This document shows positions 1 through 64,000 of a DNA stretch of 64,000 nucleotides, in pieces (position 1 is the first letter of the stretch; the number at the start of each line of letters is the position of its first letter). Origin of the DNA: Erythrobacter sp. 3-20A1M. GTDB lineage: Bacteria; Pseudomonadota; Alphaproteobacteria; Sphingomonadales; Sphingomonadaceae. The notes under the pieces are model-generated. The model ran no database searches, was not told the DNA's origin, and was given only the letters and a program-made list of their open reading frames with translations. Location of the stretch: positions 744,001-808,000 of the forward strand of contig NZ_CP045200.1 of assembly GCF_018636735.1 (NCBI RefSeq). The letters run 5' to 3'. A program made the position numbers and the translations under genes.

Positions 1-1
1 T

Positions 2-121
2 TTGGCGGATCGCATGGAGACCAAGTTCCGCCGCACGGTCTTCATGGTTCCGGGCGGAGGCGTACGACCGCACGCCATCGCGCGGCCCAGAATGCAGTTC
101 GGCAGGCGGGTCCCGTCATGA
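2..121 (+). CDS. C-terminal tail of an unidentified protein (5' end outside window)
   Basis: An open frame runs from the left edge to a TGA at 119-121 and gives about 39 residues, basic and glycine/proline containing (RRTVFMVPGGG). Third codon positions are strongly GC-rich in this frame and not in the neighbouring frame, which supports real coding. It lies 73 bases upstream of the TPR/SPOR lipoprotein on the same strand and could share its operon, perhaps the end of a tad pilus locus. I do not recognise the family from this fragment. Confidence 0.35.
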   Translation: MADRMETKFRRTVFMVPGGGVRPHAIARPRMQFGRRVPS

Positions 122-194
122 CCGTATCGACACCCGATCCGACGCTTTTTTCGCGCCGCCGAAACATCGGACAGGCGCAAGGGGGACAGATTTC

Positions 195-1631
195 ATGAAC
201 CGCCATCATCGTTTCGCCGCGCTCGCCGCGACCGGCCTCCTGCTGGGCTCCACGCTGGGCGGCTGCGCCACCGGTCGCGGCGCGCCGCGTGCCGAGGTCG
301 CCGCCGGAAAGGCGCAGGTCGCGCTGGAAAAGGGGCGGACCGACGTCGCGCTGGCGCATGCCGAAGCCGCCGTGCTGAGCGAGCCGCGCAACGCATCCTA
401 CCGCGCCATTTTGGCAAATGCCTATCTCGAAGCGGGTCGGTTCGAATCCGCCCGCACCGCGTTCGACGATGCGCTTGAGCTGGGCGACACCTCATCGCGG
501 ACCGCGCTGGGTTATGCCCTTTCCTCCATCGGCGCAGGCGACAATGCGTCCGCGCTGGCCGTGCTGGAAGATTGGCGGAGCGATCTCGCGCCCGCCGATC
601 TCGGCCTCGCGCTGGCGCTGGCGGGCGACGTCGATGGCGGGGTTCGCCTTATCTCGGACACCATCCGTTCGGGGCAGAACTCGCCGAAGCTGCGCCAGAA
701 TCTCGCCTACGCCTACGCCCTGCAGGGGAACTGGCGCGCCGCCCGCCTGATGGCTGTGCAGGATCTCGATCCCGCGACTGCCGATGCGCGCATCCTGGAA
801 TGGGCGCAGACCATCAGCGAGCAGAGCGGCCCACGCCAGGTGGCGAACCTGCTGGGCATCTCCATCGCCACCGATCCCGGTATGCCCCCGCAACTGGGGC
901 TATCGAACAACCCCTCCACAGACCAGCTTGTCGCAGAGGCGGCAGCGCAGGCAAGCCCTGTAACCCAGAGCGCTGTGGAAGCCCCGCAGGTTGCGACACC
1001 CCCTCACGCCGCGAGTGCGGCTCCGGCTGCCACGGAGGCTCGCACCGCGGCGCCCGAGCCCGCTCTCACCCGCGAGTTACCCCCGGTCCAGGCGACCCCG
1101 GTGGTGGCGCGAGCCGCGCCGTCTGAACCCGCCGACAGCCCGACCCCGGCCCCTGCTCCGCTGGTCCCGGCGATGCAAATGGCGAGCGCCGCGATCGAAT
1201 TCGTTTCCCAGCCGGTGGTGCAGAACCTCTTTGCAAGTCGCGGCTCCGCCCGCTTGGCCGCACCGGCGCGACCCGCGTCCGCCGCTTCGGCTGCACCGCA
1301 AACGGTTCCGGCCTCCTCCATCGCGCGCAAGAGCGCCGACGGCTCGAACCTGATCCAGCTCGGCAGTTTCTTCTCGGAAGCCGGCGCGCGCCGGTCCTGG
1401 GACATCTATACGCAGCGCTACCCCGAGCTATCCGATTGTCGCATGGTCATCACCCAGGCGACCGTGCGCGGAAGGCATTATTACCGCGTCAATGCCGCTG
1501 GCTTGAAAACCGCCGACGCGCGCGACCTTTGCGGCCGCATGAGCGAGAAGGGTCAGGGATGTATCCGCTGGACGTTCGCCAATCCCCTGCCCGGTACGAC
1601 CGCGGAAAGCGTGAGGATGGCGATGCGCTGA
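195..1631 (+). CDS. TPR- and SPOR-domain lipoprotein, TadD-like
   Basis: A 478-residue protein with a lipoprotein signal: a hydrophobic stretch at about 8-22 ends in LGGC, making Cys24 the likely lipidated residue. Residues of about 35-230 form helical TPR-like repeats (for example AEAGRF-type and ALQGNWRAA segments). A long Ala/Pro-rich linker (about 245-385) follows, then a C-terminal SPOR domain (about 390-465, starting NLIQLGSFFSE) of the type that binds denuded peptidoglycan. A clear AAGGGGG ribosome binding site precedes the ATG. In sphingomonads such TPR/SPOR proteins often follow tad pilus genes and resemble TadD; that context lies outside the window, so the pilus role is inferred. 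It ends 28 bases from the convergent pyrC-like gene. Confidence 0.75.
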   Translation: MNRHHRFAALAATGLLLGSTLGGCATGRGAPRAEVAAGKAQVALEKGRTDVALAHAEAAVLSEPRNASYRAILANAYLEAGRFESARTAFDDALELGDTSSRTALGYALSSIGAGDNASALAVLEDWRSDLAPADLGLALALAGDVDGGVRLISDTIRSGQNSPKLRQNLAYAYALQGNWRAARLMAVQDLDPATADARILEWAQTISEQSGPRQVANLLGISIATDPGMPPQLGLSNNPSTDQLVAEAAAQASPVTQSAVEAPQVATPPHAASAAPAATEARTAAPEPALTRELPPVQATPVVARAAPSEPADSPTPAPAPLVPAMQMASAAIEFVSQPVVQNLFASRGSARLAAPARPASAASAAPQTVPASSIARKSADGSNLIQLGSFFSEAGARRSWDIYTQRYPELSDCRMVITQATVRGRHYYRVNAAGLKTADARDLCGRMSEKGQGCIRWTFANPLPGTTAESVRMAMR

Positions 1632-1659
1632 GCCGCGCAGGAGCTACGCAAACCGAGGA

Positions 1660-2892
1660 TCAGACTTCCACGCCACCTTTATAGAGCGTGAGGACCCGCC
1701 CCTGCGCGGGTTGGCCGTCGAACGGGGTGTTGCCTGCGCTCGCGGCCATTCGGTCGCTGGAAACGATCCACGGCTTCTCGGGATCGACGATCGCGATATC
1801 CGCCTCGTAGCCCGTGACCAGCCGTCCGGCCTCGACGCCCAGTAGCCGCGCCGGATTGTCCGCTACCAGCGCGAATGCGCGCGGCAGATCGATCACCCCA
1901 TCGCGCACCAGCGACAGCACCAGCGCGAGCAGGGTCTCCGCACCCGCCATGCCCGGCGCGGCATCGGCGAAGGGCAAGCGCTTGTCTTCCGGCCCGCGCG
2001 GATCGTGTCCGCTGGCGACGACGTCGATCGTGCCGTCGCCGATCGCCTCCACCACCGCCTGTCGGTCCGCTTCGATGCGCAGAGGCGGCGAGAGGCGGGC
2101 GAAGGTGCGGAAATCGCCGGTGGCGAGGTCGGACAGCATGAAATGCGCCGGCGTGACCCCGGCGGTGACGGCCACGCCGCGCGCCTTCGCCGCCCGCACC
2201 AGATCGAGACCGGCGCGTGTCGTCACCTGCCGCAGATGCAGTCGCGCGCCCGCCATTTCCGCCAGCGCGACATCGCGCGCGATCGCCAGCGCCTCGGCTT
2301 CGGCAGGTGCGCTCGGCAGGCCGAGCCGCGTCGCCATCTCGCCCGCGGTCGCCACCGCATCCCCGGCCAGCGCGCCATCTTCCGCGTGCGACACCACGAC
2401 GAGGTCGAGCATCGCGGCGTAGCGCAGGACGCGAAGCATGGTGCCGCTATCCGCGATCCAGCCGCGGCCCGTCGCGATCCCCCGCGCACCGGCATCGCGC
2501 ATCAGGGCGATCTCCGCCAGTTCCGTGCCCGCGAGCCCGACCGTCGCGGCGGCCAGCGGATGGACCCAGAGATCGGGCTTCCCGCTCTTGGCGATGAAAT
2601 TGACCCGCGCCGGCAGATCGAGCGGCGGCGACTGGTCGGGCATCAGCGCGGCGCGCGCGATCCCGCCGAAGTGGAACGCGGGCTTGTCCACCGCGAACAC
2701 GCCCAGATCCACCAGCGCCGGAGCAACCAGCCGACCGCGCGCCTCGACAATCTCGTCATCTTCCGCCGCCACTTGTGCACCGATGGCCGCGATCCGGCCT
2801 TCGACCAGCCGCAGGCTTGCTTCTTCGATCCCGTCGGGAGTAACCAACCGACCGCCGGTAATGGTCAGCGCGCGCGCCTGCTTCACACCCAC
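1660..2892 (-). CDS. pyrC: Dihydroorotase-like protein lacking metal-binding residues (PyrC pseudoenzyme)
   Basis: A 410-residue amidohydrolase-fold protein that aligns along its whole length with type I dihydroorotases of pyrimidine synthesis. The catalytic sites are degraded. Where active enzymes have the metal-binding HxH after 'PGFVDL', this one has VDLGVF (Gly64, Phe66). The 'CHIST' histidine region reads RQVTT (221-225), and the catalytic Asp of 'ATDHAPH' is Gly295 in ASGHDPR. His169 remains. Its start overlaps the end of pyrB by 10 bases, so the two are cotranscribed. In Pseudomonas-type systems an inactive dihydroorotase is a structural partner of aspartate transcarbamoylase; the same role is likely here, with the active PyrC encoded elsewhere. 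Confidence 0.85.
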
Positions 2893-3927
2893 TGCCCCTC
2901 ACCCATCCCGTCCCCCCAGCCGGATACTCCGCGCCCTCGCCTGGTCAGCACGTCGAGGCAGGCCATGCGGGTCGCGACCCCCATCTCCACCTGTCGCGTG
3001 ATGATTGAACGGTCGAGCATGTCGGCCACGTCGCTGTCGATCTCCACCCCGCGGTTCATCGGGCCGGGATGCATCACCAGCGCGTCGGGCGCGCAGCGTT
3101 CCAGCCGCTGACGCGTGAGGCCATACAGATGGTGGTATTCGCGCGGCGAGGGGATGAACTGCCCGCTCATCCGCTCGTTCTGCAGGCGCAGCATCATGGC
3201 GACATCGGCCCCGCGCAGGGCGGCGTCGAAATCGTGGAAGGCTTGCGCTCCCATCGCCTCGATACCCGCCGGCATCAGCGCGGGCGGCGCGCAGACGCGC
3301 ACCGTGGCGCCGAGCGCCTGAAGACACAGGATGTTGGAGCGGGCAACGCGGCTGTGCATGATATCGCCGCAGATGGTCACCACCAGGCCGGTGAAATCCT
3401 CCGCATCCTCCCCCCGCTCGGCCAGGGCGTGGCGCAGGGCTAGTGCATCGAGCAGCGCCTGTGTCGGATGCTCGTGCTGCCCGTCGCCCGCATTGAGCAC
3501 CGGGCAGTCGACCTTGCTCGCGATCAGCGCCACCGCCCCGCTCGATCCGTGGCGGATCACGATCGCGTCGGCGCGCATGGCATTCAGCGTGATCGCGGTG
3601 TCGATCAGCGTCTCGCCCTTCTTCACGCTGGACTGCGCGGCATGCATGTTGACCACGTCAGCGCCCAGTCGCTTGCCCGCGATCTCGAAGCTGAGCAGCG
3701 TGCGCGTGGAATTTTCGAAGAAGGCGTTGATGATGGTCAGGCCGGCCAGCGTGTTCGAATGTTTGTCGGGCTGGCGGTTGAATTCGATCCACTGCTCGGC
3801 CTCGGCCAGCAGATAGAGTATCTCGTGCCGTTCGAGCTGCGCGATCGCGGTGAGGCTGGTATGCGGGAACGCTCGCCCCCCCCATGGGGAAGCGCCCCCC
3901 CGATTGCGAAGTGCCCGATCCTGCCAT
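2883..3927 (-). CDS. pyrB: Aspartate carbamoyltransferase catalytic subunit, apparent frameshift near the 5' end
   Basis: This subunit joins carbamoyl phosphate to aspartate, the first committed step of pyrimidine synthesis. The carbamoyl-phosphate motif FENSTRT and the downstream [20 protein letters not shown]-like and [10 protein letters not shown] segments are intact. The family normally has about 310-345 residues. Upstream of residue Phe-Pro-His (codon at about 3871) the homologous frame hits a stop without any ATG, GTG or TTG. A coding-like N-terminus beginning with the ATG at 3927 lies in another frame and joins if one base is removed from the run of eight C (plus strand 3876-3883), giving GRFPMGGRAFPH and 347 residues. 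The first ATG in the intact frame, at 3656, would cut off the substrate-binding domain. Either a homopolymer error or a true inactivating or slippage site. Confidence 0.85.
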
Positions 3928-4039
3928 CAGGGCCGAGCGTCTAGAACCGGGGTGCCCCGCGCTCAAGCACATTCGGCTGGCATGGCCCGCGCGCGACGGT
4001 TATGCCTCGATAAGGATCGAAATTCGGGGTGGAATGAAA

Positions 4040-5926
4040 ATGGCTTTTGCCAAGAGTGTCTGGAAATTGCTGGTGGGGATCAAGGACGGGCTGGTGCTCG
4101 TCTTCATGCTCCTGTTCTTCTTCGCGCTGTACGGCATCCTGACCGCCCGCCCCTCCCCCGCACAAGTCCAGGCGGGCGCACTCCTGCTCGATCTCGATGG
4201 CCACATCGTGGAAGAGAAATCGCGCATCGATCCCTTCGCCGCGCTGTTGTCCGGTGCGGTTCCGGCGACCGAGTTCGACGTGCAGGAGCTGGTCGGCGCG
4301 ATCGACGCCGCCGCCGACGACGAGCGGATCAAGGCGGTGGTGCTCGACCTCACCACCTTCACCGGCGGCGGGCAGGTCCACATGCAGGACGTCGGTGCCG
4401 CGCTCGACCGGGTACGCGCCGCGAAGAAGCCGGTGCTGACCTACGCCATGGCCTATACCGACGACAGCATGATGCTGGCCGCGCACGCCAGCGAAGTGTG
4501 GGTCGATCCCCTGGGCGGGGCCGTGATCGCGGGGCCGGGCGGCAGCAATCTGTATTTCGGGCAGCTGCTGGAGAACCTTGAGGTCAACGCCCATGTCTTC
4601 AAGGTCGGGACCTACAAGTCCGCGGTCGAACCCTACATCCGCGATTCCATGTCGGAGCCGGCGCGCGAGAATGCGCAGGCCCTGCTCGGCGCGCTGTGGG
4701 AGGAATGGCAGGCGAACGTGAAGAAGGCCCGGCCCAAGCTGGATCTGGCGCGAGTAACGCAGGATCCCGTTAGCCTGGTCGAAGCGAGCGGCGGCGATCT
4801 CGCCACCGCCGCCATGCGGGCGGGCATGGTGGATCGCATCGGCAATCGGGTGGCCTTCGGCGAACGCGTGGCGCAACTCGCAGGTGAAGATCCCTATTCC
4901 TCCCTGCCCGGTGCATTCGCCCACACCGAATACGAGCCATGGCTGGCCGACAACCCCGCACCTGTCGCCGGCAAGGCGATCGGCGTCATCACCATCGCGG
5001 GCACCATCGTCGATGGCAATGCGGGGCCGGGCAGCGCGGGTGGCGAACGGATCGCGCGGCTGCTCGACGAGGCGCTGGACGACGATCTCGCCGGACTGAT
5101 CGTGCGGGTCGATTCGCCGGGGGGCTCGGTCACCGCGAGCGAGGAAATCCGCGCTGCGATCCAGCGTTACCGGGACAAGGGCACGCCCGTCGCCGTAAGC
5201 ATGGCCAACCTGGCCGCCAGCGGGGGCTATTGGGTCTCCACCTCCAGCGACCGCATTTTTGCCGAGCCGGAGACCATTACCGGCTCGATCGGCATCTTCG
5301 CCGTGCTTCCGACGTTCGAGAGACTGGCGGCGAAATACGGCGTCAATTCCGACGGCGTGCGCACCACGCCGCTGTCCGGCCAGCCCGACTTGATCGGTGG
5401 CCTCACGCCGGAGGTCGAACGGCTGCTGCAGGCGACGATCAACAACGGGTACAACGACTTTCTCACCCGCGTCGCGCAGTCGCGCTCCATGGCACCCGCG
5501 GCGGTCGACAAGATCGCGCAGGGGCGGGTGTGGGACGGGGGAACCGCCCGCCAGATCGGACTGGTCGATCAGTTCGGCGGTCTTCCCGACGCCGCCGCCT
5601 GGGTCGCGGGCAAGGCGGGCATCGCGCAGGGCAACGACTATCATCTGGTCTTCCTGGGGGACGCGGAAACGCCCTACGACAACCTGCTGCGCACGCTTTT
5701 GCTGACCCAGGAGTCCGATACCGCGGCGCGCGGGCAGGACCTTTTCGCCATGGCCACCCAGCGCCAGGAAGCGGCCCTGTTCCAGGCGCGGGACGAGGCG
5801 ATCCGGCTGATCGGATACCCGGGCATGCAGGCCTATTGCCTCGCCTGTCCCAAACCCGTGGCCGCGCCTTCCGGCCAGGCGCTTCCCGGCGGCTGGCTGG
5901 CGCAGGTGCTCGCTCGCCTGAATTGA
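4040..5926 (+). CDS. sppA: Signal peptide peptidase SppA, 67 kDa type
   Basis: A membrane-bound serine protease that degrades cleaved signal peptides. A single membrane anchor (GLVLVFMLLFFFALYGI) near the N-terminus is followed by two tandem ClpP-like domains, as in the E. coli 67-kDa form (628 residues here). The Ser-Lys dyad is visible: Lys193 in VGTYKSAVEPY of the first domain and Ser394 in NLAASGGYW of the second, about 200 residues apart as in E. coli. I chose the ATG at 4040 because GGGGTGG lies about 7 bases upstream; the ATG at 4034 is too close to it. A longer in-frame extension to 3884 would run into the pyrB 5' end and is unlikely. Divergent from pyrB. Confidence 0.93.
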   Translation: MAFAKSVWKLLVGIKDGLVLVFMLLFFFALYGILTARPSPAQVQAGALLLDLDGHIVEEKSRIDPFAALLSGAVPATEFDVQELVGAIDAAADDERIKAVVLDLTTFTGGGQVHMQDVGAALDRVRAAKKPVLTYAMAYTDDSMMLAAHASEVWVDPLGGAVIAGPGGSNLYFGQLLENLEVNAHVFKVGTYKSAVEPYIRDSMSEPARENAQALLGALWEEWQANVKKARPKLDLARVTQDPVSLVEASGGDLATAAMRAGMVDRIGNRVAFGERVAQLAGEDPYSSLPGAFAHTEYEPWLADNPAPVAGKAIGVITIAGTIVDGNAGPGSAGGERIARLLDEALDDDLAGLIVRVDSPGGSVTASEEIRAAIQRYRDKGTPVAVSMANLAASGGYWVSTSSDRIFAEPETITGSIGIFAVLPTFERLAAKYGVNSDGVRTTPLSGQPDLIGGLTPEVERLLQATINNGYNDFLTRVAQSRSMAPAAVDKIAQGRVWDGGTARQIGLVDQFGGLPDAAAWVAGKAGIAQGNDYHLVFLGDAETPYDNLLRTLLLTQESDTAARGQDLFAMATQRQEAALFQARDEAIRLIGYPGMQAYCLACPKPVAAPSGQALPGGWLAQVLARLN

Positions 5927-6007
5927 GTGCGCTCTCGCTTGCGCAGCGCTGGATAAGGTGGCATGGGCGCGCCTTCGCCAGCGGCACGGCCATCGGCCAG
6001 CCCGGGC

Positions 6008-6082
6008 GGGCGCGTAGCTCAGTGGTAGAGCACACCCTTCACACGGGTGGGGTCGCAAGTTCAATCCTTGCCGCGCCCACCA
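6008..6082 (+). tRNA. tRNA-Val (anticodon CAC)
   Basis: The acceptor stem GGGCGCG pairs with CGCGCCC, followed by an encoded ACCA end. The D arm GCTCAGTGGTAGAGC, the anticodon stem CACCC/GGGTG with loop TTCACAC (anticodon CAC) and the T arm GCAAG-TTCAATC-CTTGC all fold normally. It reads GUG valine codons. Confidence 0.95.
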
Positions 6083-6171
6083 TCTTTTCAGTGGCTTGGA
6101 AGAGATGGTCGGCGGGCCTTTGCGGTTTGCTTTGGGGTCAGCCATAGGGCATTCCAATCCGCTGAGTGTTC

Positions 6172-7566
6172 CTACGCCGAACGCAGCCCGAGAATCCGCC
6201 GCAATGAAAGCCGCTTCCTCAGGATCGTTCGTTCGATAAGGGTCACCAGTCCGAGGCTCAGGCCGAACAAGGGGACCAGCAAGGCAAGCGCGATGACCGC
6301 AGCGACCAAAGCTGCGCTATGTCGGATCGCGCCTTTCCCAGGTGGTGCACCCAGCAGGCCTTGCGGTCGCCGGCGCCACCACATGACGATGCTCGAGATC
6401 GCCAGCGTGACGAGAGCGACCAGCGTCAGCAGGCCCAGAAGCTGATTGGCGAGGCCGAACAGCGCACCTTCGTGAACCGCGATGCCGTATCCGACCAGGC
6501 GATCTATCCAGTGGTGCCGGGAGAAATCCTGGCGTCCGACCACTGCCCCGGTCCGACCGTCGATTTCGACGGTCTCGCGTTCGGGCCGGTCGGCGGCGTT
6601 CGACTGCGCCTTCCAGCGTTCCGATCCCGCCTTCGGCGGCGTAATCTCGACCGGGGCCGATAGGCCGAGAAGTGACGCGGTTGCGACCACCCGATCCAGC
6701 TCACCAGCTCGCGACCCGTCCATCGCGACGGAGCCAGCCGCCATATGTTCGGCATGGGGACCCAGTGCGGTGCGGCTCTGTCGATCGAGCGCCGCGCGCT
6801 CGCGCGCATCGGCATCGGACCCGCGCGACCAGTCGACAGGACCGTCGACCTGCCCCGTGGTCTCTCGCACCAACGCCAGGTAATCGCCCCAGTTCTTCGC
6901 CCAGGGAAGTCCGGTAAGGATCAGCAGGACCGCGAACAGGGAAACCCAGACGCCGGTGACGGCATGCAGGTCCTTCCAGAACACCCGGTCCGATCGCCGC
7001 AGCCGGGGGTAGAGCACGCCGCCCATCCCGGCTCGATCGCGCGGCCACCACAGGAACAGGCCCGTCAGCAGCATCACGATCGCCCAGCTCGCGGCGAGCT
7101 CCACCAGCGTCGAGCCCCAGCGCCCCGCCATCAGTTCGCCATGGAGGCGGAAGATCACGCGCATCAGCCGGTCTTCTTCGCCCACGGTCTTCAGCACCGC
7201 GCCGGTACTGGGATGGAGATAGACCCGCGTTTCCTCTGCGCCCACGCCGACAACGATCCGCTGGGCATCGTTTGACCCTTCGCGCATGACGAACCGGTGC
7301 AGGACCGATCCCGGCACGACCGCCTCGGCGCGTTCGACGAGCTTGGACGGGGCCACGGGCGCACCCGCCAGCGCGAGATTGTCGTAGGGCCGATCGATCC
7401 AGCCCTCGATCTGCGGCTTGAACAGGTAGATTCCACCCGTCACCGACAGCCACAGGATGAACGGAACGGTGAAAAGCCCGGCATAGAAGTGCCATCGCCA
7501 CACCGTGCGATACCAGCGTTCGTACCTGAGCGCGGGAGCGCCAGGATTGGCGGTGGCGCGGGCCAT
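6172..7566 (-). CDS. PepSY-domain inner-membrane protein linked to metal/siderophore uptake
   Basis: A 464-residue PepSY-associated transmembrane family protein. An N-terminal membrane helix (FYAGLFTVPFILWLSVTGG) precedes a PepSY region (about 60-130). A second helix (SWAIVMLLTGLFLWWPR), a third after LHAVTGVW, and C-terminal helices around 380-450 complete the usual four-helix layout. Family members often sit beside TonB receptors and are thought to reduce ferric siderophores or other metal complexes. The ATG at 7566 overlaps the TonB receptor stop codon (TGATG) and has a GGGAGG site 6-7 bases upstream inside that gene, so the two are translationally coupled. An upstream in-frame ATG at 7584 is less likely. 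Confidence 0.85.
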   Translation of the reverse strand: MARATANPGAPALRYERWYRTVWRWHFYAGLFTVPFILWLSVTGGIYLFKPQIEGWIDRPYDNLALAGAPVAPSKLVERAEAVVPGSVLHRFVMREGSNDAQRIVVGVGAEETRVYLHPSTGAVLKTVGEEDRLMRVIFRLHGELMAGRWGSTLVELAASWAIVMLLTGLFLWWPRDRAGMGGVLYPRLRRSDRVFWKDLHAVTGVWVSLFAVLLILTGLPWAKNWGDYLALVRETTGQVDGPVDWSRGSDADARERAALDRQSRTALGPHAEHMAAGSVAMDGSRAGELDRVVATASLLGLSAPVEITPPKAGSERWKAQSNAADRPERETVEIDGRTGAVVGRQDFSRHHWIDRLVGYGIAVHEGALFGLANQLLGLLTLVALVTLAISSIVMWWRRRPQGLLGAPPGKGAIRHSAALVAAVIALALLVPLFGLSLGLVTLIERTILRKRLSLRRILGLRSA

Positions 7567-9844
7567 CAGAAACCTCCCTTCCAACGCAGGCTCGCGACGA
7601 ACGTGCGGCCCGGATAGGGATGGAAAACGAAGGCCTTCTCATCCAGCAGGTTGTCGACGCCCAAATCGAGATCGAAGCGACCGAAATGGATGCTCGATTT
7701 CAGATCGACGAAGGTGAACGGCGAAACGCAATAATAGGTGTCGCAGCGCGAGCTGGCGCTGTTTTCCAGATTGCGTTCCGGCGTGCTCTGGTGGCGGACA
7801 TTCGCCGCCAGATCGAGCATCGGCGATACGGCGTAGCGCAGCGAAGCGTTCGCCCGCCATTCGGGCACGCGCGGGAAGCGATTGCCCTCCAGCGTCGGAT
7901 TGAGCGGGTTGTCGGTGATCTTCGCATCGATCCAGGACACGTTCCCGTCGAAGGACAGGCCGGGGATGAACAGATCTTCCGCCGCCACGATGAAATCGAC
8001 GCCCCAGGTTTCGACCTCGCCGATGTTGGTGATCAGCGACTGGCTGACCGGCACGCCGGGATCGGTCGGGCTCGGAACCAGGATGGTCTGCCCGAACAGC
8101 GTTTCGTCGACCGCCTGTCGGAACCCGCTGAGCGTGAGCTTCACATTGCCGAACCGGCGCGATCCGGTGAGTTGCAGGTCGAAGCCCCGCTCCGGTTTCA
8201 GATCAGGATCGAAACCGTCCAGATCGATCTGCCCCACGTTCGGGCCGTAGCCGATCAGGCTCGCCTGATAGAGCTCGCCGATGGTGGGAAAACGTGTCGC
8301 CCATGCTGCCGAAGCCACCAGCTCGGTCGCATCGTCGGGGCGGAAGGTCAGCGCGAGCTTGGGCGACAGTGCATCCTCCGACCGGGAAGCGTAATCGACG
8401 CGGGTGCCGCCATTGCTGAGGAAACCGTCGCTCGCGCGCCAGTTCTCGTAGCGCAGGCCGAGCGTCGCCTCAATCATAGGGGTCAGCGCGACGGCATCCT
8501 GCGCGAACACACCCATCAGGCGCGTTTCGCCGCCGGAGGAATTGCGGACGGCGCTGGGAACGCCGCCGCGCCAGTCGCTTACCGCCCCGGTGCGGTTCTC
8601 GCCCGCATAGGCCGCATAAGACGCGCCCAGTGCGACCCGCTGCGCGCCGAAGGTCCGCTCGGCCGAAGCTTCGAGGCTGGTCCAGTGCGCGTCCTTGTCG
8701 GTGACGATGCCGCTGTCAGGAATGATCCCCGTGAGGACATCGACCCCGTCGGACTGCCGACCGCGATCCTTCAGCAACTCGAACCGGCTGGCGGTCAGAT
8801 CGATGCTCCACCCCGAGACTTCGCCCGACAGTCCGAGACCGGCCAGCAATTCGTCGCTGCGCGTCTGCCCGCGCGTGACGCCCGCGATGCCGACGAATAT
8901 CGCATTGCCTGCCCCGTCCCGCAGAAAGCTTCGGGGATCGGTCGTGTCTTCGGCATCGAGCAGCAGCGCGGCTAGTCCGCGCGCTTCCCAGCCGGCGCCA
9001 AGGTCGTAATTGCCCCGCAAGCGGATCTGGTCCTCGACGCTCTCGACCACGCTGTCCTGCGCCGCGATGCGCAGCGGAAAGCCCAGCGCATCGTCGACGA
9101 TCGCCTGGCCGGCATAGGGTGTACCCGGCGCGACCGTGCGCCATTGCTGCGGCTGGCCCTGGTTCTCGAAATGGCGATAGGCGACCGACACGCCCCCGCG
9201 CGAACCCAGCGCGACATCCGCCTGTCCGTCCAGAGCGTAGCCGAACAGGTCCTCGTCGGTGTCGTAATACTGGTAGTTCTGGTAGACGCCCTGCGCGCCC
9301 AAGCGGATCGCGTTCTCGCGCACCGGCGCGGTTTCCAGGCGCAACACCCCGCCAAGCGAATTGCCCGAATAGCGCGCCGAGGTCGGCCCGTAGACGATCT
9401 CCGCCCGCGCGATGTCGGTGGGCGAAAGCACCGCCCATTTCGGCGCAGTATCGAAGTGGCACCGAGGAAATCGGAAATCAGGAACCCGTCGACCGTCACC
9501 AGCGCGCGCGGGGTCTGCGTGGTGTGCATGTTCCGGAATGAGAGCGTGGCGTTGGCGTCGCCGACATAACGCTTCCTGACGATCAGATCGGGGGCGTAAC
9601 GGATCACGTCCTCGCTGTTGATCGCATTGATCGCCCGGATCTGGTCGGCATCGATCGCGACGCCCAGCGCCGGGGTTTCGAGCGATTGCAGTTCGCGGCT
9701 GTCGAGCGTGCCGGTGACCACGATCGTGGGGCCGGAGCTTTCGTCGATAGCTGTCTCGGCGGGCTCTTCGGCGAGCGCGGGGAAGGATACGAGGAGCAGA
9801 GCCGACACGCCCAGCGGCGCGCGGCAAATATGATTGAACGGCAT
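7566..9844 (-). CDS. TonB-dependent outer-membrane receptor, apparent frameshift in the plug domain
   Basis: A siderophore/metal receptor. The N-terminus (ATG at 9844) has a signal peptide ending ALAEEPAET, then a plug beginning TIVVTGTLDSREL. The frame runs to DGFLISDFLG and then becomes non-coding. The homologous frame resumes one base away at HFDTAPKWAVLSP and continues through YGPTSARYSGNSLGGVL and a full beta-barrel to the C-terminal Phe of WKGGF. Restoring one G near plus-strand 9455-9460 (AGTGGC) would give SDFLGAHFDTAPKW and about 759 residues. DUF2946 lies 64 bases upstream and the PepSY gene overlaps downstream, so all three form one unit. The substrate is unknown; iron or copper chelates are plausible. 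If the shift is real, the gene is a pseudogene. Confidence 0.85.
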
Positions 9845-9908
9845 GGAAACACCCTGATTGATAACATCGACAGGCGCCGCACGAAGCGTGGACGCCGGAG
9901 CAAGGAAA

Positions 9909-10337
9909 TCAGGTGTGCGAGGGTGGTCCGGTTGCCGGCGGAGGGGGAGCCGCGAGGCCTTGGCCGATGGAGACCGTTGGCAAGGCCGCGAAAATTCCCT
10001 GTTCAGGCGCAGGCGCGGGAAGGTCGATATCGGGCTGGGGAGCGAACGTGGCGATGTGCGCGGCAACGCCATAGGGGCAGTGCTTCGACATGCTGTCGGG
10101 CCTCGTCGGCTCGTGGTCCCCATGCCCCATCGCCGCTGCCATCATCGCGCGTACGTGTTTGGCGAACACGGCCTGCTCGGTCGGCGTCAGACCTTCTGAG
10201 CAAATGGTGACCGCGAAACTGCCATCCGCACCGCGCATGGGCATCCATCCGCGCGGCACCGCCGCGCCCATCGCCACCGCGAACGCGGCGAGACACAGGA
10301 AGCCGAAACGAAGTGCGTGATAGCCCGATGAGATCAC
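9909..10337 (-). CDS. DUF2946 family small membrane/secreted protein
   Basis: A 142-residue protein with one hydrophobic N-terminal segment (GFLCLAAFAVAMGAAV) followed by PRGWMPMRG, a segment with ICSEG, a His/Asp-rich stretch (MGHGDHEP) and HCPYG, then a proline-rich tail. This Cys/His pattern and the 'P-R-G-W-M-P' segment are typical of DUF2946 proteins, which are often found next to copper or TonB uptake genes. A GGAG site precedes the ATG. It leads the operon with the TonB receptor and the PepSY gene. A metal-handling role is inferred from the context and the His/Cys residues; no biochemical function is established. Confidence 0.7.
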   Translation of the reverse strand: MISSGYHALRFGFLCLAAFAVAMGAAVPRGWMPMRGADGSFAVTICSEGLTPTEQAVFAKHVRAMMAAAMGHGDHEPTRPDSMSKHCPYGVAAHIATFAPQPDIDLPAPAPEQGIFAALPTVSIGQGLAAPPPPATGPPSHT

Positions 10338-10439
10338 CGGCCGCTCCTTAGGCGGGAAAGCCGAACGCGCAAATTGAAACTTGGCCCGGCGGACGACATG
10401 GCCCGCAAGGTGTAAACTATCCCGACAGTGCAGCCGCGA

Positions 10440-12500
10440 TCACGATCCGAAGCTGATTCCCACCCAGACCGTTCGCGGAACGCCCAAATCGATCGATCCG
10501 CCCTGATTGCGGGTGAAGATTCGGGTATCGGTCAGGTTTTCCGCCCGCAGCACCAGCGATATCCGCGGCGAAAGTGCGGCGCGCGCATACATGTCCAGAG
10601 TCGTCGCGGCTGGCAGCAGATCGGTTTCCAGATCGTCCTCGAACTGCGCGCCCACATGGCGCAGGGTTGCGGCTACCGTCACATCGTCGCCGGACCGCCA
10701 GCTGAGCGTACCGCTGGCCGCCCATTTCGGGGTCTGAGCCGGTCGCTTGCCGTCGAGCGCCGCCGCCACCCCCGAAGCCCGCGCCACCGCATCCGTATAG
10801 GCGAGCGAACCATCGAAGCGCAGCGAGCCGTAGCGCAACGTCGAACTCGCCTCTATCCCGCGCGCACGGATGGCGTCGATATTGCGACGCTGGCGCAAAT
10901 CCGGCCCGATGGTGACATTGGCGATGGCGTCCTTCACCCGGTTGTCGAACGCGGTCAGCGCCACATCGAACCAGGCGGTGGGGGACAGATCGATACCGGC
11001 TTCGTAACCGACCGATCGTTCGTTGCGCAGCCCGGCGTTCGCCTGCGTCACCACCGGAAAGACGACGAACGGGCGGTAAAGTTCGTTGAGGGTCGGAAGC
11101 CGTAGCCCGGTATAGGCCGCCCCGCGCACGCGCACGCCAGGTACCACGCGCAGCACCGCGCCACCGCGAAAGGACCCGGCCCAGCTGGTCCGATCAGGGT
11201 AACGCGTCGTGACCGTCGAAGCGCCCGACACGTCGCGCTCGGTAAAGAAGCCGTCCCGGATAGCAGACCGGTCGGCACGTGCGCCTGCCGTCAGGGTCAG
11301 ATCGCCGAGCACCCAGTCGTCTTCGACGAACAGGCCGAGATCGGTGTTCCGCCCCCCGGCATTGCGGCGCGCGGTGACCTGCCCGCTTACCGCGCTCAAC
11401 GCATCCTCGAACAGTTCGCCGGAGGAACGGCGATAGTCGAGGCCCACGCGCAGGACGTGGCCGCCGCCCACGGGAGGGCGCAGTTCGGCCTTCCCGCCCA
11501 GCCCGGTCGAGGGCGTGTTGCGCTGATCGAGGACCGGAACGAAGCGGGTCGAACTGACGACGACATTGGAGAAGTTGCGGGCTTGCACATATCCGAGCAC
11601 ATCGAACGCCCAATCGCTCCGGCCCACCAGCCGGATGCTCGCATCCTGTCCCCGGCTCCGGCTGTCGGCGCCGTCGAATCGCAGCGTGCGGCGATCGTCG
11701 TACAGCAGCATGCGCGCCTGCATCTCCATCGCGTCCCCGATCGGAGCGACGCCGCGAAGCTGAAGCGATCGGGAATCGTAACCCGCGCGGGCGCTGGCCG
11801 GCACGCGCTGGTCGACGGGAGTCGTGTAGAAGCCCTGCCCCCGGTCCCACCGTACGCTGAGAACGCCGAAGCCCGCGCCCAGGGACGGTGCGAGCGTCGC
11901 GCTGGTCTCCGTCTCGCCGCGCTGATCCACCAGCGACCGGGCAGCAACCAACCCGAGTGTTTCGGCATCGGCGCTGGTCAGCTCGATCGTGCCCGCCAGC
12001 GCGCCCGCTCCGAAGGGGCCGGACCCGCCTCCGCGCGTGACCCGAACCTGCGCCAATCGATCGGGCGCAATGGCGCTGAAGGGGATATAACCGAAGAAAG
12101 GATCGGCCATCGGCACGCCGTCGAGCAGCACGAGCGCCCGGCTGGTGGCGTTCCCTCCCAATGCGCGCAACGTCGCCCCTTGCGCGGAGGGGTTGGCGGC
12201 GCGACTGTCCGAACGGCGGAATTGCTGAAACCCCGCAATATTCGACAGCACGTCCTCGATGCGGCCCGAAGGTGCCGAAACCAGCTGCTCGCGGTCGAGG
12301 GTTCGGGTGTCGTATGCGGGCGTGGCCGGCGTATCCTGCAACCCACGCCCGGTGACGACGATGACTGGTCCGGAATCCTTTTCTTCACCCGCGCCGTTCG
12401 CATCGGACGCGGTCGCTTGCGCGACGACGGGCACCGGAAGGGCGGCCAACAGGCCTGGAAGCAAATGAAGCGGGCGTATGTGGTTGAAGAAGGTGACCAT
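10440..12500 (-). CDS. TonB-dependent outer-membrane receptor
   Basis: An intact receptor of 686 residues. A signal peptide (LLPGLLAALPVPVVAQA) is followed by a plug starting PVIVVTGRGLQDTP with the conserved RIEDVLSNIAGFQQF and RVTRGGGSGPFGAGALAGTI segments, and a beta-barrel ending in an aromatic-rich strand (VWVGISFGS). I chose the ATG at 12500 because it places a normal-length signal peptide at the N-terminus; in-frame ATGs at 12533 and 12674 would add a long arginine-rich leader. It lies upstream of, and in the same direction as, DUF2946, with a 102-base gap. The compact plug resembles siderophore or cobalamin receptors, but I see no cobalamin riboswitch upstream, so the ligand is left open. 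Confidence 0.85.
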   Translation of the reverse strand: MVTFFNHIRPLHLLPGLLAALPVPVVAQATASDANGAGEEKDSGPVIVVTGRGLQDTPATPAYDTRTLDREQLVSAPSGRIEDVLSNIAGFQQFRRSDSRAANPSAQGATLRALGGNATSRALVLLDGVPMADPFFGYIPFSAIAPDRLAQVRVTRGGGSGPFGAGALAGTIELTSADAETLGLVAARSLVDQRGETETSATLAPSLGAGFGVLSVRWDRGQGFYTTPVDQRVPASARAGYDSRSLQLRGVAPIGDAMEMQARMLLYDDRRTLRFDGADSRSRGQDASIRLVGRSDWAFDVLGYVQARNFSNVVVSSTRFVPVLDQRNTPSTGLGGKAELRPPVGGGHVLRVGLDYRRSSGELFEDALSAVSGQVTARRNAGGRNTDLGLFVEDDWVLGDLTLTAGARADRSAIRDGFFTERDVSGASTVTTRYPDRTSWAGSFRGGAVLRVVPGVRVRGAAYTGLRLPTLNELYRPFVVFPVVTQANAGLRNERSVGYEAGIDLSPTAWFDVALTAFDNRVKDAIANVTIGPDLRQRRNIDAIRARGIEASSTLRYGSLRFDGSLAYTDAVARASGVAAALDGKRPAQTPKWAASGTLSWRSGDDVTVAATLRHVGAQFEDDLETDLLPAATTLDMYARAALSPRISLVLRAENLTDTRIFTRNQGGSIDLGVPRTVWVGISFGS

Positions 12501-12798
12501 TCTTCGTGCCGCATGCCCGCCGACCGCGCGCATGGCAAACCGTTCTTGCGATATCGGATGGTGGCGGAAGATGAGAGCTTCGGGGAGGCGGGACCGGGAG
12601 ACTATTCGATCCCGCCTCGTATCGAAGACTTTCGAGTGCCCTATACTACGCATGAGCCATGCCAGTTTTCGCAAACCCCTCGTTTGCGCACGCCCCGATG
12701 GTTAACCGCGCGCTGGCCCAATGGCAGTCTGTAAAATCTTCCGACACCTGGCCTCGACCCCGCTTGGCAATGCTGCCCTGCCAAGACAAAGAGGGGGC
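12501..12798. other. Intergenic region between divergent TonB receptor and Nudix genes
   Basis: A stretch of about 300 bases with no convincing gene. It should hold the divergent promoters of the receptor (minus) and the Nudix gene (plus). A TATACTACG segment near 12641-12649 is the only promoter-like AT-rich patch I can point to. I see no riboswitch and no clear palindromic metal-regulator box. If the Nudix protein starts at the upstream ATG (12721), the region is correspondingly shorter. Confidence 0.4.
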
Positions 12799-13575
12799 GT
12801 GGACGAACGAAATGATACAGCGCGGGGTATCCCGGCCGCCACCGTGGTCGTCTTCCGACATGCGCCCGGAGGCGGCGATCCCCAGATTTTGTTGACCGTA
12901 CGCTCGCGCAAGCTGGCGTTCGCGGGCGGGATGGCGGTGTTCCCCGGCGGACGCGTCGATCCGGCGGACCGTGAACTGGCCGCGCGGCTCGACACCGCCG
13001 ACGCCGACGAAGCGGCACATCGCATTGCCGCGATCCGCGAGACGCTGGAGGAAACGGGATTGGTCATCGGCGTGGGGGGCGATATCGATGCGACCGCCGC
13101 CCGCGAAGCCCGCGCGATGCTGGCCGCCGACAAGCCTTTCGGTTCGGTGATCGAACGATTCGGTTGGCGGCTCGACCTCGCCACCATCGTGCCGTTCGCC
13201 CGCTGGTTTCCGCAGAACGAGGGCCTGACGCGCATTTTCGACACCCGCTTCTACCTGGCCGATATCGGAACCGGCGCGGTCGATCTGGCGGTTGCGGAAG
13301 ACGAGGCGACGCACCTGTTCTGGACCAGCGCACGCGAGGCGCTGGCAATGGCCGATCGCGGCGAAATCGGGGTGATCTTCCCCACCCGCCGCAATCTCGA
13401 GCGCCTCGCTGGCTTCGCGACCTTCGGCGAAGCGCGCGACCATGCGCTGGATTTCCCGGTGCGCCCCATCATTCCCTTCGTCAGGGAAGTCGGCGGTCGG
13501 CGCTCGATCTGCATCCCGGACGATGCGGGCTACCCGGTTACAAACGAACCTCTGGATCAGGCAAAGCGGCAATAG
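12799..13575 (+). CDS. Nudix hydrolase, NUDT19/CoA-pyrophosphatase-like
   Basis: A pyrophosphohydrolase of about 258 residues. The N-terminal strand AATVVVFRHAP and FAGGMAVFPGGRVDP lead into an expanded Nudix box ending AIRETLEETGL, which carries the REx2EE metal-binding core. The insertion between GGRVDP and the helix matches NUDT7/NUDT19-like members that hydrolyse CoA or nucleotide derivatives; the substrate is not predictable from sequence. I prefer the GTG at 12799, preceded by AAAGAGGGGG, because the residues encoded upstream (ATG 12721) look unlike the family. Monocistronic, ending about 90 bases before the oxidoreductase operon. Confidence 0.82.
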   Translation: MDERNDTARGIPAATVVVFRHAPGGGDPQILLTVRSRKLAFAGGMAVFPGGRVDPADRELAARLDTADADEAAHRIAAIRETLEETGLVIGVGGDIDATAAREARAMLAADKPFGSVIERFGWRLDLATIVPFARWFPQNEGLTRIFDTRFYLADIGTGAVDLAVAEDEATHLFWTSAREALAMADRGEIGVIFPTRRNLERLAGFATFGEARDHALDFPVRPIIPFVREVGGRRSICIPDDAGYPVTNEPLDQAKRQ

Positions 13576-13668
13576 GTTGCGGGTCGGAACCGGTCCGTGG
13601 CATAACCCGTATAAGATTTGCGTCGCCGGGAGCGGATGCGACGCTCCAGCCCGACAGGATCAGGACCG

Positions 13669-14307
13669 ATGCAAGAAGAACACGGATTCTCCATTTCGCG
13701 CCGCGGGGTGCTCCTCACCGGCACCGCCGCGACGGCAGGCGCTGCCTTGCGCCCCAGTCGCCTCGTCGCCCGCGACGGCGCTCCGGCAAAAGGAGGGCCG
13801 GCTATGGAGAGCGTCACGCTCACCGTGAACGGGCAGCGGCACGAGTTGGAGCTCGACACGCGCACCACCCTGCTCGACACGCTGCGCGAGCATCTGAAGC
13901 TGACCGGAACCAAGAAGGGCTGCGACCATGGCCAGTGCGGGGCCTGCACGATCATGGTCAATGGAGCGCGGATCAATTCCTGTCTCAGCCTCGCGGTGAT
14001 GCACGACGGCGACGAACTGACCACGATCGAGGGTCTGGGAACGCCCGACGACCTGCATCCGATGCAGGAGGCCTTCGTGAAGCATGACGGGTACCAGTGC
14101 GGCTATTGCACGCCGGGCCAAATCTGCTCTGCCGTCGCCACGCTGGAGGAAATCCGCAAGGGTATCCCCAGCCATGTGACCGAAGACCTTACCGGCACCA
14201 TGCGACCGACCAACATGGAAATGCGCGAACGGATGAGTGGCAATATCTGCCGCTGCGGTGCCTACTCCAACATCGCCGACGCCATGTCCGAAGTGGCGGG
14301 GGCCTGA
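13669..14307 (+). CDS. paoA: Molybdenum aldehyde oxidoreductase, 2Fe-2S subunit (PaoA/YagT-like)
   Basis: The small iron-sulfur subunit of a xanthine-dehydrogenase-family enzyme. A Tat signal is visible ([11 protein letters not shown], then an Ala/Gly hydrophobic stretch), as in E. coli PaoA, so the folded complex is exported to the periplasm. A plant-ferredoxin-type cluster site ([12 protein letters not shown]...NSC) is followed by a second helical 2Fe-2S domain (CGYCTPGQ and NICRCGAY). I chose the ATG at 13669, which directly precedes the Tat motif; an upstream in-frame ATG at 13618 adds only arginine-rich sequence. The FAD subunit starts one base after the stop codon. The enzyme probably detoxifies aldehydes using a molybdopterin cytosine dinucleotide cofactor. 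Confidence 0.92.
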
Positions 14308-14308
14308 G

Positions 14309-15259
14309 ATGCGCAGCTTTACCTACGAACGTGCGACCACGCCCGCCGACGCAGCGAAAGCCGTCGCAGCCACGAAGAACGCGAAGTTCATCGCCGGCGG
14401 GACCAATCTGCTCGACCTGATGAAGCTGGAGATCGAAGCGCCGACCCATCTGGTCGACGTGACACGGCTCGGCCTCGATCGGATCGAGAATACCGAGGGG
14501 GGCGGATTGCGCATCGGCGCGCTGGTCAGCAACACCGCGCTCTCCGCCCATCCGCGTGTTCGCGCGGACTATGCCGTGCTGACCCGCGCAATCCAGGCGG
14601 GTGCCAGCGGACAATTACGCAACAAGGCGACGACGGGCGGCAACATGCTGCAACGCACGCGCTGCCCCTATTTCTATGACACCAACATGCCGTGCAACAA
14701 ACGCCAGCCGGGCAGCGGTTGTGCCGCGATCGGCGGCGTCTCGCGCAGCCTGGGGGTGATCGGTACCTCCGACGCCTGCATCGCGACCTATCCCGGCGAC
14801 ATGGCCGTGGCGATGCGCGTGCTCGACGCGACCGTCGAAACGGTGAAGCCCGATGGCAGCACCCGCGCCATTCCCGCCGGCGATTTTCACCGCCTGTGGG
14901 GCGACACCCCGCATATCGAGACCGTGCTGGAGCCGGGTGAGTTCATCACGCATGTAACGCTGCCTAAACCACTCGGCGGCAAGCATTTCTACGCCAAGGT
15001 CCGCGATCGGCGGTCCTATGCCTTTGCACTGGTATCGGTCGCGGCGGTGATCCAGCCGGATGGCACGGGCCGCGTCGCCTTCGGTGGCATGGCACCCAAG
15101 CCGTGGCGTGTGGCAGAGGCCGAGGTGCTGCTGCCGCAAGGCGCCAAGGCAGTGGTCGATCGCGCCTTCGCCGATGCCCGGCCTACCGCCGATAACAAGT
15201 TCAAGATCCCCCTCGCCCAGCGCACCCTCGCCAGTGTGCTGGCGGACGCCAAAGCCTGA
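14309..15259 (+). CDS. paoB: Molybdenum aldehyde oxidoreductase, FAD subunit (PaoB/YagS-like)
   Basis: A 316-residue FAD-binding subunit of the periplasmic aldehyde oxidoreductase. The FAD motif [14 protein letters not shown] lies near residue 30. The cysteine-rich insertion [18 protein letters not shown] with a further Cys shortly after matches the extra 4Fe-4S cluster characteristic of the YagS/PaoB branch. The CO-dehydrogenase-flavoprotein C-terminal domain follows ([20 protein letters not shown]). It has no signal peptide of its own and is presumably exported in complex with the Tat-tagged small subunit. The start is one base after the paoA stop codon, and the large subunit follows after 14 bases. 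Confidence 0.92.
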
Positions 15260-15273
15260 TCCGGAGCCACGAC

Positions 15274-17472
15274 ATGGAATTCACCGCACCCGCAGGCGAG
15301 AACCTCTTCGACAAGGCCAAGATCGTCGGCAAACCGACCCGCCGGATCGACGGCCCGCTAAAGACCACCGGCACCGCGCCCTATGCTTACGAGCGGCACG
15401 ATGTCGCGGCCGATCAGGCCTATGGCTGGGTCATCGGATCGGGCATCGCAAAGGGCCGGATCGCATCGATGGACCTGGACGAAGCCCGCGCCGCGCCCGG
15501 CGTGATCGCGATCGTCGCGGCGACCGAGCACAAGCCCGTAGGCACCAGCGATTTCAACTATGCCCCGCTCTTCGGCGGGCGCGAGGTCACGCATTATCAT
15601 CAGGCAATCGCCGTTGTCGTCGCCGAAACCTTCGAACAGGCGCGCGCTGCCGCCGCGCTCATCCGCACGCAATATGACCGGGCGAATGATGGCGCCTACG
15701 ACCTCGAGAAGATCAAGGACGGGGGCGCGATCGGCACCGGGTTCAGTGGCGAGAAGCTCGACAGCAAACGAGGCGATTTCGATGGTGCCTTTGCCGATGC
15801 GGCAGTGAAGATCGACGCGACCTACGAAACGCCCGACGAAAGCCACGCGATGATGGAGCCGATGGCGACCATCGCCGCATGGGATGGCGACAAGCTGACG
15901 CTGTGGACCTCCAACCAGATGATAAATTGGGGCAAGCAGGCGCTCGGCAGCATCCTCGGCATCCCGGCCGAAAACATCCGGCTCGATTCGCCCTATATCG
16001 GCGGCGGCTTCGGCGGGAAGCTGTTCGTGCGTGCCGATGCGGTAATGGCCGCGCTGGGCGCGAAGGCGGCGAAGCGACCAGTCAAGATCGCGCTGCAGCG
16101 CCCGCTGATCGCCAACAACACCACCCACCGCCCGGCGACGATCCAGCGCGTGCGGATCGGTGCTGGCAAGGATGGCAAGATCACCGCGATCGGCCACGAG
16201 TGCTGGTCCGCCAACGTTACCGGCGACAGCGGCGAAGACGGAACGCAGCAGACCAAGAAGCTGTATGCAGGCGCGAACCGCATCGCCGCCTCCTACGTCG
16301 CGAAGAACGACCTGCCCGAAGGCAACGCCATGCGCGCGCCGGGCGAGGCGGTCGGCCACCTCGCGCTCGAAGTCGCAATGGACGAAATGGCGGAAAAGCT
16401 CGGCATGGACCCGATCGCATTCCGCATCGCGAACGAACCCGACAGTCTGCCCAGCGATCCGGAAAAGAAGTTCTCCGAACGCCACCTGGTCCGCTGCATG
16501 AAGGAGGGTGCCGAACGCTTCGGCTGGTCCAAACGCAATCCGAAGCCCGGCCAGACGCGCGACGGTCGTTATTTCACCGGCATCGGCATGGCCGCTGGCT
16601 ACCGCGGAGGCCCCACCGCCAAATCCGCCGCGCGCGTCCGCCTGGAAAAAGATGGGCGGATCACGGTCGAAACCGACATGACCGACATCGGAACCGGCAG
16701 CTACACCATCATCGCCCAAACCGCGGCGGAAAGCATGGGCGTGCCGCTGGAAAAGGTCTCGGTCGAGCTGGGCGATTCGGCCTACCCCGTCTCGTCCGGA
16801 TCGGGCGGGCAGTGGGGGGCGGCTTCCTCAACGGCTGGGGTATATGCCGCCTGTGTCGAGCTGCGCCGCAAGATCGGCGAGAAGCTGGGCATGAACGGCG
16901 ACACCGCGACCTTTGCCAACGGTGCGATCATCCATGACAACCAGACCGCGCAGCTCACCGACGCGGGCGAGCTGAGTGCCGAGGGCGTGATCGAATTCGG
17001 CGATTTCAAGCAGGGGTACGATATCGGGACCTATGCCGCGCATTTCTGCGAGGTCGCGGTCGATGCCTATACCGGCGAAACGCATATCCGCCGCATGCTG
17101 GCGGTGTGCGACGCCGGCCGCATTCTGAACCCGCTATCGGCCCGTAGCCAGGTGATCGGTGCGATGACGATGGCGGCTGGCAGTGCCCTGATGGAAGAGC
17201 TGGCGGTCGACACCCGCTTCGGCTTCTTCGTCAATCACGACCTCGCCAGCTACGAAGTACCGGTTCATGCCGACATTCCGCATCAGGAGGTTGTGTTCCT
17301 CGACACGCTCGATCCGGTGATTGCACCTCTGAAGGCGAAGGGCGTGGGCGAGCTGGGCATTTGCGGCCCGGGCGCGGCGATCGCCAATGCGATCTACAAC
17401 GCGACCGGTGTGCGGGTGCGTGAATATCCGATCACGCTCGACAAGCTGATCGAGGGGATGCCCGCCGTCTGA
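15274..17472 (+). CDS. paoC: Molybdenum aldehyde oxidoreductase, molybdopterin subunit (PaoC/YagR-like)
   Basis: The 732-residue catalytic large subunit. The N-terminal aldehyde-oxidase a/b hammerhead (RIDGPLKTTGTAPYAYE) precedes the molybdopterin-binding domains. The glycine-rich motif YIGGGFGGKLF, the MRAPGEAVGH segment and the C-terminal KGVGELGICGPG are visible; the last contains the conserved active-site Glu. It is the final gene of a paoABC-like operon. No cytosine-dinucleotide insertion chaperone (PaoD/YagQ) is present in the window, so it must be encoded elsewhere. The stop codon lies inside an 8-bp inverted repeat shared with the convergent gene. Confidence 0.93.
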   Translation: MEFTAPAGENLFDKAKIVGKPTRRIDGPLKTTGTAPYAYERHDVAADQAYGWVIGSGIAKGRIASMDLDEARAAPGVIAIVAATEHKPVGTSDFNYAPLFGGREVTHYHQAIAVVVAETFEQARAAAALIRTQYDRANDGAYDLEKIKDGGAIGTGFSGEKLDSKRGDFDGAFADAAVKIDATYETPDESHAMMEPMATIAAWDGDKLTLWTSNQMINWGKQALGSILGIPAENIRLDSPYIGGGFGGKLFVRADAVMAALGAKAAKRPVKIALQRPLIANNTTHRPATIQRVRIGAGKDGKITAIGHECWSANVTGDSGEDGTQQTKKLYAGANRIAASYVAKNDLPEGNAMRAPGEAVGHLALEVAMDEMAEKLGMDPIAFRIANEPDSLPSDPEKKFSERHLVRCMKEGAERFGWSKRNPKPGQTRDGRYFTGIGMAAGYRGGPTAKSAARVRLEKDGRITVETDMTDIGTGSYTIIAQTAAESMGVPLEKVSVELGDSAYPVSSGSGGQWGAASSTAGVYAACVELRRKIGEKLGMNGDTATFANGAIIHDNQTAQLTDAGELSAEGVIEFGDFKQGYDIGTYAAHFCEVAVDAYTGETHIRRMLAVCDAGRILNPLSARSQVIGAMTMAAGSALMEELAVDTRFGFFVNHDLASYEVPVHADIPHQEVVFLDTLDPVIAPLKAKGVGELGICGPGAAIANAIYNATGVRVREYPITLDKLIEGMPAV

Positions 17473-17480
17473 CGGGCATC
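17457..17480. terminator. Inverted repeat between convergent genes (possible bidirectional terminator)
   Basis: GATGCCCG (17457-17464) and CGGGCATC (17473-17480) form a perfect 8-bp stem with an 8-base loop that contains the paoC stop codon. It sits between two convergent genes, where a shared terminator is expected, but no T-run follows on either strand, so intrinsic termination is not certain. Confidence 0.4.
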
Positions 17481-17493
17481 TCACTCACCGCGT

Positions 17494-18261
17494 TCAGAGC
17501 GTGATGAGGCCAAGCGCCTTGCCGCCCATCCACAGACCCATGCCGATCATGAACAGGTTCTCGGTAAGCGAAACGAAGCCCAGCGGCACGTTGGAATTGC
17601 CGCCAACACAGGCACATTTGAGCTCGCGCTTGTCGATATAGACCGCCTTGAATACGCTCACAGCGCCGATCGTGCCGATAAACAGCGATACCGGCACCGA
17701 TATGATCGGCAGCGCGTGCGCCGTCATCAGGATCCCCGCCAGTGCTTCGCCGAACGGATAGATCATGCCGTAGCGCACCCAACGTTGCGCCAGCAGATCG
17801 TAATTGAGGAACATCAGCGAGAAGCTGCGCACGTCCTGCAATTTTTGCAGCGCGAGAAAGCTCATCGAAAGGCTGACGAACCATTCAGCCGCCTGCACGG
17901 TGAGCAGGCGACCGGAGAGGTACCAGCTCAGCCCGAGGCCCAGCAGCGCCGCGACCGCGAAGATCGCAATCACAGGCTGATAGGTCGTGCCTTCTTGCTT
18001 GCTGGACAGCGATTCCTTGCCGAAGAACTCACGCACCGCGTCATAACCGCCGATGCGTTCGCCGCCGATGAAGGTCTGCGGCGTCGTTTCCACGCCATGC
18101 TTATCCTTGAACGCATCGGTCTGCGCGCGCGTTTCGAGATGGTGGTCCTCGACCGAATATCCCTCGCGCTTGAGCAGATCGAGCGTCTTGAGCCCGTAGG
18201 GACAGATGTGGTCGGGCATGACCATGCGATAGACGGTTGCTGTCTTGGTGTTGCTTGCCAT
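17494..18261 (-). CDS. Glutaredoxin-MauE-like membrane fusion protein
   Basis: A 255-residue protein joining two parts. Residues of about 8-85 are a glutaredoxin fold with the active-site-like motif C20-P-Y-G23 and the cis-Pro region ETTPQTFIGG. Residues of about 95-250 are a four-helix DoxX/MauE-like membrane domain (VIAIFAVAALLGLGLSWYL, ISVPVSLFIGTIGAVSV and others) with a CACVGG pair near 215. MauE-type proteins help form disulfides or deliver electrons during enzyme maturation. The second active-site Cys is Gly, so a monothiol mechanism, or exchange with the CACVGG pair, is inferred. Convergent with paoC. It starts about 57 bases from tRNA-Arg. Confidence 0.78.
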   Translation of the reverse strand: MASNTKTATVYRMVMPDHICPYGLKTLDLLKREGYSVEDHHLETRAQTDAFKDKHGVETTPQTFIGGERIGGYDAVREFFGKESLSSKQEGTTYQPVIAIFAVAALLGLGLSWYLSGRLLTVQAAEWFVSLSMSFLALQKLQDVRSFSLMFLNYDLLAQRWVRYGMIYPFGEALAGILMTAHALPIISVPVSLFIGTIGAVSVFKAVYIDKRELKCACVGGNSNVPLGFVSLTENLFMIGMGLWMGGKALGLITL

Positions 18262-18317
18262 GCACCCAAGCTAGGTACGGTGCGCGCGGATTTCACGGGT
18301 GCGACGGCAAAGGATGG

Positions 18318-18394
18318 TGGCGCGCCCTGCAGGATTCGAACCTGCGACCTCAGGTTTAGAAGACCCGCGCTCTATCCAACTGAGCTAAGGGCGC
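18318..18394 (-). tRNA. tRNA-Arg (anticodon TCT)
   Basis: On the minus strand the acceptor stem GCGCCCT pairs with AGGGCGC, followed by discriminator G and encoded CCA. The D arm GCTC...GAGC and the anticodon stem CGGGT/ACCTG (one G-T pair) with loop CTTCTAA (anticodon TCT) fold normally, as does the T arm GCAGG-TTCGAAT-CCTGC. It reads AGA codons, and AGG by wobble. Confidence 0.94.
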
Positions 18395-18455
18395 ATCGCG
18401 GGCACGGCCTTAGCGCGCTTTGCCGCGGCGACAAACCGCGATAATCGGTTAGCCG

Positions 18456-19217
18456 ATGAGTGAACCCCTGCCCGAACCAACGAACGCCGCCGCCGGCCAT
18501 CGCTGGCGCTATTACGACATCGTGATGGCGGCTTTCGTGACCATCCTGCTGCTCAGCAACATAATCGGCGCGTCGAAACCTTCTTATCTTACTCTTCCGG
18601 GCGGTATGCAGTGGTCGTTCGGCGCGGGCATCCTGTTCTTCCCCGTCAGCTACATCATCGGCGATGTGCTGACCGAGGTCTATGGCTACGCCCGCGCGCG
18701 GCGGGTGATCTGGACCGGGTTCGCCGCGCTGGTGTTCATGGCATTCATGGCGTGGGTGGTGGTCGGCCTGCCCCCGGCGAAGGACTGGCCGGGCCAGCCT
18801 GCCTACGAGTTCGTGTTCGGCAATTCCTGGCGCATCGTGCTCGCGTCGATGATCGCGTTCTGGATCGGCGAGTTCGCCAATAGTTACGTGCTCGCCAGAA
18901 TGAAGGTGTGGACGAAGGGCCGCGCGTTGTGGAGCCGCACGATCGGCTCGACCATCGTCGGACAGGGGCTCGACAGCCTGATCTTCTATCCGCTCGCTTT
19001 CTACGGCCTCGCCGGGTGGCCGATTGAGCAGTTGTGGCAAGTCGTCCTGTCGCAATGGTTCTTCAAAACGATGTGGGAAGTCGTGCTGACGCCGGTGACC
19101 TATGTGGTGATCGGGTGGCTGAAACGTCGCGAGGGCGTGGACGTGTTCGACACCGAAACCGATTTCTCACCTTTCGGCAAGGAAAGGGAACCGGCGCCCT
19201 CACAGCCGTCCGACTAG
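18456..19217 (+). CDS. yhhQ: Queuosine precursor transporter, YhhQ family
   Basis: A 253-residue inner-membrane protein with about six transmembrane segments (VMAAFVTILLLSNIIGASK, FGAGILFFPVSYIIGDVLTEVYGY and later helices). The segment FPVSYIIGDVLTEVYGYARARR is diagnostic for the vitamin-uptake-like YhhQ/COG1738 family, which imports queuine or preQ1 for tRNA queuosine modification. The conserved QGLDSLIFY and TPVTYVVIGWLKR segments follow. It starts 62 bases after the divergently oriented tRNA-Arg and overlaps the ppx stop by four bases, with the two genes convergent. Confidence 0.9.
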   Translation: MSEPLPEPTNAAAGHRWRYYDIVMAAFVTILLLSNIIGASKPSYLTLPGGMQWSFGAGILFFPVSYIIGDVLTEVYGYARARRVIWTGFAALVFMAFMAWVVVGLPPAKDWPGQPAYEFVFGNSWRIVLASMIAFWIGEFANSYVLARMKVWTKGRALWSRTIGSTIVGQGLDSLIFYPLAFYGLAGWPIEQLWQVVLSQWFFKTMWEVVLTPVTYVVIGWLKRREGVDVFDTETDFSPFGKEREPAPSQPSD

Positions 19218-20725
19218 TCCGGCAGTCGGTCGACCACCTCCATCGCGGGCTTCAGGTCCAGCCGACCCGCCAGAAGGTTCAGATCTTTCTCGGTCGGCGT
19301 GGCGTAGAGCGCGGCGCGGTCGCGCTCCAGCCGCAGCACCAGCTTGCCATCTTCTACCGACAGACGGCTCGCCTCCAGCGATCGCATGCTGCGCGCGCCC
19401 AGGCGGCGGCACAGCCGTGTGGCGAGCCCCCAGCAGAGCGCTTCCTCCAGCGCTTCCGCCGGGGCCAGGCGCTTCAGCTCGGCAGGCAGATCGAGGGCGT
19501 TGCCATTGCCGCAGATCGCGGCCGCCAGCATCGCGCGGCCTTCATTGTCGATCGCCAGCCAGCGTTTCTGCAACGCCCATTCGATACCCTGCGCGATGCG
19601 CAGGTTCGGCTCTATCTGCATTGCCGCCAGCGACAGCATGGTCGCGGCCATCCGCAGCCGCTCGTCTCCCTTCCTCAGCGGGGGTGCGGCCTCGACCGTC
19701 CAGCCTGCGACCCTGGTTGCCAGAGCGGGCGGCGCGCCGCGCTGTATGGCGAAATTCGACACTCCCGAGATAAGGGGGTCTCGCGCCTGCACATGCGGCT
19801 CCAGCTGGGAATAGAGCAATCCCTCGCGCAGGCCCCATGCGGAGACGATCAGGCGGCGCGGCTGGAACCGCTTCACCAGCACCTGCAGCAGTACCGCGGC
19901 ATCCGGCAGCATCTGCGAACGCATGGTCGAGATGCGCGGCATCTCGTGCAGGCGAGCAGGGGCTGACCGCGCCAGCTTGCGGGTCAGCGACAGCGCTTCT
20001 TCGCTCGTGAGCGTCAGCCCGTGCGGATCGGTCAGAACCGTCCCTGCCCGCTCCATCGCGTACACCGCCATCGCGCGCCAGGTTCCGCCGACGAGGTAGA
20101 GATTGCCGTTTTCCGGCGTCGCCGCCTGTGAGCGCCGCAGCGCCTTCTTGAGCGCGCCCTTCAACGTGGCGCGGTCCCCCCCGCCGAGTTCGGGGAGGCG
20201 CAAGGTGCCCATCGGCAGGCTTTCCGCATCGCCGGGAGCCTCCGCCGAAACCGGCACAAGTTCCAGGCTCCCGCCGCCCAGATCCGCGACGAGCCCGTGC
20301 GCTCCCGGAAAGGCACCGATAACTCCGAAGGCGCTGGTGATGGCTTCGTCCTCGCCCGAGAGAAGGCGGGGGGCGAAGCCGAGCGCGCGCACCTTCTTCA
20401 GGAAAGCAGGACCGTTGGAGGCATCGCGGACCGCGGCGGTCGCGACCACGTCGATCCGTTCGATGCCGAGGTCGTGCAGCAGCAGCCGATAGCGCGCGAG
20501 ACCATCGAGCGCGAGGTGCATCGCGTCCTTCGCGAGCTTGCCGTCACGGCCGATGTCGCGGCCGAGCCGGGCCTGCACCTTCTCGTTCAGCAGGATGCCG
20601 GGAGCGCGGGGCGCACCGCCATACACGACCAGGCGGACCGTATTCGACCCGATATCGATGATCGCACGATGCGGCTTGTTGCCCGAAAATAGCCCCTCGC
20701 GATCGTCCCTTCGCCCCAGTCTCAC
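19214..20725 (-). CDS. ppx: Exopolyphosphatase / Ppx-GppA phosphatase
   Basis: A 503-residue enzyme of the ASKHA fold that removes terminal phosphate from polyphosphate, and possibly from pppGpp. The N-terminal phosphate-binding strand IDIGSNTVRLVVYGG and the second motif VADLGGGSLELV are intact. The C-terminal helical HD-like domain (about 320-500) is present, consistent with full-length Ppx. Its ATG overlaps the ppk stop codon, which couples polyphosphate synthesis and breakdown translationally. It is the last gene of the minus-strand run that starts with the virB genes. Confidence 0.92.
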   Translation of the reverse strand: MRLGRRDDREGLFSGNKPHRAIIDIGSNTVRLVVYGGAPRAPGILLNEKVQARLGRDIGRDGKLAKDAMHLALDGLARYRLLLHDLGIERIDVVATAAVRDASNGPAFLKKVRALGFAPRLLSGEDEAITSAFGVIGAFPGAHGLVADLGGGSLELVPVSAEAPGDAESLPMGTLRLPELGGGDRATLKGALKKALRRSQAATPENGNLYLVGGTWRAMAVYAMERAGTVLTDPHGLTLTSEEALSLTRKLARSAPARLHEMPRISTMRSQMLPDAAVLLQVLVKRFQPRRLIVSAWGLREGLLYSQLEPHVQARDPLISGVSNFAIQRGAPPALATRVAGWTVEAAPPLRKGDERLRMAATMLSLAAMQIEPNLRIAQGIEWALQKRWLAIDNEGRAMLAAAICGNGNALDLPAELKRLAPAEALEEALCWGLATRLCRRLGARSMRSLEASRLSVEDGKLVLRLERDRAALYATPTEKDLNLLAGRLDLKPAMEVVDRLPD

Positions 20726-22878
20726 CCGGCAGCCCCCTTGCGCAAGGCAAGCCGGGGCACGCGATCGGATTCGAGCGCGCCCCCGCGGCCTGACAGCGAA
20801 GGGTTGTTCATGAAATAGACGTGACAGTTGAACGGCTGTTCGCCCGGGTCCGCCCGCGTATAGCTGCCGTCGGAATCCAGGAACCAGCTGCGCCGATTAT
20901 CAAGCAGGTTGGCGAGCATCACCTGCTCCAGCACCTGATCGTGCACGGTATGATTGTCGATCGGCACCAGATGTTCGACCCGGCGATCGAGATTGCGGGT
21001 CATCAGATCGGCGCTGGAGGTGAAGACCAGAGCGCGGCTGCTGGGCATCGCGTGCCCGTTTGCGAAAGCGTAGATACGACCATGCTCCAGAAAACGGCCG
21101 ATGATGGACTTCACCGTGATGTTCTCTGACATGCCGGGCACGCCGGGCCGCAAGTCGCAAATGCCGCGCACGACGAGCTGGATCTGCACCCCGGCCTGGC
21201 TGGCCTCATAAAGCTTGTCGATCATTTCGCGATCGGTGATCTGGTTCATCTTGGCCCAGATTGCGGCGGGCTTGCCCGCGCGGGCGTTCGCGGCTTCGGC
21301 TTCGATCAACTCGTACAGCCGTTCGCGCAGATTGACCGGGCTGACGGCGAGCAGCTCCGTCTTGTTGGGTTGCACGTATCCGGTCACGAAATTGAACACG
21401 CGCCCCGCGTCCCGTCCCAGGCGGGGGTCGGCGGTGAAATAGCTGAGGTCGGTGTATATCTTGGCCGTGACCGGGTGATAGTTTCCCGTGCCCATGTGGC
21501 AATAGGTGCGAAAGCCGCCATCCTCGCGCCGGACCACCATCGCCAGCTTGGCATGGGTCTTCCAGTCGACGAAGCCGTAGATCACCTGCACCCCGGCCCG
21601 CTCCAGCTTGTTGGCCCAGATGAGGTTCTGCTCCTCGTCGAAGCGCGCCTTCAACTCGACCACGGCTGTCACCGACTTGCCGTTTTCTGCTGCCTGCACC
21701 AGCGCCTCGATCACTGCCGACTGGCTGCCTGCGCGATAGAGCGACTGCTTGATCGCCACCACCTGCGGATCGACCGCCGCCTGCCGCACGAAATCGACCA
21801 CCACGTCGAAGCTCTCGTAGGGGTGGTGGACAATGAAGGGCTTTTCGCGGATCGCGGCGAACAGATCGCCGTCATGCTCGCGCACCCGCTCGGGATAGCG
21901 CGGCTGGAACGGCTCGAACTTCAGGTCGGGGCGGTCTTCGGCGACAATCTCGGCCAGCCCCGAAATGCCCAGCAGCGTGTCCGTCTTGACCGTGGTCGCG
22001 CCTGGGATCAGCAGTTTCTCGCGCAGCAGGGCCTCGGCGGCGGGATCGCAATTTTCGTCGATCTCCAGCTGGATCACCTGCCCGCGCCGGCGGCGCTGGA
22101 TCGCGCTGCGGAATGTGCGGACCAGGTCCTCCGCTTCTTCCTCGATCTCGATATCGCTGTCGCGCAGCACCCGGAAGGCGCCGTAGCCGCAAACCTCGAA
22201 CCCGTGGAACAGTTGATGAGCGAACCGCACGATCAGGCTCTCGATACTGATGTAGAGTGCCTCGTCCCCCGGGACGCGAACGAAGCGCGGCAGCGCGCTC
22301 GGGACCAGGACCATCTCCACCAGCTCTTCGCCGTCCCGGCGGACATTGAACAGCAGCCCCAACCCTTCGTTGGCGATGAAGGGAAACGGGTGCGCCGGAT
22401 CGATCGCCTGCGGCGTAATGACCGACACGACCTCCGTCAGGAAGAAATCCTTCAACCAGCGATGCGCTTCCGCATCGACGCGCTCATCATCGGCTATGTG
22501 GATTTCCGCCTCGGCAAGCATGTCGCGCAGCGCGCGCCAGGTCGCCTGCTGCTTGTCGATCAGCACATCGACCCGCTCCAGCACCTCGCTCAACTGGCGC
22601 GCAGGCGTGCGCCCGTCGATGGAAGGAGTCTCGATCCCCCGCTGCACCTGGCCGATCAGGCCGGCGACGCGGATCATCAGGAATTCGTCGAGATTGCTAC
22701 CGGAAATGGACAGGAACCGGAGCCGTTCGAGCAGGGGGAAGTCGGCATTGCACGCTTCCTCCAGCACCCGGTCGTTGAATTCGAGCCAGCTCAACTCCCG
22801 GTTGAAATAGCGCTCCGCCGGGCTTTGCGGAGCCTCGCCCTGTTCGGCCGGGATATCCTCGCGCGGTGCGGTGCTCAT
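20722..22878 (-). CDS. ppk: Polyphosphate kinase 1
   Basis: A 718-residue kinase that transfers the gamma-phosphate of ATP to polyphosphate. The N-terminal domain begins YFNRELSWLEFNDRVLEEA. The phospholipase-D-like catalytic domains contain the conserved histidine segment YCHMGTGNYHPVTAKIYTD. RVFNFVTGY, GICDLRPGVPG and the C-terminal SSADLMTRNLDRRVE are also as in the family, and the length is typical. The start overlaps the virB11 stop and the end overlaps the ppx start, each by four bases, an unusual linkage of polyphosphate enzymes to secretion genes. Confidence 0.95.
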   Translation of the reverse strand: MSTAPREDIPAEQGEAPQSPAERYFNRELSWLEFNDRVLEEACNADFPLLERLRFLSISGSNLDEFLMIRVAGLIGQVQRGIETPSIDGRTPARQLSEVLERVDVLIDKQQATWRALRDMLAEAEIHIADDERVDAEAHRWLKDFFLTEVVSVITPQAIDPAHPFPFIANEGLGLLFNVRRDGEELVEMVLVPSALPRFVRVPGDEALYISIESLIVRFAHQLFHGFEVCGYGAFRVLRDSDIEIEEEAEDLVRTFRSAIQRRRRGQVIQLEIDENCDPAAEALLREKLLIPGATTVKTDTLLGISGLAEIVAEDRPDLKFEPFQPRYPERVREHDGDLFAAIREKPFIVHHPYESFDVVVDFVRQAAVDPQVVAIKQSLYRAGSQSAVIEALVQAAENGKSVTAVVELKARFDEEQNLIWANKLERAGVQVIYGFVDWKTHAKLAMVVRREDGGFRTYCHMGTGNYHPVTAKIYTDLSYFTADPRLGRDAGRVFNFVTGYVQPNKTELLAVSPVNLRERLYELIEAEAANARAGKPAAIWAKMNQITDREMIDKLYEASQAGVQIQLVVRGICDLRPGVPGMSENITVKSIIGRFLEHGRIYAFANGHAMPSSRALVFTSSADLMTRNLDRRVEHLVPIDNHTVHDQVLEQVMLANLLDNRRSWFLDSDGSYTRADPGEQPFNCHVYFMNNPSLSGRGGALESDRVPRLALRKGAAG

Positions 22879-23903
22879 ACCAGGTCGCGACTCTCGGCGA
22901 TTGCGGAGATCCCGCGCTGCCCCTCAGGCCCGCGCCCCAGCTGCACCAGCACGTCGATCACGCTTGAGGCATAGGCGATCGTGTCGGAGCGGGTCAGCCC
23001 GATCCCGGTCTGCATGACCATGAGGCTCAGTTGCTCCAGCGCGCCACGCAAGGAGTTGGCGTGGATGGTCGAGAAGCTGCCGGGGTGTCCGGTGTTGATC
23101 GCGCGCAGGAAGGAAACGCTTTCCGCCCCGCGCAATTCGCCCAGCACGACGCGGTCGGGGCGCAGGCGCAGCGCGGCTTGCAGCAATTCGTTCGCGGTGA
23201 CCTTGGCTTCGCCCAGTTCACCCTTCACCGCCACCAGGCCGACGCCGTTCTCGCCGGGCAAGCGGAGTTCGGGCGTGTCCTCGACCAGGACGACCCGCTG
23301 GCTCTTGGGTATCTCGCCTAACATCGCATTTAGAAAGGTCGTCTTGCCGGTGCTGGTTCCCCCGGAGATCAGGATCGTGCGCCGCTGGCGGATCGCCTCG
23401 CGCAGATAGTCGATCGGCCGCTCCTGGGGATCGGGCATCGGCGGGGGCTCGGGCGAACGCAGGGGCCCCGAATCGTAAGCGTCGAGCGGCAGGTCGAGCC
23501 GACGATGGCGGCGGATTGCCATGACCCAATGCCGACGGCTCGCGGGCGGGCCGCAGAACTGCACGCGCGCGTCGCCGGGCAGGGTAGCGCCCAGCAGCGG
23601 ATGCTCTCGATTGATCCCCTGGTGGCTGACCCGCGCGACCTGCTCCGCCAGGCGCTGTACCAGCGTATCGGTGATTTCCGGCGTCTCGATCCGCCGCATG
23701 CCCGGATCGGCGGAATCCTCGATCCACACCTCACCCGGCCGGTTGACCATGATCTCGGTAATCGAGTCACGTTCCAGCCATTGCCGGAACGGCGCGAGGT
23801 AGGCGTCCAGATAGACGCTGCGTTCCGCCATCGCGGGTGTCTGCGCCCTCGGCTCAGCCTCTTTCGGCTGTTCCGGCGCGAACGGATGGATATCAGCACT
23901 CAT
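22875..23903 (-). CDS. virB11: VirB11-type traffic ATPase
   Basis: A hexameric secretion ATPase of 342 residues. The N-terminal domain (about 30-150) contains EIMVNRPGEVWIED. Walker A is GGTSTGKTTF (181-190). A conserved acidic region (VVLVEDTPELRLP), the His-box-like TGHPGSFSTIHANS and the RPDRVVLGELRG motif are all present. The enzyme should be active. It energises pilus biogenesis or substrate transfer at the inner face of the membrane. It ends overlapping ppk and begins 28 bases after virB10. No VirD4-type coupling ATPase accompanies it. Confidence 0.93.
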   Translation of the reverse strand: MSADIHPFAPEQPKEAEPRAQTPAMAERSVYLDAYLAPFRQWLERDSITEIMVNRPGEVWIEDSADPGMRRIETPEITDTLVQRLAEQVARVSHQGINREHPLLGATLPGDARVQFCGPPASRRHWVMAIRRHRRLDLPLDAYDSGPLRSPEPPPMPDPQERPIDYLREAIRQRRTILISGGTSTGKTTFLNAMLGEIPKSQRVVLVEDTPELRLPGENGVGLVAVKGELGEAKVTANELLQAALRLRPDRVVLGELRGAESVSFLRAINTGHPGSFSTIHANSLRGALEQLSLMVMQTGIGLTRSDTIAYASSVIDVLVQLGRGPEGQRGISAIAESRDLV

Positions 23904-23931
23904 CGATAAAGGTCCGGGATAGCGGCCAAGC

Positions 23932-25077
23932 CTATTGGACCGGACCGAAATCGAGATCGCGCGCGGTGAAGACCCGGATCGGCTCGCCCTGGCGCACGCG
24001 GATGGTCGGCGCGATCTTGTCGCCGGACTGCACGGCGGCGGCGGCGGCAGCCTGTCCCCCGCCGCCCACGATCACCGATGCGCCGCCAGTGCCGATCGCA
24101 GACAATCCGCCCACGACCGACAGCAGCATGGCTGACCCGAAGCGCTGGAAGAAATGCGAATCCACCTTGCCGGGCAGACCGGTGGTCCCGTCGAACCCGA
24201 CGGCGGGCGAGGCGATGGAGACACTGGCGCCATCGGGCCGGATCAGCCGGGTCCAGATCACATAGGCGCGCTTCTGCCCCTGCTGCACGCCCGACTGGTA
24301 CTGCCCGATCAGGCGGCTGGAGCGCGGGATCAGTACCTTCTTGCCGTCGAAGCTGCGCACGTCCTGGCTCACGACCGCCCGCACGAAGCCGGGCACGTCG
24401 GTGTCGATAGCGGTCTCCAGGATCGCCGGGATCAGGGTGCCCTGCGTCACCGTGGTGGTCGGGTTGGCGAGCGGCTGCGCCTGCGCCGTTCCGCCCCCGA
24501 CTCCGCCGATCTTCGCAGCGAAGTCCCCGGCAGAGCCGCCGACACCGGCAGCGGAGGCATCACCCGCTGCCCCGGCCGCAATGGCGGCCGCCGGACCGGC
24601 CAGGGGCGTGGCCCTGCCGCTGGCATCGAAGACAAGCGTTTCGGATGCGTAGGGATTGGCTGCGGGAACGCCCGCATAGCCTGGCGCGCGCGAAAGGACC
24701 GGTTGCGGCGCCGGATCGACGCGCATCGGCGCAGGGGCCACTGCCGGATTGCCTGCTGCGTTGGGCGCAACGACGGGCGCTGGCACGACGGCGGCCTGCT
24801 GCGGTGCCTGCACCGCCGGATTGCCCACGCTCGCCGGTTCGCCGGTACGGGCGCTGTTCATGCTCCACAGCGTGACCGCGCCCAGCGCGGCGACGATGGC
24901 GATCCCGGCGACGAGACCGGCGGCATCGGACTTGCCTTTCTTCTGCGCGACGGCCGGAAAGGAATTGCGGCTGGCGAGATCGATGATCTCCGCGCTCTCA
25001 CCCTCGCGCGGGTCTTCGTCGCGCGCGGCGTCGTTGGCGGCGGCTCCCTTGCCGGACATCTTCATGGCTAGGCGCAT
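23932..25077 (-). CDS. virB10: VirB10/TrbI-type secretion core protein
   Basis: A 381-residue protein spanning inner and outer membranes in the core complex. The cytoplasmic N-terminus (about 1-45) is followed by one membrane helix (GLVAGIAIVAALGAVTLWSM), a Pro/Ala-rich periplasmic linker, and the conserved C-terminal TrbI domain (from about GTLIPAILETAIDTDVPGFVRA, with DVRSFDGKKVLIPRSSRLIGQY). The helix pair forming the outer-membrane pore (LLSVVGGLSAIGTGG) is visible. I chose the ATG at 25077; an upstream ATG would overlap virB9 by about 70 bases. It starts four bases after the virB9 stop. Confidence 0.92.
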   Translation of the reverse strand: MRLAMKMSGKGAAANDAARDEDPREGESAEIIDLASRNSFPAVAQKKGKSDAAGLVAGIAIVAALGAVTLWSMNSARTGEPASVGNPAVQAPQQAAVVPAPVVAPNAAGNPAVAPAPMRVDPAPQPVLSRAPGYAGVPAANPYASETLVFDASGRATPLAGPAAAIAAGAAGDASAAGVGGSAGDFAAKIGGVGGGTAQAQPLANPTTTVTQGTLIPAILETAIDTDVPGFVRAVVSQDVRSFDGKKVLIPRSSRLIGQYQSGVQQGQKRAYVIWTRLIRPDGASVSIASPAVGFDGTTGLPGKVDSHFFQRFGSAMLLSVVGGLSAIGTGGASVIVGGGGQAAAAAAVQSGDKIAPTIRVRQGEPIRVFTARDLDFGPVQ

Positions 25078-25081
25078 GTCG

Positions 25082-25885
25082 TCACTCCCCTCGGTTCGTA
25101 CGGCCAAGGGCCGCCTGCTCGGGCAATTTGCGGATGATCGGTGGGCCGGCATAGGTCAGCGTCGCACTGTCCTCGCCCAGCCTCAGGACGATTTCGGGCG
25201 GCACACCATCAACGATGATCGTGTTGTCGCGAACGATGTAGTTTACCGGCCCTTCGGTGCCCTTGCGATCCTTCACCTGGATGGCGGGAGCCGTAACCCC
25301 GTCGGGCCAGGTCATGAAGACCGCCTCGCCATTGTCGTAGATCCGCGCCGGCATCAGCTTGTTCTCGCCCGTTTTGCGCCATTCGAAATTCAGGCTTGCC
25401 GGATCGACCACGGCGAAGGGATCGGTAGCGGCGGCCATTTCGGTGCCGCTCGCCTGCGGCTGCGGTTCGGCAGCGGCCATCTGCGCCTGCTCCTCCGCCG
25501 TCGGCGCGGGTGGTTCGGGATAGGTGAAGCGCAGCGCATACACTGGCTTCGCGCGCGGACTCGCGACGAGGTCGAAATAATAGGTCCGCTTGTCGGTCAC
25601 CACTGTCATATTGGTGGCGCCGGTCGGCTGCAGCGGCTTCACGAACAGCAGGTTCGCGCGCTTGTTGGGGGTCACTTGCCACGCGGTGGAATCGCCCACA
25701 GCGACGTTCTCGATCGCCTCGTCCTCGCCGAATTCGATCGTCGCCTGCACCTTGGTCTTGCCGTGAATGGTGACGACCTCGTCGGGCTGGTAGAACTTCT
25801 CAACCAGGCGCGAATCCTGCGCCTGCGCGGGCGTTGTGGCAAGGGCGGCGAACAGCAGCAGCGCTGGGAGACCGGCGCGGATCAT
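25082..25885 (-). CDS. virB9: VirB9/TrbG-type outer-membrane core protein
   Basis: A 267-residue periplasmic/outer-membrane component of the core complex. A signal peptide ends near TPAQAQD (residue ~23). The N-terminal beta domain starts RLVEKFYQPDEVVTIHG, with YYFDLVASP. The C-terminal VirB10-interacting domain (FEWRKTGENKLMPARIYDNGEAVFMTWP, then VNYIVRDNTIIVDGVP) is well conserved. The ATG at 25885 overlaps the virB6 stop by four bases. A longer in-frame extension upstream simply reads through virB6 in another frame and is not real. Confidence 0.92.
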   Translation of the reverse strand: MIRAGLPALLLFAALATTPAQAQDSRLVEKFYQPDEVVTIHGKTKVQATIEFGEDEAIENVAVGDSTAWQVTPNKRANLLFVKPLQPTGATNMTVVTDKRTYYFDLVASPRAKPVYALRFTYPEPPAPTAEEQAQMAAAEPQPQASGTEMAAATDPFAVVDPASLNFEWRKTGENKLMPARIYDNGEAVFMTWPDGVTAPAIQVKDRKGTEGPVNYIVRDNTIIVDGVPPEIVLRLGEDSATLTYAGPPIIRKLPEQAALGRTNRGE

Positions 25886-27060
25886 TTCACTTTCTCCGTG
25901 GATCGGGCGGCGGTCGGCTTGAACCGGGTCCCCAGCCCCGAGGTGCGCGAATTCCCCTTGCTTAGGGGATTGACCTGACCGCCCCCTGAAGAGGTGGCGA
26001 GCACGCGCGTCTCGCGCACCGAACCGCCCGTGTCGTTCGCCGGAATGTGGCTGGGGGTGGCCGCCACCACTGCAGTGCGGCGTGCCGCCGTCGTCGTCGG
26101 CGTGGCGTTCGCGGCTCCGGCAGCCTGCGCGGTACTGAGCGGTGCGGCCCGTGCGGGCGAAGACGAGGTGGATTGCGCGGTCGAGCGGCCCCCGCTCTCG
26201 TTCCCATCGGCGACGAGGCCGAAAACGCGCCAGCCGGACACCATCGTACCCGTAACCTTCAGTACCATAATCATCAGCGCGACATGCACCGCACCGATCA
26301 TGAAGAACGCCATCGCGGCGCGCTGCGGGATCTCGCCACCAGGGTTCTGCGTCAGCGCGGAGAGGACCGGCACCGCCATTTCCAGCATGATGCTGCCGCC
26401 GAGCACCGCGAACAGCGGGGTCAGCGCCAGCATGACGACACCTTTCAGCCAGCCGGTGAACAGGCCGCGCGTCCCGTTGAACAACGCCATCACCACGAAG
26501 ATCGGACCGAGCGCGACCAGCAGCGCCAGCGCGATCCGCGCGGTCACCAGGACGCCGACCGTGCCCAGCATGAACAGCATTGCGCCGAGCCACATCATGC
26601 CCGCGGGCGAAAAGGCCGAGATGTCGTCCTTGCCCTGGCTTGCCTGCTCGATCGCCTGGAACACCACGTCGACCTTGCTCGCAAAGGTCTGCGTTGCCGA
26701 GCCGCTGTCGCCGGTCAGGACCGAGGCGAGCCAGTCCGGCGCACCGATGGCGAGATTCCATACCACAGACTGGTAAGCGACCCAGCTGGTGGCGAACGTG
26801 AGTACGAGGCCCAGCGTGATCATGCGCGGCGTCAGCGACCGTACGCCAAGCGAGCCGCGCCCGGTCAGCAGGTTGACCGCGAAGAAGGCGACGTAGAGCG
26901 TCAGCAGGATCGTGAGCACCGTCGCCATAGCGCCGCCGGGGGCGAACAGCCGCCCGAATGCCGCGCCCGTCACTTCGCCCGCGACGCAGTCCACCGCCTG
27001 CAGCGCCGCCGCCACGCCGCCCGCCGCCTGGCTCATCACCATGTCGCAACCCGCGCTCAT
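25882..27060 (-). CDS. virB6: VirB6/TrbL-type inner-membrane channel protein
   Basis: A 392-residue polytopic protein. Hydrophobic segments include VLTILLTLYVAFFAVNLL, MITLGLVLTFATSWVAYQSV, LGAMLFMLGTVGVLVTARI, LALLVALGPIFVVMALF, GVVMLALTPLFAVLGGSIML and AFFMIGAVHVALMIMVL. The signature GPIFVVMALFNGTRGLFTGWLKG is typical of VirB6. The C-terminal 90 residues are a Ser/Thr/Ala-rich tail of unknown role. It overlaps virB4 upstream and virB9 downstream by four bases. No virB5, virB7 or virB8 gene lies between virB6 and virB9, where VirB8 would be expected. Confidence 0.9.
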   Translation of the reverse strand: MSAGCDMVMSQAAGGVAAALQAVDCVAGEVTGAAFGRLFAPGGAMATVLTILLTLYVAFFAVNLLTGRGSLGVRSLTPRMITLGLVLTFATSWVAYQSVVWNLAIGAPDWLASVLTGDSGSATQTFASKVDVVFQAIEQASQGKDDISAFSPAGMMWLGAMLFMLGTVGVLVTARIALALLVALGPIFVVMALFNGTRGLFTGWLKGVVMLALTPLFAVLGGSIMLEMAVPVLSALTQNPGGEIPQRAAMAFFMIGAVHVALMIMVLKVTGTMVSGWRVFGLVADGNESGGRSTAQSTSSSPARAAPLSTAQAAGAANATPTTTAARRTAVVAATPSHIPANDTGGSVRETRVLATSSGGGQVNPLSKGNSRTSGLGTRFKPTAARSTEKVK

Positions 27061-29483
27061 TCGGCGGCCTGCTTGAACGCGATGTCGTCCTCGGCGTTCT
27101 CGCTCGCTCCACCCGGCCAGGCATGGCCGGTAAGCGCGGGGAACCAGTCCGCGGGATCGTCGCCCACCGCCTCGCGCAGCAGGTCGAGCCGACGCACGGT
27201 GCTCTCGCGGCCCGACAGCATTGCCAGCACTTCGGGCGCGTTCGACAGATCGAGCCGGACGACCACGCTGGCGTCGGGCTGGCGCACCAGGAAGCAGCGG
27301 CTGTGCGCGGGCAGGCTGCGGATCAGCGCCAGCTCGTGGCTCGTGAGACCGAAGCCGTCGCAGTAGTCTTCCGGCCGGGCGCGGCTGTTGGGCATGAAAA
27401 CCATGGTCGCTGTTTGCTCCACCAATGCGGTGGAAATGCGGCTTTCCAAAGCGTCGCGTGCGCTCTGCGTCGCGAAGCCGACCAGCGCGTTGCGTTTCCG
27501 GAGGGTCTTGAGCCAGTCGCGAATCCGCGCGGCGAACACCTCGTCGTCAAGCGCTTTCCAGCCCTCGTCGATCAGGATCATGGTCGGTTGCCCGTCCAGC
27601 CGCTCCTCGATCCGGTGGAACAGGTACATCATGGTCGGCGTGCGCAGCTTCGGGTTCTCGAGCAGCGCGGTCATGTCGAAGCCGAGGGTGCGGTTGGCGA
27701 GGTCGAGTTTGTCCTCGCCATTGTCGAACAGCCAGGCATGCTCGCCGCCATGAATCCAGGCAGAGAGGCGATCGGCGAGATCGCCGGGTTCGGGCCGCCG
27801 CGTGCCTGACAGCAGCTCGCGGAAATGCCGCAAGCGGCGCAGCTCGGGCGCGTTCTCGTAGGTCGCATCGACCGCATGGCTGATCGTCTGCAACTCTTCC
27901 GGTCCCTCGGCCTTGAGCAGAACCCCGAGCCAGTCGCGCAGAAAGGCGCGATTGGCAGCGCTGTCGGGCAGGCTGAGCGGATTGAAGCCCGATGGCTCGC
28001 CTGCATAGATACGATCGTAGCGCCCACCAATGCCGCGCACAAACAGCTCCGCCCCGCGATCCTTGTCGAACAGGATGGTGCGGGGCGAGAACTTCTGCGC
28101 CTGCGCAGCGAGGAAGTTCATCACCACCGTCTTGCCCGAACCGGACGGCCCGATGACCGAGAAATTGCCGAGATCGCCATGGTGGAAATTGAAGAAGAAC
28201 GGCGTGGCGCTGGTCGTTTCCAGCAGCGTCACCGCCTCGCCCCAGTGATTGCCGTCCGCCTGCCCCAGCGCGAAACCGTGCAGGGACCCGAAGCTCGCCA
28301 TGTTGGCGGACGAGATCATCGCGCGGCGCACGATGTAGTTTTCGTTGCCGGGGAACTGCGCCCAGAATGCAGGCTCCAGGTTCACGTCCTCGCGGACCAC
28401 GATCGCACCGGTATCGGCCAGCGCGGCGGCACAGGCGGCAGTCGCATCGTCGAGACGCGGCAGCGTGCGCTCGCGCACCAGCACCGACAGGTGATGGTCG
28501 CCGAACCCGACCGCGCCATTGCCCAGCGCATCGCGCGCGGCGAGCATGTCGCTTCGTTCGGCCTGCGCTTCCTCGTCGGCAGAGCGCAGACGGCGTAGCG
28601 CCAGGTCCATCCGCTCGCGGGCGGTGGTCCGCTCCGCCGGGGCGTAGCTCTCGGACACGACCATCTCGTAGGGCAGCCGCAGCAGCCCGTCGATCAGGCC
28701 GGGGCTGGTCGCGTCGGGATAGTCCTTGAGGCTGAGGATCGAGGCGAAGTCGGGATCGCCCGAACCGCGCAGTTCCATCGCGTCGAGCCCGAAGGACACG
28801 CGGCGATAGGGGAGCATGTAGCCGATATCGGTATCCTCGGCAGGGCGGCGCACGGGGCGCATCTCGCCATTGTAGAGCGCGGAGAGCAGCTCCAGCATTT
28901 CCGAATTCGTGTTGCCCGCCGGTCCGGTATATTCGCCCAGCAGCGCCGCACCGTAGGGCTGCAACGCGGCGACGAGGCCGGTCGCGGCTGCTTTCAGACT
29001 GCGCAGGTCCTTGGGATCAACTTCCACATCATCGCGCTTGCGACGGTTGAGCTTCTTGCTCGCCTTCTCCACCCAGCCAGCCTTGCCGCGCGCGGGGCGC
29101 CGGATGAGGGTGACGAACTGATCGTTGATGAACAGCGCGCCCGAGCCCAGCCGTTCCTTCCACCGCGCGTCGATATGGCGCGCCAGCGGATCTGCGAATT
29201 CGGTCTCCAGCTCAACCTCGACCCGGCGACGGATCACATGGTGGTACATCACGAAACGCGCATCGAGGGTGGAGCGCAGCATGATCTCGCGCGTCGCGGC
29301 ATGGGCGTTGAGCGCGTCGGTATCCTCGGTCTCGAACAGCAGGCCGGGCACCTGGATCGCAGTCATGACGGAGCCGTCGCGCAGCAGCACGGTGCTCTCG
29401 TCGACCAGCCGCGCATAGGGCAGCCGGTCGCCGGCGCGCGCCTCCTTGCCGCCCCAGGCGGCGGTGCCGATCCATTTGCTCAT
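27057..29483 (-). CDS. virB4: VirB4-type secretion ATPase
   Basis: An 808-residue ATPase, the most conserved T4SS component. The N-terminal CagE/VirB4 domain (about 1-400) is followed by an AAA domain with Walker A in [14 protein letters not shown] and Walker B near MILIDEGWKAL; LKTLRKRNALVGFATQS follows. It powers pilus subunit extraction and transport. Full length, with no missing motifs. It starts 43 bases after virB3 and overlaps virB6 by four bases. Confidence 0.95.
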   Translation of the reverse strand: MSKWIGTAAWGGKEARAGDRLPYARLVDESTVLLRDGSVMTAIQVPGLLFETEDTDALNAHAATREIMLRSTLDARFVMYHHVIRRRVEVELETEFADPLARHIDARWKERLGSGALFINDQFVTLIRRPARGKAGWVEKASKKLNRRKRDDVEVDPKDLRSLKAAATGLVAALQPYGAALLGEYTGPAGNTNSEMLELLSALYNGEMRPVRRPAEDTDIGYMLPYRRVSFGLDAMELRGSGDPDFASILSLKDYPDATSPGLIDGLLRLPYEMVVSESYAPAERTTARERMDLALRRLRSADEEAQAERSDMLAARDALGNGAVGFGDHHLSVLVRERTLPRLDDATAACAAALADTGAIVVREDVNLEPAFWAQFPGNENYIVRRAMISSANMASFGSLHGFALGQADGNHWGEAVTLLETTSATPFFFNFHHGDLGNFSVIGPSGSGKTVVMNFLAAQAQKFSPRTILFDKDRGAELFVRGIGGRYDRIYAGEPSGFNPLSLPDSAANRAFLRDWLGVLLKAEGPEELQTISHAVDATYENAPELRRLRHFRELLSGTRRPEPGDLADRLSAWIHGGEHAWLFDNGEDKLDLANRTLGFDMTALLENPKLRTPTMMYLFHRIEERLDGQPTMILIDEGWKALDDEVFAARIRDWLKTLRKRNALVGFATQSARDALESRISTALVEQTATMVFMPNSRARPEDYCDGFGLTSHELALIRSLPAHSRCFLVRQPDASVVVRLDLSNAPEVLAMLSGRESTVRRLDLLREAVGDDPADWFPALTGHAWPGGASENAEDDIAFKQAAE

Positions 29484-29526
29484 GCGCGCATACTCATCGC
29501 GTTACTGGGCCTTTCCCCGGTTCGGG

Positions 29527-29811
29527 TCAGGCGGCGTAGCTGTTGCAGCCCCACCGCTTGAAATTCTTCACCCGCGGGCATTTCGACACCTTGGTGAGCC
29601 ACAGGTCGAAGATGCGCGGCTCGCGCAGGCAGGCGAAATAGCCGATGCCGTGCATCAGCGCCGCCGCTGGCAATGCCAGCCAGCTGCCGGTGATCAGGAA
29701 CACCTCCGTCGTGACGGCGGCGTTGATGATGAAATAGTTGTAGGTCACGCCCGCGAACATCTGCGGGCGGGTCAGCGCGCGGTGGACCGGATGGCGGACG
29801 AGCTGATCCAT
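29527..29811 (-). CDS. virB3: VirB3-type inner-membrane protein
   Basis: A 94-residue VirB3/TrbD family protein. The N-terminal HPVHRALTRPQMFAGV segment is diagnostic. Two hydrophobic segments follow (YFIINAAVTTEVFLITG and WLALPAAALMHGIGYFACL), and the C-terminus carries REPRIFDLW. It assists VirB4 in pilus assembly at the inner membrane. It begins 12 bases after virB2 and is followed by virB4 after 43 bases. Confidence 0.9.
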   Translation of the reverse strand: MDQLVRHPVHRALTRPQMFAGVTYNYFIINAAVTTEVFLITGSWLALPAAALMHGIGYFACLREPRIFDLWLTKVSKCPRVKNFKRWGCNSYAA

Positions 29812-29823
29812 CGCGAAGGCCCC

Positions 29824-30126
29824 CTAGCCCGCCGCCGACTGGATGCCGGACACGATCGAGGCAGCGCCGAACAGGATGAACACGCCGATGATCACGGTCG
29901 CACCGAAGCGCCAGTTGAGACGCCCCGTCAGCATCATGAAGCCGACCGCGGCCACCGCCATAACGGCGACGGCGGTCGCGACATTGCCCAGCAGCGTGCC
30001 CTGCAGCCAGGCGAGCGCGTTGACGATCGGGCCCGACCCGGCCGGGTCCTGACCCTGCATCTGCGCCAGCGCGGCGGAGGGGGAAAGCAGCGCGGCGAGC
30101 GCGGTCAGGCGGCTAATCGAATGCAT
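29824..30126 (-). CDS. virB2: VirB2/TrbC-type pilin
   Basis: A 100-residue pilin precursor. A signal sequence (LTALAALLSPSAALAQ) leads to a mature part with two hydrophobic helices (VATAVAVMAVAAVGFMML and ATVIIGVFILFGAASIV) separated by a short polar loop GRLNWRFG, as in VirB2 pilins. It presumably forms the conjugation-like pilus. It starts three bases after the transglycosylase stop and precedes virB3. Confidence 0.88.
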   Translation of the reverse strand: MHSISRLTALAALLSPSAALAQMQGQDPAGSGPIVNALAWLQGTLLGNVATAVAVMAVAAVGFMMLTGRLNWRFGATVIIGVFILFGAASIVSGIQSAAG

Positions 30127-30129
30127 TGT

Positions 30130-30777
30130 CTAGTCGTCCTCTCGGGAATGATCGGCCAGGCGACCCATGATCGCCGCCACGTAAATCTGCGTTTCGCGGA
30201 TGCGCGGCACGCCGTTCGCCTGCAGGACCCGGCCGGGCCCTGCATTGTAAGCCGCCAGCGCCTTCTCCAGATCGCCGTCGAAGCGGTCGAGCTGTTCGCG
30301 CAGATAGCGCGCCCCGCCCTCCAGATTGGCGAAGGGATCGTCGGGATCGACCCCCATCTCGCGCGCCGTGCCGGGCATCAGCTGGGCCAAGCCTCGCGCT
30401 CCGACGGGCGAACGCGCCCCCGCCCGCCAGCGGCTTTCCTGCCACACCAGCGCCTCTATCAACGTCGGGCTGAGGTCGAAGCGCCGCGCCAGTTCGGCCA
30501 CCTTCGCCGCATAGGCCGCCGGAATCGCCCCTGCCTGCGCGGAAGGGTCGGACAGGGCGGCGGGCGGCAGGTCGCCGCCCCACTCGGCCGACAGTTCCTG
30601 CGCCCCGGCATCCGGCATTCCAGCATCGGACACGCCAGGTTCGAGCAGGACGGCCTGATCCCCGGCGATCCAGCGCGCGCCATCGTCCCCGATCTCGAGG
30701 ACGTCCGCTTGCGCGACGTTTGCTGTCAGAGCCAGCGCGACCGCCAACGCCGCGCCGCCACACTTGGCGAGAATCAT
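30130..30777 (-). CDS. Lytic transglycosylase, VirB1-like
   Basis: A 215-residue exported SLT-domain protein. The signal peptide (AALAVALALTANVAQA) precedes an acidic linker and a Slt70-type catalytic domain (about 85-205). The catalytic Glu lies in IEALVWQESRWRAGARS, followed by GARGLAQLMPGTA and ALAAYNAGPGRV. It opens peptidoglycan for the secretion apparatus. I chose the ATG at 30777, preceded by GGAGGG; longer in-frame starts encode only an arginine-rich leader. First gene of the virB run, divergent from rsh. Confidence 0.88.
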   Translation of the reverse strand: MILAKCGGAALAVALALTANVAQADVLEIGDDGARWIAGDQAVLLEPGVSDAGMPDAGAQELSAEWGGDLPPAALSDPSAQAGAIPAAYAAKVAELARRFDLSPTLIEALVWQESRWRAGARSPVGARGLAQLMPGTAREMGVDPDDPFANLEGGARYLREQLDRFDGDLEKALAAYNAGPGRVLQANGVPRIRETQIYVAAIMGRLADHSREDD

Positions 30778-30944
30778 GAACCCTCCGATGCGACGTCCCT
30801 TGGACACTACACGTGACAACCGCATGACTACAAGCGCGGGCCGTTCCCGCGCCCGCCGCACGCAGCGTCCGCTTCGTCGCACCCAACCCATTCGCATCGC
30901 GCGTTCTTTTCGCTTGCGGCGCGCCGCGCGGCCACGCACATTCC

Positions 30945-33041
30945 ATGGCGATGCTGCGTCAATACGAACTCGTCGAACGGGTGAAAGCCTACGATCCGGA
31001 CGCCGACGAGGCGATGCTCAACCGTGCCTACGTCTATACCGTGCAGAAACACGGCAGCCAGAAGCGGGCCAGTGGCGACCCCTATTTCAGCCATCCGGTC
31101 GAGGTCGCGGGCCTGATGACCGACCTGAAGCTGGATCAGGACACGGTGATGACCGCCCTCCTCCACGATACGGTCGAGGACACGCTGGCCACGATCGAGG
31201 ACATCGAGTCCAATTTCGGCCCCGATGTCGCGCGCCTGGTCGACGGCGTCACCAAGCTGAGCAAGATCGAGCAGATGCCCGAGGACGAGCGGGCGGCCGA
31301 GAACCTGCGCAAGTTCCTGCTCGCCATGAGCGAGGACATCCGCGTCCTGCTGGTGAAGCTGGGCGACCGGCTGCACAACATGCGCACACTGGATTTCATC
31401 AAGTCGCCCGAGAAGCGGCAGCGGATCGCGCGCGAGACGATCGACATCTACGCCCCGCTGGCCGAGCGGATCGGCATGTACGAATATATGCGCGAAATGC
31501 AGGCGCTCGCGTTTCGCCATCTCGAGCCTGAGGCGCATGCCACCATCACCGCGCGCCTCGACAAGATTCGCGAACAGGACAGCGGCGAGGTCGAGGCGAT
31601 TGCGCTGTCGATCAAGCAGGCGCTGGCGGAAGCGGGCATACAGGTGGAGGTTACGGGCCGCGAGAAGCAGCCCTATTCGATCTGGCGCAAGATGGCGGAA
31701 CGCCATGTCAGCTTCGACCAGATCACCGACATCTTCGCGTTCCGCGTCCTGACCGAGAGCGTGGCCGATTGCTACCGCGCGCTGGGCATCTTGCACACGA
31801 CGTGGCAGTTCATTCCCGGGCGGTTCAAGGATTATATCTCCACGCCCAAGAACAACGGCTATCGCTCGCTCCACACCTCGCTGATCTACGAACAGTCGAT
31901 GCGGGTGGAGGTGCAGCTGCGCACGCGCGAGATGCACCGGACCAACCATTTCGGGCTGGCCGCCCACTGGGCCTACAAGCAGGATGGCGATGCGGACGGG
32001 CAGGTCGGCTGGCTGCGCGATCTGATCGAGATTGTCGATGCGAGCCACGATCCGGAGGAGCTGCTCGAGCACGCGCGCCTGGCGGTCTATCAGGACCGCA
32101 TCTTCGCCTTCTCGCCCAAGGGTGCGCTGTTCCAGCTGCCCAAGGGCGCAACGCCGGTCGACTTCGCCTTCGCCGTGCATACCGACCTCGGCGCGCAGAC
32201 CGTCGGCGCGAAGATCAACGGACGGCACGTCCCGCTGCGCACCGCCCTGAACAATGGCGACGTGGTGGAGATAATCAAGGGCGCGGAGGCGGAGCCGCAG
32301 ATGAGCTGGCTCGGCTTCGTCGTGACGGGCAAGGCGCGTGCCTCCATCCGCCGTGCCGTGCGACTGAAGGAGCGCGCCGAAATCGCCGAGCTGGGAGCGA
32401 AACTGTTCGACGAGATCGCCGAGCGCGTACCGGCAGAGATCGGCCGCAAGGCGGTACGGGCCGCGCTCAAGCGGCTGGAAATGACCGAAATAGAGGAACT
32501 GCATTACGCGATCGGCGCGGCGCGCATCACCGACAAGGAGGTGATGGAAGCGCTGGTGCCGGGTTGCACCGCCAATGTGGAGGCCGATGCGCGCTGGGTG
32601 AACCAGGATCGCGCCATCTCCATCCGCGGCCTGACCCCGGGCGTCGCCTACGAGCTGGCGGAGTGCTGCCATCCCGTTCCCGGGGACCGCATCGTCGGCC
32701 TGCGCCATCAGAACGAGCGCATCGAGGTGCACCGGATCGATTGCCTGGCGTTGGCGAACGGCGTGGACAGCGACTGGCTGGACCTTCAGTGGGGCAAGCA
32801 GTCGAACGGGGCAGTGGGGCGCTTGCGCCTGACGCTGTACGATCGGCCCGGAACGCTGGCCGACATGGCCGGTATTTTCGCGCGCAACCATGTGAACGTG
32901 CGCAGCCTCGTCCAGACGCAGCTCGACCATCCCTTCACCCATTACAACATCGATCTCGATGTTCAGGATCTTGCCCACCTCACACGCATGCTAAGTGCCC
33001 TGCGCGCCAGCGATGCGGTCGCCGATGCGGAGCGGGTATGA
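30945..33041 (+). CDS. rsh: Bifunctional (p)ppGpp synthetase/hydrolase, RelA/SpoT homologue
   Basis: A 698-residue stringent-response enzyme. The N-terminal HD hydrolase contains HDTVEDT (His74, Asp75), so hydrolysis should be active. The synthetase domain has GREKQPYSIWRKM and YISTPKNNGYRSLHT. A TGS domain (RIFAFSPKGALFQLPKG) and a C-terminal ACT domain (about 625-698) follow. Full-length Rsh proteins are normally the sole such enzyme in alphaproteobacteria. The ATG at 30945 is not preceded by a strong Shine-Dalgarno sequence. Its stop overlaps the start of the VOC gene (ATGA). Confidence 0.94.
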   Translation: MAMLRQYELVERVKAYDPDADEAMLNRAYVYTVQKHGSQKRASGDPYFSHPVEVAGLMTDLKLDQDTVMTALLHDTVEDTLATIEDIESNFGPDVARLVDGVTKLSKIEQMPEDERAAENLRKFLLAMSEDIRVLLVKLGDRLHNMRTLDFIKSPEKRQRIARETIDIYAPLAERIGMYEYMREMQALAFRHLEPEAHATITARLDKIREQDSGEVEAIALSIKQALAEAGIQVEVTGREKQPYSIWRKMAERHVSFDQITDIFAFRVLTESVADCYRALGILHTTWQFIPGRFKDYISTPKNNGYRSLHTSLIYEQSMRVEVQLRTREMHRTNHFGLAAHWAYKQDGDADGQVGWLRDLIEIVDASHDPEELLEHARLAVYQDRIFAFSPKGALFQLPKGATPVDFAFAVHTDLGAQTVGAKINGRHVPLRTALNNGDVVEIIKGAEAEPQMSWLGFVVTGKARASIRRAVRLKERAEIAELGAKLFDEIAERVPAEIGRKAVRAALKRLEMTEIEELHYAIGAARITDKEVMEALVPGCTANVEADARWVNQDRAISIRGLTPGVAYELAECCHPVPGDRIVGLRHQNERIEVHRIDCLALANGVDSDWLDLQWGKQSNGAVGRLRLTLYDRPGTLADMAGIFARNHVNVRSLVQTQLDHPFTHYNIDLDVQDLAHLTRMLSALRASDAVADAERV

Positions 33042-33403
33042 CGGGTATCGTCGGCCTCGACCATGTGCAGCTGGCCATGCCGCGCGGCGAGGAGGAGCGG
33101 GCGCGCGCGTTCTATGCCGAGGTGCTAACGCTCACCGAGGTGCCCAAGCCCGCCGACCTCGCAAAGCGGGGCGGGTGCTGGTTCGAAGGTGGTACCGCGC
33201 ATATCCACCTTGGTGGGGAAGACGATTTCCGACCGGCGCGAAAGGCGCATCCGGCGTTGCTGGTCGACGATCTCGATGCGCTGGTGGCGCGCCTGGAAGC
33301 TGCAGGTGTGGCGTTCACCCCTGGCAAGCCGCTGGATGGCTACAGGCGGGGCGACATCGCCGATCCGTTCGGCAATCGCATCGAACTGATGGAACGGGTC
33401 TGA
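33038..33403 (+). CDS. VOC/glyoxalase-fold protein
   Basis: A 121-residue vicinal-oxygen-chelate domain protein. The N-terminal GLDHVQLAMP and C-terminal RGDIADPFGNRIELME follow the family pattern, with a candidate metal-binding His and Glu in these strands and AHIHLGG in the middle. The function is unknown; related proteins are dioxygenases, lyases or resistance proteins. It starts within the rsh stop codon (ATGA overlap), so it is co-translated with rsh. Convergent with the peptidyl-prolyl isomerase. Confidence 0.85.
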   Translation: MTGIVGLDHVQLAMPRGEEERARAFYAEVLTLTEVPKPADLAKRGGCWFEGGTAHIHLGGEDDFRPARKAHPALLVDDLDALVARLEAAGVAFTPGKPLDGYRRGDIADPFGNRIELMERV

Positions 33404-33428
33404 AGGCCCGACGTCACGTCGAACTGGG

Positions 33429-34378
33429 TTATCCGGGGATTGGGCGCACCGGTACCGGAATATTGCAGATATCCGCTCCGCCCCCCGAAACCACGAAGAA
33501 CGGATCGCGCCGATTCGCCCGGGCCTCGACATAGCGGGCGAAGCTGTCGCTCTCGGTCGAGAGATATTCGAACCGGAGCCGCTCGCTTGCTGGCAGGTCG
33601 CTCGCCACGCGAATGCTTTCGATTCGCGTGCGCCGCGCCGGGTCGGCATAGAAACCGCCCGCCCCCGCCCCGCGCGGCAGGCTGGAGAGATGCTCGATCC
33701 CCTCCACCACGCGCCCGACCAGCGCGAGATTGCGGTCGAGATGCCGCGGTGCCTGCCCGATCACCGTATAGAGCTCCCCCCCGGTGCCGGTGTCGGGCGG
33801 CATGCCGTGGCCGACCCCGACCATGCCGTAGCAGTGGAGGGGCCAGTTGCGCTCGGTGTCCGGTGTCCCCACGCCTGCGACCGGAAAACCGCGATAGAAG
33901 CTCGTCCACCGCAGGACGTCATTGGGCGGCACGAAGAGCGGATCGAGTGCGCGCGGTCGATCGAGGTGGCGCGGGTAGGTGTAATCTTCGCGAACGGCTC
34001 CCACCCCTTCCGGCAGCGGCTTCTGCGGCCCACTGCTTTCCGGGTTGTCGTGATTGGGATCGCCCCACTGGACGACGTAATTGTCCTGCACCCGCATCAC
34101 CGCCAGCCCATCGTACCAGTGCGCGCGGGCGAGCGTGCGGATGTTCTCGACCCAGCCCTGGCTGAAGGGCGGCGGCATGAGCTGGATGTAGACCTGGCGG
34201 GGCTGGCCCTCGCCGTCCGGGGCGAGCGTCATCACCAGCAGGTCCTCGGACGCGATCGCGACCCAGGCGGACCGCGGCGCAGTGGCGACGATCTCGCCCG
34301 GCGACGGCGCTGTTTCCTGCGCACCCGATGGCGCGGCGAGCGCAGCGCCGCAAGGAGCGCGAGGCCGCCGCGCAGCAT
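33429..34378 (-). CDS. Cyclophilin-type peptidyl-prolyl isomerase, apparent frameshift in the signal peptide
   Basis: Periplasmic protein-folding catalyst, paralogous to the gene directly upstream. The cyclophilin core carries VQWGDPNHDNP, CYGMVGVGHG and LALVGRVVEGIEHL. The ATG at 34378 overlaps the upstream stop codon (TGATG) and encodes a signal peptide start, MLRGGLALLAAL. The rest of the protein (AAPSGAQETAPSP onward) is in another frame. Adding one G near plus-strand 34342 (CTG-CGC to CTG-GCG-C) gives a continuous signal peptide and about 316 residues. Without the correction, the first in-frame ATG (34235) leaves a 268-residue protein with no signal peptide. Sequencing indel or genuine inactivation. 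Confidence 0.82.
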
Positions 34379-35328
34379 CACTCGCCCTCGATCTCGCGCA
34401 CCGGGTAAGTCAGCGCGCAGATGTCGTAATCGCTCGGTACGGTGGTGTAGAATTCGTTCGGTTGCCCTGTCGCCGCCAGCCACTGGGCGAACGTACCGCT
34501 CTCGGTTTCGAGATATTTGAACCGCGGGCGTGCCTCGGGCGGGAGGTCGCTCGCCAGCCGCGCCCACTGGATCTCCAGCGGGTCCTGCCCCTCGGCGTAG
34601 AAGCCCATCTCGCCCGTCCCCGGCGGCTGGGTGCGCAAGAGGTCGAGCCCCTCGACCACCCGGCCCACCACCGCGAGATTGCGGTCGAGCCGCCGCGGTG
34701 CGTGCCCGATGATGGTGTAGAGCGTATCGCCGAGCCCCGTCGAAGGATCGACATCGCGCGCCACCCCGACCATGCCCGGGCAATGCAGCGGCCAGTCGCG
34801 CACGCCGTCGGTCGCGATCGGCCAACCGTCCTCGAACGAGGCCACCGGGGCGTAGGAATCGCAGAAACTGTTATCCAGCTTGCGGTCGCTACAAGGGTCG
34901 GCAAGCTGCGTCACTGCGGGCAACGGGTGCGTGAAGTCGTCCTTACCCACCGGTTCCAGGCCCTGAAGCGGCGCTCGGTCCTCGTCGGGATCACCCCACT
35001 GCGCGACGAAGCCGGGAGCGATGCGATAGACCGACGAATGCGTGTCCCACCACCGCGCCTTCGCCAGCTTGCGGATGTTGCGGACCCATTTCTGGCTCCA
35101 CGGCTCCCTCATCAACTGGAGCACGATGCGCCGCTCGCTGCCATCGGGGGCGGGGTTCAGTTCGAAGATCAGCAGGTCCTCGGGCCGCACCTCCTGCCAG
35201 GCGGAACGCGGCGCCGCATCGAGCACTTCCTTCGCGCTCGGCGGCTTCGTCGTCTCCCCGTCCTGCGCAAGAGCCGATGCGGGGAGCGCCGATGCCAGCG
35301 CGGCGAGTGCGATTGCGAGCCTCTTCAT
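34378..35328 (-). CDS. Cyclophilin-type peptidyl-prolyl isomerase
   Basis: A 316-residue exported isomerase, paralogue of the next gene. The signal peptide (IALAALASALPASALAQ) is followed by APRSAWQEVRPEDLLIFEL and a cyclophilin domain with FVAQWGDPDEDRAP, CPGMVGVARD and LAVVGRVVEGLDLL. I chose the ATG at 35328 because AGGA lies eight bases upstream; in-frame ATGs at 35337 and 35367 are possible. The two copies overlap by one base (TGATG), so a tandem duplication followed by divergence is likely. It probably assists folding of outer-membrane or periplasmic proteins. Confidence 0.88.
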   Translation of the reverse strand: MKRLAIALAALASALPASALAQDGETTKPPSAKEVLDAAPRSAWQEVRPEDLLIFELNPAPDGSERRIVLQLMREPWSQKWVRNIRKLAKARWWDTHSSVYRIAPGFVAQWGDPDEDRAPLQGLEPVGKDDFTHPLPAVTQLADPCSDRKLDNSFCDSYAPVASFEDGWPIATDGVRDWPLHCPGMVGVARDVDPSTGLGDTLYTIIGHAPRRLDRNLAVVGRVVEGLDLLRTQPPGTGEMGFYAEGQDPLEIQWARLASDLPPEARPRFKYLETESGTFAQWLAATGQPNEFYTTVPSDYDICALTYPVREIEGE

Positions 35329-35373
35329 GGTGCGCATCCTGCCACGCCGCGCCCGCATGGCAAGCACCTTCGC

Positions 35374-35778
35374 TCAGTCGTCCGCGTCTTCCAGCGCGTG
35401 CATGTCGTCGTCGGAAAAGCCGAAATGATGCCCGATCTCGTGGATCACGACATGCGCGACGAGCCGCTCCAGCGTCACGTCCCCGCGCTCCGCCCATTCG
35501 TCGAGAATGGGGCGGCGAAACAGCCGGATCCGCGTCGGCATCTGGCCGCTCATCTCGATGCTGCGCGCGGGCAGTGGATGGCCCTGGTAGATCCCCGAAA
35601 GCTCGAACGGCTCCTTCAGCCCCACCGCCGCCAGCGTCTCAGGGTCGGCGAAATCCTCGACCCGGAAATCGACGTCGCCCAGTTGCGCGCGAAACTGTTG
35701 CGGCAGGCGGTGGTAAGCCGCGCGGCCCAACGTTGCCATATCCTCCAGCGAGGGCGCCGTGCCGAACCGTTGCGTCAT
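35374..35778 (-). CDS. Zincin-like metallopeptidase family protein
   Basis: A 134-residue small metallopeptidase (minimal metalloprotease, MMP-like family). The catalytic motif HVVIHEIGHHFGFSDDDMHALE contains HExxH and a downstream acidic residue. Upstream it has DVDFRVEDFADPE and IYQGHPLPARS. No signal peptide is visible, so it is cytoplasmic. The ATG at 35778 is the first that does not add an arginine-rich leader. It ends 45 bases before the isomerase pair. The substrate is unknown. Confidence 0.85.
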   Translation of the reverse strand: MTQRFGTAPSLEDMATLGRAAYHRLPQQFRAQLGDVDFRVEDFADPETLAAVGLKEPFELSGIYQGHPLPARSIEMSGQMPTRIRLFRRPILDEWAERGDVTLERLVAHVVIHEIGHHFGFSDDDMHALEDADD

Positions 35779-35904
35779 CGCCTGCAAAGCTAGGCAAGCC
35801 CGCTTGCGCTCGCAACCCCACCCCGCTAGGGCGCGCGTTCTTGTTCGAACCGGCGTGCTTGCATCGCGCAATCTGCGAAGCGGCAGCGCCACGAGAGAAC
35901 ATGC

Positions 35905-35995
35905 GGAGCGGTGGCCGAGTGGTCGAAGGCGCACGCCTGGAAAGTGTGTATACGGTAACCCCGTATCGAGGGTTCGAATCCCTCCCGCTCCGCCA
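35905..35995 (+). tRNA. tRNA-Ser (anticodon GGA)
   Basis: A 91-base class II tRNA. The acceptor stem GGAGCGG pairs with CCGCTCC, followed by discriminator G and encoded CCA. The anticodon loop CTGGAAA gives GGA. A long variable arm (GTATACGGTAACCCCGTAT region) and the T arm GAGGG-TTCGAAT-CCCTC are present. Confidence 0.95.
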
Positions 35996-36060
35996 CTACC
36001 AAACCTCGGGAGGACCAGCCTCGGTCGGTTACGCTCGCTCCGAGCAATCGGCGACCATTC

Positions 36061-36318
36061 TCATGTGCTGTCGCTTGCGTGGCCGATCCGATACGGTCCA
36101 GACCGCGCAGGGAGAGCCCGGCCTTTCCAGGTCAGTTCTATAGCTCCCCGCTCGATAAGCCGGTCGACCGCAGTGTGGACGAGCGGCATCGCCATGCGCC
36201 AATCCGCTTCGCCATCGGAAGCGATCCTTCGTGCGACTTCGCTAGGGCATACCGTTTTTCCGGCCCCGCGTTCGGCGAGCAGGGCCAACACGGCATCGCT
36301 CGTACCCCCGACACTCAC
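36061..36318 (-). CDS. DUF3253 small winged-helix-like protein
   Basis: An 85-residue protein beginning at a GTG that overlaps the stop codon of the UVR-motif gene (GTGA). It contains ALLAERGAGKTVCPSEVARRI and MPLVHTAVDRLIERGAIELTWKG, the pattern of DUF3253 proteins, which look like a small winged helix. No function is established; DNA binding is an inference from the fold. The overlap and shared strand indicate co-translation with the UVR protein. Confidence 0.75.
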   Translation of the reverse strand: MSVGGTSDAVLALLAERGAGKTVCPSEVARRIASDGEADWRMAMPLVHTAVDRLIERGAIELTWKGRALPARSGPYRIGHASDST

Positions 36319-36593
36319 TTTCGCTTGCGCTTGGAGGTCATGGGATCGGGTTTGGCGGGCGGCTTCCAGTCGGGCGGAGCAACCGGTCGCTGTCGACTCG
36401 TGCCAAGCCCCATCGCGCCAGGCCGCTGGCGAACCAGGCCCGACGTGTCGGCTTGCGCGGCATCCGCAGCATCCGCCCCGCCCCGCATCAGATTGATGCG
36501 GTCGCGAATGCGCCGGGCTTCCTCGAAATCGAGGGCCTCGGCCGCAGCTTCCATTTCGCGTTGAAGATCCTCGACAGTCTTTCGCATGGCCAT
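36315..36593 (-). CDS. UvrB/UvrC-motif protein
   Basis: A 92-residue protein. Residues 5-40 (DLQREMEAAAEALDFEEARR, then IRDRINLM) match the UVR motif, the helical hairpin that links UvrB and UvrC. The remainder is a basic, proline-rich tail ending KRKRK that may bind nucleic acid. In related bacteria such short UVR proteins are annotated as excinuclease-associated, without a proven role. Its stop overlaps the GTG of the DUF3253 gene. Confidence 0.8.
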   Translation of the reverse strand: MAMRKTVEDLQREMEAAAEALDFEEARRIRDRINLMRGGADAADAAQADTSGLVRQRPGAMGLGTSRQRPVAPPDWKPPAKPDPMTSKRKRK

Positions 36594-36711
36594 TCAACGC
36601 AGCGACGCGGTCTTAGGCTCCATCAATCGACATATCGCCCGTCAGTGAGTCCGCTCCGCCCCAAATCGCGCGATCCGGAAGCACATGGGCGCCTGCGGTG
36701 TCGCCGGCCTA

Positions 36712-37380
36712 CTATGCCGCGCGGGCCTCTCCGACCGCGTCAGGATCGCTTGTCATGGGCGGGATACCGATTTCCGAAAGCTCCCCGGACCGGCCGATCT
36801 CCAGCAGCTCCGCCAACCGACCATTCCGCAGATCGTAGATGAAGCCATGCAGGGTCAAATCCTGCCCGCGTGCGAAGGCGGCCCGGACAGTGTCCGTCTT
36901 CGACAGGCGGATCAGCTGCTCGCGCACGTTGAGTTCGGCCATCCTGTTGAGCCGCTTCGACTGATCCTCGATCCCCTCAAGTTCCGCGCGATGTTTCGCG
37001 AATACCTCGCGCGCGGCCGCAAGCCACGAATGCACATGGCCGGACCCACCGCCCGTCATCGCCGTTTGCAGTCCGCTGCACCCGTAATGTCCGCAAAGGA
37101 CGATGTGGGCGATTTCGAAATCCTCGATAGCGTGCTGGACGTCCGCCATCAGGTTGTCGTCGGTTTCATAGACGAGGTTGGCGAGATTGCGGTGGATGAA
37201 CAGCTCGCCCGGACGGGTCTGGGTTATGTTCTGCGGCGAGACCCGGCTGTCCGACCCGCCGATCCACATAATCTCGGGTGACTGGCCAGAGGTCTGCTGC
37301 GCGAAGTAGTCCTTCTTGCGCTCCTGCATTTCCGCCGACCACGTCTTGTTGGACAGGATCAGTTCGCGAATGGTCTTCAT
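36712..37380 (-). CDS. Beta-carbonic anhydrase paralogue with the first zinc ligand replaced by Gly
   Basis: A 222-residue Can-type beta-carbonic anhydrase by overall sequence (ELFIHRNLANLV, HIVLCGHYGCSGLQ, WLAAAREVFAKH). In E. coli Can numbering zinc is held by Cys42, His98 and Cys101, with Asp44-Arg46. Here His98, Cys101, Asp44 and Arg46 are present at exactly those positions, but residue 42 is Gly (WIGGSDSRV, codon GGG at 37257-37255). Two base changes from a Cys codon are needed, so a single sequencing error is unlikely. The ATG overlaps the end of the SulP gene (ATGA). The protein may be inactive, use another ligand, or regulate the transporter. Confidence 0.88.
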   Translation of the reverse strand: MKTIRELILSNKTWSAEMQERKKDYFAQQTSGQSPEIMWIGGSDSRVSPQNITQTRPGELFIHRNLANLVYETDDNLMADVQHAIEDFEIAHIVLCGHYGCSGLQTAMTGGGSGHVHSWLAAAREVFAKHRAELEGIEDQSKRLNRMAELNVREQLIRLSKTDTVRAAFARGQDLTLHGFIYDLRNGRLAELLEIGRSGELSEIGIPPMTSDPDAVGEARAA

Positions 37381-38957
37381 GAGTAGGCAACCTTCTTGAA
37401 TGGGGCTTCCAGCGGGGCGGCTTGCAGGTGATCCAGATCGCCCCGGATGGTAACCGCGATGTCGCGGAACTTCGCATTGCGCGAGAAGCTGTTGATGATG
37501 TCGATATTGTCGGGGTCGATGAACTCGGCCCGCTCGAGATCGATCACCACGCTCGCACCATCGGGCACGCTGCCGAGCGACTTCTGCAATTCGTACTTGT
37601 GAATGAAATACAGGTTGCGCCGGGCACTGACCAACCAGAACCCTTCGTCGTTCGCCACGCTCACGGCCTTGCGGAAATTGCGGGCGACGACGAAGACGAA
37701 GCCGATCGCGAGCCCGATGATGATGCCGCGCAGCAGATCGGTGAACAGGATGGCGCCGATCGTCGCGATGAACGGCACGAACTGATGCCATCCCTGCGCC
37801 CAGCGCCGGCGGTACAGCTCGGGCGTGTTGAGCTTGTAACCGACCTGGATCAGGATCGCAGCCAGCGCCGCGAGCGGGATCATGTTCAGCAGAACCGGGA
37901 TCAGCAGCACGCTCAGCAGCAGCCAGAAGCCGTGCAGAATGGCGGAGGTTTTCGTCTCGCCCCCGGCCGCGACATTGGCGGAGGAGCGCACGATCACCGA
38001 AGTGAGCGGCAGGCCGCCGATCAGGCCGGAAAGGATGTTGCCGCCACCCTGCGCCAGCAGTTCGTGATTCTTGTCGGTCGTCCGCCGGCGCGGATCCAGT
38101 TCGTCGACCGCCTTGACGCACAGTAGCGATTCCAGGCTCGCGACGATCGCGAGCGTAACCGCCACGATCCAGACGTCCGCCATCCCGATCGCGCTGAAAT
38201 CGGGGGTGCGGAACTGCCCGACGAACTCGCCCAGCGATCCGGAGATGGGGACCTGAACAAGATGGCTGGGCCGGACGGCCAGGCCGGGTGCGAACAGTTT
38301 GAAGGCCTCGTTGGCAAGCACGCCGAAGATCACCACGACGAGCGGACCGGGCAGCAGCCGGAACGGCCCGTCCTTGGGCTTCTTGGCATCCCACCAGAAG
38401 AGGAAGACGAGCGAGATCAGCGCAATCAGCATCGGCCCCGGAAGGAAGAAATCCCATGCCGAGTAGAACAGCGCCGAGAGGGTGTTGAGGCCATCGGGCT
38501 GGAGGAAGCTGAGGCTACCCTCGAAATCGCCGTCGTAGCCAAGGGCGTGCGGAATCTGTTTGAGGATCAGGATCAGGCCGATCGCCGCCAGCATGCCGGT
38601 GATGACCGAGCTGGGCACGAATTCGGAAAGGGTGCCCGACCGGGTGAAATACAGCCCGATCTGAAGCACGCCGGACAGGGCGACCGCGAGGAGAAATATC
38701 TCCCAGCTGGGAAGCAGCTCGAGCGCGTCGAGCACGATGACGGTCAGCCCCGCGGCCGGCCCGCTGACCGACAGCTGCGATTTGGACAGGGTACCGACGA
38801 CGATGCCGCCGACGATGCCGGCGATCAGGCCGGAAAACAGCGGAGCCCCCGAAGCGAGGGCAATGCCAAGGCATAGGGGCAGGGCGACCAGCGCCACCAC
38901 GATCGATGCGGGGATATCCTTGCCAAGAGAAGACAAGAATGTCGTTTTTTCAGTCAC
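37377..38957 (-). CDS. SulP-family anion (probably bicarbonate) transporter with STAS domain
   Basis: A 526-residue SLC26/SulP transporter. Multiple membrane segments (VVALVALPLCLGIALASGAP, IVGGIVVGTLSKSQLSVSGPAAGL, WIVAVTLAIVASLESLLCV and others) precede a short C-terminal STAS domain (about 440-520, ASVVIDLERAEFIDPDNIDII). SulP proteins move sulfate, bicarbonate or other anions. The flanking carbonic anhydrase genes argue for bicarbonate, as in BicA-like systems; this is inference. It overlaps the downstream carbonic anhydrase paralogue by four bases and lies 143 bases after the upstream carbonic anhydrase. Confidence 0.9.
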   Translation of the reverse strand: MTEKTTFLSSLGKDIPASIVVALVALPLCLGIALASGAPLFSGLIAGIVGGIVVGTLSKSQLSVSGPAAGLTVIVLDALELLPSWEIFLLAVALSGVLQIGLYFTRSGTLSEFVPSSVITGMLAAIGLILILKQIPHALGYDGDFEGSLSFLQPDGLNTLSALFYSAWDFFLPGPMLIALISLVFLFWWDAKKPKDGPFRLLPGPLVVVIFGVLANEAFKLFAPGLAVRPSHLVQVPISGSLGEFVGQFRTPDFSAIGMADVWIVAVTLAIVASLESLLCVKAVDELDPRRRTTDKNHELLAQGGGNILSGLIGGLPLTSVIVRSSANVAAGGETKTSAILHGFWLLLSVLLIPVLLNMIPLAALAAILIQVGYKLNTPELYRRRWAQGWHQFVPFIATIGAILFTDLLRGIIIGLAIGFVFVVARNFRKAVSVANDEGFWLVSARRNLYFIHKYELQKSLGSVPDGASVVIDLERAEFIDPDNIDIINSFSRNAKFRDIAVTIRGDLDHLQAAPLEAPFKKVAYS

Positions 38958-39100
38958 TTCGGATCCTTCGCGTGCACATGGCTGACCAGGGGATTGTCGC
39001 GCCCTTCCGACCGGCAGAAATCATCGAGAAATGGGAAAAAGGGGGGCCGATGTGGCGGGTTCTCCTGCGAACAGCCCATCGGCCCTTAGTTTGGGCGGAT

Positions 39101-39784
39101 TCAGGCCGCCTTTTTGGGCGTGTCGCGATCCAGCCCGCCTTCCGCGATCGGCGGAGTGTTTCCATCGGACAACGGACCGAACTGCCGGGTCCTGCCGTCG
39201 AACGCGCGGATGGTTCCGCTTTCGATGTCGAAGACCCACCCGTGCAGCCGGATTTTCCCGGAGGCGAGCGCCGCCGCGACGGACGGATGGCTGCGCAGAT
39301 GCGTCAGCTGAAGAGTGACGTTTTCTTCCACCAGGCGATCGAGCTTTTCCGTATCCCCGGCACCCGCGCAGCAGGCATGGACGATGTCGCGCGCAGCGCG
39401 CGAATGGCCGATCCACGCCTTGACAGAAGGCATCGCATCGAGCGCGCCTTCGGGGGCGAAATGCGCCTTCATCGCGCCGCAATCGGCATGACCGCAGATG
39501 ACGATGTCGGTGACGCCGAGGCCGACCACCGCATATTCGATGGTGGACGTAACGCCGCCATTGATGGACTGCCAGGGCGGCACGATATTGCCCGCATTCC
39601 GGATCACGAACAGGTCGCCTGGGAGCGACTGGGTGATCAGTTCGGGGACGACGCGGCTGTCGGAACAACTGATCATCAGCGTCTTGGGGCTCTGCCCCTC
39701 GCGTCCGAGGACCTGAAGCTTCTGCTCATGTTCCTTGTAGATGTGCTCGCGGAACCGCGTAACGCCTTCCATCAACTCTTTCAT
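39101..39784 (-). CDS. Beta-carbonic anhydrase
   Basis: A 227-residue enzyme that interconverts carbon dioxide and bicarbonate. All zinc and catalytic residues are present: MISCSDSRV supplies Cys, Asp and Arg, and CGHADCGAM supplies His and Cys. I chose the ATG at 39784 because AGGAG lies about eight bases upstream; a longer in-frame start exists at 39829. It is the first gene of the putative anhydrase-SulP-anhydrase unit. The 143-base gap to the SulP gene may contain a second promoter. Confidence 0.92.
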   Translation of the reverse strand: MKELMEGVTRFREHIYKEHEQKLQVLGREGQSPKTLMISCSDSRVVPELITQSLPGDLFVIRNAGNIVPPWQSINGGVTSTIEYAVVGLGVTDIVICGHADCGAMKAHFAPEGALDAMPSVKAWIGHSRAARDIVHACCAGAGDTEKLDRLVEENVTLQLTHLRSHPSVAAALASGKIRLHGWVFDIESGTIRAFDGRTRQFGPLSDGNTPPIAEGGLDRDTPKKAA

Positions 39785-39868
39785 GGTGCACTCCTGTGTT
39801 AGCGGGCCGGAGCCCGTGTCGCAGTGCACAATCGCGCCCGCGCATTTCCGCGCGATGCTCGATTTGTT

Positions 39869-41218
39869 TCAAAGTATTTCCGGGGGCTGTTTTTGCGGAA
39901 TTACCAGCGCCGCACGCAGGCCGGTCGGCTCCGCCCGCGACAGTTCGAATGTTCCGCCATGCGCTTCCGCGACGTTACGCACGATGCTGAGACCCAGCCC
40001 CATGCCGGGATGCCCCCCGGACCGCGCGATATCGAGCCGTTCGAACGGCTGCATCACGCGCTTCATGTCGGCCCAGGGTATGCCGGGACCGCCATCCTCC
40101 ACCGCGATCACCGCGTGCGTTTCGGTCAGTTCGAGCTCTATCGTGGCATGCCCGGCAAACTTCACCGCATTGTCGACCAGGTTTTCGATCGCCCGGGTGA
40201 GCGAATTGTGCAGCGCCGCGACCACCGCCCGTTCCGGGCCGCGATAATCCACGTCGTAGCCCAGGTCGGCGAATTTCTCCCCGATCGTCTGGCACAGGCT
40301 GGAGAGGTCGGTCGGCTCGTAATCCTGCTTCAGGTCGCCGGTTTCGAAATATTCGAGCAGTTCCTGCAGCATCGCGGTCATCTGTTCGATGTCGGACCGT
40401 GCCTCTGCCCGGTCCTGCTCGTCGGCGATCGCACCGATCCGCAGCCGCAGCCGCGCCAGCGGCGTACGCAGATCGTGGCCGACCGCCATCAGGGCCTGCG
40501 TGCGCTGGTTCATTGCCGCCTCGATCCGGTCCTGCATCAGATTGAGCGCGTGGGAAACCTGCCGTAATTCCAGCGGACCGGCCTGCTCGTCGAACGGGAT
40601 GCGCGCGGTCGTGCCGATAAGTTTGGCGTCCGAGGACAATTGCCTGAGCGGGGCGCTCAACGTCCGAACCAGCACTGCCGCCGAGCCCAGGACCAGCAGC
40701 GCCACGATCCCGACCGTCAGCGACGTTCTGATCAGCGGTGTCCAGCCGGCCACCGGCTCATTCGTTTCGAACGCGATCCAGACATCGGGGGCGATCCGGA
40801 GCGCGCCTTCCAGATGGCGATCGAGGACGAGTGGAGATTTGCGGACCATGGCGAGGCGCAAGTCGTTCTTGGCCAGCTCCGGCTCCCATCGCACGAGCGA
40901 GCGGGCGATCTCGGCGGCATCGGGCGCGATCCCGGGCGCGATCTGCGGCGCCCCTTCCACGAGCCGCATCTGCAAATGAATGGTCGACAGACTGCCGAGC
41001 AAAGGCGCGCGATCCTGCGGCGCAACCGCCGTCACCACTCGTTCCGCAGTGACGAGCTGTTCGGCGATGCGCTTGCCCAGACCCTGGCGCTGGATATGCG
41101 CTTCCCCCGCCCCGATCAGAAGCGTGCCGGCAATGAACTGCACCGCCACGGCCAGCACCAGGACAAGCGTGACGCGGCCGGTGAAACCCTTGGGCCAGAG
41201 CCGGCCGCGACCGATCAC
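39869..41218 (-). CDS. Sensor histidine kinase
   Basis: A 449-residue membrane kinase. Two transmembrane helices (VTLVLVLAVAVQFIAGTLL near 20 and LTVGIVALLVLGSAAVLV near 185) bracket a periplasmic sensor of about 145 residues. HAMP, DHp and ATPase domains follow: H-box ALMAVGHDLRTPLARLR, N-box ENLVDNAVKF, G1 VEDGGPGIP and G2 GGHPGMGLGLSIV. Its start overlaps the response regulator stop by four bases, which defines its partner. The sensed signal is unknown. Confidence 0.93.
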   Translation of the reverse strand: MIGRGRLWPKGFTGRVTLVLVLAVAVQFIAGTLLIGAGEAHIQRQGLGKRIAEQLVTAERVVTAVAPQDRAPLLGSLSTIHLQMRLVEGAPQIAPGIAPDAAEIARSLVRWEPELAKNDLRLAMVRKSPLVLDRHLEGALRIAPDVWIAFETNEPVAGWTPLIRTSLTVGIVALLVLGSAAVLVRTLSAPLRQLSSDAKLIGTTARIPFDEQAGPLELRQVSHALNLMQDRIEAAMNQRTQALMAVGHDLRTPLARLRLRIGAIADEQDRAEARSDIEQMTAMLQELLEYFETGDLKQDYEPTDLSSLCQTIGEKFADLGYDVDYRGPERAVVAALHNSLTRAIENLVDNAVKFAGHATIELELTETHAVIAVEDGGPGIPWADMKRVMQPFERLDIARSGGHPGMGLGLSIVRNVAEAHGGTFELSRAEPTGLRAALVIPQKQPPEIL

Positions 41219-41940
41219 CGTTCCACTTGCCCGGTAAAGACATATCCCACGCCGCGCACGGTGCGGATCAGATCGCGCCCGCCCTCGACCGACCCGAGCT
41301 TGCGCCGCAGGCGGCTGACCAGCACATCGACGCTGCGATCGCCGCTATCGCGCCCGGCAATGCGGTCGCGCGAATGTTCCAGCAGCGTGTTCCGGCCGAT
41401 CACCCGCTGGGGCATGTCCACCAACACGTTCAGCAGATCGAATTCCGCTTCCGAGATGGATACCCGCCCGCCATCGGGCGCGAACAGCTCGCGCCGCCGC
41501 CGATCGATCTGCCAGCCGTCGAACCGCGCGATCGCGGTGTGATCCTGCGTTTCGCCCCCCGCCGGCTGCTCGTGCCGCCGCAGGACCGAGCGGATGCGGG
41601 CGACCAGCTCACCCGGATCGACCGGCTTCACCAGATAGTCGTCCGCGCCGAGCTCCAGCCCGACGATGCGGTCCGTATGGCTCGACCGCGCGCTGATGAA
41701 GATGATCGGGACCGCGCTTCGCTGGCGCAGCCACCGGCACAGGTCGAGCCCGCTGGTGCCCGGCAGCATGACGTCCAGGATCACCAGATCGTACTGCTCC
41801 GCCGAGGCGCGAAATTCCGCCGCGGTCGCATAGCTGCGGATCGGAAATCCGCTCTGGCGGATATGCCGCGTCAGCAGCGTGCGCAGGGCGCCGTCGTCCT
41901 CGACAAGCGCGATATGGTAGATTCGTTCGTTGAACTGCAT
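41215..41940 (-). CDS. OmpR/PhoB-type response regulator
   Basis: A 241-residue regulator. The receiver domain has the acidic pair EDD near residue 12, the phospho-acceptor Asp in LVILDVMLPGTSG, and Lys in VKPVDPGEL. The C-terminal winged helix contains LLNVLVDMPQRVIGRNTLLE and DLIRTVRGVGYVF. It overlaps the sensor kinase gene and so forms a two-component pair. The small exported protein upstream (starting at 42299) runs in the same direction and might belong to the same unit. Confidence 0.94.
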   Translation of the reverse strand: MQFNERIYHIALVEDDGALRTLLTRHIRQSGFPIRSYATAAEFRASAEQYDLVILDVMLPGTSGLDLCRWLRQRSAVPIIFISARSSHTDRIVGLELGADDYLVKPVDPGELVARIRSVLRRHEQPAGGETQDHTAIARFDGWQIDRRRRELFAPDGGRVSISEAEFDLLNVLVDMPQRVIGRNTLLEHSRDRIAGRDSGDRSVDVLVSRLRRKLGSVEGGRDLIRTVRGVGYVFTGQVER

Positions 41941-42009
41941 GGGTACGCTCGAGTGCCAACCATCTAGAACCGTTGGCGGCCACCGAAAAGGGAATTTGCG
42001 GACCGATAC

Positions 42010-42299
42010 TTAACCATCGTTTTCGGGTGGAGATTCGTTCTCCGCGCGCTGTTCCTGCGACGTCCGCTTGTCGGATTTCGGGCGCGTGTCGCACAGACGC
42101 AGCTTGCCGGGGAGCTCGCGACAGGTGGTATCGCGCTCCGCCAACCGCTCCTTGTCCGCGGATTCGCTTTTGCGACCACAGCCGTGAACCTTGTGTTTGT
42201 ATGGATGACAGCGCGCATTGCGACGGCGGCGTGCGCGACGGGCGGAACCGGCACGGTCGTGGCGCTGCCCAGTGTCAGCAGGCCGATCAGGATATTCAT
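42010..42299 (-). CDS. Small exported cysteine-containing protein, probable frameshift
   Basis: The ATG at 42299 has a good AGGAG site and encodes a signal peptide (ILIGLLTLGSATTVPVPPVAHA). After about residue 30 that frame loses coding character (Arg/Ser/Pro-rich). The neighbouring frame becomes coding-like: Lys/Glu/Asp-rich, GC-rich third positions, two cysteines in TTCRELPGKLRLCDTR, ending PPENDG at a TAA (42010-42012). Joining them needs one extra base somewhere around 42150-42250. Unrecognised family. If no frameshift exists, the signal-peptide frame continues to 41964 with atypical composition. It precedes the OmpR-type regulator by 69 bases. Confidence 0.4.
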
Positions 42300-42440
42300 A
42301 ACCACTCCTCTTGGGCGAGAGCGCGGGCACCTAATGCGCCAGTGTTTCGCCAACGGGGACGCATTGTTACGAAGTGTTTCAGGATCGCTTTGCCAGGTTT
42401 GTCGGCTTCTCAAACAAGGCTCGGGCGCTTGCCCGCTTGC

Positions 42441-42458
42441 GCCACGGCTAACCGTGGC
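42441..42458. repeat. Perfect 7-bp hairpin over the LuxR-type regulator stop codon
   Basis: GCCACGG (42441-42447) and CCGTGGC (42452-42458) form a perfect stem with a four-base loop, CTAA, which holds part of the regulator's TAG on the minus strand. It could stabilise the mRNA end or help termination; no T-run follows, so it is not a classical intrinsic terminator. Confidence 0.4.
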
Positions 42459-43062
42459 CGATCATCTCACCGTATTTCAGGATGGCTTGCGCCCGGTTGG
42501 AGACCCGCAGGGATTTGAATATCGAGCTCAGGTGCGATTTGACGGTCGCCTCCGACAGGTCGAGATTATGCGCGATCACGTTGTTCGAGTTCCCTTTGCA
42601 CAGTTCAGACATAATTCGCAGCTGCGCCGGCGAGAGGGCGTGAAGAAGATCGTCTTCGTCGCCCGCTGCGTCTTCGTCGGTCGGGAAATATGTTTCGGCG
42701 GCCATCACGCGCAGGATGGCCTCGCCCATTTCCTCCAGGCTGCTCTTCTTCGACAGGAAGCCTTGCGCGCCGAACGATCGGACTCGCATCCGGGTCGTCG
42801 AATCGTCGGTGGCGCTGATCACCAGGATCGGCAGGCGCGGATAACGGCCGCGCACGCGCTTCAAATTAATGACGCCTTCTGAGTCCCTGAGCCCGAGGTC
42901 GAGCACGAGCGCGGCGTAGTCCCGCTGCGCGAGATCGTGAATCGTACCTTCCAGCGTGTCGCAGCCATCGACCTGGATCGCGCTGTCGCGCGCGTGCGCG
43001 GCGCTCTTCAGGGCGGCAAAGCAAAGCGGATGATCTTCGGCGATCAGGAGGAAGCGCAGCAT
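42448..43062 (-). CDS. NarL/LuxR-type response regulator
   Basis: A 204-residue regulator. The receiver (MLRFLLIAEDHPL, phospho-acceptor Asp in ALVLDLGLRDSEG, Lys in GFLSKKSSLEEM) is followed by a LuxR helix-turn-helix (LSPAQLRIMSELCKGNSNNVIAHNL region, LSEATVKSHLSSIFKSL). I chose the ATG at 43062; a longer start would add an unrelated leader. No kinase lies next to it; the orphan Hpt protein 2.6 kb away is a possible phosphorelay partner. Divergent from the S8 autotransporter, whose promoter it may influence. Confidence 0.9.
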   Translation of the reverse strand: MLRFLLIAEDHPLCFAALKSAAHARDSAIQVDGCDTLEGTIHDLAQRDYAALVLDLGLRDSEGVINLKRVRGRYPRLPILVISATDDSTTRMRVRSFGAQGFLSKKSSLEEMGEAILRVMAAETYFPTDEDAAGDEDDLLHALSPAQLRIMSELCKGNSNNVIAHNLDLSEATVKSHLSSIFKSLRVSNRAQAILKYGEMIGHG

Positions 43063-43212
43063 TCGTCCCACATCGTCCCTCCCGATAACGGCCCAGCCTT
43101 CAACGCCACCAAACACCGCCAAAGGTTAAGATGCCGCTAACTCTTTCATACCTTGGGTTTAATTTGCCGTTTCGCAGGTTTCCCAGGCCCGCGCCCATGC
43201 CAACGATGCTGC

Positions 43213-45609
43213 ATGGTACGTCAAGAAAGACCATTTGCCAGGAACCGCCTGGCAGCCAGGGCCGCGCGCTTCTCCGACGCTCGCCCCCGCATTGCACCCC
43301 TTCGCAAGGGGGGCGGTGCCCTGGCGACCATGTTCGGCACGACGATATGTCTCTCGCTCGGTGCCTGCACTGGGGGCGGCATCGGATCTACCCCTCCCCC
43401 CCCATCCGGAGCCATGGCTTCGGACCCGATTGCCGCCCCACCTTTTTCGACCGTACCCGCACCCGCACCCGCTCCGACGCCAACCCCGGCCCCGCCGCCG
43501 ACCGAGGACGAGCCGCCGCCCGTATCCGGCGTTCGCCCCTCCGGCAACGTCGCGATGCGCTCCGCCGAGGATGACGCCGAATACCGCGAGAACTATCTCG
43601 CCGCGGAGCTGATCAACGCTCTCTATGCGCTGGACAATGGTTGGGACGGCAGCGGCGTTCTCGTCGGGGTTCTGGACGAGGGGGTGGAGGAAACCTTCGA
43701 ACTCGAAGGGCAGATTTCCAACCTGAGCAAGGATTTCGGAGGCATCCGCGACGACGGCGTGCTCACACCTCACGAGTCCCTCGGCGGCGACAATTCCGAC
43801 CACGGCACGCGGGTCGCCTCGATCATTGCCGCACGCAATGACGGGAACGGCATCCAGGGTATCGCCCCCGGTGCCAGCATCGTGGTGTTGCGAAGCGACG
43901 TAGAGAATATCGACACGGGGACATCCACCGTCGGCTTCAACAGCCACGAAGCGCTGCGCTATGCCGGCGAAAACGGCGTGTTGATCGTCAACCGTTCGAT
44001 CGCCAAGGCCAATCCGGATATCTCGAACAGGCTGATGCAGGATGCCGTCAACGCGTATCGGCAGATGGGCGGCCTTGTCGTCAATGCCGCTGGCAATACA
44101 GGCGGTGCGAACCCCAACGACGCGATCGATCTGACCCCTGAAAACGCGGAAGGGTGGCTGTTCGCGGTCGCCCTCGACCCGAACGGCCCGGGTTACGAAC
44201 TGGCCAGCTATTCCAACCGTTGCGGCACGGCCATGGACAGGTGCGTGGCGGGCGTGGGCACAAGCGCCACCACCGATGTGTCGGGCAATATCGTCAGCTT
44301 TTCGGGGACCAGTGCCGCAGCGCCGCAAGTGTCCGGGCTGGCCGCACTCATCCTGCACAAATGGCCGCATCTGACGGGTGTCGACGCCGGCAATGTCATT
44401 CTCGCTACCGCGCGCGACATCGGTGAAGCGGGCGTGGATCCGGTTTTCGGACACGGTCTCATCGACGTGGAGGCCGCCCTTTCCCCGATCAATCCGACCC
44501 TGTCGAACGGTACCACCGTCAGTTCCCTCGGCTCTGCCTCGTTGATCCTGCCTGCCGCGATCGGAGACGGGGCGGATGGTTCGCTGGCGGCCGCGATTTC
44601 CGATGTCACGCTTGTCGATGCGTTCGGGCGCGATTATCAGGCCGACCTTTCCGGCTTTGTGCGGCACGCGGCGAGCGGGTCCGCTGGTGTTTTGGGGCCC
44701 CGGTTCGACGCGATGACCCAGACCGGTGACGCCGCCTTTCGGATAGAAGGCGCAGGGGTCCAGATCGGCTACCTCGCCGGGAATCGGTCCGATTTTTCGG
44801 CCCGTATCGGTAGCAGGATCACGGACGGGCGGATCGCCGTTCCCCTGCGAAGCGTCGGCGGCACGGTCACCGCGGATTATCGGAACGGGCGGTATATCGA
44901 TGCCACGATGTTCGGCCGGGCGGCGAGCCCCGATGCACTCGATGCCTATATGCCGGGCAGTGGGATCGGGCTGGCCTATCGCCGGCCGCTGGGAATCTTT
45001 CGGGTCGGCGCCTCGGTGCGGTCGGCCAGGACGGGCGAAGGCGAGGCAACGGCGCTTCTCGCCTCGCTCGGCAAGGATCGGACCGTGTTCGAGGTCGGGA
45101 TGCTGACCGAACGCGGTACGCTGTTCGGGACCCCAACGGGGTCCGGCTCACTGCGCTTCGGCGACGGGGCGCGAACCATCTTCGCCCAGCTGTCCAGCGA
45201 GATTTCCATCGGCAGCTGGGAGCTGGCGGCGCATGGGAGCATCGGCAGCACGCGGCTCGCGCTCGGACCGGAGACGGTGGTGACCGATGCCACCGCGATC
45301 ACCACGGGCCGATTCGGGATCGATCTCAGCGGTGACGTATTGGGCGGGCGGATGCGCATCGGCCTGGCGCAACCCCTCGTGGCGCTATCCGGCACCGGCC
45401 TGGTTACGGTCGGGTCGGGCTTCGACCGCACCAGCCGTTCGCTCCGCTTCATCACGCGCGAGATCGATCTTTCGGGCGAAATCGCCCCGCGCATCATGTT
45501 CGGCTACGAAAGAGCGGGTCCGCGCTCCAGCATGCGTCTGGGGCTGGAAAGCCGTCCTGACGGGCGGGACAACACCGTCGTTGCCAACTGGCGTTTGCGC
45601 TTTCGCTAG
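43213..45609 (+). CDS. S8 subtilisin-like serine protease autotransporter
   Basis: A surface protease of about 798 residues. The N-terminus has a long basic leader (ARNRLAARAARF...RKGGG), then a hydrophobic segment ending in the lipobox-like CLSLGAC, and a Pro/Thr linker. The S8 catalytic triad is visible: Asp in GVLVGVLDEGV, His in SDHGTRVASI and Ser in FSGTSAAAPQVSGL, with oxyanion Asn in VVNAAGNTGG. The last ~270 residues are rich in alternating beta strands and end in WRLRFR, as in autotransporter barrels. The start is uncertain: TTG 43153, ATG 43213 and ATG 43330 are all in frame. I prefer 43213 because it keeps the basic region before the hydrophobic core. Confidence 0.88.
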   Translation: MVRQERPFARNRLAARAARFSDARPRIAPLRKGGGALATMFGTTICLSLGACTGGGIGSTPPPPSGAMASDPIAAPPFSTVPAPAPAPTPTPAPPPTEDEPPPVSGVRPSGNVAMRSAEDDAEYRENYLAAELINALYALDNGWDGSGVLVGVLDEGVEETFELEGQISNLSKDFGGIRDDGVLTPHESLGGDNSDHGTRVASIIAARNDGNGIQGIAPGASIVVLRSDVENIDTGTSTVGFNSHEALRYAGENGVLIVNRSIAKANPDISNRLMQDAVNAYRQMGGLVVNAAGNTGGANPNDAIDLTPENAEGWLFAVALDPNGPGYELASYSNRCGTAMDRCVAGVGTSATTDVSGNIVSFSGTSAAAPQVSGLAALILHKWPHLTGVDAGNVILATARDIGEAGVDPVFGHGLIDVEAALSPINPTLSNGTTVSSLGSASLILPAAIGDGADGSLAAAISDVTLVDAFGRDYQADLSGFVRHAASGSAGVLGPRFDAMTQTGDAAFRIEGAGVQIGYLAGNRSDFSARIGSRITDGRIAVPLRSVGGTVTADYRNGRYIDATMFGRAASPDALDAYMPGSGIGLAYRRPLGIFRVGASVRSARTGEGEATALLASLGKDRTVFEVGMLTERGTLFGTPTGSGSLRFGDGARTIFAQLSSEISIGSWELAAHGSIGSTRLALGPETVVTDATAITTGRFGIDLSGDVLGGRMRIGLAQPLVALSGTGLVTVGSGFDRTSRSLRFITREIDLSGEIAPRIMFGYERAGPRSSMRLGLESRPDGRDNTVVANWRLRFR

Positions 45610-45638
45610 CAAAGGAGGGCGGTGGTCGTGCTTTGGAC

Positions 45639-46022
45639 ATGTTAACGAGTGCCAACGATAATGGGAGGTCGAACCCCGGATTGGCCGGGCGGGGACCACG
45701 CATGCTCGACAGCGACCGGCCGACGGACGGCGAGAATGGCGATGCCATCGCCTCGCTGCGTCCACACTACGCGGCTTTCAAGGAACAGGCGCTGGGCCAG
45801 TTGGCGCTGTGTTGCCACAACCCGTCGGACGGGGATTACGAATCACTCGAAGAATTGCGGACGCTGATGCACATGCTGGCAGGCACGGCGACGCTGTTCG
45901 GCGAACCGGCGGTCGGCGATCTCGCCTCCGAACTGGACGAAGCGCTCACGCGACGCCGCGAACCCGTTCGCGCCTCGCTCGAAAGGGCGCGATCGGGCTT
46001 AGCGGACCTGCGCCGGTCATAA
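45639..46022 (+). CDS. Orphan histidine phosphotransfer (Hpt) domain protein
   Basis: A 127-residue protein. The Hpt helix contains ELRTLMHMLAGTATLFGEPAVGDLASELDEAL, with the phosphorylatable His in the H-x-L-A-G-T-A motif. The N-terminal 35 residues are polar and disordered. AGGAGGG lies upstream, about 20 bases from the ATG at 45639 and nearer to an in-frame TTG at 45633, so the TTG may be used. It stands 29 bases after the S8 autotransporter and may be cotranscribed with it. A phosphorelay with the nearby LuxR-type regulator is possible but untested. Confidence 0.8.
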   Translation: MLTSANDNGRSNPGLAGRGPRMLDSDRPTDGENGDAIASLRPHYAAFKEQALGQLALCCHNPSDGDYESLEELRTLMHMLAGTATLFGEPAVGDLASELDEALTRRREPVRASLERARSGLADLRRS

Positions 46023-46053
46023 AAAAGGACTGCGACGCCGCGCGCCGCAGTCC
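46021..46053 (-). terminator. Intrinsic terminator of the trimeric adhesin gene
   Basis: Read on the minus strand, GGACTGCG and CGCAGTCC (46046-46053 and 46027-46034) form a perfect 8-bp stem with an 11-base GC-rich loop, followed by six T (46026-46021). It lies 28 bases after the adhesin stop codon and abuts the end of the convergent Hpt gene. Confidence 0.8.
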
Positions 46054-46080
46054 CCAGTATGACCGATGGGGGGAGATCGG

Positions 46081-48783
46081 TCAGAAGCTGAAGCCGGCCC
46101 CGGCGCTGAACCCGCTATTGCCGCGGGTATCCACCGTCGCCCCGGCCTTCACCACGCCGCGACCCTCGCTGAAGGTGGTGGACATGCCCAGCGCGAACGC
46201 CGTCTCGCCTTCGTAATGGGCGATGCCCGTCCCCACCATGGAGCGTCCGGCGGTGATCGTCTGCGGAATGCCCGAGACGGCCATGGCGCTGGCGGTGCCT
46301 GCCGACGCATCGCGGCGCGCCTCCTTCAGGTCGAAGTCGAGCTGCGCGATCCCCGCCTGCAGATCGCCGAAGCGCAGATCGGTGTAGGCACGCGAATCGG
46401 CCATCGCGGCGGCCAGGCTGTTCTGGACCTGGCCGAGGTTCACCGCGTCGTTCGCCCGGGTTCCAGCAGCGACGTTGTGGAGCGCCACCGGCGCAGTCGC
46501 GTCCGCTCCGACCAATGCGACATCGTTGGTCACCGTGCCGCCATTGCTCATGGCCGGATCGTCGGGGTCCGAATATTGCACCGCGACCACGGTGCTACCC
46601 GCGATATTGTTGTTCAGCGCTGCGATATTGGCGGTGTTCTGGTCGATATCGGTACGATTGCTCGCCACCCGGTCGTTCGTCGCAGCGAGCTGCGATCCGT
46701 TGACGGCGTCCGTGGACCCCGCCGCAAGCGCGCCGTCGGCAACATTGGTCATCCTGACCGGCGCATCGCCCGCCCCGATCAGCGCCGCCGTGTTCGTCGG
46801 CGTGGTGCTGGCGACGGTCGGATCGGTGTCGGACACGTAGCCGAGCGGGACATTGGCGAGCTGGTTCTGCACCGATGTGAGCTGGGTCGTATTGTCGGTT
46901 ACCCGCGCATCTATCGATGTCACCGAGCTGTTGAGATTGTCGATGTCGCCCTCGTTAACGGCGACCCGCGTGTCGAGGTCAGCTATGTCACCTTCGTTTA
47001 CGGTCACGCGCCCATCCAGATTAGAGATGTCGCCTTCGTTCACCGTCACGCGACCGTCCAGACTGGCGATATCGCCTTCGTTCACCGTCACGCGCCCATC
47101 CAGACTGGCAATGTCCCCCTCGTTCACCGTCACGCGGCCATCCAGGTTCGCAATATCCCCCTCGTTCGTGGTCACGCGAGTATCGAGGTTGGCGATGTCG
47201 CCTTCATTGACCGTCACGCGATCGTCGAGGCCGTCTATCGCATCGCTGTTGGCTGCGACCGCCTGGTTGGTGGCAAACAGCTGCGATCCGTTCACCGCCT
47301 CGCCCGAGGTGGCGCTCAGCTCGCCATCCGCGACGTTGCCGACGGTCGTGCCGCCAGCGCCATCCAGCGTCAGCGAGGTTCGCGTCGCATCGTCGTAGAG
47401 CACCGCCAGCGCGTTCCCGCTGCCCGCGTCGCTGAGCGAGGCGATGGCATCGGCATTGGCCTGGATCCCCGCCGTATTGGCGTCGACCTGCTGATTGGTC
47501 GCGAACAGCTGGCTGCCGTTGACCGCATCGGCAGAACCTGCGGCGAGAGCGCCCGGCCCCACATTGCTGAGCGTGACGGTGCCAGGGTCCGCACCGATCA
47601 AGGCGGCCCGGTTGGTCGGAACCGGGCTGGCGACGGCGGGATCGCCATTGCTGACATAGCCGATCGGCACATTGTCGACCGCCGATTGCAGGTCTGCGAT
47701 GTCCGTCGTGTTCTGCGTCACCCGCGTATCGATCGTGGTGACCCGTCCATCGAGATCGGCGATGTCGCCCTCCGCCGCGGTCACGCGACCATCCAGTCCA
47801 TCGATCCCGTCGGCGTTGGCTGCCACCTGCTGATTGGTCGCGAAAAGTTGCGAGCCGTTGACCGCATCGGTCGAACCCGCGCTCACGGTGCCATCCGCGA
47901 GGTTGGTGACCGTCGTCCCTTGCGCACCGGCGAGGGTCACGCTGGCCTGCGCCGGGCCATCATATTGGACGCCATTGCCAAGTGCCGCCTGGAGCGCGTC
48001 GACCGCGCCCTGTACCTGACCCACCGTTGCCGCATCCGTGGCTTGCGTCCCCGGCGCGACATTGGTGATCTGGCGCAGGCTGCCGGGCGCGCCGACCGAA
48101 ACCGATCCGACCGAGCTGTAGGTGCCAGGCAGACCCGGTGCGACGTAGCCGACCAGTGCGCCACGATCGGCGAGCGAGCCGTTGCCCAGCGCAACGCTGT
48201 TGGCGGCCGTCGCGCTGGCATTTGTGCCAAGGGCAATGGCCCCGGTCGCCCCGACGGCGGTGCTGGCATTGTTACCGAAAGCGATCGCGTCGAGCTCACC
48301 GGCCGATGCCGCCTGCCCGTCGCCCAATCCGGAGATCTGGTTGCCACCGATGGCGAGGCCAGCTTCTTCGTTCAGGGCATAACCGTCCGCCGTCAGGTTA
48401 CAATCTGCACCGGGGGCGAGCAGCGTGCCGCTGGTATCCGCCACCTGCAGCGAGATCGGATCGCCATTTGCGTAACCTTCCAGGGTATCCGCAGCACCGA
48501 TCTGGACATCGTCGAGAGTGAGGATCGGGTTGCCGAGGACGGAGACGTTCAACAGCGCACCGTAGAGGTTCTCCACCGCGGTCGCTGTGGGCACCGCGAC
48601 ATCGCCGACGATATCGGTGACCGCCGACGGGTCGAGGCTGATCCCGGTACATACGTCGACCACGGGCTGAAGAGCCTGCGCCTTCGCCGAGGTGGTGAGC
48701 CGCGGCGGCGCACCGCCCGCCATCACGACCGACGCGGTCGCCAGCAGGGATATGCGAATATAGGTTCTTTTACTTAGGTTCAC
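46081..48783 (-). CDS. YadA-type trimeric autotransporter adhesin
   Basis: A surface adhesin of about 900 residues (type V-c secretion). A signal sequence ends near SAKAQA. The head has YadA-like repeats (AIALGTNASATAANSVALG). Several neck-like motifs of the type AVNGSQLFATNQ are interleaved with coiled-coil stalk segments, and the C-terminus is the YadA anchor of about 90 residues (QVQNSLAAAMADSRAYTDLRF, ending SGFSAGAGFSF). The stalk contains seven 14-residue repeats. I prefer the GTG at 48783, which has GGAGCGA just upstream; an ATG at 48795 lies in frame but has no good site. An intrinsic terminator follows. The AT-rich intergenic region is shared with the divergent PAS protein. Confidence 0.92.
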   Translation of the reverse strand: MNLSKRTYIRISLLATASVVMAGGAPPRLTTSAKAQALQPVVDVCTGISLDPSAVTDIVGDVAVPTATAVENLYGALLNVSVLGNPILTLDDVQIGAADTLEGYANGDPISLQVADTSGTLLAPGADCNLTADGYALNEEAGLAIGGNQISGLGDGQAASAGELDAIAFGNNASTAVGATGAIALGTNASATAANSVALGNGSLADRGALVGYVAPGLPGTYSSVGSVSVGAPGSLRQITNVAPGTQATDAATVGQVQGAVDALQAALGNGVQYDGPAQASVTLAGAQGTTVTNLADGTVSAGSTDAVNGSQLFATNQQVAANADGIDGLDGRVTAAEGDIADLDGRVTTIDTRVTQNTTDIADLQSAVDNVPIGYVSNGDPAVASPVPTNRAALIGADPGTVTLSNVGPGALAAGSADAVNGSQLFATNQQVDANTAGIQANADAIASLSDAGSGNALAVLYDDATRTSLTLDGAGGTTVGNVADGELSATSGEAVNGSQLFATNQAVAANSDAIDGLDDRVTVNEGDIANLDTRVTTNEGDIANLDGRVTVNEGDIASLDGRVTVNEGDIASLDGRVTVNEGDISNLDGRVTVNEGDIADLDTRVAVNEGDIDNLNSSVTSIDARVTDNTTQLTSVQNQLANVPLGYVSDTDPTVASTTPTNTAALIGAGDAPVRMTNVADGALAAGSTDAVNGSQLAATNDRVASNRTDIDQNTANIAALNNNIAGSTVVAVQYSDPDDPAMSNGGTVTNDVALVGADATAPVALHNVAAGTRANDAVNLGQVQNSLAAAMADSRAYTDLRFGDLQAGIAQLDFDLKEARRDASAGTASAMAVSGIPQTITAGRSMVGTGIAHYEGETAFALGMSTTFSEGRGVVKAGATVDTRGNSGFSAGAGFSF
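46936..47229 (-). repeat. Seven tandem 42-bp repeats (14-residue coiled-coil units) in the adhesin stalk
   Basis: Seven consecutive units of the form LDGRVTVNEGDIAx, most differing by one to three residues (LDDR, LDTR and LDGR variants). The period of 14 residues is two heptads, so the units extend the trimeric coiled coil. At DNA level the units are near-identical 42-mers, a natural place for copy-number change by slippage or recombination, and also for assembly collapse. Confidence 0.9.
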
Positions 48784-48807
48784 GTCTCGCTCCATTTGTT
48801 CGTACTG

Positions 48808-48821
48808 GTCAGTATTCTGAC
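48808..48821. promoter_or_regulatory. Operator-like inverted repeat upstream of the adhesin
   Basis: GTCAG-TATT-CTGAC is a perfect 5-bp inverted repeat about 25 bases upstream of the preferred adhesin start, a typical position for a repressor site. Which protein binds is unknown; the divergent PAS protein with its Phd/YefM-like domain is the nearest candidate. Confidence 0.3.
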
Positions 48822-49011
48822 TGGAGCGCTGAGATTATGTGTGCGGAATTGATCTCCTTGTAATGGACGTGTGAATTCGAATTACATAAAATGCATCATC
48901 TTGCCCGAACAGCGCCAATCCCGCGCATTTCAGCTGAAAATCTGGCGAGTCCTTGGCGCATTTGGCACGATTTCGGGCATCCGAAGGTCGATCGGCTTAA
49001 CGCATAAAGGG

Positions 49012-49042
49012 CGCATTTTCGCGCCGAATTCCGCAAAATGCG
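49012..49042. promoter_or_regulatory. Inverted repeat in the adhesin/PAS intergenic region
   Basis: CGCATTTT (49012-49019) and AAAATGCG (49035-49042) form perfect 8-bp arms separated by 15 bases. It is located about 120 bases upstream of the PAS gene. The wide spacing and the AT-rich inner half suggest a protein-binding site rather than a terminator. Function unproven. Confidence 0.35.
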
Positions 49043-49161
49043 AAATTAAGCAAACCGCGAAAGCAGACGTTAACGAACGGAATTTTACTTTATATTCTAG
49101 AATCTTGTGAGCTTGGGGGGCGAGCGATGCAAGCGATGTTAGCGCTATCGGGGGTAGAGAA

Positions 49162-50175
49162 ATGGGTTTCAAGAGCCGCATTCCGACCAATAAAATCGCG
49201 CCTTTTCGCGAGCCGCCGACCGCCGGTGCACCTGCGCCGACCCATGTGATTGCCGATTCCGGCGATACGGCGGAGTGCGGCGTCCCGGCCGCGAATTTCG
49301 TAAGATGTTTTGCCAAATGGCGGGACGAGGCGCTTAAAAAGCCGGTCTTCGTAACTAATCACGGGCGGGTTACCCATGCGCTGGTCGGGATCGACCAGTT
49401 CGTCAGCATGACCGAGGCACCCACTACGGCGGAGGTGGAAGCCAATCCGTTCGAGCTTGCGGAGTGGATCGACGAGGCCGTGATCATTTGCGACAAGCAC
49501 TTGGTCGTCCAGACCATGAACCGGGTCGCCTCCGCCACCTGCTGCATATCCGCCCCGCAATGCGTGGGGCGCAACCTCTACGAGTGTCTGCCGCAGCTTC
49601 GCGGCACACTGTACGAGGTGAACCTGATGCGGACGGTCGAGGCGAACGAACCGACCTCGGCGGACATTCCATCGCCGCTGCGACAGGATGGCTGGCTGCG
49701 CTTGCAGACCTTCCCGCTGCACGGATGCAACGTGCTGATGTTCCGCGACATCACCGAGGAGGTGGAGCGTCATCGCCTGGCCGACGTAAAGGCCGCGCTG
49801 ATAGAAGCGATGGCGGTTCATAACGCCATCGGTTACGTTCGCGTCGGCGTCAGCGGAATGATCGAGCGTGTGGACCAACCTTTCTGCGATCTGCTGGGCG
49901 TTCCGGAAGAGCGATTATGCGGTGCGAGGCTGGTCGATCTCGTCAGCCGCGAAACGCGGGTGGCGTTCAAGACCGACCTAGAGGAAGCCATGGCCGGTCA
50001 CGGCTCGCGGAGGGTCGTCGCAAGGTTTCTGACCAACCGCGGAACGACAGACGATCTGCTGGCCGCGATCGTTCAGCTGCGAGGGGCCTACGGCGCCGAA
50101 GGGGCGGTGATCCTGCTGACCTCCGTCAATCTGGCTTCGGATCGCGCGCCGGACGGGCACATCGGCTGGCACTGA
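49162..50175 (+). CDS. PAS-domain protein with a Phd/YefM antitoxin-like N-terminal domain
   Basis: A 337-residue soluble protein. Residues of about 39-85 (VPAANFVRCFAKWRDEALKK, then PVFVTNHGRVTHALV and IDQFVSM) resemble the Phd/YefM DNA-binding antitoxin fold. A PAS domain spans about 98-198 (EWIDEAVIICDKHLVVQTMN to NVLMFRDITEEVERH) and a second one about 215-325 (IGYVRVGVSGMIERVDQPF). No kinase, GGDEF, EAL or toxin domain is attached. ATG 49162 is preceded by GGGGGTAGAGAA. A role as a signal-responsive regulator of the divergent adhesin gene is inferred from position and domains. Cys residues 127, 128, 134 and 142 in PAS-1 might bind a cofactor. Confidence 0.75.
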   Translation: MGFKSRIPTNKIAPFREPPTAGAPAPTHVIADSGDTAECGVPAANFVRCFAKWRDEALKKPVFVTNHGRVTHALVGIDQFVSMTEAPTTAEVEANPFELAEWIDEAVIICDKHLVVQTMNRVASATCCISAPQCVGRNLYECLPQLRGTLYEVNLMRTVEANEPTSADIPSPLRQDGWLRLQTFPLHGCNVLMFRDITEEVERHRLADVKAALIEAMAVHNAIGYVRVGVSGMIERVDQPFCDLLGVPEERLCGARLVDLVSRETRVAFKTDLEEAMAGHGSRRVVARFLTNRGTTDDLLAAIVQLRGAYGAEGAVILLTSVNLASDRAPDGHIGWH

Positions 50176-50226
50176 TCGAACCGCTGGCGTCTTCGCGCCC
50201 TGCGGCAACCGATGAATTTGCGCCCC

Positions 50227-52059
50227 TCACAGCTTGACCGACCTTTTGGGCGCGACCTGGTCCGCACGTTGAGAGGCGGGACCGCTCGCAGCCATCAGGT
50301 TATGCGCGGTATTGATCAAGCCGATATGCGAGAAGGCCTGTGGGAAGTTGCCGAGCAGGCGACCGGCGACCACATCGTATTCCTCCGCGAGCAGGCCGAG
50401 ATCGTTGCGCAGGCCGAGTAGCCGATCGTAAAGCGCGCGCGCATCTTCGTGCCGCCCGGCCAGGACATAGGCATCCGCCAGCCAGAAGCTGCACGCGAGA
50501 AACGCCCCTTCCCGTCCCCCGACCCCGTCGTCCGTTCCATCGGTCGAATAACGCGCGACCAGCCCATCGTGCACCAGCTCGCGCTCGATCGCCTCGATCG
50601 TGCCAGCTACGCGCGGATCGTCGGCGGGGAGGAAACCCAGTTGCGGCATCAGCAACAGGCTCGCATCGAGGGTCTTGCCGCCGTAATACTGCACGAAGCT
50701 GTTCAGGTCCGCATCGAACCCGTTGTCGCATACGTCGTCGTGGATTTCCTGGCGTAGCTTGCGCCACCGGTCGACAGGTCCCTCCAGCTTATAACGCTCC
50801 ACGCTGGTAACCGCGCGGTCGAATGCGACCCACGCCATCATGCGCGAATGGGTGAAGGCGTGTGTGGGCCCCCTCACTTCCCAGATCCCGCGATCGGGCG
50901 TCTGCCAGACGGTTTCCAGGTGATCGAGCAGCACCTTCTGCAACCGCCAGGCCTCGTCCTGCGGTTGCAGTTCGGCCTCGCGCGCGGCGTGGAGGGTGTC
51001 GATCAGTTCGCCATAGACGTCGATCTGCATCTGCCCTGCGGCAGCGTTGCCGATCCGGACGGGCACGCTCTTCTCGAACCCGGCCAGCCACGGCACTTCG
51101 AATTCGGGCAGCCAGCGCTCGCCGGCGATCCCGTACATGATCTGGAGCTGGTCGGGAGCGCCCGCCACGGCGCGCAGCAACCATTGCCGCCAGTCCTCGG
51201 CCTCCTGGCGATAGCCGGAATTGAGCAACGCATAGAGCGTCAGCGCCGAATCCCGCAGCCAGCAATAGCGGTAATCCCAGTTGCGCTCTCCGCCGATCGC
51301 TTCCGGCAGCGACGTTGTCGGCGCCGCGACGATCCCGCCCGTCGGTGCGTAGATCAGCATCTTCAGCGTGATGAGTGAGCGTGTCACCGGCTCTCGCCAG
51401 GCATCCGGCTGGTCGTCGAAACTGCCGGACTTGACCCATTCGCGCCACCAGATCGCAGTACGCTCCAGCACCTCGCGCCGATCGGCGACGAAGTGCGGCT
51501 GCTGGTTGGAGGGATGATACGACATCGTCAGTGGAACGCTGTCACCCTCCGCCACCGTAAAGCGTGCGCATGTTTTCATGTTGCGCCCTTCGAGCGCGAG
51601 ATCGGCGTGCAGTTCGACGGCATCGGGGCCGGCGATCGCGCTGAGCCCGTAATCCTTGCGCCGCACCCACGGGATCGCCTGCCCGTTCTCGAATCGCAGG
51701 GTGAACTCCATGTCCATCTCGACCGTCCCGGACACGCCGGTCACGATGCGGATCAGATCGACGTGCCGATCCCCTTCGTTGACCGGCATGAAATCGGTCA
51801 GCGTCACCACGCCCGTCTCGGTCTCGAACCGGGTTTCGAGGATCGCGGTATCGGGCAGGTAGCGCCGGCTGGTCGCATGGACCTTCGCAACCGGCGCAAT
51901 CTTCCATCTGCCGTTATCGGGCGTCCCCAGCAGCGCGGCAAAGCATGCGGCGGAATCGAAGCGGGGCAGGCAGAGCCAGTCGATCGATCCGTCCTTACCC
52001 ACCAGCGCGGCGGACAGCATGTTGCCGATCAGCCCGTAATCCTCGATCCGCTGCGTCAT
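50227..52059 (-). CDS. Glycoside hydrolase family 15 protein (glucoamylase/trehalase-like)
   Basis: A 610-residue cytoplasmic GH15 enzyme. The N-terminal beta domain starts RIEDYGLIGNMLSAALVGKDGSIDWLCLPRFDS. The (alpha/alpha)6 barrel carries ERNWDYRYCWLRDSALT, and the family's second catalytic region lies near GGREGAFLACSFWLADAYV. Bacterial members hydrolyse trehalose, maltose or short glucans. I chose the ATG at 52059, seven bases after the SDR stop codon; an in-frame ATG at 52077 lies inside the SDR gene. The SDR upstream could oxidise the released sugar. Confidence 0.88.
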   Translation of the reverse strand: MTQRIEDYGLIGNMLSAALVGKDGSIDWLCLPRFDSAACFAALLGTPDNGRWKIAPVAKVHATSRRYLPDTAILETRFETETGVVTLTDFMPVNEGDRHVDLIRIVTGVSGTVEMDMEFTLRFENGQAIPWVRRKDYGLSAIAGPDAVELHADLALEGRNMKTCARFTVAEGDSVPLTMSYHPSNQQPHFVADRREVLERTAIWWREWVKSGSFDDQPDAWREPVTRSLITLKMLIYAPTGGIVAAPTTSLPEAIGGERNWDYRYCWLRDSALTLYALLNSGYRQEAEDWRQWLLRAVAGAPDQLQIMYGIAGERWLPEFEVPWLAGFEKSVPVRIGNAAAGQMQIDVYGELIDTLHAAREAELQPQDEAWRLQKVLLDHLETVWQTPDRGIWEVRGPTHAFTHSRMMAWVAFDRAVTSVERYKLEGPVDRWRKLRQEIHDDVCDNGFDADLNSFVQYYGGKTLDASLLLMPQLGFLPADDPRVAGTIEAIERELVHDGLVARYSTDGTDDGVGGREGAFLACSFWLADAYVLAGRHEDARALYDRLLGLRNDLGLLAEEYDVVAGRLLGNFPQAFSHIGLINTAHNLMAASGPASQRADQVAPKRSVKL

Positions 52060-52066
52060 GCCCGAC

Positions 52067-52849
52067 CTATCCGCCATGGGCGAAGGAGGGATAATCGGTC
52101 ATGCCGCCATCGACGAAGACCGTGGTCGCGGTGACGTAGCTCGCCGCGTCCGAGGCCAGGAAGACGGCCATCTTCGCGATGTCCTCGGGTTCGCCGATGC
52201 GGCCGAGCGGGATCTTCTCCAACAGGTCGGCATACCCTTCCGGATCTTCCCATACCTCCCGGTTGATGGGCGTCCTGATCGCGCCGGGCGCGATGCACAG
52301 GACGCGCACGCCGTGCGGCGCCGCCTCCTGCGCCAGCGATTTCGCCATCATCGACGCGCCCGCCTTGCTGGCGGTATAGGCGCTGTAGCCGGACCAGGCG
52401 ATCACCTCGTGCACGCTGGAGGTGTTGAGGACCACGCCCGATTTCTGCGCCGTCATCCGCTTCAGCGCCTCGCGCGCGCACAGGAACGTGCCCTTCAGAT
52501 TGATGTCGATCACCTTGCTCCAGGCATCGGGCTCTATCTCCCAGCCGAGCGCGTGCTGGCCATCGATACCTGCGTTGTTGACGAGCACGTCGATGCCGCC
52601 CCACGCCTCGTCGAGCGCGGCGAACATGGCGGCGACCGCGGCGGGATCGCTGATGTCCGCTTTCAGGCCGATCGCTTCCCCGCCCGACCCGGCGATCCGC
52701 TCCTTCAGAGCCTCGGTCTGTTCGGGATCGACCAGATAGTTGATCGCGACGCGCGCGCCTTCCTGCGCGAACGCCATCGCGATCGCCGCGCCCAGCCCGG
52801 AATTGCCGCCCGTGACGAGGACGCGTTTGCCTTTGAGATCGAGGTCCAT
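52067..52849 (-). CDS. SDR-family dehydrogenase (glucose 1-dehydrogenase-like)
   Basis: A 260-residue NAD(P)-dependent oxidoreductase. The nucleotide motif VLVTGGNSGLGAAIA, structural NNAG (VLVNNAGIDG), catalytic Ser in LNTSSVHEV and YSAYTASKAG (Tyr-x3-Lys) are present. The C-terminus reads GMTDYPSFAHGG, close to glucose-dehydrogenase-like SDRs. It begins 102 bases after the porin gene and ends seven bases before the GH15 gene, so it is probably functionally linked to sugar release. The exact substrate is inferred only. Confidence 0.87.
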   Translation of the reverse strand: MDLDLKGKRVLVTGGNSGLGAAIAMAFAQEGARVAINYLVDPEQTEALKERIAGSGGEAIGLKADISDPAAVAAMFAALDEAWGGIDVLVNNAGIDGQHALGWEIEPDAWSKVIDINLKGTFLCAREALKRMTAQKSGVVLNTSSVHEVIAWSGYSAYTASKAGASMMAKSLAQEAAPHGVRVLCIAPGAIRTPINREVWEDPEGYADLLEKIPLGRIGEPEDIAKMAVFLASDAASYVTATTVFVDGGMTDYPSFAHGG

Positions 52850-52951
52850 GAGGGCTCCACTGCGATTGATCGACGCGCCCCGAACGGGCCGCACAGTGGA
52901 GATAACTCGGTCGCCACGAAGGGCGTTCCTTCGCAGGCCCCGCGCCGAGGG

Positions 52952-54334
52952 CTAGAAGGTCGCGGTGAGATCGACATAGCCGTACAGCGTATCGCCGGAG
53001 CGCGGCGCATTGGCGGCATCGCGCAGGAACGGGCCGTCGAACAGGACCGCCGCACCGCTATCGAGCCTCAGCAAATCCTTCACGAACCAGTAGCGTACGC
53101 GGCCTTCGACCTGATGCCCCGCGAACCGTCCCGCCCGCCCGGACGGATCGCGCACGCCGGTATTGGCGAAGCTGTCGCTCGCGCTGTCGAGCCATAGCGC
53201 GCGGTAGGAGACGAAGCCGTCGAGCAGGCGGCTTGGCGCGGCTTCCACGCGGACCCCCGGCGCGTGAATATTGCTTCGCCCCAGGGGGCCGTAGATGCCG
53301 GTCGGGCCGAAATCGGAGCGCCGCGGGCCATAGAGGCTGTCGAAGCGACCGTAGTCGCGCCCGGACCCGTCACCGCTGGCAAAGTCGTATTCCAGGGCGA
53401 CGCGCGGCTGCCATTTGGCATCGAAGCGATAGCCGAGCGCCGCATGGGCGAAATTGGCGGAAACGTCGCGCCGCGGCGCGTTCACCGCGGTGCTGTCGCT
53501 GATGCTGCCGAACTGGTGCGCGTATTCCAGTTCGTAATCCGCCTGCCCCTTCGCCGGCGCGCGCACCAGCCGGAAGCCGGGCGTGTAGAGCCGCCGGTCG
53601 CGGGTCGCCACACCCGGGCGGTCGTCCTCGTCCAGACCATAGAAATACGCCTCCAGATCGGCTCCGCCCATGAGCTTGGAAAAGCTGCCGAAGGCACCCC
53701 AGAACAACAGGTCCGTGCCCTCGTGATCCCACTCCACCTCATTGTCGAGAATGGACGCCTTGTCGCTGGGCAGGCGTTGCTGCGGCATGGTCACGAATGC
53801 GGTCAGCTTGCCGCCCGCGCCCTTCGCGTCCAAGCGCACACCGGTGAAGGCGTTGGTCGCGTTGCGGAAATTGTTGCGACCGACCAGCCGCCGCGAGCCT
53901 AGATCCATGGTGAACCGCCCCGCGGTCAGCTTGGCTTCGCTGCCCGCGCCGAACGGCTGCCCCAGATCGGCCGCGACATAGGCCTGGATCAGCTCGAACG
54001 CATTGACCTCGCCGGTCCCGACCGAACTGCCCGTATCGCCGAAATAGGCGCGCGAATCCTGCAATTCCGCCCCAACCTCCACCGGCCCGGCATCGTATCG
54101 CGCGGCCAGCGTGAAGCGCAGGGTGACGAGATCGTCGTTCCGGTCCAGCGCGGGGCGAAACTGGTTGTGCAGGGCCTCGTAGCGTACGCGGGCGCTGCCC
54201 GACACCTCCAGATTGTCGGGATCGCCGATCGCATCCTGCAAGGTCCAGGCCGTGTCCGCGGCGGGCGCATTCTGCGCAAGGGCGGGAGTCGAGGCGAGCG
54301 CAAGGGCGCTCACCAGGCAGAGCCGGTAAGTCAT
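52952..54334 (-). CDS. Alginate-export-type outer-membrane porin
   Basis: A 460-residue outer-membrane beta-barrel. The signal peptide (CLVSALALASTPALAQ) is followed by an alginate-export (AlgE-like) domain: VSGSARVRYEALHNQFRP, LQDSRAYFGDTGSS and LTAGRFTMDLGSRRLVGRNNFRN, with a C-terminal YGYVDLTATF. Family members are porins for alginate and other anions. It starts 31 bases after the sulfate ABC transporter gene cysA, so cotranscription is likely and an anion/sulfate-related outer-membrane role is inferred. No alginate synthesis genes are nearby. Confidence 0.85.
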   Translation of the reverse strand: MTYRLCLVSALALASTPALAQNAPAADTAWTLQDAIGDPDNLEVSGSARVRYEALHNQFRPALDRNDDLVTLRFTLAARYDAGPVEVGAELQDSRAYFGDTGSSVGTGEVNAFELIQAYVAADLGQPFGAGSEAKLTAGRFTMDLGSRRLVGRNNFRNATNAFTGVRLDAKGAGGKLTAFVTMPQQRLPSDKASILDNEVEWDHEGTDLLFWGAFGSFSKLMGGADLEAYFYGLDEDDRPGVATRDRRLYTPGFRLVRAPAKGQADYELEYAHQFGSISDSTAVNAPRRDVSANFAHAALGYRFDAKWQPRVALEYDFASGDGSGRDYGRFDSLYGPRRSDFGPTGIYGPLGRSNIHAPGVRVEAAPSRLLDGFVSYRALWLDSASDSFANTGVRDPSGRAGRFAGHQVEGRVRYWFVKDLLRLDSGAAVLFDGPFLRDAANAPRSGDTLYGYVDLTATF

Positions 54335-54365
54335 GTTCGTTCCCTTTCGAAAAGGTCCTACGGGC

Positions 54366-55421
54366 TCAGGCGGCGAGCACCCGGTCGGGGAATATCTGCG
54401 CGCGCGTGATCGCCACGCGCAGGCGATCGCCCTGTTGCGGGCACGGCAGCGCGCCATCGACGTCGATCTCCACCGGCGTCTGCACTCCGTCGATCGTCGC
54501 TTCGACACGCCACACGCCCCCCTTGCGATAGGCGGTGCCGACGATCGCGACGACGCCGGGGCGGTCGGGCGTTTCCGCCGCCACGTCGTGGGGCCGGAAG
54601 GTCAGGGTACCCTTGCCTTTCGCGAAGGCGAGATGCGGGCATTCGAACGCCGGCCTGCCCGCGAGGAATGCCATCCCCTCCCCGAGGGTCACCGGCAGGC
54701 TGTTGGTATCGCCGACGAAGTCCGACACGAACGGCGTGGCCGGTTGCATGTAGATTTCTTCCGGCGTGCCCACCTGCTCGATCCGCCCATGGTCGAGCAC
54801 CACCACGCGGTCGGCCAGTTCGAGCGCCTCCTCCTGATCGTGGGTCACGAAGATTGAGGTGAGGCCCATTTCCTGGTGCAGATGGCGCAGCCAGCGGCGC
54901 AGGCCCTTTCGCACCTTGGCGTCGAGCGCGCCGAAGGGTTCGTCCAGCAACAGGACGCGCGGTTCGACGGCCAGCGCCCGTGCCAGAGCCACCCGCTGCC
55001 GCTGCCCCCCCGATAGCTGCGCCGGGTAGCGGTCGCCCAGCTTGCCGAGCTGGACCAGTTCGAGCAGATCGAGCGCGCGGCGGCGTATCTCGGTCTTGCC
55101 GGGCCGGGTCCTGCGCGACCGCACGGAGAGGCCGAAGCCGACATTTTCCGCGACCGTCATGTGCTTAAACAGCGCGTAGTGCTGAAAGACGAAGCCCACC
55201 TCGCGCTTCGCGACGGGCATCGCGGTCACGTCGCAGTCGGCGAACAAGACCCGTCCGCTATCCGGGAAGGCGAGCCCGGCGATGAGGCGCAACAGCGTCG
55301 TCTTGCCCGACCCCGACGGCCCGAGCAGCGCCAGAAATTCGCCGTCGCGCACCTCCAGATCGATGGCCTTGAGCGCATCGAACGTGCCGAAGCGCTTGGT
55401 CACGGAATCAAGCCTGATCAA
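54366..55421 (-). CDS. cysA: Sulfate/thiosulfate ABC transporter ATP-binding protein
   Basis: A 351-residue importer ATPase. Walker A is [13 protein letters not shown], the Q-loop FVFQHYALF, the signature [15 protein letters not shown], Walker [13 protein letters not shown] and the H-loop [15 protein letters not shown]-like C-terminal regulatory region follows ([10 protein letters not shown], then [12 protein letters not shown]). The start is a TTG at 55421 that overlaps the cysW stop codon (TTGA), with AAAGGA about ten bases upstream. The first upstream ATG would overlap cysW by more than 200 bases and encode unrelated residues. Confidence 0.93.
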
Positions 55422-56260
55422 TGTCCCGATCCTTTCGCGAGATAGGAAAACCGCCATTCGAGCCCGGCCTTCACGACCAGCGTGACGAGCGCGAGCATGG
55501 CAAGCAGAGAAGCCACCGCGAAGGCGGCGACGAAGTTGTATTCGTTGTAGAGAATCTCGACATGCAGCGGCATCGTGTTGGTCAGCCCGCGCAGGTGGCC
55601 GGAGACGACGGACACCGCGCCGAATTCCCCCATCGCGCGCGCATTGCACAGCAGCACACCGTAGAGCAGGCCCCAGCGGATATTGGGCAACGTGACCATG
55701 CGGAAGGTCTGGAAACCGCTCGCGCCCAGCGACAGCGCCGCTTCCTCGTCGTCGCGCCCCTGCTCCTGCATCAGCGGGATCAGCTCGCGCGCGACGAAGG
55801 GAAAGGTCACGAACACGGTCGCCAGCACGATACCCGGGACCGCGAAGATGATCTGGATGTCGTATTCGCGCAGCACCGGCCCGAGCAGGCCGTGGACGCC
55901 GAACAGCAGGATATAGACGAGGCCCGCCACCACCGGAGAGACCGAGAACGGAAGATCGATGAAGGTCAGCAGCACGCTACGCCCCGGGAAGTCGAATTTG
56001 GCGATGGCCCAGCTCGCGGCGATCCCGAACGCCACGTTCAGCGGCACGGCGATGGCGGCGACGAGCAGGGTCAGCCTGATCGCGGAGAGCGCATCGGGCT
56101 CCGCCAGCGCGTCCAGCAGCGGCGGGACGCCCTTCGACAGCGCCTCGGCGAACACCACCAGCAGCGGCAGCAGCAGGAAGACGAATAGGAAGCCGAGCGC
56201 GAGGGCGATGAGGCCGAGCGCAGTCGGCGTCAGGCGCTTGGTGGGTGCGGTCTGCATCAT
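55418..56260 (-). CDS. cysW: Sulfate ABC transporter permease CysW
   Basis: A 280-residue inner-membrane permease with six hydrophobic segments, starting [21 protein letters not shown]. The EAA loop reads [23 protein letters not shown], and [18 protein letters not shown] is the conserved CysW segment. The ATG at 56260 overlaps the cysT stop codon (two ATG codons are adjacent), and its stop overlaps the cysA TTG. It forms the channel with CysT. Confidence 0.94.
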
Positions 56261-57171
56261 GCGGCCATCCTCTGACGGCTCCACGCCTGCACCATGTTGA
56301 TGAGCAGGAGCATGGAGAAGGAGATGGCCAGCATCACCAGGGCGATCGCAGTCGCCCCGTCGATATTGTACTGTTCGAGCTGCGTGACGATCAGCAGCGG
56401 CGCGATCTCGGACTTGAAGGGCATGTTGCCCGCGATGAAGATGACCGAACCGTATTCCCCGACGCCGCGCGCCAGCGCCAGCGCGAAACCGGTCAGCAGG
56501 GCCGGCATGATCGCGGGGAAGATGACGCGCACGAACACCTGCCACGGCTTTGCGCCCAGCGAGAGCGCCGCTTCCTCCACGTCCGAACCGAGGTCCGCCA
56601 GCACGGGCTCGACCGACCGGACGATGAACGGCAGTCCGATGAAGATCAGCGCGATGGTAATGCCCACAGGATTGTAGGCGACCTCGATGCCGTATCGGGC
56701 GAGCGGTTCGCCGAGCCAGCCATTGTTCGCGTAGATCGCCGTCAGCGCGATGCCCGCGACCGCCGTCGGCAGGGCAAACGGCAGGTCGATCAGCGCGTCG
56801 AACACGCGCTTGCCGGGAAAGCTGTAGCGGGTGAACACCCAGGCGATCAGCAGGCCGAACACGCCGTTGATACACGCCGCGGCCAGCGCGGTGCCGAAGC
56901 TGACCCGGTAGGCCGCGACCGCGCGGGGCGAGAACGCCACCTCGACGAACGCGTCCCAGCCCATGCCCGCCGAACGCACGAAGATGAGCGAGACCGGAAT
57001 CAGCACGATCAGCGACAGCCAGCCGATGGTAAAGCCCATCGTCAGCCGGAAACCGGGAATGATCGACTTCCTCGCCCGGCGCGACCGATCGCGCTTCGGG
57101 GCAGGCGCGACGTCCCGCTCCTGCCGTCGCGCAAGGTCCTGGCCGGGGAGCGGGGCGGCGAGCGAGGCCAT
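56257..57171 (-). CDS. cysT: Sulfate ABC transporter permease CysT
   Basis: A 304-residue permease. A basic cytoplasmic N-terminus (about 1-40) precedes six membrane segments, with LPFALPTAVAGIALTAIY in the third. The EAA loop reads [24 protein letters not shown], followed by ALARGVGEYGSVIFIAGNMPFKSE, characteristic of CysT/CysU. The start overlaps the sbp stop by one base and the end overlaps cysW, so the four genes are a tight translational unit. Confidence 0.94.
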   Translation of the reverse strand: MASLAAPLPGQDLARRQERDVAPAPKRDRSRRARKSIIPGFRLTMGFTIGWLSLIVLIPVSLIFVRSAGMGWDAFVEVAFSPRAVAAYRVSFGTALAAACINGVFGLLIAWVFTRYSFPGKRVFDALIDLPFALPTAVAGIALTAIYANNGWLGEPLARYGIEVAYNPVGITIALIFIGLPFIVRSVEPVLADLGSDVEEAALSLGAKPWQVFVRVIFPAIMPALLTGFALALARGVGEYGSVIFIAGNMPFKSEIAPLLIVTQLEQYNIDGATAIALVMLAISFSMLLLINMVQAWSRQRMAA

Positions 57172-58208
57172 CAGCGCCGCTGCTCGAAGATACGGTCGAA
57201 CACGCCGCCGTCGGCGAAGAACTTCTTCTGCGCCGCCTGCCAGCCGCCGAATTCGCCATCGATGGTGACGAGGTCGATCTGCGGGAACTGGCTAGCGTAT
57301 TTCGCTTTCGCCGCCGCGCCGGTCGGGCGGTAGAAATTCGCGCCGATAATGTCCTGCGCCTCCGGGGTGTAGAGGAACTTGAGGTAGGCTTCCGCCACCT
57401 TTTCGGTACCGTGGCGCTTCGCGTTGCCGTCCAGCACGGCGACCGGCGGTTCGGCCAGGATGGAGACCGACGGGACGACGATCTCGAACTTGTCCTTGCC
57501 CAGCTCCTTCTGCGCGAGGAACGCCTCGTTCTCCCACGCGAGCAGCACGTCGCCGATCCCGCGTTCGGAGAAGGTCGTGGTCGCACCCCGCGCCCCGCTG
57601 TCGAGCACCGGCACGTTCTTGAACAGCCGCGTAACGAATTCCTGCGCGCCCTTCTCGCCTCCATTTTTCCTGGCGGCGTAGGCCCATGCGGCAAGGAAGT
57701 TCCAGCGGGCACCGCCGCTGGTCTTCGGATTGGGGGTAATGACGGCGACACCCGGCTTTATCAGATCGTCCCAGTCGCGAATGCCCTTCGGATTGCCCTT
57801 CCGGACCAGAAACACGATGGTCGAGGTGTAGGGCGCGCTATTCTGCGGCAACCGCGATTGCCATCCAGGCGACAGCGCGTCGGACTGCCCCGCGATCTCG
57901 TCGATATCGTAAGCCAGCGCGAGCGTGGCGACATCGGCATCGAGCCCGTCGATGATGGCCCGGGCCTGTTTGCCCGAACCGCCGTGGCTCATGTTGATCG
58001 TCACCTCCTGCCCGGTGGTCTTCTTCCAGCTATCTTTGAACTTCGGGTTGATCGCTTCGTACAACTCGCGGGTCGGGTCGTAGGAGACGTTCAGCAGTTC
58101 GACCGACTTTCCGGTGTCGCCAGCGGCGGCGTCCCCGGAGGAAGAAGGCGTACAGGCGGCGATGGCCGCCCCGATGGAAAGGATCGTGGCAAGGCGAAAG
58201 GATCGCAT
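57171..58208 (-). CDS. sbp: Periplasmic sulfate-binding protein
   Basis: A 345-residue solute-binding protein. The N-terminal signal is lipoprotein-like ([13 protein letters not shown]). The mature part begins [21 protein letters not shown] and contains [16 protein letters not shown] and [15 protein letters not shown], the sulfate-contacting segments of the family. [21 protein letters not shown] follows. It delivers sulfate to CysTWA. First gene of the unit, 83 bases after the Rrf2 regulator, with a candidate operator between them (58270-58280). Confidence 0.94.
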
Positions 58209-58269
58209 AGGGAAAGCCGCTCCAGACGAGTCGCACGTTTCGCGACACGTCCAAACGTCTATTCTCTTT

Positions 58270-58280
58270 ATTCCCTATCG
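58270..58280. promoter_or_regulatory. Candidate Rrf2 operator upstream of sbp-cysTWA
   Basis: The plus-strand word ATTCCCTATCG (minus-strand CGATAGGGAAT) lies 62-72 bases upstream of the sbp ATG. The identical 11-mer occurs at 58746-58756 just upstream of the Rrf2 gene itself. An exact match in both promoters of a regulator and its adjacent target is what an autoregulated operator would look like. No experimental support. Confidence 0.45.
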
Positions 58281-58291
58281 GTCAACTAGGT

Positions 58292-58741
58292 TTATGCGGA
58301 CCGCCTTATCTCATCGCCCTGTTGCCGGCCTTCGCTCAACGCGTCGCCGATCGTGCGGTTGTCCAGCACCGCGCGGCTGGCGTCGTAGGCGCGTCCGAAC
58401 TCGCGCCGGATGAGGCAGGTCCGCTCGTCCACGCAATCTTCGCACTGGCGGTATGCCTGGCGAGAGAGGCACGGAAGGGGAGCCAATGGCCCCTCGAACA
58501 GGCGCAGCACTTCCCCGAACGTCACCGTATCCGCGGGGCGCAGCATGGTGTAGCCCCCGCTCTTGCCGCGACGGCTCTCCAGAATGCCGGCCTTGCGCAG
58601 ATCGAGCAGGATCTGCTCCAGGAACTTGTGGGGAATGGCGTAGCGGCGCGCGATGTCGGCACTCGCCATCGCCTCGCCGGCGGGCGCTTCCGCGATCGCC
58701 ACGAGGGCACGAAACGCATAACGGGCCTTGTTCGAGATCAT
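58292..58741 (-). CDS. Rrf2-family regulator with four conserved cysteines
   Basis: A 149-residue transcription factor. The winged helix (SNKARYAFRALVAIAEAP and HKFLEQILLDLRKAGILESRRGKSGGY) is typical of Rrf2 proteins such as IscR and CymR. A cysteine cluster follows (Cys91, Cys100, Cys103, Cys109 in CLSRQAYRQCEDCVDERTC) that could bind an iron-sulfur cluster; the spacing differs from IscR. Its place between the sulfate ABC operon and the SLC13 permease suggests control of sulfur uptake, as CymR does in Bacillus. AGGGAA, part of the candidate operator, may also be its ribosome binding site. Confidence 0.87.
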   Translation of the reverse strand: MISNKARYAFRALVAIAEAPAGEAMASADIARRYAIPHKFLEQILLDLRKAGILESRRGKSGGYTMLRPADTVTFGEVLRLFEGPLAPLPCLSRQAYRQCEDCVDERTCLIRREFGRAYDASRAVLDNRTIGDALSEGRQQGDEIRRSA

Positions 58742-58745
58742 GCCA

Positions 58746-58756
58746 ATTCCCTATCG
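58746..58756. promoter_or_regulatory. Candidate Rrf2 autoregulatory operator
   Basis: A second copy of ATTCCCTATCG (see 58270-58280), ending five bases upstream of the Rrf2 ATG. On the minus strand it reads CGATAGGGAAT and overlaps the likely ribosome binding site AGGGAA, so repressor binding or the shared Shine-Dalgarno sequence could each explain part of the match. Confidence 0.4.
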
Positions 58757-58779
58757 TATCGCTGTGGAAATGACAACGG

Positions 58780-60516
58780 CTAGGCCATCAGCGTCAGAAT
58801 AACGACCGCCAGGACCAGACAGATCGCTGTCAACGGCGCACCCAGCCTGGCGAATTCACCGAACCGGTATCCGCCTGCCCCCATCACGATCGCATTGTTG
58901 TGATGCCCGATCGGGGTGAGAAAATCGATCGACGCCGAGATAGCGACCGCAATCAGCAGGGGCTCCAGCGGCGTACCGGTCCGCACCGACAATTCGCCCG
59001 CGATGGGGCTGAGGATCACCGCCGTCGACACGTTGTCGATGAACGGCGTCATCGCCACACCGCACAGCAGCACTGTCCCGATGATGAAGGCGGGTTGCTC
59101 GCTGGGAAGCCCGGAAACGAGGATTCCCGCCAGAATACGCGCCGCGCCGGTGGTCTCGACCGCGATGCCGAGAGGGATCATGCAGGCGAGCAGGATGACG
59201 ATCCGCCAGTTTATCTCGGTCAGCGCCCGGCGCAGGTCGAGCGCTCCGACGAGGAGCAGGGCAAGAACCACACCGCCGAACGCGATCTCTACCGGCACGA
59301 GGCCCAGCGCACTTGCCAATACGCCGGCCGCGAAAAGGCCAACGCCGAATCCCCGGCGCAGGGGCGGTTCGCTCGGCCGACGGGGCGAGAGCAGCAGGAA
59401 GCCGGCATCGTGCGCGAGGGCGCGAATGTCTTCGCTGCGCCCCGACAGGCTCACGACGTCGCCGGTGGAGAATTGCAGGTCCTCGAACCGCCCCTCGACA
59501 CGCCCGCGTCGACTAACGAGGCCATCGACCGCGACGGCGTCCCCCGAAAGCGCCACCAGGTCTTCAACGCGCGAGCCCACGATCAGGCTCTCGGGCATCA
59601 CCACGCCATCGATCACCATCTCGTCGGCCTCCAAAACCCTCGCCCGATAGAGCCCGAGTTCTTCCAGCGCCTCGATCTCATCGTGACTTCCTTCGACCAG
59701 CAGGTTGTCGCCCGCCTGCACCCGGATCGCTTCGCGACGCGCGAAAACGTGTTTTCCATCGCGCAATACATCATGGATGACGATCCCGGCGCGCTGCTCG
59801 ATCGCGAGGATACTCTCCCCCGCCACCGCGCTCGAAGAGGCCACGATGCGCGGGGCGAGTTGGATCTGCTGCAAGCCCGGACCGTCAGCTGGTCCGGCGT
59901 CGTTTCCAAACCGGGCGAACAGCCGCGGCGAGGCGAGGACCAGCCACAGGACCCCTGCCAGAACGAGCGGCAAACCGACCTTCGCCAATTCGAAATAGCC
60001 CATGCCGCGGCCGGTTTGCGTCATCAGCCACTGGTTCACGGCGAGGTTGGCCGGCGTGCCGGTCAGCGAGCACATCCCCCCCAGCAAGGTCGAGAACGAC
60101 AGGGCCATGAGGATACGTCCCGGCGCGACCCCCAACCGGTGGCTGAGCGAAAGCGCCACGGGAAACATCAGCGCCAACGCGCCGATATTGTTCATGAAAA
60201 TGGACACCGTCGCGGCCGAGAGGCATAGCACCGCCAGCAGCGCGCTCTCCGATGAGACGCTCGCCGCCAATCGACGCGCGAAATCGTCGATCACCCTGCT
60301 CCGCGTCAGCACCGAGACGACGAGAAGGATTTCCACCACGGTGATCACGGCCGGACTGGAGAAGCCCTGAAAGACGGACCCGATAGGCACCACGCCGCTG
60401 ATAAGGCCGAGAGCCAGGCCTACGAGCGCCACCGTCTCTACGCGCCAACGCTCGGATGCGAAGGCGAGGAGCATACCGCACAGGATCGCAACTATTGCCG
60501 CTTGTTCGAAGCCCAT
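58780..60516 (-). CDS. SLC13-family permease with TrkA-C domains (probable sulfate transporter)
   Basis: A 578-residue divalent-anion:Na+ symporter-type protein. N-terminal and C-terminal membrane halves (AIVAILCGMLLAFASERW to WLVLASPRLFA, then GFGVGLFAAGVLASALGLV to VILTLMA) flank two TrkA-C domains (about 210-390). The paired signature motifs MNNIGALALMFPVAL and IDNVSTAVILSPIA, each with an Asn, match the family's substrate and sodium sites. In many bacteria such proteins carry sulfate. The adjacent Rrf2 and cys genes support that here. It provides a second uptake route alongside CysTWA. Confidence 0.87.
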   Translation of the reverse strand: MGFEQAAIVAILCGMLLAFASERWRVETVALVGLALGLISGVVPIGSVFQGFSSPAVITVVEILLVVSVLTRSRVIDDFARRLAASVSSESALLAVLCLSAATVSIFMNNIGALALMFPVALSLSHRLGVAPGRILMALSFSTLLGGMCSLTGTPANLAVNQWLMTQTGRGMGYFELAKVGLPLVLAGVLWLVLASPRLFARFGNDAGPADGPGLQQIQLAPRIVASSSAVAGESILAIEQRAGIVIHDVLRDGKHVFARREAIRVQAGDNLLVEGSHDEIEALEELGLYRARVLEADEMVIDGVVMPESLIVGSRVEDLVALSGDAVAVDGLVSRRGRVEGRFEDLQFSTGDVVSLSGRSEDIRALAHDAGFLLLSPRRPSEPPLRRGFGVGLFAAGVLASALGLVPVEIAFGGVVLALLLVGALDLRRALTEINWRIVILLACMIPLGIAVETTGAARILAGILVSGLPSEQPAFIIGTVLLCGVAMTPFIDNVSTAVILSPIAGELSVRTGTPLEPLLIAVAISASIDFLTPIGHHNNAIVMGAGGYRFGEFARLGAPLTAICLVLAVVILTLMA

Positions 60517-60720
60517 CGCCCACCAGGGATATGCCGATATCGCCTGCTACCTAGTCGAAATCGAACCGCGGCCAAAGCATCGTTCGAGCTTCGCGAAGCA
60601 ATGCGATAGGAATATCTTGCAACAACAACTGACCAGCCGCGACGTATCCCACCGCATTTGCTAATCGCGCATTTGCGGACCTATGGAATGGGCCGAAGCT
60701 TGGCACGGGAGAGCAAATCC

Positions 60721-61515
60721 ATGAGCGGTTACGAAACGATTCGGGTCGAATACGATGGGGCGCTGGCCGTGCTGACGCTCAATCGACCCGACCGGATGAA
60801 CGCCGTCACGCCCGCTTCGATCGACGAATTCCGCGGTGCTCTGGGTGAGATTCCGGGCAAAGGCGCGCGCGCACTCGTCATCACCGGCGCGGGGCGTGGT
60901 TTCTGCGCCGGTGCCGACCTGGGCGGGCGCGATATGGGTGGCAACACGAAGCCGGGCGATGCCACGTATCGTTCGCTGCAAGAGCATTACAATCCGGCGA
61001 TGCTGGCGCTTGCCTCTCTCGAGATACCGGTCGTAACGGCGGTGAACGGGGCAGCTGCGGGCATCGGGTGCTCGCTCGCCCTGCTGGGCGATCTCGTGAT
61101 CGCCGCCCGGTCAGCCTATTTCCTTCAGGCCTTCGTCAATATCGGCCTCGTACCCGATGGGGGCTCGACCTGGCTGCTCCCGCGCATGATCGGCATTCCG
61201 CGCGCCATGGAAGCGATGCTTCTGGGAGAGCGGATCTCCGCCGAGCAGGCCGAACAATGGGGCCTGATCAATCGCTGCGTCGAGGACGAGAGCGTGCTGA
61301 ACGAGGCTAAGGCTATCGCCAACCGCCTCGCCAACGGTCCCACAATCGCGATCGGGCAGATTCGCCAGATGGTCCGCAGTTCCCAGAGCATGAACCTGGC
61401 GGACGCCTTGGAACAGGAGGCTGATGCGCAGCGGATCGCGGCCAACAGCGCGGATTTCGCGGAGGGCGTCATGGCTTTCCAGGCGAAGCGCGCCCCTGAA
61501 TTCCGGGGCGAATGA
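60721..61515 (+). CDS. Enoyl-CoA hydratase/isomerase family protein
   Basis: A 264-residue crotonase-fold enzyme. TLNRPDRMNAV, the oxyanion-hole segments ITGAGRGFCAGADLGGRD and VNGAAAGIGCSLALLGDLVIAA, and LVPDGGSTWLLPR are present, with a Glu/Asp-type catalytic region around EAMLLGERISAEQAEQWGLI. It hydrates enoyl-CoA in fatty-acid or aromatic acyl-CoA breakdown. GGGAGAG lies about nine bases upstream of the ATG at 60721; the ATG at 60658 lacks a site. It is convergent with the MaoC gene and lies in a block with an acyl-CoA dehydrogenase. Confidence 0.9.
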   Translation: MSGYETIRVEYDGALAVLTLNRPDRMNAVTPASIDEFRGALGEIPGKGARALVITGAGRGFCAGADLGGRDMGGNTKPGDATYRSLQEHYNPAMLALASLEIPVVTAVNGAAAGIGCSLALLGDLVIAARSAYFLQAFVNIGLVPDGGSTWLLPRMIGIPRAMEAMLLGERISAEQAEQWGLINRCVEDESVLNEAKAIANRLANGPTIAIGQIRQMVRSSQSMNLADALEQEADAQRIAANSADFAEGVMAFQAKRAPEFRGE

Positions 61516-61528
61516 GCGGGCCGCCCGG

Positions 61529-61999
61529 CTAGCTGCCCGCCGCGCCTTCGCCCTTCCCGCCCATCATCAGCGCCGCACGGGTACAACGCGCGACCACATC
61601 GCCATGCTGGTTGGTCGCGGTATGTTCGAACTCCACGATCCCCTGCCCCGGGCGGGACTTGCTCGGCCGCAGGGATAGAACCTTGGTATGCGCTTTCAGC
61701 GTGTCTCCAGCGAAGACCGGTTTGGGGAAAGTGACGTCGTTCATGCCAAGATTGGCGACCGTGGTACCAAGCGTGGTGTCGTACACCGTCATGCCGATCA
61801 TGATGCCAAGCGTGTAGAGGCTGTTGAACAGTGGCTTGCCGAACTCGGTCCGGCTGGCGAAATCGGCATCGATATGCAGCGGCTGCGGATTCAGCGTCAT
61901 CAGGCTGAAGCTGATATTGTCGTGTTCGGTCACGGTGCGGGAGAAGGCGTGGTCGAAGCTTTGCCCTTCCTCGAATTCCTCGAAATACAACCCCGGCAT
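61529..61999 (-). CDS. MaoC-family (R)-hydratase
   Basis: A 156-residue hot-dog-fold hydratase. FEEGQSFDHAFSRTVTEHDNISFSLMTLNPQPLHID contains the hydratase motif with Asp and His (NPQPLHIDADFA), and GMNDVTFPKPVFAGDTL follows. It may hydrate 2-enoyl-CoA or mesaconyl-type thioesters. AGGAG lies 8-9 bases before the ATG at 61999, which decides the start over a longer frame to 62062. Divergent from the acyl-CoA dehydrogenase and convergent with the enoyl-CoA hydratase. Confidence 0.88.
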   Translation of the reverse strand: MPGLYFEEFEEGQSFDHAFSRTVTEHDNISFSLMTLNPQPLHIDADFASRTEFGKPLFNSLYTLGIMIGMTVYDTTLGTTVANLGMNDVTFPKPVFAGDTLKAHTKVLSLRPSKSRPGQGIVEFEHTATNQHGDVVARCTRAALMMGGKGEGAAGS

Positions 62000-62139
62000 G
62001 CCGCTTTCTCCTTTGATTTCCGCTGCGGTTTCGGCCCTACGCGTTCGGGCGCAACCCGCCAAGACGTAGCGCGTTTGGCAGGTGAGCGCGGTTATGGCAT
62101 TTCGCCAGCCAAACGCGAGATGCCAACGGAGAGAAAGCC

Positions 62140-63294
62140 ATGGACGACGATACCTTTCAGATGCTGCGCGACACCGTGCGGCGCTTCGTCAACGAACGGC
62201 TGATTCCGGCCGAGGACCGTGTCGAGGAAGAGGACGAGGTTCCCGCCGAAATCGTCGACGAAATGCGCGAAATGGGGCTTTTCGGCCTGTCGATCCCGGA
62301 GGAATTCGGCGGGCTCGGCCTGACGATGTCCGAAGAAATCCGCATAATGTTCGAACTTGGGCGCACGGCGTCCGCATTCCGCTCCGTCTTCGGTACCAAT
62401 GTCGGCATCGGCAGCCAGGGTATCCTGATCGACGGCACCGAGGAGCAGAAGGCCCACTGGCTACCCAGGCTGGCAAGCGGCGAGATCAGCTCCAGCTTCG
62501 CGCTGACCGAGCCGGAGGCCGGATCGGATGCAGGCTCGGTCAGGACCACCGCGATCAAGGACGGCGACAACTACCGCCTCAACGGGACCAAGCGCTACAT
62601 CACCAACGCGCCGCGCGCCGGGATATTCACCGTGATGGCGCGGACCGATCCCGAAACACCGGGGGCGAAGGGCGTTTCCGCCTTCATCGTGCCCGCCGAC
62701 ACGCCGGGCCTGACCGTGGGCAAGGTGGACAAGAAGATGGGGCAGAAGGGGACCAAGACCTGCGACGTCATGTTCGACGACGCGCTGGTCCCGGCCGCGA
62801 ATATCATCGGCGGAGAGCCGGGCCGCGGTTTCAAGACCGCGATGAAGGTGCTCGATCGCGGGCGCATCAACATCGCGGCGAGCGCGTGCGGCATGGCCGA
62901 CCGGCTGGTCGAGGAAAGCGTGACCTACGCCGCGCAGCGCAAGCAGTTCGGGCAGGAGATCGGCACGTTCCAGCTGGTCCAGGGCATGATCGCCGACAGC
63001 CGGACCGAAGCCTACGCCGCGTGGTGCATGGCGCGCGACATCGCGCGCCGCTTCGACGAGGGCGAGCGCGCCGCGGGCGACGTCGCTGCAACCAAGTATT
63101 TCGCCACCGAGGCACTGGGCCGGATCGCCGACCGCGCGGTGCAGGTCCATGGCGGCGCGGGCTACATGCGCGAATACAAGGTGGAGCGCTTCTATCGCGA
63201 TGTGCGCCTGCTGCGCATCTACGAAGGCACCAGCCAGATCCAGCAGACCATCATCGCCAAGACCCTCCTGCGCGAGGCCGGACTGAAGGTCTGA
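62140..63294 (+). CDS. Acyl-CoA dehydrogenase
   Basis: A 384-residue flavoenzyme of the medium/short-chain type. The FAD and substrate segments ALTEPEAGSDAGSVRTTA and RYITNAPRAGIFTVMAR, the GRGFKTAMKVLDRGRINIAA region and the C-terminal VHGGAGYMREYKVERFYRDVR are all present, with the catalytic Glu in RIYEGTSQIQQ. It removes two hydrogens from acyl-CoA and passes the electrons to ETF. GGAGAGAAAGCC precedes the ATG. The length is typical. It probably works with the neighbouring hydratases. Confidence 0.94.
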   Translation: MDDDTFQMLRDTVRRFVNERLIPAEDRVEEEDEVPAEIVDEMREMGLFGLSIPEEFGGLGLTMSEEIRIMFELGRTASAFRSVFGTNVGIGSQGILIDGTEEQKAHWLPRLASGEISSSFALTEPEAGSDAGSVRTTAIKDGDNYRLNGTKRYITNAPRAGIFTVMARTDPETPGAKGVSAFIVPADTPGLTVGKVDKKMGQKGTKTCDVMFDDALVPAANIIGGEPGRGFKTAMKVLDRGRINIAASACGMADRLVEESVTYAAQRKQFGQEIGTFQLVQGMIADSRTEAYAAWCMARDIARRFDEGERAAGDVAATKYFATEALGRIADRAVQVHGGAGYMREYKVERFYRDVRLLRIYEGTSQIQQTIIAKTLLREAGLKV

Positions 63295-63306
63295 GCCTTA
63301 CTCCGG

Positions 63307-63651
63307 TTACAGGATTTCCTCGACCCGCTCCTTGGGGCGGCATAGGCGCACCCCCTTGTCGGTTTCGACCAGCGGCCGCTCGATCAGGATCGGGTCGGCC
63401 GCCATCGCCGCGAGTACTTCGTCCGCGTCGGCATCGGGCAGGCCGCGCTCCTGCGCATCGGTGCCGCGCAGGCGCAACCCCTCGTTCGGGGTGATCCCGG
63501 CATTCCGATAGAGCTGGGCGAGCTTTTCGGCGGTGGGTGGGTTCTTCAGATACTCGATCACCTCGACCTCCACGCCGTCGCGGTCCTGCAGGATCGCCAG
63601 CGTGTTGCGCGAAGTGCCGCATTTAGGGTTATGCCAGATGGTCGCTTTCAT
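63307..63651 (-). CDS. arsC: Arsenate reductase (glutaredoxin-dependent)
   Basis: A 114-residue ArsC/Spx-fold protein. The active-site Cys11 lies in WHNPKCGTSRNTL; NPPTAEKLAQL and the arsenate-binding Arg in PILIERPLVETDKGVRLCRP complete the family pattern. It reduces arsenate to arsenite with glutathione and glutaredoxin. No arsR or arsenite pump is in the window, so a stand-alone housekeeping role is also possible. The ATG overlaps the stop codon of the iron-sulfur subunit upstream (ATGA). Confidence 0.9.
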   Translation of the reverse strand: MKATIWHNPKCGTSRNTLAILQDRDGVEVEVIEYLKNPPTAEKLAQLYRNAGITPNEGLRLRGTDAQERGLPDADADEVLAAMAADPILIERPLVETDKGVRLCRPKERVEEIL

Positions 63652-64000
63652 CGCGGTTCCTCTTTTGCAGGAGTGGTCATGGCGGGCACGGCCTGCGCCG
63701 CGTCCTCGGATGTGATGCCGGGCGCGGGAGCCGCGCTGATCGTCTCGCGGCGGCGCGCGACCCGGCCCGCGCGCTGCATCGCGCGTACCAGCCGCGGATA
63801 GACGCCGCAGCGGCACAAGTTGGGAATCGCTTCCTTGATCTCGGCTTCGGACGGGTTCGAATTGCGCTGCAGCAGCGCCGCCCCGGCGATCGCGATCCCC
63901 GGCGTGCAGAACCCGCACTGGATCGCCTGTTCCGCCACCAGGGCCTGTTGCACCGGATGCGACCGGTCACGGCTCAGCCCCTCGATCGTAGTGACTTCGC
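63648..64000 (-). CDS. 2Fe-2S subunit of a xanthine-dehydrogenase-family oxidoreductase, IorA-like (5' end outside window)
   Basis: The C-terminal part of an iron-sulfur subunit. TTIEGLS at the right edge, AIQCGFCTPGIAIAGAALL and NLCRCGVYPRLVRAM are the second 2Fe-2S domain of isoquinoline 1-oxidoreductase alpha-type proteins. A 50-residue Ala/Pro-rich tail follows. The ferredoxin-like half and start codon lie beyond 64000. Its stop overlaps the arsC ATG. This is the second molybdenum-hydroxylase system in the window and differs from the PaoABC-like one in lacking the extra cluster subunit here. Confidence 0.85.
   Translation of the reverse strand, partial: EVTTIEGLSRDRSHPVQQALVAEQAIQCGFCTPGIAIAGAALLQRNSNPSEAEIKEAIPNLCRCGVYPRLVRAMQRAGRVARRRETISAAPAPGITSEDAAQAVPAMTTPAKEEPR

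Follow-up and report, generated by a model that had tools for sequence, protein, structure and literature searches.

The window analysed here, a stretch of 64,000 nucleotides from the genome of Erythrobacter sp. 3-20A1M, contains a gene for a protein that we call the regulator after its predicted role, and a trimeric autotransporter adhesin gene divergent from it (Table 1). An open reading frame spans exactly the coordinates given for the regulator gene, and its ATG is preceded by a purine-rich, Shine-Dalgarno-like stretch, as judged by eye. The gene's neighbours in the window are the adhesin gene and a GH15 gene, and no YadA_anchor match other than the adhesin was found in this genome at E ≤ 1e-4. 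Beyond the adhesin lie a small Hpt-like gene (45633-46019; 23.2 bits, below cut-off) and a subtilase-family gene whose long C-terminal part is unassigned (43555-45606). A 262-aa frame, open antisense to the regulator gene (49090-49878, minus strand) and free of Pfam matches, is probably a shadow ORF.

Table 1. Features of the regulator locus, with positions in the window; operators and target gene are predictions
Feature	Position	Strand	Basis
Trimeric autotransporter adhesin, 904 aa, predicted target gene	46081..48795	-	YadA_stalk, YadA_head and YadA_anchor over cut-off
Divergent promoter region between adhesin and regulator, 366 bp	48796..49161		Intergenic; ORFs in the gap without Pfam match
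Third, weaker predicted operator TTACATAAAATGCATCA, adhesin side	48882..48898		12.0 bits, eighth in window; 87 bp from adhesin start codon
Predicted operator TTCCGCAAAATGCGAAA	49029..49045		20.9 bits, top in the 64-kb window; next best 14.8
Second, weaker predicted operator TTAAGCAAACCGCGAAA, abutting the first	49046..49062		13.0 bits, sixth in window
Phd-PAS-PAS regulator gene, 337 aa	49162..50175	+	ORF
Phd/YefM-type DNA-binding/dimerisation domain, residues 37-85	49270..49416	+	Pfam, family profile, profile-profile comparison; R48 invariant in 44/44
First PAS domain, residues 104-201	49471..49764	+	PAS_4, 49 bits; 29/29 members
Second PAS domain, residues 216-312	49807..50097	+	Pfam PAS and sensory_box

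An antitoxin-type domain joined to tandem PAS domains

The PAS domains are recognised directly by Pfam: PAS_4 passes its cut-off of 23.1 bits, PAS at residues 231-284 scores 26.4 bits against a cut-off of 22.6, and the sensory_box match (18.7 bits) stays under its own. No His or Cys column common to at least 25 of 44 copies was found in these domains, and a heme or a cysteine-linked chromophore is therefore not indicated. The PhdYeFM_antitox match at residues 49-105 reached 25.0 bits (E 1.6e-5), short of the 29.8 set as curated cut-off; when the whole genome was searched with PF02604, the regulator gene scored 28.1 bits (E 4.7e-6), also just under it. No HTH match was obtained for the protein with Pfam or NCBIfam at E ≤ 1.

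Despite this sub-cut-off score for the single sequence, the Phd assignment is secured because the relatives and a profile-profile comparison agree. In the family alignment, made from 29 sequences of the 30 loci L005-L034 and not from all 43 copies described below (L034, for which only an ORF fragment was recovered, was omitted, and its genome, G270, was counted later as L098), PF02604 matched at E ≤ 0.01 in 20 members and PAS_4 in all. Among isolated N-terminal segments, PF02604 was the sole family match, present in 15 of 18 members. Comparison of profiles with five stand-alone antitoxin-like proteins and E. coli YefM gave a probability of 98.6 and an E-value of 5.1e-16 (hhalign), and approximately the first 78 positions of the full-family profile matched free antitoxin-like ORFs of 93-94 aa in other alphaproteobacteria (best E 1.5e-16). 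Judged from these sequence comparisons, the homology of the N-terminal domain to Phd/YefM is clear.

Structure prediction with AlphaFold, run with two rows only (the window's protein and its relative from Tsuneonella flava), gave models of too low confidence to support the fold, with a mean pLDDT of 36.5 for the whole protein and of 48.4 for the N-terminal domain alone, the latter in the order helix, strand, strand, helix, which we take to be the order expected of Phd. A PDB profile search with this domain returned RelB, YefM and Phd chains at weak E-values (0.0018, 0.13 and 0.18-0.79, respectively); designed repeat proteins topped the same search and were set aside as an artefact of a short repeated match. 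R48 is the one residue invariant in all 44 copies, and 42 of them have Arg or Lys at residue 69. The YefM residues R10 and R31 are required for DNA binding, as stated in the available part of PMC4803016; R10 aligns one column before R48 of the regulator, and R31 aligns with a variable column.

The earlier note had read the N-terminus as a Phd/YefM-like domain attached to two PAS domains and not paired with a toxin; the domain assignment holds at the level of profiles, although the single-sequence score of the first domain stays under its cut-off. A linker and the PAS domains follow from residue ~85-103, where an antitoxin has its toxin-neutralising tail, and no toxin gene was found adjoining. 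The HMM comparison that the note had proposed for the N-terminal part found similarity to PhdYeFM, and the disordered N-terminus it had considered would apply at most to the unconserved residues 1-36, outside the Phd-like domain, to which disorder may be limited.

Distribution and neighbouring genes

At E ≤ 1e-20, the family profile found 43 copies in 39 of the 296 genomes of the order, and genomes with no match at this threshold are those referred to below as lacking the gene. In each copy the match starts at or before position 13 of the 298-position profile and extends to position 268 or beyond. All 39 carrier genomes belong to a single taxonomic family, the window's own, and they fall in 11 of 80 genera. 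Among 385 genomes of the class, five of them from this family, the Phd and PAS parts were joined, among the matches listed, only in two own-family genomes, and in the other genomes the two parts matched separate proteins, again among the matches listed. At phylum level, five of 299 genomes matched at E ≤ 1e-25, every one of them from the same family. The relative in T. flava is 67% identical over the aligned protein. Within the sampled genomes, Phd-PAS-PAS is thus a conserved but patchy architecture of this one family. Three genomes (G039, G185 and G225) carry two or three copies, and the extra ones (L070, L071, L073 and L104) have no adhesion gene adjoining.

The context survey covered 44 copies, namely the 43 of the order and that of T. 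flava. A pair of Tad-pilus-type minor pilin genes, tadE-tadG, adjoins 19 of them, a trimeric autotransporter gene eight (the window's included), a tadG fragment one, and neither gene type the remaining 16. Five of the eight linked autotransporters score strongly with a local HMM, and the three weak ones were then confirmed by YadA_anchor over its cut-off; of the 12 YadA_anchor genes in the set's seven genomes that have a linked adhesin, seven are the linked ones. The gene rpoD adjoins 11 of the 16 copies without an adhesion neighbour and also three of the eight copies with an adhesin. The tadG-like fragment, located directly 3' of the regulator in G271 (L067:9564-9965), scores 43.8 bits with a local TadG HMM, has no Pfam match, and is perhaps what is left of a decayed tadE-tadG pair.

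A link of this kind could also be due to chance or to an inherited neighbourhood without function, with the motif described below as a by-product of AT-rich promoters. That 16 of 44 copies have neither adhesion gene type adjoining and that 12 of the 19 tadE-linked copies come from one genus (g6) would fit such an explanation. Against it, two unrelated adhesion gene types are involved, and the position of tadE-tadG relative to the regulator takes four forms: the regulator precedes the pair in L066 and L068 and follows it in genus g6, while the two are convergent in L069 and L072 and divergent in L078, L079 and L095. The well-supported branches of a maximum-likelihood tree built from the 44 copies require no fewer than five changes of adhesin context and four of tadE-tadG context; clustering of the adhesin label is weak, as 31 of 500 shuffles gave a value as low, and the adhesin rows L083 and L106 are long branches. 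These changes point to an adhesion link that was either gained repeatedly or kept against repeated loss, and either way to function. Together with the support for the motif from dinucleotide-preserving shuffles and cross-trained matrices, they leave chance or mere inheritance a very improbable explanation.

Could the protein still be an antitoxin, with a Phd domain that represses and also neutralises a toxin encoded elsewhere, and PAS domains that control its stability? The clear homology to antitoxins would suit this role, as would the one other PF02604 locus in the genome, but PAS domains and not a toxin-binding tail come after the Phd domain. Moreover, the six ORFs of at least 35 aa that overlap the 366-bp region have no Pfam match at E ≤ 1, and the scan of neighbour proteins, which covered some of them, brought up no toxin family. 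We consider it extremely improbable that the protein is an antitoxin of this kind. The other PF02604 locus is the genome's one clear antitoxin of this family (L001, C1:1538066, 62.4 bits); it is followed by an ORF that presumably encodes a RelE/ParE-type toxin.

A palindrome common to adhesin and tadE promoters

A de novo motif search in 23 upstream regions yielded a palindrome scoring 276.8, compared with 220.8-225.3 in six shuffled sets. This run included five near-duplicate g6 rows, hence the separate training sets used afterwards. The eight adhesin/regulator intergenic regions alone gave the 17-bp palindrome TTnCGYAAWTTRCGnAA, and ten tadE upstream regions alone gave TTnCGCAAWTTGCGnAA; searches on the two promoter sets thus yield the same 17-bp palindrome. 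In sequence, the element can be read as a pair of TTRCGYAA palindromes placed end to end, an arrangement into which two adjacent dimers would fit.

Each set also predicted the sites of the other. With a matrix trained on the eight adhesin intergenic regions, 18 of the 19 linked tadE promoters exceeded the 95% quantile of 327 control promoters taken from the same loci, and 15 exceeded the 99% quantile; with one trained on the ten tadE promoters, six of the eight adhesin intergenic regions exceeded the 95% quantile and five the 99% quantile. The test windows differed in length: the tadE windows were 390 nt long, with 330 nt scanned for the seven non-g6 rows in this control-quantile test, the adhesin windows 330 or 400 nt (661 nt in the test of unlinked and no-gene adhesins described below), and the control promoters 300 nt. 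Dinucleotide shuffles of each region gave p < 0.05 for 18 of 19 linked tadE and five of eight linked adhesin regions, and no convincing site against shuffles was found in the adhesin intergenic regions L077, L083 and L099 or in the linked tadE promoter L069. Where no adhesion gene adjoins (16 copies), the region upstream of the regulator itself passes the 95% quantile of the controls in only five, so autoregulation is not general.

The window was scanned with a matrix trained only on tadE promoters of other genomes, which never saw this genome, and three of its top eight sites lie inside the 366-bp intergenic region (Table 1). When the whole 3.12-Mb genome was searched with the pattern itself, allowing one mismatch recovered just the best of them, at 49029-49045, and allowing two recovered ten sites, compared with six for the reversed pattern. 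This pattern search is partly dependent, as the intergenic region is itself one training row, whereas the matrix scan is independent.

The site tends to occur where the gene occurs. Judged against shuffles, tadE regions carry a site in 18 of 19 linked cases, in five of nine unlinked cases in carrier genomes, and in one of seven genomes without the gene. Pooled, this amounts to 23 of 28 tadE promoters with the gene and one of seven without (Fisher p 0.0017; treating genus g6 as one observation, 0.018); the unlinked tadE promoters on their own do not differ significantly from those of no-gene genomes (5/9 vs. 1/7, p 0.12). For adhesins, sites were found in five of eight linked genes, three of 19 unlinked genes in carrier genomes (all were tested) and none of the 20 tested out of 111 in no-gene genomes, chosen by going down the gene list and taking a single adhesin from each genome, with G233 skipped; pooled, eight of 27 compare with none of 20 (p 0.007). 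Two unlinked adhesins, in G257 and G271, carry strong sites (20.9 and 17.6 bits), and the regulators of these genomes have no intact adhesion gene adjoining, which fits a possible action at a distance.

Unlinked tadE promoters from eight genomes yielded de novo the palindrome YTRCGnRAWTYnCGYAR (90.9, compared with 69.1-74.7 in ten shuffles), in which the outer frame is that of the linked-promoter palindrome and the centre is altered; G248, one of the nine genomes with unlinked tadE, was omitted from this run, its TadG being a distant relative. The altered centre may reflect a changed specificity, a reading that leaves in the shared ancestry of the promoters. In the tadE promoters of the seven no-gene genomes, no palindrome rose above shuffles (62.7 vs. 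60.1-64.9).

The number of near-consensus sites is about one per genome in carriers and non-carriers alike, and such a site is present in 28 of 38 carriers and 20 of 38 non-carriers, the latter taken in handle order from the genomes without a match. The 38 carriers hold 45 such sites (20 for the reversed pattern) and the 38 non-carriers 50 (31 reversed). Genome-wide counts, tried as a test of the motif, do not separate the two groups and were rejected; because they are alike, the argument for the motif rests on where the sites lie. Promoters of adhesion genes or of the regulator account for eight of the 45 carrier sites (G080, G119, G185, G253, G257, G259, G268 and G278), most of which also served in training or testing.

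Such counts, and the good tadE site of G144, a genome without the gene, would be expected if a different regulator, with a more general role at surface genes, used the palindrome as its operator and the Phd-PAS-PAS protein were a non-binding neighbour or co-factor. Sites at adhesion promoters nevertheless track the presence of the gene, with one of seven tadE promoters and none of 20 adhesins carrying one where it is absent, and the site is nearly unique in this genome, unlike what a general regulon would show. The operon of YefM itself, moreover, is preceded by paired palindromes to which YefM binds, according to the available text of PMC4803016. We therefore think it unlikely that a general regulator, and not the Phd-PAS-PAS protein, acts at these sites.

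Proposed mode of action and relation to known systems

Building on the domain make-up, conservation, adhesion-gene linkage and common motif established computationally above, we consider it likely that the protein is a one-component transcription regulator whose Phd/YefM dimer binds palindromes, whose PAS domains sense a cue, and which controls the divergent adhesin at this locus. Its Phd/YefM domain would form a DNA-binding dimer recognising TTRCGYAA palindromes, and two of these, abutting, make up the 17-bp element TTnCGYAAWTTRCGnAA. Where an antitoxin has its toxin-neutralising tail, this protein has its two PAS domains, which would sense an intracellular cue, presumably a small molecule or redox state, and alter DNA binding. 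From the predicted sites at 48882, 49029 and 49046, the regulator would control the adhesin and probably also itself. We infer that the protein binds the motif and that PAS sensing modulates this binding; repression as the sign of control is assumed by analogy with Phd and YefM. The earlier note's broader proposal, a sensor-controlled DNA-binding protein built on an antitoxin scaffold, finds support in the profile-level domains, the lack of a toxin partner among the genes scanned, and a top-scoring palindrome within the 48.8-49.16 kb region in which it had suggested looking for DNA binding, a step that is predicted here from sequence.

More broadly, the regulator most likely controls surface attachment through a site common to its relatives. 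With somewhat less confidence, we propose that it represents an undescribed class of sphingomonad regulators in which tandem PAS domains have replaced the tail of a Phd/YefM antitoxin and which is devoted to surface attachment. Regulator and operator would have been kept while the controlled adhesin was swapped, an autotransporter in some genomes and Tad minor pilins in others, and the operator would have drifted with the regulator in the rpoD-adjacent lineage. If this is true, an antitoxin fold has been released from its toxin to serve as a ligand-controlled transcription factor, and toxin-antitoxin modules could in this way feed ordinary regulation. The locus would then offer a candidate switch for surface attachment in sphingomonads, with a concrete predicted site, target gene and key residue.

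The closest comparison is with the Phd/YefM antitoxins themselves (PF02604; YefM of E. coli and Phd of phage P1), which the regulator resembles in its N-terminal DNA-binding/dimerisation domain and in its paired palindromes. YefM and Phd bind operator DNA through their N-terminal domains, and the YefM operator consists of an L and an S palindrome with TGTACA cores 12 bp apart from centre to centre (PMC4803016, available sections). In contrast, the half-sites of the regulator are TTRCGYAA with centres 9 bp apart, and TGTACA is absent from the 366-bp gap. The regulator further differs from these antitoxins in that no adjoining toxin gene was found, in having two PAS domains instead of a toxin-binding tail, and in that its predicted targets are adhesion genes. 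It lacks the defining features of the antitoxin of a toxin-antitoxin system, while its DNA-binding half, we believe, works like one.

Other systems share single aspects of this design. PpsR is likewise a one-component regulator with tandem PAS domains, and its chain 4hh2 matches positions 60-277 of the family profile (E 7.5e-6). PpsR has an HTH; in the regulator, in which none was found, the N-terminal Phd/YefM domain is the predicted DNA-binding part. A PpsR-delta-HTH construct is named in the available part of PMC3949515. FG214, an HTH-PAS one-component switch titled as heme-binding (PMC13060918, available part), likewise fuses a PAS sensor to a DNA-binding domain, which is an HTH there and a Phd domain here; the PAS domains of the regulator also differ in the lack of a His/Cys column common to at least 25 of 44 copies.

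Among antitoxins, MqsA was reported to repress csgD and curli (PMC4894380), a role that is disputed (PMC6918082), as far as the available text of both papers goes, and it is thus likewise a DNA-binding protein of antitoxin type to which control of attachment, by way of a palindrome in a promoter, has been ascribed. Unlike the regulator, MqsA keeps its toxin. The fold family of MqsA differs from Phd/YefM, and we know of no sensor domain in it. In Panacea antitoxins, too, an antitoxin domain is joined to other modules, and the common domain has been hypothesised to be a sensor; these antitoxins work with a toxin, and PAS is unmentioned in the main text of the paper (PMC10440598), as far as the available version extends.

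Our literature search returned no description of a Phd-PAS-PAS architecture or of such an adhesin regulator in sphingomonads, although it left subscription journals largely uncovered and is weak evidence of absence. A word search of the available text of PMC7586716, PMC11218460, PMC10440598 and PMC10468136 likewise gave no such regulator. We regard it as a new variety of one-component regulator that most likely controls surface attachment.

Finally, some sites and genes outside the window bear on how far such a circuit might extend. Ten near-consensus sites were inspected; at the eight other than the G278 and G259 sites described next no adhesion link was seen, and a wider regulon is accordingly not claimed. 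The site TTGCGCGAATTGCGGAA recurs in nine g6 genomes and, in the one inspected (L176 about 2005, G268), lies inside a GTPase-like coding ORF, so its recurrence is probably due to coding conservation. In G278, a chemotaxis receptor gene has a perfect palindrome ~120 bp upstream (L174 about 2000), and in G259 a PAS-GGDEF-EAL gene has one with a single mismatch ~125 bp upstream (L179 about 2015); both genes are possible further targets. In G278, a PilZ-domain gene (L079:11537-11899, 32.8 bits) also follows the tadE-tadG pair beside the regulator, hinting that c-di-GMP may act in the same circuit.
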